From IMG/VR virus record IMGVR_UViG_3300031784_000161, positions 1-28,031 of that record: a stretch of DNA of 28,031 nt. One strand, 5' to 3'. A program made the position numbers and the translations under genes. Below, one piece after another: positions 1 to 28,031 of the stretch. The DNA is from a virus. The first letter of the stretch is position 1; each line of letters starts with the position of its first letter. The notes under the pieces were generated by a model. It was not told where the DNA came from. It ran no database searches and was given only the letters and a program-made list of their open reading frames with translations.

Positions 1-3000
1 TAACTAATATTTGGCCTGAAGTTGAGTTTGTTGAAGAATTTATTAAAGGTTTTACGACAAGGGATAAGGAGTTTACTCCAACACCTGTTAAAAATTCTAA
101 TCAATTAACCGAACCAAATCGTATTACGTTAAATGCTATTGAATTTCCAATTACAAATAATGTTTACGAAAATAAAGAAGAGGTTAAATTCTTTTATGAA
201 ATTTATGAAAGGTTATTCTTAATATCTAATTATTCTAGATTAAATAGAAGTAATGGGTATAGTACTATTACCGACATTGTTGCACGAGCAATTTCTGAAA
301 GTGAAAAAATTAATATTGTTAATAGTTTATCAAGTGATAATCCATTTTTAATTAAAAAATTAAAAGAATATGGATTTAATTCTAATAACTTTGTAGAAAC
401 ATTAAGAAACATATCAAACGGAGGTGTTGGATTAAGTTATCAAAATTATGAAAGAGGTATTTTTAACACCCCTTATATTAAAAATATTACACAAACTGAT
501 AATTTTGTTTTTATTGATAATTCAGTTATTGATAGTTCAATCACATCACCATTAGTTAATCTACAAAGTGAACCTGATTTTAGTAAATACATTAATGAAT
601 CAACAACAAGTAACGTTTTTGATATTTTAGATGTGTATCCGTTTACAAGTACTATTTGGTGTAAAAAATATTTAGCAGATAATAGTTCTTTTAGTAAAAG
701 TACCGATGTATTTAATACTACAAAATCTTTAACATATAACCCAACATTAAAAGTAATTTCAAATTTTGGGGGGTCATTAAAAAACAATGTACCAATTACT
801 AATAACATATACCAAAGTATTGTACAACCAAAGATAGATGATTATGCAACATTAAAAGATTTTTATATAAGTAGATTATCTGGTGATAAACAGATTGTGA
901 CTGAAGGTAATTTGAATTATGTGAACTACAGTGGGGGTGTTAATTCAGACCAAACAGTTTCAATGTTAAACACACCTTACTTTATCAATTCAATTCAACA
1001 AGGTGTTAAATTATTTAGAGAATTTAATAAACATCCTTTTGTCACATCGGCATATTTGTTTTTAAACAGTTTACCATTATCAACATTAAGAGAAAAGTAC
1101 ACAGTTTATGAGAATGGTGTAACATCATATTCGGATTACATATATTCCACGATTAAAAAATTTGGTGGATTACATAGAGTCCCATACGCTTGGGTATTGA
1201 AGATGGGTTCAATTTGGTATCGTTATAAACGATACGTTAATGATAATGTTGATATATTAGATGATGTATGGACTAACTTTAATTCAAGTGCGAACTTTGA
1301 CCCAATTAATAGTGCTAGTACTAAAAATTACGCATTAAGAGTTAATGGTGGTAACGTTGATATTGTTTTGGAAAAAAACACAACAATTGGTACTGAAACA
1401 TCAACAGTGATGAATGTTGGGTTTTATCCTAAAGTAATTAATGATTTTAATTTATTTTATCAAGGGTTCCAACCGTTTAGTGGGTATACAACACAAAACA
1501 TTCAAGATGGTATTGATGGTTATGGTGTTAACTTGGTTTATGTTAATTCGGCTTTAGTTAAAAAAGAAAAGGGGTTTGACAGTAATGATGATAAACGTGA
1601 TTTAAGAATTATACCTTGGAGTGTTTATATTGAATCAACTGATGCAACAACAATATTCCCATTACCGTCTATGGGTTCAACAATAAATCAAACAGATAGT
1701 GAATGTTTTAAAAAAACACCACTTAAATCGTTAATTTTTGAGGTTACGGGTAATACATCAGTTTATAATGGTTCGGTTAGACAATTTTGGTCGGCACCTA
1801 ATTATGGTTATTATGATAATAATAACGTGATTAAACCAAATCACGATAACTATATTAAAGAAATTTTATCAGGAACAACACAACCTAATTTCACGATAGA
1901 TGGTGTATCACTTAAATATTCAGAAATTAGTGAATTATTTTCAGCGTTTGAAAAAGATGTGTTAGATAAATTTGAAGATATGTTTTTAGATTTTTCAAAA
2001 TCTAAATACGATGTTCCTGATGGTGGACAAAATTTATTTGGTAGTAATTATCAGAATTTAATGATTGAAATGATGAGAATACCCAAACAAACTGGGAATA
2101 CACCAAGTGATTTAGTTAAAAATATTCAAACAGAACAATTAAGTAGTATTAATAATACAATTAGTAAATTTTTAGGTATTACACTAAGTTTTAAATATGG
2201 TAACCCGTCATTATACGATAAACGATTAATTTATACGTTTTCTAATTATAATATTACTGACCCATACATTTGGGAAGAATACGCGGTAACCACACCAAAC
2301 GCATTACCTATTAATGGTGGTGGTATTACTCTAGCGTCATCTAAACTTAACTACCCTAATGAATGGAAAACATTATTAACTTATGTTGGATATTCTGAAA
2401 TCCCAGAATTGGTTTATAGTAATAATGGTTCGTACATAACTGATTTCTTTGTTGATTTTAATATTGCGTTTACTGAAGGTAATATTAAAAACTTCGCACC
2501 GATTATTAAGGTATACGCAACTCAAAAATTAACTGATACTGTTACCGATGTAGCACCACCGGCATCATTACCTGATAAGAATTCGTTCGCGGTATTGACC
2601 AATGGTGATACGGTTACGGTTAATGTTGTTGGTAACCATAAAGTGATGATAATCACAAATAACAATAAAGATGTTATCTTTAGTGAACCAAAAGGTTTCT
2701 TGGTATCAATGGCCAGTAGTGATGAAACATTAATTGAAGACACGATATTAAATTATTACGGAGATTTTGGATTAATTGATAATCCAATAGTTGATTTATT
2801 TATTAGACCTAAAGGATTAAAAACTAATATTGTACCTAAGTCTAATTTTAATAAAGAAAATTTTAAACGATTAATGGACATATACATTGGTCAAAATGTT
2901 ATGTTCTTAAATAAATCATTAAATAATTTAATGATACAATTACAAAAAGACTTACCTGATGTAAATAACACACCTCAACCTGTTGACAATAGTGTAGTTA

Positions 3001-5084
3001 CAGGTACTCAGGCTAAAGTTGATTATTGGACAAGTTTCCAAGCCTTGAATAATAAATGGGTTGCGGGACATGACTTCAGTAATAAGACGTTGTTTGAAGA
3101 TATTTTAATATTGGATAGGGCTAGTAGAAATATTGGTGATAAAGTGTTAGTTGATATTTTTAAATTAAAAATAATGATTGATAACTTATTTAAGTCTGAT
3201 GTTAAAGGTGACATGCAATTATTTGTTGAGACATTATTAACTGAAAATAATTTTGTGTATCATAATTTACCGTCTTATGTAAATTTTTACAATGTTCAGG
3301 AAGTTTCTAAAAATGCTAAACCATCACCTGAAGGTTCTTTAGAGTTTGCGAATACTATGTTTGGTAATTTTATGAATGTTGACACTAAAAATACATCTGC
3401 AAAAATGGTATGTGTATATTCTAATCAGGGTAGTAGTACTGTTGCGGTTAACAATGTAGATTTTAAATTTAGTGATGACGCTTTTGATATTAGAAAACCA
3501 AGTAATAATCCATTAGTTGAAAATCAAGTGGGTAAAAATGATTTTGCGTTATCTAATAAAGTTGTTGGATTTAATGTTGATATTGGTGTTCAGAATCAAT
3601 CAATGTTTAATGGGTTTAGTGTTAGTCAAAGTACGGGTAAAGCAACTGCAGAATCTTTAGAAGTTGAAAATATGATGGCTAATGTTGCAACTAATAAGGC
3701 TGCGGCGACTCAAAATATTTCGTTATACAATTTGTATAAGACAAGAAGTTATACATGTACTATTAATATGTTGGGTAATGCGTTATTACAACCAACAATG
3801 TATTTTAACCTAAGATACGTACCAATGTTTTATGGTCCATATATGATAACAGAAATCAATCATAGTATAGGTCCTGGTGTGTTTGATACTACAGTTACGG
3901 GTATTAGACAACCAACCGCAGCTTTACCAAAAGTTGAGGATTATTTACAAACCATTAGAGTCAGTTTACTTAAAAAGATTGAAGAGGAGATTAAAAATAA
4001 AGCGACAGAAAATAATGATAAAGTTATTCAAGCGTCTAATAATACAACTAATACGACTCAAGGTCAGGTCAATAATACTAATAGTAATATTGAAGGGAAT
4101 AAAACACCACAACCATCAAATTCTTGTAAAGAATTGTTAGATAAAAAATATAGTAAATACGAAAACATTGACACACCAGTATTATCCACTGTTGGTATAC
4201 AATCGGTGGTTAATAAAATTATTACTAATTTACAAACCCTTGGAATACCTGATGATGGTAAATTAAAATATGTGGTTTTCTCAGCATTTTATTTATATGG
4301 TGATGTTAAAAATGATGTAATATCAGGATATCAAAATAACTTTTTATCTGTAAACTTAAAAAGTTTTTGGGGTGATTCAGGTTTGTTTGAACAAAAGTTT
4401 TTTTGTTTAAGTAATGGAACTGCACAAGCACCAATGGCGTCGTTCTCATCAGTTGGAACTATAATTGAAATGTATTTAAAACGATGGAAAGATAGAGTTA
4501 GTGTATCTTTAAAAGATTTAGACCCTATTAATGTGGCTAATTTTATTATTGCGAATATCGGTAACAGTACTAGTGATTTAGAGAATTCTATGGCGAATAC
4601 ACCGTCAATGGATACATATAAAACTAAAGTTGAAACCGCTATTAAAATATTCAACGATTGTACAAATGTCTCAACACCACCGAAACCAAAACAACTCAAT
4701 CCGTTAGTTGACAAATATACTTATGCGATAACAAGTCCTCCATTATTTGAAAGTTTAACAATTACTGTTGACCCAAAAATTGATGGTCCGAGAATAATTT
4801 GGAGTGTTGATTATGATTATGATATTAATGCACCTTGTGCTAATGAGACGGGTTCTAAGGCAACATTTAACACTAACTATATTTCAAAGGATAAACAAAA
4901 ATTTATGATTGAACTTGATGATTTATTAAATGAGGTTGATTGTTTAAATGTTCCGACAAATGATTCTAAAGGGTCTTATAAATTCAAGATAATGATTTAT
5001 ACATCACCTGTTAATGCAGATGGGACTCCTGATAACTCAAGAACCGATTTTTATAAATCTTACCCAATAACTTTTACTTTATAA
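1..5084 (+). CDS. Giant baseplate-hub-like virion protein (late control D / gp27-type signature), 5' partial
   Basis: The frame is open from base 3 to the TAA at 5082-5084, about 1693 residues, so the gene begins upstream of the window. The GTG at 633 is only an internal codon. Most of the protein is Asn/Ser/Thr-rich and beta-like. Bases about 3405-3930 encode the most recognisable part: a stretch around VVGFNVDIGVQNQ, then GNALLQPTMYFNLRYVPMF and GPYMITEINHSIGPGVFDT. This 'low-dimension parameter, known position, result with His and Gly before a beta strand' pattern is typical of late-control-D/gp27 baseplate hub domains. A charged helix (LLKKIEEEIKNKATENND) and an Asn/Thr-rich linker follow, then a C-terminal region (4130-5084) of unrecognised fold ending in beta-rich sequence. 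T4 gp27 has about 390 residues, so this is far larger. The hub assignment is inference from motif and context; the coding call is certain. Confidence 0.62.
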   Translation, partial: TNIWPEVEFVEEFIKGFTTRDKEFTPTPVKNSNQLTEPNRITLNAIEFPITNNVYENKEEVKFFYEIYERLFLISNYSRLNRSNGYSTITDIVARAISESEKINIVNSLSSDNPFLIKKLKEYGFNSNNFVETLRNISNGGVGLSYQNYERGIFNTPYIKNITQTDNFVFIDNSVIDSSITSPLVNLQSEPDFSKYINESTTSNVFDILDVYPFTSTIWCKKYLADNSSFSKSTDVFNTTKSLTYNPTLKVISNFGGSLKNNVPITNNIYQSIVQPKIDDYATLKDFYISRLSGDKQIVTEGNLNYVNYSGGVNSDQTVSMLNTPYFINSIQQGVKLFREFNKHPFVTSAYLFLNSLPLSTLREKYTVYENGVTSYSDYIYSTIKKFGGLHRVPYAWVLKMGSIWYRYKRYVNDNVDILDDVWTNFNSSANFDPINSASTKNYALRVNGGNVDIVLEKNTTIGTETSTVMNVGFYPKVINDFNLFYQGFQPFSGYTTQNIQDGIDGYGVNLVYVNSALVKKEKGFDSNDDKRDLRIIPWSVYIESTDATTIFPLPSMGSTINQTDSECFKKTPLKSLIFEVTGNTSVYNGSVRQFWSAPNYGYYDNNNVIKPNHDNYIKEILSGTTQPNFTIDGVSLKYSEISELFSAFEKDVLDKFEDMFLDFSKSKYDVPDGGQNLFGSNYQNLMIEMMRIPKQTGNTPSDLVKNIQTEQLSSINNTISKFLGITLSFKYGNPSLYDKRLIYTFSNYNITDPYIWEEYAVTTPNALPINGGGITLASSKLNYPNEWKTLLTYVGYSEIPELVYSNNGSYITDFFVDFNIAFTEGNIKNFAPIIKVYATQKLTDTVTDVAPPASLPDKNSFAVLTNGDTVTVNVVGNHKVMIITNNNKDVIFSEPKGFLVSMASSDETLIEDTILNYYGDFGLIDNPIVDLFIRPKGLKTNIVPKSNFNKENFKRLMDIYIGQNVMFLNKSLNNLMIQLQKDLPDVNNTPQPVDNSVVTGTQAKVDYWTSFQALNNKWVAGHDFSNKTLFEDILILDRASRNIGDKVLVDIFKLKIMIDNLFKSDVKGDMQLFVETLLTENNFVYHNLPSYVNFYNVQEVSKNAKPSPEGSLEFANTMFGNFMNVDTKNTSAKMVCVYSNQGSSTVAVNNVDFKFSDDAFDIRKPSNNPLVENQVGKNDFALSNKVVGFNVDIGVQNQSMFNGFSVSQSTGKATAESLEVENMMANVATNKAAATQNISLYNLYKTRSYTCTINMLGNALLQPTMYFNLRYVPMFYGPYMITEINHSIGPGVFDTTVTGIRQPTAALPKVEDYLQTIRVSLLKKIEEEIKNKATENNDKVIQASNNTTNTTQGQVNNTNSNIEGNKTPQPSNSCKELLDKKYSKYENIDTPVLSTVGIQSVVNKIITNLQTLGIPDDGKLKYVVFSAFYLYGDVKNDVISGYQNNFLSVNLKSFWGDSGLFEQKFFCLSNGTAQAPMASFSSVGTIIEMYLKRWKDRVSVSLKDLDPINVANFIIANIGNSTSDLENSMANTPSMDTYKTKVETAIKIFNDCTNVSTPPKPKQLNPLVDKYTYAITSPPLFESLTITVDPKIDGPRIIWSVDYDYDINAPCANETGSKATFNTNYISKDKQKFMIELDDLLNEVDCLNVPTNDSKGSYKFKIMIYTSPVNADGTPDNSRTDFYKSYPITFTL

Positions 5085-5101
5085 TTTTTTCATAGTAAAA
5101 G

Positions 5102-5110
5102 ATATTTATT
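5102..5110 (+). promoter_or_regulatory. ATATTTAT-type leader element before the 74-aa gene
   Basis: ATATTTATT, starting 24 bases before the ATG at 5126, followed by AATAAAC. It shares its core with the elements at 9595, 14491 and 16855. Its role is unproven. Confidence 0.28.
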
Positions 5111-5125
5111 AATAAACTAAAGATT

Positions 5126-5350
5126 ATGAATACAAAATTATTATTAGATAACTACTTAGGCAAGAGTACTAAAGTTACTGAAAAAGATATGGGTAATGGA
5201 ACTAAACAAGTTTGTGACCTAGATACGGGAGATTGTTACACTATTAAAATGAAAGATGGTTTAATTGAACGTGTAGACAATACAATGTCAACAAATAAAA
5301 AAATCCAAGTTGAAACACAAACAGGGGTTAAACAATTATTAAACGGATAA
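5126..5350 (+). CDS. Small conserved-looking protein of unknown function (74 aa)
   Basis: A 74-residue protein that I do not recognise. The start is the first ATG in a 41-base gap after the hub-like gene, preceded by an AT-rich leader with no Shine-Dalgarno sequence and by an ATATTTATT element at 5102. The middle reads KQVCDLDTGDCYTIKMKDG, with two Cys six residues apart and alternating polar and hydrophobic residues that suggest a small beta-hairpin domain. The tail is Lys/Gln/Thr-rich. There is no signal peptide or membrane segment. It lies seven bases upstream of the Ala/Pro-repeat gene and is probably co-transcribed with it, so a role in the virion or its assembly is likely by position only. 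Codon use matches its neighbours, which supports a real gene. Confidence 0.8.
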   Translation: MNTKLLLDNYLGKSTKVTEKDMGNGTKQVCDLDTGDCYTIKMKDGLIERVDNTMSTNKKIQVETQTGVKQLLNG

Positions 5351-5357
5351 GATTAGT

Positions 5358-6065
5358 ATGAAAGTAGACGTTAAGATTTTAGAGGAGTTATCAAGATTTA
5401 ACTCAATCAATAAGTATATTTCTGAACAAGAGTTACCGGCACCACCTGTTGACCCATTAGCGGACCCGGCAGCGGCGGGAGCACCACCTGCAGACCCAAT
5501 GGCAGCGGGAGCACCACCTGCGGACCCAATGGCGGCGGGAGCACCACCTGCAGACCCAATGGCAGCGGGAGCACCACCTGCGGGAACACCACCAGCACAA
5601 CCTGCACAACCTGTTGATTTAGCAACAGACCCTGATGTTGAAAAACTTGGGGCTGAAGGAGGTAAGGATGAAAATACGAAAGAAGTTGAAGTAACTGATT
5701 TAGTTAAATCACAAGATAATATTGAAAAGAAACAAGAGGAGTATTTTGATAATTTATTTAATCACTTACAAAATTTAGAAGATAAACTTGGTGAAATGGA
5801 TAATATAGTATCTAAATTAAACAGTTTAGAGGCTAAGATTGATAAATATCGTGTTAAATCACCTGAAGAAAAATTACAATTAAGAACATTGGATTCAGGA
5901 CCTTTTACTCAAAAATTAACTGATTATTTTGAGGATAAAGAGGAAGACTTTGAAAAATTGGGTAGAGAAGAATATATCTTAACGAAAGATGAGGTTGAAG
6001 ATTTCTCACCAAATGAAATTAGAAAGACTTTTAGAAATTTTGAGGATGAAGAAGGGGCTTTTTAA
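5358..6065 (+). CDS. Acidic coiled-coil protein with Ala/Pro decapeptide repeats, probable virion or assembly factor
   Basis: A 235-residue protein. The N-terminus (1-26) is a short helix with ELSRFNSINKYISEQE. Residues about 30-85 are low-complexity, with near-perfect copies of AAGAPPADPM, then PPAGTPPAQPAQPVD. Residues about 110-175 are charged and heptad-like (NIEKKQEEYFDNLFNHLQ, LEAKIDKYRV), and the C-terminal 60 residues are strongly acidic, with EDKEEDFEKLGREEY and a final FEDEEGAF. The layout of anchor helix, flexible Pro/Ala spacer, coiled coil and acidic tail suggests a linker or scaffold-like protein. I do not recognise the family. It is the last gene before a strong terminator and follows the hub-like gene, so it probably belongs to the tail or virion assembly unit. 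The repeat DNA is GC-rich compared with everything around it. Confidence 0.75.
   Translation: MKVDVKILEELSRFNSINKYISEQELPAPPVDPLADPAAAGAPPADPMAAGAPPADPMAAGAPPADPMAAGAPPAGTPPAQPAQPVDLATDPDVEKLGAEGGKDENTKEVEVTDLVKSQDNIEKKQEEYFDNLFNHLQNLEDKLGEMDNIVSKLNSLEAKIDKYRVKSPEEKLQLRTLDSGPFTQKLTDYFEDKEEDFEKLGREEYILTKDEVEDFSPNEIRKTFRNFEDEEGAF
5471..5588 (+). repeat. In-frame 30-bp tandem repeat (Ala/Pro decapeptide)
   Basis: About three and a half copies of a 30-base unit whose starts fall at 5481, 5511, 5541 and 5571 (the last one partial), each beginning gcaccacctgc. Copies differ only at silent A/G third positions. The unit is about two-thirds G+C, against about 30 % in the flanks. The period is a multiple of three, so copy-number change would lengthen or shorten the spacer of the host protein without a frameshift. 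Confidence 0.93.
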
Positions 6066-6090
6066 TTAATTGATTTATAGTTATATAAAG

Positions 6091-6121
6091 AAACTTGTTC
6101 TATTTGAACAAGTTTTTTTTT
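6091..6121 (+). terminator. Rho-independent terminator after the virion module
   Basis: A perfect 10-bp stem (aaacttgttc at 6091-6100 with gaacaagttt at 6106-6115) around a 5-base loop, running into a T tract that ends at 6121. It lies 25 bases after the stop codon of the acidic repeat protein and just ahead of the gp32-like promoter, so it insulates the two units. Confidence 0.9.
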
Positions 6122-6131
6122 CCTAAAAAAT

Positions 6132-6160
6132 TTGACAATACACAATGGCGGACTTATAAT
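6132..6160 (+). promoter_or_regulatory. Sigma70-consensus promoter of the gp32-like gene
   Basis: TTGACA (6132-6137), 17 bases, TATAAT (6155-6160): an exact match to the sigma70 consensus with optimal spacing. Transcription would begin near 6167, leaving a leader of about 20 bases to the ATG at 6187. The -35 box also contains TTTG (6131-6134), the Bacteroidota -33 element, but the downstream part is not a good TAnnTTTG. The position directly after a terminator and before an abundant-protein gene supports the call. Confidence 0.8.
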
Positions 6161-6186
6161 TAAATAAACAAATAAAATCTAAATTT

Positions 6187-7035
6187 ATGGCGACAAGTAC
6201 ATTAGAATCTGTGTTAGCTCAATATGAGAAACACCAAAAAGGCGGTCAATCTGCAACACCTAAAATGTCTCAAGACGAGAGAATGAAGAAATACTTCGCA
6301 GCAATCTTGAAAGACAATGAGAAACAAGGTCAAAAACGACTAAGAATCCTTCCAACTGAAGACGGGTCTTCACCATTCAAAGAAGTGTGGTTTCACGAAA
6401 TGTTAGTTGATGGTAAATACGTTAAGTTATTTGACCCAGGAAAAAATGACAATGAACGTTCACCTTTAAATGAAGTTTATGAAGAACTTATGATTGAGGG
6501 TGATAAAGATTTGGCAAAAGACTACAAAGCACGTTTATTTTATATCGTAAAAGTTATTGATAGAGATAACGAACAAGATGGTCCTAAGTTTTGGAGATTT
6601 AAACACAATTACAAAAACGAAGGTATCATTGATAAAATCATTCCAATTTATCGTAATAAAGGTGAGATTGATGATGCTGAGAAAGGACGTGATTTAATCT
6701 TAGAATTAACTAAGGCGAAAACACCTAAAGGTAAAGAATACACGGTTATTCAAACTATTATGTATGATGACCCTTCACCATTACACGAAGACGCTGAGAC
6801 TAAAGACAGTTGGGTAAAAGACCCTACAAAATGGTCTGATGTTTACGCTAAAAAACCTGTTGAGTATCTTGAAGCGATTGCAAGAGGTGAAACTCCGAAA
6901 TGGGATACTGACCAAGGTAAATACGTTTACGGAGATTCAACACAAGCGGTTGAATCATTTGGTGGAAGTAAACAAGTTGAAACTGTTTTAGACCCACAAG
7001 TGAATGATGATTCAGATGAAGATTTACCATTCTAA
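6187..7035 (+). CDS. gp32-like single-stranded DNA-binding protein
   Basis: A 282-residue protein resembling T4 gp32 (301 residues), which coats single-stranded DNA during replication, recombination and repair and recruits partner proteins. An N-terminal helix (1-40) could act in cooperative self-assembly. The core (about 40-235) holds RLRILPTEDGSSPFKEVWFHE, KDYKARLFYIVKVIDRDNE and FWRFKHNYKNEGI, aromatic- and Lys/Arg-rich strands typical of gp32-type OB folds. The C-terminus is acidic (NDDSDEDLPF), like the protein-interaction tails of gp32 and SSB. There is no cysteine anywhere, so the His-Cys3 zinc site of T4 gp32 is absent. The gene is a single-gene unit, with a consensus promoter in front and terminators on both sides, which fits high expression. 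The neighbouring uvsX-like and helicase genes support the call. The leader has no Shine-Dalgarno sequence. Confidence 0.86.
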   Translation: MATSTLESVLAQYEKHQKGGQSATPKMSQDERMKKYFAAILKDNEKQGQKRLRILPTEDGSSPFKEVWFHEMLVDGKYVKLFDPGKNDNERSPLNEVYEELMIEGDKDLAKDYKARLFYIVKVIDRDNEQDGPKFWRFKHNYKNEGIIDKIIPIYRNKGEIDDAEKGRDLILELTKAKTPKGKEYTVIQTIMYDDPSPLHEDAETKDSWVKDPTKWSDVYAKKPVEYLEAIARGETPKWDTDQGKYVYGDSTQAVESFGGSKQVETVLDPQVNDDSDEDLPF

Positions 7036-7054
7036 ATAAAAAAAACCTATAACT

Positions 7055-7087
7055 AGGTAGTGGTTGACTAAATCACTACCTTTTTTT
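7055..7087 (+). terminator. Rho-independent terminator after the gp32-like gene
   Basis: An 11-bp stem with one G-T pair (aggtagtggtt at 7055-7065 with aatcactacct at 7071-7081), a 5-base loop and a run of seven T. It begins 20 bases after the gp32-like stop codon and 23 bases before the uvsX-like start. It should end most gp32-like transcripts while allowing some read-through. Confidence 0.88.
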
Positions 7088-7092
7088 ATCTT
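7064..7092 (+). promoter_or_regulatory. Possible promoter of the replication operon, overlapping the terminator
   Basis: TTGACT (7064-7069), 17 bases, TATCTT (7087-7092). The -35 is one base off consensus and the -10 two bases off. It sits inside the terminator hairpin and its T tract, and would start transcription near 7099, about 10 bases before the uvsX-like ATG. This is a weak match found in AT-rich DNA; terminator read-through is the alternative. Confidence 0.35.
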
Positions 7093-7109
7093 TTGTAAAA
7101 ACAAATTAT

Positions 7110-8114
7110 ATGGCTATTAAGAAAAAAGAAATCACGTTAGATTCAATTAAAGGTAAATTTTCAACAAAAACTAAATATAAACCTGAATCGTATTATAACT
7201 GTGGTGATGCGTTTATGGAGGCTTGTGGTCTACCTGGTCCAATCAAAGGTCACATCAATATGTTCTTAGGACACTCTAACTCATCTAAAACGACTGCAAT
7301 GATTTTGGCGGCGGTGGATGCTCAGAAACAAGGTGATTTACCTGTTTTCATTATTACAGAAAGAAAATGGAATTGGGAACACGCGGTTGAATTAGGTTTA
7401 GATGCAAAACAAAATGAGGAAGGTGAATGGGATGGTATGTTTATCTTTAATGATAGTTTTGATTACATTGAACAAGCAACTGATTTTGTAAATGAAATAT
7501 TAGATGCTCAAGAAAAAGGTGATATTCCTTACAACGTTCAATTCCTTTGGGATTCGGTAGGTTCTATTCCTTGTAAGATGACTTACGATGGTAAAGGTGG
7601 TAAACAACATAATGCGGCAACATTTGCTGATAAAATTGGTATGGGTATTTCGGCAAGAATATCTAAAACTAAAAAAGAAGATGTACCATATTATGCTACT
7701 ATGGTTGTTATTAATCAACCTTGGGTTGAATTACCTGACAATCCATTTGGACAACCTGAAATTAAGGCTAAAGGTGGTGAGGCGTTATGGTTAGCATCAG
7801 CATTAGTGTTCTTATTTGGTAACCAAAAGAAAGCGGGTATCAATCACATTACGGCAACCAAAAACGGTAGAACTGTTGTATACGCAACAAGAACAAAAAT
7901 CTCAATATTGAAGAATCACGTTAATGGTTTATCATATAAAGATGGTAAGATATTAGCAGTTCCTCAAGGGTACATCAAAGATGATAAGAGTGCTATTGAG
8001 AAATACAAAAAAGAGTATTCAGATTATTGGAATAAGAAATTAGGTGGTGAAGGTGACTTCAAACTTAGTGAAGTATTTGTTCCACAAACTGAAGAAGAAG
8101 AATACGAAGATTGA
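7110..8114 (+). CDS. uvsX: UvsX/RecA-family recombinase
   Basis: A 334-residue RecA-fold ATPase expected to form filaments on single-stranded DNA and carry out strand exchange with the gp32-like protein. The Walker A is GHSNSSKT (54-61), with the lysine at 60. The expected catalytic Glu follows strand 2 as E84 in FIITERKWNWEHAVELG, comparable to the RecA AEHALD segment. The Walker B is VQFLWDSVG (143-151). INQPWVELPDNPFGQPEIK then KGGEALWLASAL (201-232) matches the end of the core, with the NQ sensor and the Gly-Gly of the DNA-binding loop 2 region. The C-terminus is acidic (EEEEYED), as in RecA. The Walker A lacks the usual GPESSGKT form and, as in T4 UvsX, departs at the Gly before Lys. It begins the replication operon; the FEN gene follows after 25 bases. 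Confidence 0.85.
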   Translation: MAIKKKEITLDSIKGKFSTKTKYKPESYYNCGDAFMEACGLPGPIKGHINMFLGHSNSSKTTAMILAAVDAQKQGDLPVFIITERKWNWEHAVELGLDAKQNEEGEWDGMFIFNDSFDYIEQATDFVNEILDAQEKGDIPYNVQFLWDSVGSIPCKMTYDGKGGKQHNAATFADKIGMGISARISKTKKEDVPYYATMVVINQPWVELPDNPFGQPEIKAKGGEALWLASALVFLFGNQKKAGINHITATKNGRTVVYATRTKISILKNHVNGLSYKDGKILAVPQGYIKDDKSAIEKYKKEYSDYWNKKLGGEGDFKLSEVFVPQTEEEEYED

Positions 8115-8139
8115 TTGTAGAACCATTAAATGGTAAAAA

Positions 8140-9138
8140 ATGACTAAAACCTTATTGGTTGATGGTAACAACCTATTAAAAATTGGTTTCCACGGAGTGA
8201 AAGACTTTTATCACTCCGGGAAACACATAGGTGGTGTGTGGCACTTTATAAACACACTACGACGATTTATTGATACCGAAGGGTTTGATAAGGTTGTTGT
8301 ATTTTGGGATGGTCAAGATAATATATCTCAAAGAAAAATTTTATATCCCCAATATAAAGAAAAGAGAAGACGACCTGATGAGGTTGTTGAAAATTCTTTT
8401 AACGAACAAAAAGAAAGAATCCGACAATATTTGGAAGAGTTGTTTATTCGTCAAGTTTTAATTGAAAATGACGAGGCGGATGACTTGATTGCCTACTACT
8501 GTCAAATATCACCAGATGAAGAGAAAACAATATTTTCGGGGGATAGAGACTTAACTCAATTAATATCGGAAAACGTTAGAATTTATTTACCTGATACCAA
8601 ACAATATTATAAGAAAGGTGATAAAATCAAATTAAAAGAAATTGAAATTCCTCACTTTAACATTATGACCTATAAAGTTATTGCCGGTGACAAGTCGGAC
8701 AATATTGATGGTATATATTACTTGGGTCCAAAAACAATTGAAAAATTATTTCCTGAGTTACTTGAAAGTGAAATGTCTGTTAACGATATTTTAACAAGAA
8801 CCGAAGAGTTACACAAAGATGATAAAGACAATAAAATTTTACAAAACATATTGTCAGGTAAATCTAAAGGAGGTATATTTGGTGAGGAGTTCTATATTAT
8901 TAATGAAAAAATCGTAAATTTGTCAAACCCTTTAATTAGTGAAGATGGAAAAAACGTAGTAATGGAATACTATTCAGAAACCTTAGACCCTGATGGTAGA
9001 GGTTATAGGAACGTAATCAAGATGATGATGGAAGATGGATTCTTCAAGTTCCTACCGAAAGGTGATAACAATTGGGTGAATTTTTTAACACCATTTTTAA
9101 AATTAACAAGAAAAGAAAAACGAAAATTTAAAAAGTAA
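8140..9138 (+). CDS. 5'-3' exonuclease / flap endonuclease (T4 RNase H-like)
   Basis: A 332-residue FEN/PIN-fold nuclease, close in length to T4 RNase H (305), which removes RNA primers and flaps from lagging-strand fragments. Visible metal-site motifs are LLVDGNNLL (5-13, with D8), VVVFWDGQ (52-59, with D57) followed by QRKILYPQYKEKRR, NDEADDLIAYY (110-120, with E112, D114 and D115), FSGDRDLTQL (132-141), and AGDKSDNIDG (182-191) before the helix-hairpin-helix-like YYLGPKTIEKLFPEL. All expected acidic residues are present. The C-terminus is basic (RKEKRKFKK), plausibly for DNA or gp32 contact. It lies between the recombinase and an unknown gene that starts four bases after its stop, so it belongs to the replication operon. 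Confidence 0.92.
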   Translation: MTKTLLVDGNNLLKIGFHGVKDFYHSGKHIGGVWHFINTLRRFIDTEGFDKVVVFWDGQDNISQRKILYPQYKEKRRRPDEVVENSFNEQKERIRQYLEELFIRQVLIENDEADDLIAYYCQISPDEEKTIFSGDRDLTQLISENVRIYLPDTKQYYKKGDKIKLKEIEIPHFNIMTYKVIAGDKSDNIDGIYYLGPKTIEKLFPELLESEMSVNDILTRTEELHKDDKDNKILQNILSGKSKGGIFGEEFYIINEKIVNLSNPLISEDGKNVVMEYYSETLDPDGRGYRNVIKMMMEDGFFKFLPKGDNNWVNFLTPFLKLTRKEKRKFKK

Positions 9139-9142
9139 AATT

Positions 9143-9595
9143 ATGAAAGAACAAGATTTAGTGAAGTTAGAATTTTTAATGAAGGTTAACGATAACATTA
9201 TCGTACAAAGATTCTTTAACGTAAGAGAATTTAAAGATAACGCTAAGAATTCTATTGATTTACATAACTTATTAACTGAATTCAGAAGTGATTTTGAATA
9301 TCAATTAAAGATGAAAACTGCGGTGTATATGTTAGATAACATGTATGAGATTATGAATAATCCGACAGTATTGGAAACATCATTTACTGATGGTCCTGAG
9401 TATTTTAACATCTATGTTAAACAAGGTGATAAAGTGTTAATTAACCGTCAGATTGATGCAAAACCTTACCCACCAAAGATTAGATATACCGTTGACGTTA
9501 GACCATTTTTAAAGAATTTATTAGTGTCTTTAAGTGACATTTTTTCATCTGAAAATTTATCTTTTGAATACCTTAATGTTAGACTAGACGCGTAA
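9143..9595 (+). CDS. Unknown protein of the replication operon (150 aa)
   Basis: A 150-residue soluble protein that I do not recognise. It starts four bases after the FEN-type nuclease gene and ends 27 bases before the helicase gene, so it is very likely co-expressed with them. The N-terminal half looks alpha-helical after one beta strand (VNDNIIVQRFFNVREF, then FRSDFEYQLKMKTAVYMLD). The second half has beta-like segments (YFNIYVKQGDKVLINRQID) and ends with a helix. There are no Cys residues, no nucleotide-binding motif, no signal peptide and no membrane segment. The T4 helicase loader gp59 or another replication accessory would fit the position, but nothing in the sequence shows this. Confidence 0.85.
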   Translation: MKEQDLVKLEFLMKVNDNIIVQRFFNVREFKDNAKNSIDLHNLLTEFRSDFEYQLKMKTAVYMLDNMYEIMNNPTVLETSFTDGPEYFNIYVKQGDKVLINRQIDAKPYPPKIRYTVDVRPFLKNLLVSLSDIFSSENLSFEYLNVRLDA

Positions 9596-9603
9596 TATTT
9601 ATT
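9595..9603 (+). promoter_or_regulatory. ATATTTAT-type leader element before the helicase gene
   Basis: ATATTTATT, starting 28 bases before the ATG at 9623 and overlapping the last base of the stop codon of the preceding gene, followed by a TAAAAAATAATAATA leader. It lies inside the replication operon, which argues for an internal promoter or simply an AT-rich start context. Confidence 0.28.
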
Positions 9604-9622
9604 TAAAAAATAATAATATATT

Positions 9623-11035
9623 ATGAGTAAAAACAAAAATTTTGATTATCTCGGAAGTAGTTTCCAGATACAGTTAATTAACCAAATAATCCTTGACAAA
9701 GAGTTTGCAAGGTCAATTATTGACGTAATTACTGTGAATTATTTTGAGAACAAATACTTTAAATTAATCATGCAGATGATTAAAGAGTATTACTCAAAGT
9801 ATGAACACACACCTACGTTTGATACTTTGGAACAAATTACAAAATCTGAACTACAACAAGAGACGGCATCAAAGATTGTAATTGACACACTTAAAAAGAT
9901 TAAAGACGCACCAATTGAGGGGGCTGACTTTGTACAAGAAAAAGCTCGTAAATTCTGTAAACAACAAGAATTACAAAAAGCGATGAACAACGCTCAGAAA
10001 ATTATTGATGATGGTGAGTTTGAAAACTATGATAAAGTAGAACAATTAGTTAGAGATGCTTTACAAGTAGGGGAAAGAGAAGAAGGTGTTATTAACGTAT
10101 TCTCAAATTTAGATGAAGTATTGGATGAGGATTATAGACATCCGATTCCAATGGGGATTCCTGGTATTGACCGTTTATTAAAAGGTGGTTTGGCTAAAGG
10201 TGAAATTGGTGTTGTATTAGCACCAACAGGTGTTGGTAAAACAACATTAATGACTAAAATAACTAACCACGCATTTAATTTAGGATACAACGTTCTTCAG
10301 TTATTCTTTGAAGATAACCCAAAGATTATTCAAAGAAAACATATTGTTCTTTGGACTAAGATACATCCTGATGATTTGACGAATAAAAAAGATGAGGTAT
10401 TAGTAAAAGTTAATGAAATTAAGACAACGATGCCTAATGAGTTAATTTTACAAAAATTACCGTCAGATACTATGACAATGTTACAGATTAAGAACATGGT
10501 TCGTAAAATGATTGCTGACGGAATTAAGATTGATATGATATCGTTAGATTATATTGATTGTGTATTACCTGATAGAAACTTAGGTGATGAATGGAAATCT
10601 GAAGGTTCAGTGATGAGAGCGTTTGAAGCGATGTGTCACGAATTAAACTTGGTTGGTTGGACCGCAACTCAAGGTAACAGAAGTTCTATCTCATCTGAAG
10701 TTGTAACAACAGACCAAATGGGTGGTTCAATTAAGAAGGCTCAAGTTGGACACGTTATCATATCAGTAGCAAAAACATTACAACAAAAAGAGGCGAAATT
10801 AGCGACAATTGCAATTACAAAATCCCGTATCGGTGATGATGGTGTTGTATTTGAAAACTGTAAATTTGATAACGGTATGTTGGAAATTGATACTGAATCG
10901 TCAGTAACGTTTTTAGGTCTTGAAGAACAACAACAAGAAAGAAAACGTGACAAGGTGAGAGAATTGTTGGATAAACGTAAAGAACGTGAACAACAAAAAA
11001 ACAACAATAATAATAATAACACTGAAAATAATTAA
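9623..11035 (+). CDS. DnaB/gp41-like replicative DNA helicase
   Basis: A 470-residue hexameric-type 5'-3' helicase, near T4 gp41 (475), which unwinds the fork and works with a primase. The N-terminal helical domain (1-130) begins [19 protein letters not shown], as in gp41-type proteins. The RecA-like core starts with [20 protein letters not shown] (175-194). The Walker A is APTGVGKTT (200-208), the Walker B MISLDYID (305-312, with D309), followed by [10 protein letters not shown] (346-355) and [10 protein letters not shown] (398-407), which carries the arginine-finger region. The tail (433-470) is Gln/Lys/Arg/Glu-rich and ends in an Asn run. No primase gene is in the window. The stop TAA shares its last base with the ATG of nrdB (TAATG), which suggests coupled translation. 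Confidence 0.93.
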
Positions 11036-11985
11036 TGATGGAAAAAATATTAAAAGAAAACCCTGACAGATTTGTAGTATTCCCAATACAATATCACGAT
11101 ATTTGGCAATTTTACAAAGACCATAAAGCGGCGTTTTGGACGGCTGAAGAATTTGACTTGAGTGACGACATTAGAGATTGGGAAAATTTATCGGATAACG
11201 AAAAATATTTCATTAAAAATATTCTAGCGTTTTTTGCAGCGTCTGATGGAATTGTAAATGAAAATATTGCTGAGAACTTCTCAAGAGAGGTTCAGTTTCC
11301 TGAGGCTAAGTTTTTCTATGGATTCCAAGTCGCAATGGAAAATGAACATTCACTAACTTATTCTTTATTGATTGATACTTATATCACAGACTCTAAGGAA
11401 AAGGATGAATGTTTTCATGCGATTGATAGATTGCCGGCAGTTCAAAAGAAAGCGAAATGGGCTTTAGATTGGATTACTAACGCATCGTTTCAAGAACGTT
11501 TAATCGCGTTCGTGGCGGTTGAAGGTATATTTTTCTCAGGTTCGTTTTGTTCTATATTTTGGTTAAAATCAAGAGGTATTATGCAAGGTCTATGTGACGC
11601 TAACGCATTGATATTCAAAGATGAAAACTTACATTGTGATTTTGCAATTCATTTGTTAAACAATCACATTGAAGAAAGACCAAGTGAGAAACGTATTAAA
11701 GAAATATTACTTTCGGCATTGGAAATTGAAAAAGAATTTATAACTGAATCATTACCTGTTTCATTAATTGGTATGAACCAAAATTTAATGAAACAATATT
11801 TGGAATTTGTGGTTGATGGTTTATTATATAAGTTGGGTTGTAGTAAAGAATTTAATGTTGAACAACCATTTAAATTTATGGAACAAATTGCAGTTGAAAC
11901 AAAAGGTAACTTTTTTGAAAATAGAACCCTTGAGTATCAGAAAGCAAAGTTGAATGAAACAATTACATTTACGGACGAGTTTTAA
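11035..11985 (+). CDS. nrdB: Class Ia ribonucleotide reductase, small (radical) subunit
   Basis: A 316-residue R2 subunit, eukaryote-like in motif form. It houses the di-iron/tyrosyl-radical cofactor that starts reduction of ribonucleotides by NrdA. All six metal ligands are visible: D41 ([11 protein letters not shown]), E102 and H105 ([13 protein letters not shown]), E163 ([10 protein letters not shown]), E197 and H200 ([10 protein letters not shown]). The radical tyrosine is Y109, four residues after H105, as in mouse R2 Y177. The C-terminus (ETITFTDEF) has the acidic and aromatic tail that docks on the large subunit. The ATG overlaps the helicase stop by one base; a second ATG at 11038 is also possible. 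nrdA follows 18 bases later. No intron, intein or homing endonuclease interrupts it. Confidence 0.97.
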
Positions 11986-12003
11986 TAAATTATTTTAAGT
12001 AAT

Positions 12004-14418
12004 ATGATGTCATTAAAAATTAAAAAAAGAAGTGGGGATAAAGTATCTTTTAACCCACAAAAAATTTACAACAGAGTTAAAAGAGCGTCAAAAGGTCTTA
12101 ACGTTAACTCTGACGAGATTTTTATTAAAGTTATAACATCAGTACCAACTGAAGGTTATATCACAACAAAAGAATTGGACAAATTAGTGTATGAGATAGC
12201 GTCCTCATACACTGGTAGTCATCACGACTACTCAAGATTGGCGTCGTCTGTTGCTATTTCAGCGTATCATAAAGATACCGTTGATAGTTTCAGTGAAACT
12301 ATGCACACATTACATAGTGAAGGTGTTGTTCACGATAATCTAATGAGTATTATTGAGAAATACGGACCAAGTAACATAGATTCGTTAATTAATCACGAAA
12401 ATGATTATAACTTTGACTATTTTGCGTGGAAAGCATTACAAGAAATGTATTTGTTAAAGTTACCTAATGGTAAAACTATTGAAAGACCTCAACATATGTA
12501 TATGAGAATTGCGTTGTGGGTAACAGATTCATTTGAAGAGGCGGTTGAGTATTACAAATCATTATCAGAACAACGTATCTCTAAAGCGACACCAATTATG
12601 ATTAACTCAGGGACATTAATCCCTCAGTTAGCATCTTGTGTATTACATTACAATAATTCTGATTCAAGACAAGGGTTGTTAGATACATTAAACGATATCT
12701 CAACTTATTCATCAGACGCTGCGGGTATTGGATTATGTATGTCAAACCAAAGAAGTAAAGAAAGTCGTATTACAACATCAGGAGGATTTGCAGGTGGATT
12801 GTTGAAATACCTTAAAATTGTTAATGAATCATTAAGATTCTTTAATCAACAAGGTAGAAGACCTGGTAGTGCGGCGATTTATATTGAACCTTGGCATAAA
12901 GACATTTTTGATTTGTTAGATATCAAAAAGAACACAGGTAAAGATGAGTTAAGAGCGAGAGATTTGTTCACGGCATTATGGATTCCTGATAACTTTATGC
13001 ACGCGGTTAGAAACAATTTAGATTGGTATTTATTCTGTCCAAACGATATTAAGAAAGCGGGAATTAAACCGTTACAAGAATCTTACGGTAAAGAATATGA
13101 AGAAAATTACGCAAAGGCGGTTGAATTAGGTTTAGGTAAAAAAGTAAGTGCAACTGAAATTTGGACTAAAATAATTGAATCTCAAATTGAAACAGGTGTT
13201 CCTTACTTATGTTCTAAAGACAATGCGAATAGTAAAACTAACCACCAAAACATTGGGGTTATTCACCAATCTAACTTATGTGCTGAGATATTCCAATATA
13301 CTGATGAAGAGACAACTGCGATTTGTACGTTATCTTCAATGGTGTTAAAAAACTATATTGTTGACGGTAAATTTGATTTTAAATTATTATTTGATGAGGT
13401 TAGAAAAGTAACAAGAACATTAAATAAAGTAATTAACATCAATAACTACTCAACAAACAAAGGTAAAAAAGGTGGTTTAGAACAAAGAGCGATTGCTATC
13501 GGAGTTCAAGGGTTGGCAGATGTATTTTATTTGTTAGATTATGTGTTCACATCTAATGAAGCAAGAGAATTAAACAAATTAATTTTTGAAACAATTTATT
13601 TTGCGGCAATTACCGAAAGTAATCAATTGTGTATTGAAGAAAAATACGAACCATATAGTTTCTTTGACGGTTCACCAATGTCAAAAGGAATTTTCCAATT
13701 TGATATGTGGGGGTTAACTGAAGATAATTTATCAGGTATGTGGGATTGGAAATCTTTAAAAGAGAGTGTTGCTAAATACGGTATTTGTAACTCATTGTTC
13801 ACGGCTCAAATGCCTGTAGCATCTTCTGCTAAGATTACCGGGTCATTTGAAATGACTGAACCCGCACATTCAGCGTTGTTTAACAGACGTGTAGTTGGTG
13901 GTGAGATATTAATTGTTAACAAATATTTGATTCAAGACTTTGAAAAATTAGGTATTTGGGATGAAGATTTGAAAAATGATATCATATTAAATGAGGGGTC
14001 AATTCAAAATATTAACTTCAACAACTACTTAGATATTGAAGATAAACACTACAATAAAAAAGTTAAACGTATTGAACATTTGATGGCGAAGTACAAAACA
14101 ATTTGGGAGATATCACAAAGAGAATTGATTGATATGGCGGCTGACAGAGCACCATTTATTGACCAATCACAATCAATGAATATCTATATGAGTAACCCAA
14201 CATTGTCTAAAATTACCTCATCACACTTCCACGGATGGGAAAAAGGTTTGAAAACGTTAAGTTACTACATAAGAACTAAAGCGATTTCAACAGGAGCAAA
14301 ACACTTGGCGGTTGATATCTCAAAAAGAGAAAGACCAAAGAATGAAAAACCAACTGTTGATGTAATACCACCAAAACCAACAGATTCTCAATTTGAATGT
14401 TTTGGTTGTTCATCTTAA
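12004..14418 (+). CDS. nrdA: Class Ia ribonucleotide reductase, large (catalytic) subunit
   Basis: An 804-residue R1 subunit that reduces ribonucleoside diphosphates to supply dNTPs for phage replication. An ATP-cone-like N-terminus (about 1-95; KIKKRSGDKVSFNPQKIYNR) gives overall activity control. Active-site residues are C212 (PQLASCVL), N423, C425 and E427 (SNLCAEI) and C441 (AICTLSSMVL); C212 and C441 form the redox pair and C425 is the thiyl-radical site. Y754-Y755 (LSYYIRT) match the radical-transfer tyrosines. The C-terminal shuttle is the pair C799/C802 (ECFGCSS). The start is the first ATG of a tandem ATG-ATG after an AT-rich leader with no Shine-Dalgarno sequence. It is the last gene of the replication operon, with a terminator immediately behind. 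No glutaredoxin or thioredoxin gene is adjacent, so the reductant must be elsewhere in the phage or come from the host. Confidence 0.97.
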   Translation: MMSLKIKKRSGDKVSFNPQKIYNRVKRASKGLNVNSDEIFIKVITSVPTEGYITTKELDKLVYEIASSYTGSHHDYSRLASSVAISAYHKDTVDSFSETMHTLHSEGVVHDNLMSIIEKYGPSNIDSLINHENDYNFDYFAWKALQEMYLLKLPNGKTIERPQHMYMRIALWVTDSFEEAVEYYKSLSEQRISKATPIMINSGTLIPQLASCVLHYNNSDSRQGLLDTLNDISTYSSDAAGIGLCMSNQRSKESRITTSGGFAGGLLKYLKIVNESLRFFNQQGRRPGSAAIYIEPWHKDIFDLLDIKKNTGKDELRARDLFTALWIPDNFMHAVRNNLDWYLFCPNDIKKAGIKPLQESYGKEYEENYAKAVELGLGKKVSATEIWTKIIESQIETGVPYLCSKDNANSKTNHQNIGVIHQSNLCAEIFQYTDEETTAICTLSSMVLKNYIVDGKFDFKLLFDEVRKVTRTLNKVININNYSTNKGKKGGLEQRAIAIGVQGLADVFYLLDYVFTSNEARELNKLIFETIYFAAITESNQLCIEEKYEPYSFFDGSPMSKGIFQFDMWGLTEDNLSGMWDWKSLKESVAKYGICNSLFTAQMPVASSAKITGSFEMTEPAHSALFNRRVVGGEILIVNKYLIQDFEKLGIWDEDLKNDIILNEGSIQNINFNNYLDIEDKHYNKKVKRIEHLMAKYKTIWEISQRELIDMAADRAPFIDQSQSMNIYMSNPTLSKITSSHFHGWEKGLKTLSYYIRTKAISTGAKHLAVDISKRERPKNEKPTVDVIPPKPTDSQFECFGCSS

Positions 14419-14423
14419 TATTT

Positions 14424-14453
14424 AAAAACTCTCGGCACTGTCGGGAGTTTTTT
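14424..14453 (+). terminator. Rho-independent terminator after nrdA
   Basis: An 11-bp stem with one G-T pair: aaaaactctcg at 14424-14434 with cgggagttttt at 14442-14452, a 7-base loop and a T run to 14453. It begins six bases after the nrdA stop and separates the replication operon from the baseplate module. Confidence 0.9.
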
Positions 14454-14490
14454 ATTTTATATCAATATACAAAAAATTTATTACCACATT

Positions 14491-14499
14491 ATATTTATC
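14491..14499 (+). promoter_or_regulatory. ATATTTAT-type leader element before the gp25-like gene
   Basis: ATATTTATC, 13 bases before the ATG at 14504 (measured from its first base). The same core occurs in front of 5126, 9623 and 16877. It follows the nrdA terminator, where a promoter for the baseplate module would be expected. It could be a phage late-promoter element or an AT-rich translation-start leader; the sequence alone does not decide. Confidence 0.3.
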
Positions 14500-14503
14500 T
14501 AAT

Positions 14504-14962
14504 ATGGCATTAGGAGTAACATACGGAATAAATTTTCCATTTAGAGATTCTTCAACAGGTAAATATTTGTCAATGTCGACAACTAACGAAGAAGAAATTA
14601 GAACTAATTTAGTACATCTTTTATTAACAAGAAAAGGTACTCGTTATTATTTACCTGATTTTGGTACTAGATTATATGAATATATATTTGAACCAATGGA
14701 TGGTCCGACATTTTCAGAAATTGAATCTGAAATACGTGATTCTGTTAACGAATATATCCCTAATATAACAATAACAAGTATTAGTGTTAAACCCGCATCT
14801 GAGGGTGAGGAGAACAAAGGTTCGTTTATTACTGATAATGATGAACGTGTTTACAGAGTACCAGGTATTGGGACTATGGAACATACTGCAAAAATAAGAA
14901 TTGATTATAATATTAATGACGACGCTTTTAATTCTAGCGATTTCGTAATAATTAACCTATAA
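14504..14962 (+). CDS. Baseplate wedge protein, GPW/gp25 family
   Basis: A 152-residue protein, near T4 gp25 (132), a baseplate wedge protein also found in type VI secretion systems (TssE) and other contractile injection machines. The diagnostic stretch is LLTRKGTRYYLPDFGTRLYE (40-59) followed by YIFEPMDG, matching the family pattern of a Gly-Thr-Arg turn, 'P-x-F-G-T' and 'F-E-P'. A helix follows (FSEIESEIRDSVNEYIPN), then the beta strands ITITSISVKP and AKIRIDYNIND. The region SEGEENKGSFITDNDERVYR is a small insertion relative to short family members. It is the first gene of the downstream virion module. The gp6-like gene starts four bases after its stop, reproducing the usual gp25-gp6 neighbourhood in contractile tails. 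Confidence 0.93.
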   Translation: MALGVTYGINFPFRDSSTGKYLSMSTTNEEEIRTNLVHLLLTRKGTRYYLPDFGTRLYEYIFEPMDGPTFSEIESEIRDSVNEYIPNITITSISVKPASEGEENKGSFITDNDERVYRVPGIGTMEHTAKIRIDYNINDDAFNSSDFVIINL

Positions 14963-14966
14963 AGAT

Positions 14967-16805
14967 ATGGCAAATAAAAAAATATCGTACACAACAAGAG
15001 ATTTTCAATCAGTAAGAACTGAATTGATTAATTTTACAAAAACTTACTATCCTGAATTATTGGAGAATGTGAATGACGCGGCAGTTTATTCAGTTTTATT
15101 AGATTTGAACGCGGCAGTAACGGATAATTTACAATACAATATTGATAGAAGTATACAAGAGACTGTGTTACAATTTGCACAACAAAGGTCATCTATTTAT
15201 AATATTGCGAGAACTTATGGTCTTAAAATACCGGGTCAGAGACCTTCGGTTGCGTTAGTTGACTTTTCAATTACAGTACCGGCTGCGGGAGATAAGGAAG
15301 ATTTAAATTACTGTGGTTTATTAAGACGAGGGTCTCAAGTAAATGGTTCAGGTCAAGTGTTTGAAACTGTTTATGATATTGATTTTGCATCACCAATAGG
15401 TGGGGATGGTTTTCCCAATAGATTAAAAATACCTAATTTTGACGCTAATAATAAATTACTTAACTATACGATAGTTAAACGAGAAACCGTGGTTAACGGT
15501 ACTACAAAAGTATTTAAAAAAGTTATAACGCCAAATGATGTTAAACCTTTTTATGAGTTATTTTTACCTGAAAAAAATGTTTTGGGTGTTACAAGTGTTA
15601 TAGTTAAAGACGGTACATCGTATGCTAGTACCCCAAGTGCTCAAGAATTTTTAGGGATTGATAATAGATGGTATGAAGTTAAAGCGTTAATTGACGATAG
15701 GGTGTTTGTTGAAGACCCGACTAAAGTGTCTGATAGTCCAGGTATTAAAGTTGGTAAATATGTTCAGACAAGTGATAAGTTTATCACTGAATACACACCT
15801 GAAGGATATTTGAAATTAACTTTTGGTGGTGGTAGTCAATCTGCTGATGAACAACTTAGAGAATTTGCACGTAATGGGTATAAATTAGATTTGTATAAAT
15901 ATTCAAACAACTTTTCATTAGGTAGCACTTTAAAGGCTAATACGACATTATTTGTACAGTATAGAGTTGGAGGTGGTACAAGTAGTAATTTAGGTGTTAA
16001 TGTTATTAATAATATTGGAACGGTTTCATTTTTTGTTAATGGACCATCAGAAAGTTTTAATACCGCAACTGTTAATTCATTAAGATGTAATAACGTAACC
16101 GCGGCGATAGGTGGGGCTAATTTCCCAACTATTGAAGAGGTACGAAATTTAGTGGCGTTTAACTTTTCTGCACAAAACAGAGCGGTTACTGTTAATGATT
16201 ATGATTCATTAATTAGAACAATGCCGTCACAGTTTGGGGCCCCTGCTAAAGTCGCTATAACTGAGGAGAACAACAAAGTTATTATTAAAATGTTGTCATA
16301 TGACGAGTCGGGTAAATTGACTGAAATAATATCAAACACGTTAATGAATAACGTTGCAAATTATTTGTCAAATTATCGTATGATGAATGACTACATTTCA
16401 ATACAGGTTGCTAATGTAATTGACTTAGGATTGAATATTGATGTTGTTTTAGATAATAGTCAAAATCAAGGTGTGGTAATATCACAAATAATTAATTTAG
16501 TGTCTGATTATTTTGAACCAACTAACTTACAAATGGGTGAAAACGTTTACATTTCAGAAATTAGACGACAAATACAATCACAAAATGGTGTTGTGTCAGT
16601 TTCAGATATTAAAGTCTATAACAAAGTTGGGGGTCAATATTCGTCATCACAAACCTCACAACGATATGCTGATAGTGAGACAAGAGAGATAGAATTAATT
16701 GATGATACTATATTTGCACAACCAAGTCAGACATACCAAATTAGATATCCAAATAAAGACATTTTAATCAGAGTTAAGAACTTAACAACAACAAGTTTTA
16801 GTTGA
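14967..16805 (+). CDS. Baseplate wedge protein, gp6 / baseplate J family
   Basis: A 612-residue protein, comparable to T4 gp6 (660), which forms the inner ring of the baseplate wedge and clamps gp25 and gp7. The N-terminus is characteristic: ISYTTRDFQSVRTELINFTK, PELLENVNDAA, then DLNAAVTDNLQYNIDRSIQE and AQQRSSIYNIARTYGLKIPG (about residues 6-92). A beta-rich central region (about 95-370) precedes a typical J-type C-terminal part: EEVRNLVAFNFSAQNRAVTVND (about 390-412; quoted in part, with the SAQNRAVTVNDYDSLI core), and a ring-forming domain with repeated beta-alpha units (VANVIDLGLNIDVVLDNSQ). It ends in TGA, unlike most genes here. A 71-base gap with a large hairpin separates it from the giant gene downstream. 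Confidence 0.93.
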   Translation: MANKKISYTTRDFQSVRTELINFTKTYYPELLENVNDAAVYSVLLDLNAAVTDNLQYNIDRSIQETVLQFAQQRSSIYNIARTYGLKIPGQRPSVALVDFSITVPAAGDKEDLNYCGLLRRGSQVNGSGQVFETVYDIDFASPIGGDGFPNRLKIPNFDANNKLLNYTIVKRETVVNGTTKVFKKVITPNDVKPFYELFLPEKNVLGVTSVIVKDGTSYASTPSAQEFLGIDNRWYEVKALIDDRVFVEDPTKVSDSPGIKVGKYVQTSDKFITEYTPEGYLKLTFGGGSQSADEQLREFARNGYKLDLYKYSNNFSLGSTLKANTTLFVQYRVGGGTSSNLGVNVINNIGTVSFFVNGPSESFNTATVNSLRCNNVTAAIGGANFPTIEEVRNLVAFNFSAQNRAVTVNDYDSLIRTMPSQFGAPAKVAITEENNKVIIKMLSYDESGKLTEIISNTLMNNVANYLSNYRMMNDYISIQVANVIDLGLNIDVVLDNSQNQGVVISQIINLVSDYFEPTNLQMGENVYISEIRRQIQSQNGVVSVSDIKVYNKVGGQYSSSQTSQRYADSETREIELIDDTIFAQPSQTYQIRYPNKDILIRVKNLTTTSFS

Positions 16806-16832
16806 TGATTTATTTTATGGAAAACTCATTTA

Positions 16833-16871
16833 TCTTTTAAAAATAGTAAATAAACTATTTATTTTAAAAGA
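16833..16871. repeat. Bulged 15-bp inverted repeat just upstream of the giant gene
   Basis: Arms tcttttaaaaatagt (16833-16847) and actatttattttaaaaga (16854-16871) pair over 15 bp with a 3-base bulge (16859-16861) and a 6-base loop. The hairpin ends five bases before the ATG at 16877. It has no T run behind it, so it is a poor terminator; it could restrict ribosome access or be an operator-like dyad. It is very AT-rich, so folding would be weak per base pair. Confidence 0.75.
16855..16863 (+). promoter_or_regulatory. TATTTAT-type leader element before the giant gene
   Basis: CTATTTATT, starting 22 bases before the ATG at 16877, one base off the ATATTTATT form seen at 5102 and 9595. It is part of the 3' arm of the inverted repeat, so repeat symmetry may account for it. 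Confidence 0.22.
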
Positions 16872-16876
16872 AATAA

Positions 16877-19800
16877 ATGTCTAACTCATACAGAATAAGA
16901 ACAACACCCGGTATTGACAAATCAATAAGGGTAACCATAGACCAAGAATTTGATTATCTTGAAATTTTATCTCTAAAACTATTAAGTAGTGAGGTGTATA
17001 CAAGACAATGTTCCGATTACGGAGTAATTGTTGGTCGTGTAAGTGTTAATAATGGTTTTGGTATCCCAAATGCTAAAGTATCGGTTTTCGTTCCGTTATC
17101 TTCAGAAGATGAAAAAAATGAAGTAATAACAACTTTATATCCCTACAAAACATTAACAGATTTAAACGAGGAAGGTTATAAATATAATTTATTACCAACA
17201 GAAAAATCATATTCAAACCACGAACCAACAGGTACATTTTTTACTCGTAAAGATGTATTAACAAATCCAACTAAAATTGAGGTTTTTGATAAGTATTATA
17301 AATATAATGCGGTAACAAACGAAAGTGGGGATTATATGATTTTTGGTGTTCCATTAGGTTCTCAAACAATTGTAGTTAATATTGACTTATCGGACATTGG
17401 TGAATTCTCATTATCACCTCAAGATTTAATTAGAATGGGTGTTGCGACACCTAATCAAGTTAATGGTACTAAATTTAGAGCCTCATCTAATTTAAATGAA
17501 TTACCTCAGATTATTACAATTAATCGTACTTTAGAAGTTGAACCATTATGGGGGGATACTAGTGTTTGTACATTAGGTATCACAAGAACAGACTTTGATT
17601 TATCTGCTGAAAAAAACATTAATATAAAACCAACCGCAATTTTTATGGGGTCTATCATTTCTACAAATGAAGACCACTATATGAAATCAAGATGTAGACC
17701 ATCACTTAAATTAGGTCAACAGTGTAGTTTAGTTACGGGTCCTGGTAGTATATCGGCAATTAGACAAACAATATTTCAAGACACTGACGGTAGACCGACA
17801 CTTGAAGTTGCAAAAGACTTTGAAGAAGGTGGTCAAGTAATTGATGATAACGGTACTTGGATGTTTGATATTCCAATGAACTTGGATTATGTGATAACTA
17901 ATGAATTTGGTGAACAAGTATTATCGTTAGACCCAAAAAAAGGAATTCCAACTAAAGGAAAATATAGATTTAAAATAAAATGGAATCAATCACCTGATAT
18001 GGGTGAAGAGATTAAAAGGGGTTATTTTTTAGTTCCAAATATTAAAGAATATGGTTGGAACACATCAGGAGGTAAAGACCCGTTAACTAATCAATCAGCG
18101 GGTGATTTAGGAAATTTTGGTAATCTTGATAATCCTTGTACCGACGCTTCAAGTAAGTTACCAAACACGAAAGAAGCGAAAATGGCTCACGCGTCATATG
18201 CGTTTAGTTTAAATTGGGATGATTATGGTTATACGGGTACGACTGTTACTGACACACAATATCAGGTTGGGTTAGATATGATTCAGGAGGCTATTGATTG
18301 TAAAGATAGATTTATTGAAATGAGGTATAATAAAGTTTATACTGTTTCTCAATTAATGAGTGAATATAGACGAGGGGATTCTAATAATCGTATTATAGCG
18401 ATTAAAAATATATTGGACGACGCTTGTGATTCAACAAACAATAAGTTTCCATCAAATGACGGGATGTATAGATTGGACATAATTTATTTGTTGTTCTTGG
18501 TTGCAATGTTTGTTGTTTACCCTATTTTATTTATCTTAGTCTTTTTAGTTCATTTATTTCTTTGGATATTATGTAACATTATATTACCCCTCATTAGATT
18601 TTTAAAAGGGGTTGTGTGTACGTTGGCGGATGGTATTTGTCGTATCGCTAACGTGTCTGTTGGTTGGGGTAGACCTTTTGGATTTTTAGATGGTTTATGT
18701 AATAAATTACGTGAAGCCTGTAATAGTTTGACCGATATGGTTGCTAGAATTGAAAAAATTTGTGAAGAGTCAAACTTAAAATTACCAATGTTAACATATC
18801 CTGATTGTGAATTGTGTGGATGTGAACCAGAACCACCAAAACAAGGTCAACCTGAAGGAGGTAATGCTTTAGCGGCGTTCAATACTTCCCAAGGTTCTAA
18901 TAGTGTTTTGGCAGATTTTACTGATTCAGGTCGTTATATTGGACCATATAATAATTCAGGACAATTCCAAAATCCGGGTGCTAGTTCGGGGTATTTTAAT
19001 AATTTTAAATCACCTGATGATAATTTGTTTATCTCAGGTATCTACGTTAAAACACCTAAATCTTGGGACACAAGGTCAATACCGACATTTGTTGATAATC
19101 CCGGTGATGATTGTTCGTCTATTGGGAAAAGAGGTGCTTATGTCCAATCAACTGATTTACCTTGGCATGAAAGAGTTAATTTATTTAATCTTAAATCAAA
19201 ATATTTTGAAAGAAGTAATAATAATCCTGGTGGAGGTGTGAATAGAATTAAAGTTAGATTTAATGTTGATAAAAACGGAGGTCCATTACCTAATAATAAT
19301 AGTATGACAGGTACGTTTCACGAAGATAATGTTCTTGCTATTTTTATTGATGACTCAGAATCACAAAATTTTAAAGTTGGTAATATGTTAACCACTGTTG
19401 ACCCTCAATTTAGTCAAGATATAAATTTAACAGGTGTAACGATACCTAATGATTACGGTACTAATAGTATAACAGGTACAACGATAGGTGTACCAATACC
19501 AGGTAATGACCCTAAACTTAGACAATCACAATATATTGTAAAATATTCAAACCCGAACTACAGTCCAGGTCAACCTGCTGAATTACAAACAACGTATGTT
19601 ATAACGGCTAGTACTGCAACAACAACATATCATAAATTTGGGATGGACTTAGAATATTTCCAAGTTATTGAAAATGTTAGTGTTACTGAATATTTAAATA
19701 ACGTTCAAACATATGTTGGTAATGGTGATTTACCTAATTCATTTTTAACACGAATAGTTAACGCTGGGTATTATCAGTTTGGAACTGCTAGATGTGGTTA

Positions 19801-22774
19801 TAGTTCATTGTATAGGGCTACTAATAATACATTTCAAGCACCTTGTTTAAGTTCAAGAACAGGTACAGGTTTAAATACGGGAGGTATTCCTGGACCTATC
19901 AGAGATTATTTTAAAGATTTTAGTAAAGTAAGAGTCGTATTTATGGTTAGAGGTGTTGACCCAAATTCAACAAGAACAACAGTCTCATACGATTTAAGTA
20001 AATTATATGGTAGTAAAGATTATGGGAAAGTTGTTAGGACTTTACCTAAAATGAAATTAAATATACCTATTAATGGTGGATTTAAAAATGTTAGACATAA
20101 TCTCTCAAAAAGTACTGATGGAGACTCATACAGTGGTATGAAATTATATTATGATTCATTTAGTTGGGAACCTAGTAGAAATTCATTGGGGGTTCCTGTA
20201 GAAATAGACCCCGCAACAAAATTTGACATTAACGGTAATCCACAAACAGGTACTAATTACGACCCTGTAACAAATGACCCTAAATATAGACCTGTCGGTT
20301 ACTGTAATTTTTCAGGGTTTTCAACTAATCAACATCGTTATTATTCGGCAATGGATAGTGCTTGGAACACCAACGTTAATTATAGAAATTTGACAACATC
20401 AACAAGTGACAGTTTTTATGGATTAAGAATGAATGGTAGTACTAGTAGTAAAAACTTAGACGTTAGTGTTAGTGGTAATCTTTTTTATGATGGTAACGGT
20501 CATTGTGGATTTTTCCAAAATGATGGTACTAATACACCGTTTAATGGTTCAATAGGTATAAGAGACAGTGACGGTAATCCACGTTGTAACTCTGACGCAA
20601 TAAGATATTGGAATTTGTGGACCGCAACTGCAGCATCGTGTGCTTATTGTGGTGGTGCTTGTACCCCAAATCCTAACTGTACTTGGAATTGGTGGTATGG
20701 AGGTACTGAATGTTGTTTATATTATCCATATTATTATTTAAATGATGACTCAAGAGATAACGGAAGTAAAACTCAAAACATCTATGATAAACATAATAGA
20801 GGTTATTATCCTAACGAAATAATTGAAGGTGGTTCTGCTAGTGTTATGGGTACTAGAAATCCTACTGTGAATCCTGGATATGAGGTTTCAACTATTACAA
20901 TTGCGACATATTATTATTCTGTTACTTATCATAGTACATCAGGACCATCAATGATTATTGGTGATAGTGCTACGTTAAACGCTGGTTTAGGTGACAATAA
21001 TAGGGCGATAGTGATGAGGACAGATAGATTACCGTCATCATCTTCACCTGAAATAGGTGCTGTGAGTTATCAAAGTTATTGTTTACATGCAAATAATAAC
21101 TTTAGTATGTTTGTTATTGGTGATGATGGAAGTGTGACTTCTTTAGCAGGAAGTTCTGAGGCACAAGGTGTTGGTTCATCAGGAGATAACGCGGCGGCAA
21201 ATGCTCAGAAAACTAAATGTAGTAGGGGTAAAAATGTATTAGACACGTTTAGTTGTCAAAATTTAATACCTTTAGATTGTTATTATGTTAATAAAACTGA
21301 AGACCCTACAAGTCCTTTTATAACCTATTGGGATAAACCATCACCATTAGTTGCTGGTGATAGGGCCACAACCGCGGCATGTTATGGTAATGGTTTAGCA
21401 AGTTCCGACCCATTATATGGTGGTCAACCTGAGTCTATTATGCAAGGTGGTTGTTATCTTTTAGTAACAGTACCATTCGGTACTTTAAAATTAGATTGGG
21501 AGTTACTTAAAGAATGGAGGGCGAGAATGGTTATTGCGTTTGGGGCGTGTAGAAATGTATTCGCACATATGTTCACTAACAATTGGATTAACGGAACATT
21601 GTTTGCTTTTTCATTCAAAAATAACAGATATTTTACGGGTATTAATAGTTCAAACCCTAACACACCTTACAATTGTTATTGTAAAAACACTATGTATATG
21701 GACGCGAGTACAAATAATTTTTATTACAGAAGTTCACCATATAATGTTGAATATAATACTTTCATAGGTAGACGAAATCCGAGAAATTGGTTTACCGCTA
21801 AAGGATTTGGTGGTAATACTAAAGATTTAATGTTTCCAACAACAATTATGGATTTAGGACCTAGAGATATTTACACACAAGAAATAGTTTCAAATAATGA
21901 GTATGATGGTTATGTTATGAAAAATTTAAACAGTACCACATTCCAAGATGTTAGTGAATTGTTGAATTTATTTATCTTAACAAGATTGATTAATAAAACA
22001 TTTATGAAAAAAATAATTGGTAGTGCTAGAATTACCGAATATTTTAGTAGGTCTAATTTAAAAATTGATTCGGATTATGCTCAAATGAATTCAATTAATT
22101 CTGAATTAGGGGTACTTCAGTTTGATTCTGAAAATTATACTAATTGTGACATTTATTTTAATGGTGCTGAAGCTGAAAATGCGGTATTTGGAGTGTTTTA
22201 TTCTTCAAATACTCAGGTTAGAGATTATATAACACCAAAAAGGACTATCATAACTGATGATGTGTCTAAAAACTCAAATAAATTAGATTGTGCGTTTGAA
22301 TACATACCTGTTAAAACTCAAACAGTACCATTTTATCAATGGAATATTAAGAAAAATTATAACGGTGATGATGATGGAAATGTTGACGGTCCATCGCCAC
22401 CTGATAGTATATTTGGAAGTCAAGTTAATGAATGGGATACTAATGGTTATTCGGCTCAGACGGCATTTTTAACTTATGATTATCAAAAATTAGACAGAAT
22501 TGACACTAATTCACGATATTTCAGAACTAAAGGTTCATCGCTTTTAAAATACTATAAAGGATATATTTATTCTGTAGAGGCTGGTACTGAAGAACATGAC
22601 GGTGACATTCAATTTTGGGATAAAAATAGTGTACCACCTGATTCTGAATCGGCAGTAAGTAGGGTTGTAAATACAGGTGCACCGTTTTTCTTCTATTTTG
22701 GTTTAAATAAAGGTAAATCGGCATTTGATAGATTCACTAGAAAGTGGATTGAAACTGATTTTGATATAGAATAA
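16877..22774 (+). CDS. Giant wedge-region virion protein with carboxypeptidase-regulatory-like domain and hydrophobic segment
   Basis: A 1965-residue protein following gp25-like and gp6-like genes, the place of T4 gp7 (1032 residues); I cannot show homology to gp7. Residues about 48-170 resemble a carboxypeptidase-regulatory/transthyretin-like beta sandwich (GVIVGRVSVNNGFGIPNAKV, and later TNESGDYMIFGVPLGSQTI). Residues 535-573 are almost wholly hydrophobic (IIYLLFLVAMFVVYPILF then ILVFLVHLFLWILCNII), enough for two membrane-spanning helices, which is unusual for a baseplate protein. A Cys-rich stretch follows (about 581-650, with CELCGCEPEPP). A second Cys cluster holds C1255, C1258, C1262, C1268, C1279 and C1280 among Trp/Tyr/Gly. 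The rest is Asn/Gly/Ser/Thr/Tyr-rich and beta-like. There is no catalytic motif I recognise. Its start has a hairpin upstream, and the next gene begins four bases after the stop. Confidence 0.72.
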   Translation: MSNSYRIRTTPGIDKSIRVTIDQEFDYLEILSLKLLSSEVYTRQCSDYGVIVGRVSVNNGFGIPNAKVSVFVPLSSEDEKNEVITTLYPYKTLTDLNEEGYKYNLLPTEKSYSNHEPTGTFFTRKDVLTNPTKIEVFDKYYKYNAVTNESGDYMIFGVPLGSQTIVVNIDLSDIGEFSLSPQDLIRMGVATPNQVNGTKFRASSNLNELPQIITINRTLEVEPLWGDTSVCTLGITRTDFDLSAEKNINIKPTAIFMGSIISTNEDHYMKSRCRPSLKLGQQCSLVTGPGSISAIRQTIFQDTDGRPTLEVAKDFEEGGQVIDDNGTWMFDIPMNLDYVITNEFGEQVLSLDPKKGIPTKGKYRFKIKWNQSPDMGEEIKRGYFLVPNIKEYGWNTSGGKDPLTNQSAGDLGNFGNLDNPCTDASSKLPNTKEAKMAHASYAFSLNWDDYGYTGTTVTDTQYQVGLDMIQEAIDCKDRFIEMRYNKVYTVSQLMSEYRRGDSNNRIIAIKNILDDACDSTNNKFPSNDGMYRLDIIYLLFLVAMFVVYPILFILVFLVHLFLWILCNIILPLIRFLKGVVCTLADGICRIANVSVGWGRPFGFLDGLCNKLREACNSLTDMVARIEKICEESNLKLPMLTYPDCELCGCEPEPPKQGQPEGGNALAAFNTSQGSNSVLADFTDSGRYIGPYNNSGQFQNPGASSGYFNNFKSPDDNLFISGIYVKTPKSWDTRSIPTFVDNPGDDCSSIGKRGAYVQSTDLPWHERVNLFNLKSKYFERSNNNPGGGVNRIKVRFNVDKNGGPLPNNNSMTGTFHEDNVLAIFIDDSESQNFKVGNMLTTVDPQFSQDINLTGVTIPNDYGTNSITGTTIGVPIPGNDPKLRQSQYIVKYSNPNYSPGQPAELQTTYVITASTATTTYHKFGMDLEYFQVIENVSVTEYLNNVQTYVGNGDLPNSFLTRIVNAGYYQFGTARCGYSSLYRATNNTFQAPCLSSRTGTGLNTGGIPGPIRDYFKDFSKVRVVFMVRGVDPNSTRTTVSYDLSKLYGSKDYGKVVRTLPKMKLNIPINGGFKNVRHNLSKSTDGDSYSGMKLYYDSFSWEPSRNSLGVPVEIDPATKFDINGNPQTGTNYDPVTNDPKYRPVGYCNFSGFSTNQHRYYSAMDSAWNTNVNYRNLTTSTSDSFYGLRMNGSTSSKNLDVSVSGNLFYDGNGHCGFFQNDGTNTPFNGSIGIRDSDGNPRCNSDAIRYWNLWTATAASCAYCGGACTPNPNCTWNWWYGGTECCLYYPYYYLNDDSRDNGSKTQNIYDKHNRGYYPNEIIEGGSASVMGTRNPTVNPGYEVSTITIATYYYSVTYHSTSGPSMIIGDSATLNAGLGDNNRAIVMRTDRLPSSSSPEIGAVSYQSYCLHANNNFSMFVIGDDGSVTSLAGSSEAQGVGSSGDNAAANAQKTKCSRGKNVLDTFSCQNLIPLDCYYVNKTEDPTSPFITYWDKPSPLVAGDRATTAACYGNGLASSDPLYGGQPESIMQGGCYLLVTVPFGTLKLDWELLKEWRARMVIAFGACRNVFAHMFTNNWINGTLFAFSFKNNRYFTGINSSNPNTPYNCYCKNTMYMDASTNNFYYRSSPYNVEYNTFIGRRNPRNWFTAKGFGGNTKDLMFPTTIMDLGPRDIYTQEIVSNNEYDGYVMKNLNSTTFQDVSELLNLFILTRLINKTFMKKIIGSARITEYFSRSNLKIDSDYAQMNSINSELGVLQFDSENYTNCDIYFNGAEAENAVFGVFYSSNTQVRDYITPKRTIITDDVSKNSNKLDCAFEYIPVKTQTVPFYQWNIKKNYNGDDDGNVDGPSPPDSIFGSQVNEWDTNGYSAQTAFLTYDYQKLDRIDTNSRYFRTKGSSLLKYYKGYIYSVEAGTEEHDGDIQFWDKNSVPPDSESAVSRVVNTGAPFFFYFGLNKGKSAFDRFTRKWIETDFDIE

Positions 22775-22778
22775 TTAA

Positions 22779-24539
22779 ATGGGTAATAATAATGAAATAA
22801 GAGTGGTATTAGGTTCGTTGAGATATAAATCAGCGTCTAATACCACTATTGGTTTAAAACTACCGTTAATTCAAACGGCTAAAGAAAATATTGAGTTTGA
22901 TAGAAATATTAATATTAGTTTGGCGGAGGTGTTTGATAGAGAAAGACAAAAGTCAACAATATTTAGACCTACCTGTAAATTTTCATTATTGTTTAAAAAT
23001 TCATATACTGGTAGTACTAATTACGTACCTTTTGAAAATAATTTATATTATGTCAATGCCGCAACTGCGGCGAAAAACCAATGTGACCAAACTGCTGAAA
23101 ATGTGTCTTGGAGTGGGTTACCACAGTATAACGAGTTTGATTTTATTCGTAATGATTATAATGTTGTTGGATATACACAACCACCAAATAACCACATTAG
23201 GTTTGTTAATAAAAGTGCGTCAACGTACAATTGGAATTTTTTCTTGAGTTATCCTTATGATAATAACTATAATAAACAAATGTCGGCGTTTGATACGGTT
23301 AATAACAATACATTAACGTGGGTTTCGGGTGATGGGATTCCGTTTTCTATAACAATGACTAGTGAAAACGGAACAAATGTTGTTAGGTTTACTTGTCCTG
23401 GTAAACACGGATTATCTGTTGGTGAATTTGTTAAGTTAAGTTTTAAGTATAATAATGACGAATATTTTGAAGTGTTCTCATTAGGTGATGGTAGAATTAA
23501 TAGTGATAAATACATCTTTAATATTATTAATTATGGGTTTGTTGGAACAACGTTTTCAAATGGTGTGACAGGAACGTTTAAACGAGTTTTAGATGTTAAC
23601 AATCCAAGTAATAGTACCTCAGAATATTACGTAAAAACAAACAAACTAATTTCAAATGTTGAGGACGCGGTATTGGTTAATGCTGGATTTGAACAGAATA
23701 TTTTTGGTAAAGTTAAAAAGTTTGAAAGTAGTGGTTTCACTCCAAATTATATTGAAAGAACGTCAATTAAAGAAGGTGCACAATCTTATACACTAACGTT
23801 TAATAAAGATTTTGATATATCACCTTTAAGAGATAATCAAAAACGGCCAATTACTGAATTATATTTTACTGTAATATGGCAAGGATATTTTGGATGGACG
23901 TTTGGTGTTGCTAATAGTGAATTACAACAAGGTTATGAATGGAATTTACAATTAAACGGTAATACACCTAACCCTTGGTGGAGTAATACTAACAATGATT
24001 CTAAAACAGGGTTTCCACTTGGTAGGTACTCAAGTCCTATGGGTACTGCACTAACAGGTCAATTCACATATGTTAAACCACTAAAATATGGTGATATAAT
24101 TGATGGTGATTACTGTGAATGGAATGACGTAGAACAAACTGAAAGAACTATTTCAACACTATACCATAAATTTAAATTTAATCCTAAAGTATTTGATATT
24201 CGTGGAAAAGCGGTTGGTACTGATAATTTATTTGGATATTATTATCAACCTCATCATAAGTTAACAATACGTAAATATTCGGATTATGTTGAGAATGCTG
24301 ACCCAACAGTTATTGATATACCTGATTATTCGTATTATGATACGACACAACAACAGTTTATTTGGAGGGATATCTATACGTATGGGTTTTTTGATTCTGA
24401 TGGTAGAGGTGTTGATTATCCGTTTATAAATGGTAAACACTACCCAAGTATGAATTCAATATTTAGAATTATACCTGAAGGAACTAACTATGTTAGTGAT
24501 AATATTGTACCTGAACCAACTACAGATGAGTGTGAATAA
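22779..24539 (+). CDS. Virion-type protein of unknown function (586 aa)
   Basis: A 586-residue protein I do not recognise. The N-terminus (GNNNEIRVVLGSLRYKS, then NISLAEVFDRERQKS) is followed by Asn/Tyr/Phe-rich beta-like sequence. Residues about 193-225 include VRFTCPGKHGLSVGEFVKLS, similar to the 'HGLSVGD-x-V' turn seen in many tail-fibre and baseplate proteins. Later parts have WQGYFGWTFGV and many Tyr/Trp-rich turns, and the C-terminus is acidic (PEPTTDECE). There is no signal peptide, membrane segment or enzyme motif. Its placement directly behind the giant wedge-region gene, with a four-base gap, and a 14-base overlap with the next gene argue for a baseplate or fibre-attachment component. 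Confidence 0.78.
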   Translation: MGNNNEIRVVLGSLRYKSASNTTIGLKLPLIQTAKENIEFDRNINISLAEVFDRERQKSTIFRPTCKFSLLFKNSYTGSTNYVPFENNLYYVNAATAAKNQCDQTAENVSWSGLPQYNEFDFIRNDYNVVGYTQPPNNHIRFVNKSASTYNWNFFLSYPYDNNYNKQMSAFDTVNNNTLTWVSGDGIPFSITMTSENGTNVVRFTCPGKHGLSVGEFVKLSFKYNNDEYFEVFSLGDGRINSDKYIFNIINYGFVGTTFSNGVTGTFKRVLDVNNPSNSTSEYYVKTNKLISNVEDAVLVNAGFEQNIFGKVKKFESSGFTPNYIERTSIKEGAQSYTLTFNKDFDISPLRDNQKRPITELYFTVIWQGYFGWTFGVANSELQQGYEWNLQLNGNTPNPWWSNTNNDSKTGFPLGRYSSPMGTALTGQFTYVKPLKYGDIIDGDYCEWNDVEQTERTISTLYHKFKFNPKVFDIRGKAVGTDNLFGYYYQPHHKLTIRKYSDYVENADPTVIDIPDYSYYDTTQQQFIWRDIYTYGFFDSDGRGVDYPFINGKHYPSMNSIFRIIPEGTNYVSDNIVPEPTTDECE

Positions 24540-25341
24540 TAGTTATAGATTTATTATACCAAACAATAATGGAAAAGAAATTAATATTCCGTTGGAAATC
24601 AAATGGGATTTTTATGGACGTGATGATAGTATTGAAGTATATGAGGATGATGTTATTGAAGAAATAATTGGTACTGCTAAGGATTTTGAAATTTCACATT
24701 TTAGTCATAAAAATTATTTAACCCCCGATAATTTATCTAAAACAAGTATAGGTTATGAGTTTAATTTTTTTAGTGGAACAACTATAGACATCCCAACATC
24801 TGTTGATAGTGATTGGAGGTCAACTTATTTGTTTGAAGGTTTTACAAGTATTGAGGTTTATTCGTACAGTAAACCATTCACTAAATCATTTTTTAAATTG
24901 GATTTTTACGATACTAATGAACCAACAAGCCAAGAAATTAAATTCACAATTATAATACCTGTACAACAAGGTAAAACAGAGGTTTCATCAATTTCAAGTG
25001 TATTACCTGATGTTAATATTAGAATCCCAACATATGAATTAGATTTTGTTGGTGATAAAGAAGGGTTTTTTATTTATTGGTTAAGGGATAAAAAAATGTT
25101 AAATATTGACACGTTCTATATGACCGCTAAATTTTTTAGTGGAAGACAAGGTGTTTTTATAAGGATGATGAATAGACCCCAATCTACCTTATCTGACAAG
25201 TTTGTATTTAACGGTAGTGATTATTTTTACTATAAAGTAGTGTTAGATTATAATGATTTCACTTATTCAGTGTTTGATACTAATGACGTGAGAGTAGGGA
25301 CTAATAGTCCCATAAAATGGTATGAGTATATTAACCCATAA
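24526..25341 (+). CDS. Virion-type protein of unknown function (271 aa)
   Basis: I chose the ATG at 24526 (MSVNNSYRFIIPNNNGKEI). An ATG at 24490 in the same frame would add a 12-residue hydrophobic stub and lengthen the overlap, so it is less likely. The gene overlaps the preceding stop by 14 bases and shares one base with the next gene (TAATG), consistent with coupled translation. The sequence is beta-like: an early EINIPLEIKWDFYGRDDSIE, a middle region with LPDVNIRIPTYELDFVGDKE, and a C-terminal YYKVVLDYNDFTYSVFDTND. No cysteine, membrane segment or catalytic motif is visible. The family is unknown to me; a structural role is inferred from position. Confidence 0.78.
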   Translation: MSVNNSYRFIIPNNNGKEINIPLEIKWDFYGRDDSIEVYEDDVIEEIIGTAKDFEISHFSHKNYLTPDNLSKTSIGYEFNFFSGTTIDIPTSVDSDWRSTYLFEGFTSIEVYSYSKPFTKSFFKLDFYDTNEPTSQEIKFTIIIPVQQGKTEVSSISSVLPDVNIRIPTYELDFVGDKEGFFIYWLRDKKMLNIDTFYMTAKFFSGRQGVFIRMMNRPQSTLSDKFVFNGSDYFYYKVVLDYNDFTYSVFDTNDVRVGTNSPIKWYEYINP

Positions 25342-26528
25342 TGGAGGATAGAGTATTTCATTACAAAATATCACCTGAAGTGATTAAGAATGATTTGTTC
25401 TTAACTAATTATACGGGTGATTCTGATAGTTATAACGCGGAATATGTTGTTTGTTGTGACATATATACAAGTGCGGTAACTAGATATTTTACCGGAACAA
25501 CGTATGTGTATTCATCAATGACTGAGATTCTTTCAGCAGGAGTTGGGAGAACATCATTGTTAACTGATTTGTCCATTCCAATTTTTTTAGACCAATACGC
25601 GACGGATATAGGATATTATTCAGTTTTTGATGGGATGGTTTGTCAAAAAGATACTATGACAAATTTTATATTTTCATCAACGACATTAAATCCAAACCAA
25701 TTCTTTTTTTATAATACATCAGACGTTGAATTTAAAAAATATTTAAGTTTTAGTGAGTATAAAGTAGATTGGGGTGACGGTAGTCCACCTGAATTAGTAA
25801 CTAATGTTGCACCAAACGGTAATTTACATACTTATACTCAAACTGGTAATTTTACAATAACATTTTCAGGAATGAGTCCTTGGGGTGTTAATATAGTTAA
25901 AAAACAAGTGACAGTCCCTTATAGTGCGGCAACTATTGATGACCCTTATGGTATTGCGTATTTTGTACCTGCGGGGGGTAGTTGGTCAGGAACTTTATTT
26001 AATTACAAATATATCTTTACAGGAGATTCTGAGAATACGGTTAACGTTCAGACTAGTGACAATTATACCACTGTTCCTTTTCCAATTTCAGGTTATACCA
26101 AATCAACTATGAATGATTTAGAAGTGTATGGTAGTAAATATGACCCTAACTTGTTTGATGGTAGATTTAAAATAAATGAACCTATAAACATAGATAGTGA
26201 AACTGTGGGAATATTTCACGGACCATCTGATGATGGATTATATACGTCCTACACAATTAATAATGTAACTTATTATGATTATGTTAATGGAAACACAATT
26301 TTTATGGTTGAATCATCAGGATTAACTGATGATATGATAATTGCAAGTGCAATTACTAAAAATGAAGTATTATTAAACGTAATTGACGAAGCAGAAGTGC
26401 AATCCAATGTATTTATTGAGAGAGGAAAACATTCAGGACTTGAAACCATTCAAAGACTCGGTGAGGTGGATAATGTTGGAGACCTTGAAAAATACGGATA
26501 CAAATATTTTAAAGTAACACAAATATAA
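25341..26528 (+). CDS. Virion-type protein with PKD-like domain (395 aa)
   Basis: A 395-residue protein. Residues about 130-193 form a PKD-like immunoglobulin fold: SEYKVDWGDGSPPE (138-151) with the signature WGDGS, then the matching strand pattern HTYTQTGNFTITFSG (163-177) and VKKQVTVPYS. PKD domains are common in surface and adhesin proteins and in phage tail proteins, where they act as spacers or bind carbohydrate or protein. The N-terminal 110 residues and the part after 195 are beta-like and not recognised; the C-terminal segment (ERGKHSGLETIQRLGEVDNV) is likely helical. It starts on the stop of the previous gene (TAATG) and ends one base before the next, so it belongs to a coupled gene string. 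A fibre, collar or baseplate-decoration role is inferred. Confidence 0.8.
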   Translation: MEDRVFHYKISPEVIKNDLFLTNYTGDSDSYNAEYVVCCDIYTSAVTRYFTGTTYVYSSMTEILSAGVGRTSLLTDLSIPIFLDQYATDIGYYSVFDGMVCQKDTMTNFIFSSTTLNPNQFFFYNTSDVEFKKYLSFSEYKVDWGDGSPPELVTNVAPNGNLHTYTQTGNFTITFSGMSPWGVNIVKKQVTVPYSAATIDDPYGIAYFVPAGGSWSGTLFNYKYIFTGDSENTVNVQTSDNYTTVPFPISGYTKSTMNDLEVYGSKYDPNLFDGRFKINEPINIDSETVGIFHGPSDDGLYTSYTINNVTYYDYVNGNTIFMVESSGLTDDMIIASAITKNEVLLNVIDEAEVQSNVFIERGKHSGLETIQRLGEVDNVGDLEKYGYKYFKVTQI

Positions 26529-26529
26529 T

Positions 26530-27438
26530 ATGGCAACAGGAACATATGGAACTATTAGGCCGGCTGACGTATCACCGGAAGATGTTGAAATAATTATGAA
26601 TTACACCCCATCTAGGGATGATACTGAAAACTTTGTTTTAACAAAATTAAACTCAAGTGCGATATTACGACCATACTTTAATAATTCAAGTACGGGTGGT
26701 AATGCGGGTGTTGAAATATTAGGTGGTTTATATAATTTGAAATTACCGGCAGACCAATTTGATAAAATTGGGATTTATACATTATATGTTAGACCCGCAC
26801 AAATTAGAACTAAAATATTAGATTGTGGGGTTTTATCATCATTACCAAATGTTAAGGGATTAGTCTTTGATTTAAATTCTGTACCATCTGATTACAGAAA
26901 CAAATTTGTTAATCAAGGATTGGCAGGATTCAGAATTGAATACTTAAATGATGACGGTACTAAGATACCTAATTTTTTTAGAATAATAACATCATCGTTT
27001 TTCTGTGAAGCGGTTGTTCAAAATTTAACAAATACATCACAAAAAGCGATAAGATATAGATATAGTGAAACGAATACAAATTTAATGTTTTGTACTGTTT
27101 CACCATCATCATCACCAACTAATAAGCCAAACGCAACACCGTATATTGGTCAACCCGCACAAAACGTGATTATAACAAATACGTTTTTTAACCCTATCAC
27201 TATTGATATTGAAATGGCTGAACACGATTTCTCAACATTGGCAATTGCATTGTATGGTAATCAAACTAAGTCTATGGATGATGGTATTTACACACTTTAC
27301 GATACTAACGATAACATTTACAAACAATACAACTTATACGAAATTAGAGACCAATTTAATCACTTACTATATGAGGTTAGACAAGATAGAGGTAGTAATA
27401 TTGATTTTAGTAAAAACTTTACAAATATAACACAATAA
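26530..27438 (+). CDS. Virion-type protein of unknown function (302 aa)
   Basis: A 302-residue protein, not recognised. The N-terminus (MATGTYGTIRPADVSPEDVE) is followed by a beta-rich body (GGLYNLKLPADQFDKIGIYT, LYVRPAQIRTKILDCG), an Asn/Thr/Ser/Pro-rich middle linker (SPSSSPTNKPNATPYIGQ, about 191-208) and a C-terminal part that looks helical and amphipathic (KQYNLYEIRDQFNHLLYEVR). The start is one base after the previous stop, and its own stop shares a base with the next ATG (TAATG). The gene lies in the middle of a coupled string of large beta-rich proteins, so a tail or baseplate component is likely by context. No enzyme motif is visible. Confidence 0.8.
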   Translation: MATGTYGTIRPADVSPEDVEIIMNYTPSRDDTENFVLTKLNSSAILRPYFNNSSTGGNAGVEILGGLYNLKLPADQFDKIGIYTLYVRPAQIRTKILDCGVLSSLPNVKGLVFDLNSVPSDYRNKFVNQGLAGFRIEYLNDDGTKIPNFFRIITSSFFCEAVVQNLTNTSQKAIRYRYSETNTNLMFCTVSPSSSPTNKPNATPYIGQPAQNVIITNTFFNPITIDIEMAEHDFSTLAIALYGNQTKSMDDGIYTLYDTNDNIYKQYNLYEIRDQFNHLLYEVRQDRGSNIDFSKNFTNITQ

Positions 27439-28031
27439 TGGCGATTAAAAAATTTATATGTCCACCAACTCCGGCAACGGGTGCTGGGTCATTCTCGGAT
27501 GACTTAGTTGGATTTCAATTGGTACAAGGGGGAGGATTAACTCAAGGTAATTTCTCATTTACGACTGCGATTAATGAGAAACAGAATAGAACGTTTAATA
27601 CAGGAGTTTTTTCACAACCGATTAGTTTAGACACGATGGGGATTGATAGTGTTAGTCAATCTAAAACAATATTTGAAAACAATTTCAAAGTCTATCCTAA
27701 CTTTGATTTAAGTCAAGTTACTAATTTTACAATGTATGGGTCTTTAGTTAAAAGATTTTCAGTTTCAGTACAAAAAATTATTAGTTATTTTCCTGCGGCA
27801 ATTGAGTCAACATTTACCGGTATTAATTATTTAACAGGTGCTACCGCATTTAATGCGACATATAATAAAGCCTCAGATATAACAACATTCAGTATTGATG
27901 TTGGCAGATTAAGAAACCCGTTTGACGTTGATTTTACGGTTGACGCAACAAGAAATTTATCGTTAAGAGAAATTCAAGTTTCGGAACTTAGAAATTTAAC
28001 GGTTAATTATGCAAAATATTCATTATATTAT
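27438..28031 (+). CDS. Virion-type protein of unknown function, 3' partial (198 aa visible)
   Basis: An ATG at 27438 overlaps the previous stop by one base and the frame stays open to the last base of the window, 198 codons, so the gene continues beyond it. The visible part begins MAIKKFICPPTPATGAGSF, then Gly/Gln/Asn-rich sequence (FQLVQGGGLTQGNFSFTTA), then FDLSQVTNFTMYGSLVKRFS and a beta-like end (FDVDFTVDATRNLSLREIQ). I recognise no domain. Codon use and AT bias match the neighbours. By position it is another tail or baseplate protein; whether it is as large as the truncated protein at the window start cannot be seen. Confidence 0.82.
   Translation, partial: MAIKKFICPPTPATGAGSFSDDLVGFQLVQGGGLTQGNFSFTTAINEKQNRTFNTGVFSQPISLDTMGIDSVSQSKTIFENNFKVYPNFDLSQVTNFTMYGSLVKRFSVSVQKIISYFPAAIESTFTGINYLTGATAFNATYNKASDITTFSIDVGRLRNPFDVDFTVDATRNLSLREIQVSELRNLTVNYAKYSLYY

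Follow-up and report, generated by a model that had tools for sequence, protein, structure and literature searches.

Does part of the tail of a contractile-tailed phage enter or bind a bacterial membrane? The question is raised by a virus record of 28,031 nucleotides (IMGVR_UViG_3300031784_000161, positions 1 to 28,031; hereafter the window, meaning this whole stretch), which comes from a T4-like phage. Its gene order runs from ribonucleotide reductase genes, recognized by reading the sequence, through gp25 and gp6 to the ORF of a very large protein (hereafter the giant), in the middle of which lies a long hydrophobic segment (Table 1). The segment is real, conserved and unusual; its function is a prediction only.

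Table 1. Features of the window, with positions counted from its first nucleotide.
Feature	Position	Strand	Basis
gp25-like baseplate wedge protein / sheath initiator	14504..14962	+	Pfam GPW_gp25 6e-13, phrog_261 2e-21
gp6-like baseplate wedge protein, just 5' of the giant	14967..16805	+	phrog_219 3e-20
1965-aa giant protein of an undescribed family	16877..22774	+	ORF directly after the gp6 gene
Predicted TTR / carboxypeptidase-D-tail-like beta domain with large insertion, residues 47-249	17015..17623	+	VIA-align, sub-threshold Pfam match
Cys475	18299..18301	+	94/94 core members; gapped in the alignment of the outgroups compared
Cys517	18425..18427	+	94/94 core members
Hydrophobic run, residues 535-573	18479..18595	+	Translation
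Predicted single long helix with one narrow polar stripe, residues 535-594	18479..18658	+	AlphaFold, 100-degree periodicity
Pro549, ~85% conserved; preceding residue usually Arg, Thr or Lys	18521..18523	+	
His559, invariant within the hydrophobic helix	18551..18553	+	69/69 non-redundant core members
Second predicted helix, folding back onto the first, residues 602-631	18680..18769	+	AlphaFold
Cys644-x2-Cys647-x-Cys649	18806..18823	+	94, 94 and 91 of 94 core members
Conserved 586-aa partner gene 3' of the giant, also present in outgroups	22779..24539	+	
Start of a ~1004-aa protein (whole in L004:18325-21339)	27438..28031	+	

A strongly hydrophobic segment in a giant protein

The original prediction placed a hydrophobic run at residues 535-573 of the giant, and its coordinates proved exact. 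Translation of this stretch yielded IIYLLFLVAMFVVYPILFILVFLVHLFLWILCNIILPLI, followed by RFLK, with a mean Kyte-Doolittle (KD) hydropathy of 2.71 over 39 residues. This is far above chance, as none of 20,000 shuffled versions of the protein reached it (maximum 2.0). One His and one Asn were present as described, together with one Cys, one Trp and two Tyr, but there were two prolines (Pro549 and Pro571) instead of one. The basic RFLK flank, which had also been pointed out, does follow the run in the window, whereas relatives are mostly hydrophobic at this place, leaving the flank unconserved. The best 19-mer of the giant (KD 3.01) was equalled in about 1 of 20,000 shuffles, and none of the remaining ORFs of at least 150 aa in the window had a 19-mer above 1.91. 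Across the loci of relatives, 5 of 877 other ORFs (at least 250 aa) reached 2.2, and these five resemble the gene for a small membrane hydrolase that one subclade carries and that is described below.

Toward the N-terminus, residues 47-249 aligned by VIA-align with 5aq0, the TTR-like domain of carboxypeptidase D (Z 8.5, 24% identity), and with many other TTR-like domains at Z ~8, the model being of low confidence overall; this resemblance in predicted fold is uninformative on the hydrophobic part. The Pfam match to CarboxypepD_reg scored 16 bits against a curated cut-off of 32.3. Besides the cysteines in Table 1, those at residues 45, 231, 273 and 283 are nearly invariant (91-94 of 94) and mostly gone in outgroups, and are possible metal sites.

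Conservation of hydrophobicity across three diverged clades

The giant belongs to a large, undescribed family that is absent from Pfam and PHROGs: it had no PHROG match, and the sub-threshold CarboxypepD_reg match was its sole match in Pfam. Searches by tblastn with the giants of the window, clade B and clade C found no relative among ~50,700 phage records, one further family member gave a marginal partial match only, and no cultured relative was found in this phage collection. Among metagenomic virus contigs, clade-A profiles retrieved 251 and at least 535 relatives, the clade-B query 161 and the clade-C query 226; these sets overlap, and the total amounts to several hundred. An outgroup of the L093 type had no relatives in viral contigs.

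A loss of hydrophobicity in homologues had been named as speaking against a membrane segment, and this test did not refute it. Among relatives longer than 650 aa from the three diverged metagenomic clades, a hydrophobic maximum (19-mer KD ≥1.8) was found at the equivalent place in 285 of 291 proteins (clade A, 143/143; clade B, 72/77; clade C, 70/71); a strong segment was missing in L089, L093, L261 and L273. The 75 distinct clade-A 31-mers shared on average 34% identity with that of the window (minimum 6%), and the lowest mean hydropathy among them was 1.76, so that all 75 exceeded the mean of 1.55 obtained by BLOSUM62 drift to the same identities. That hydropathy was held while identity fell points to selection on hydrophobicity more than on sequence. 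Using a translocon score that is a simple sum of a published scale (centre-of-membrane values only), we obtained sums below 0 for 140 of 147 giants, with a median of -3.45. In clade B, which is less hydrophobic and in which the polar stripe described below is charged, the median was +0.37 and 34 of 78 sums were below 0.

A predicted long helix with a narrow polar stripe

AlphaFold modelled the giant with a mean pLDDT of 53, mostly as strand and coil, and residues 1060-1965 were unusable (pLDDT 45); the helix at residues 535-594 had a pLDDT of ~71-83 from residue 541 onward. A model this weak does not decide whether the helix lies in a trimer core or in a membrane. A PDB fold look-up with the helical part returned generic helical pairs only, at a Z of ~9 that is below the level meaningful for helices, and a PDB sequence search with the giant profile gave one chance-level match (E 0.1).

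Column-averaged hydropathy was periodic at 100 degrees in clade A (residues 535-592, P<0.0002), clade B (P=0.0006) and clade C (P<0.0002), where the P values come from column permutation and are indicative only, the block limits having been picked after the data were seen. The repeat in all three clades indicates one long helix that is hydrophobic on most faces. At 100 degrees per residue, the polar directions of blocks 535-548, 549-565, 568-580 and 580-593 agreed within ~60 degrees, as would be expected for one kinked helix. We therefore dropped the idea of a hairpin of two short helices split at Pro549, since the phase of the stripe is roughly equal on both sides of this residue and AlphaFold predicted one helix running through it. 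What stands of the membrane-segment idea is a membrane-type hydrophobicity that is kept in relatives and is far stronger than in gp7, the soluble control.

The polar stripe is narrow: hydropathy averages ~0 within a 40-degree sector centred on it, against 3.6 on the other side. In clade A it contains the invariant His559 and usually also Arg/Thr/Lys548 and Tyr/Phe552; its residues in clade C are Thr, Gly, His and Asn, and those in clade B Lys and Asn. In a soluble coiled coil the stripe is hydrophobic and the outside is polar; a wide hydrophobic surface interrupted by one thin stripe of small or polar residues would fit a membrane-embedded helical bundle better. Residues 535-566 are universal in the core clade, whereas the second half of the helix (568-593) is optional and missing in L153, L140, L032 and L083, and the whole hydrophobic domain spans 40-114 residues across relatives, varying by helix-sized units. 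Since no helical periodicity of entropy was found within 535-566, this part shows no clearly variable, lipid-facing side. At the base of the hydrophobic domain, Cys517 and Cys644/647/649 may be joined in a metal or disulfide knot.

Taken from sequence and predicted structure, the reading that we favor, at somewhat less than an even chance, is that a large protein associated with the baseplate carries, midway along its chain, a helix that inserts into membranes, or a compact domain of one to three hydrophobic helices.

Comparison with soluble T4 gp7

The main alternative, which we consider a serious possibility though a less likely one, is that the helix never meets lipid and is instead buried at the centre of a soluble oligomer. 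Several copies of the giant, or gp6 and neighbouring proteins, would wrap its hydrophobic faces, with the stripe turned toward solvent or an axial space. One argument for this alternative comes from T4 gp7. The original prediction held that gp7 is not known for such segments; however, GenBank notes on gp7 of T4 and RB49 (L164:7061-10159, L184:1578-4664) read 'predicted integral membrane', although the solved structure of T4 gp7 shows a soluble protein of the baseplate wedge. A continuous helix of 60 residues, as predicted by AlphaFold, also exceeds one membrane crossing, the hydrophobic positions of 535-566 are conserved on all faces as the lack of entropy periodicity indicates, and clade B carries Lys in its stripe, all of which favor a buried core.

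Quantitatively, the two proteins differ. The gp7 segment (T4 residues 886-908) had a translocon sum of -0.17 in T4 and +2.0 to +2.8 in six gp7 relatives, where its sequence is conserved yet insertion-incompetent by this simple scale, and other T4 baseplate proteins lay between +2 and +11. These scores place the giant family well outside the range of gp7, a single solved example, but clade B overlaps with it. Whereas the gp7 segment is thus not insertion-competent in close relatives, the hydrophobicity of the giant is stronger and has been held despite sequence drift. The gain and loss of helix-sized hydrophobic units is unlike a tight core, and the Gly, Asn, Thr and His of the clade C stripe are typical of packing inside membranes, which further argues against a buried core.

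Genomic setting and probable host

The nearest cultured gp6 proteins were those of Flavobacterium phage immuto and Microcystis phage Mel-JY01 (25-26% identity); neither phage had a counterpart of the giant or a strong hydrophobic segment in the large proteins after gp6. In clade A, a gp6 homologue lay less than 400 nt upstream of the giant in 109 of 141 loci, with most others at ~1 kb, and it lay within 2.5 kb upstream in 66 of 68 clade B loci and 64 of 65 clade C loci. A contractile sheath gene was present in all six large relative contigs examined, and the tail module of a 143-kb relative contained sheath, tube and gp53-like genes. The sheath ORFs (G001-G006; L177:11660-14983 in G004) are unusually long at ~1110-1270 aa, and their family match lies close to the C-terminus.

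A Bacteroidota host is likely, as inferred from several giant relatives found in MAGs labelled Bacteroidota or Paludibacteraceae. Moraphages are large aquatic phages with predicted Bacteroidota hosts and a core genome that includes T4-like gp6, gp25, tube and sheath genes, in which no tape measure gene was identified (PMC12619734). The window lineage resembles them, by described features, in its core baseplate genes and its predicted Bacteroidota hosts (PMC12619734).

Several other features of these loci were observed. In the 235-aa protein encoded at window positions 5358-6065, AAGAPPADPM is tandemly repeated close to the N-terminus. Between nrdA and gp25, at L004:4569-5926 and L005:6234-7016, these two relatives carry a 260-aa ORF that is absent from the window, accompanied in L004 by a 192-aa ORF. 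A downstream protein of L003:13982-16153 and L008:9732-11990 contains repeated beta-sandwich-like units that by eye are like Bacteroidota surface-protein repeats. In one subclade, gp6 and the giant are separated by an ORF of 292-305 aa whose product combines two hydrophobic segments at the N-terminus with an alpha/beta-hydrolase domain containing GHSIGG (weak Pfam matches). This ORF was found in the region of L030:9014-9970 and in 23 other loci (L049-L052, L062-L064, L066, L072, L078, L079, L085, L107, L108, L114, L117, L137-L139, L149, L151, L157 and L159), which also have the longest giant hydrophobic domains, an association confounded by shared ancestry.

We considered it improbable that the segment acts in the producing cell, either by tethering the protein or a nascent baseplate to the inner membrane or as part of a morphogenesis factor outside the virion. 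A nascent cytosolic protein with such a hydrophobic segment would be a natural SRP/Sec target, and in one subclade the adjoining gene encodes the apparent two-helix membrane-anchored hydrolase. However, the giant is very large, beta-rich and encoded in the baseplate gene block, as for a structural part, and release of virions would need a detachment step.

The ~1004-aa protein encoded at the end of the window shares a region with the large post-gp6 protein of immuto and Mel-JY01 (E ~1e-5 to 5e-7) and is thereby a better candidate for that place than the giant; it had no match to T4 gp7. It carries a KGTRKSIETL motif that is by eye reminiscent of P2 gpI and T4 gp7, which profile comparison did not confirm. 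The giant, for its part, resembles T4 gp7 in being very large, encoded right after gp6 and endowed with one hydrophobic segment, but the gp7 segment is short, Gly-rich and C-terminal, and it loses its hydrophobicity in relatives. T4 gp7 matches Pfam Gp7_helical/5th/6th and phrog_964, none of which the giant matches. Comparisons of the giant profile with gp7 by hmmsearch and hhalign were not significant, and nothing significant was found against the baseplate proteins of immuto, Mel-JY01, LR756508 and T4. A gp7-like identity of the giant therefore finds no support in PHROG, hmmsearch or profile alignment. That the giant is the gp7 equivalent, with its segment corresponding to T4 residues 886-908, is very improbable despite the shared position after gp6 and the single hydrophobic segment of each, given the lack of similarity, the location of the segment in mid-protein and not near the C-terminus, and the fact that the ~1004-aa neighbour shares the region with the post-gp6 gene of immuto and Mel-JY01.

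Discussion

Our analysis of the giant suggests that a conserved helix allows part of the tail to enter or bind a bacterial membrane or, alternatively, serves as a buried structural core. The membrane reading draws on the retention of the segment in 285 of 291 relatives, the translocon sums, the 100-degree periodicity, the helix-sized changes in size, the bracketing by Cys517, Cys644 and Cys647 (94/94), the adjoining gp6 gene, the contractile sheath (6/6) and the precedent of T5 pb2. It is weakened by clade B, in which the less hydrophobic segment with its charged stripe is closer to a partly buried amphipathic helix, by gp7, which shows that the predicted membrane segment of a wedge protein can be soluble, and by the weak AlphaFold model, the lack of entropy periodicity in 535-566 and the four segment-less proteins.

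For T5, it has been proposed that 46 hydrophobic residues of the tail protein pb2 enter the outer membrane (PMC10038345). Like pb2, whose stretch is compatible with about two membrane helices (PMC10038345), the giant is a tail-locus protein with a hydrophobic stretch of membrane-crossing length, and this stretch is kept in its relatives. By analogy, the pb2 stretch would be the nearest functional precedent for the segment, although pb2 is a tape measure inside a siphophage tube, whereas the giant is not rich in coiled coil and is encoded in the baseplate wedge locus of contractile-tailed phages. The diffocin tape measure CD1366, with five predicted membrane helices (PMC10996793), likewise belongs to a contractile injection system, but its helices sit in the tape measure and not in the wedge. 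Nothing relevant came up in full-text literature searches for baseplate proteins containing a transmembrane hairpin. The giant itself does not fit a tape measure, given its distance from tube and sheath (~25-30 kb in G004, where only 27% of its residues are AEKLQRM) and its low helicity in the models. A 626-aa protein whose gene follows shortly after that of the tube in the 143-kb relative is a positional tape-measure candidate with no family match, and it is without a hydrophobic segment.

Under the membrane reading, the segment would be a mid-chain excursion of a large protein that is associated with the baseplate of T4-like phages, whose hosts are probably Bacteroidota. Several copies may pack via the polar stripe, through contacts of His, Arg/Thr and Tyr in the clade of the window, of Gly, Asn, Thr and His in clade C, and of Lys and Asn in clade B, turning their hydrophobic face toward lipid. 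The resting baseplate would shield the segment, and opening of the baseplate, probably on infection, would expose it. A membrane-type helix may in this way insert into the host envelope and anchor the tail in the host membrane, or help to open that membrane. More tentatively, and with a rather low probability in our estimate, the inside-out helix may assemble around the contracted tail into a bundle or pore that spans the membrane, such that a wedge-locus protein, and not the tape measure, anchors or opens the membrane.

In summary, a membrane-type helix is under selection in several hundred relatives and is encoded next to baseplate genes, in a family that is missing from Pfam and PHROGs and merits a name in annotation. 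Little is yet understood of how the DNA of contractile-tailed phages passes the inner membrane once the tube has gone through the outer one. Residues ~510-655 of the giant, with the invariant His559, represent a directly testable candidate part for this step.
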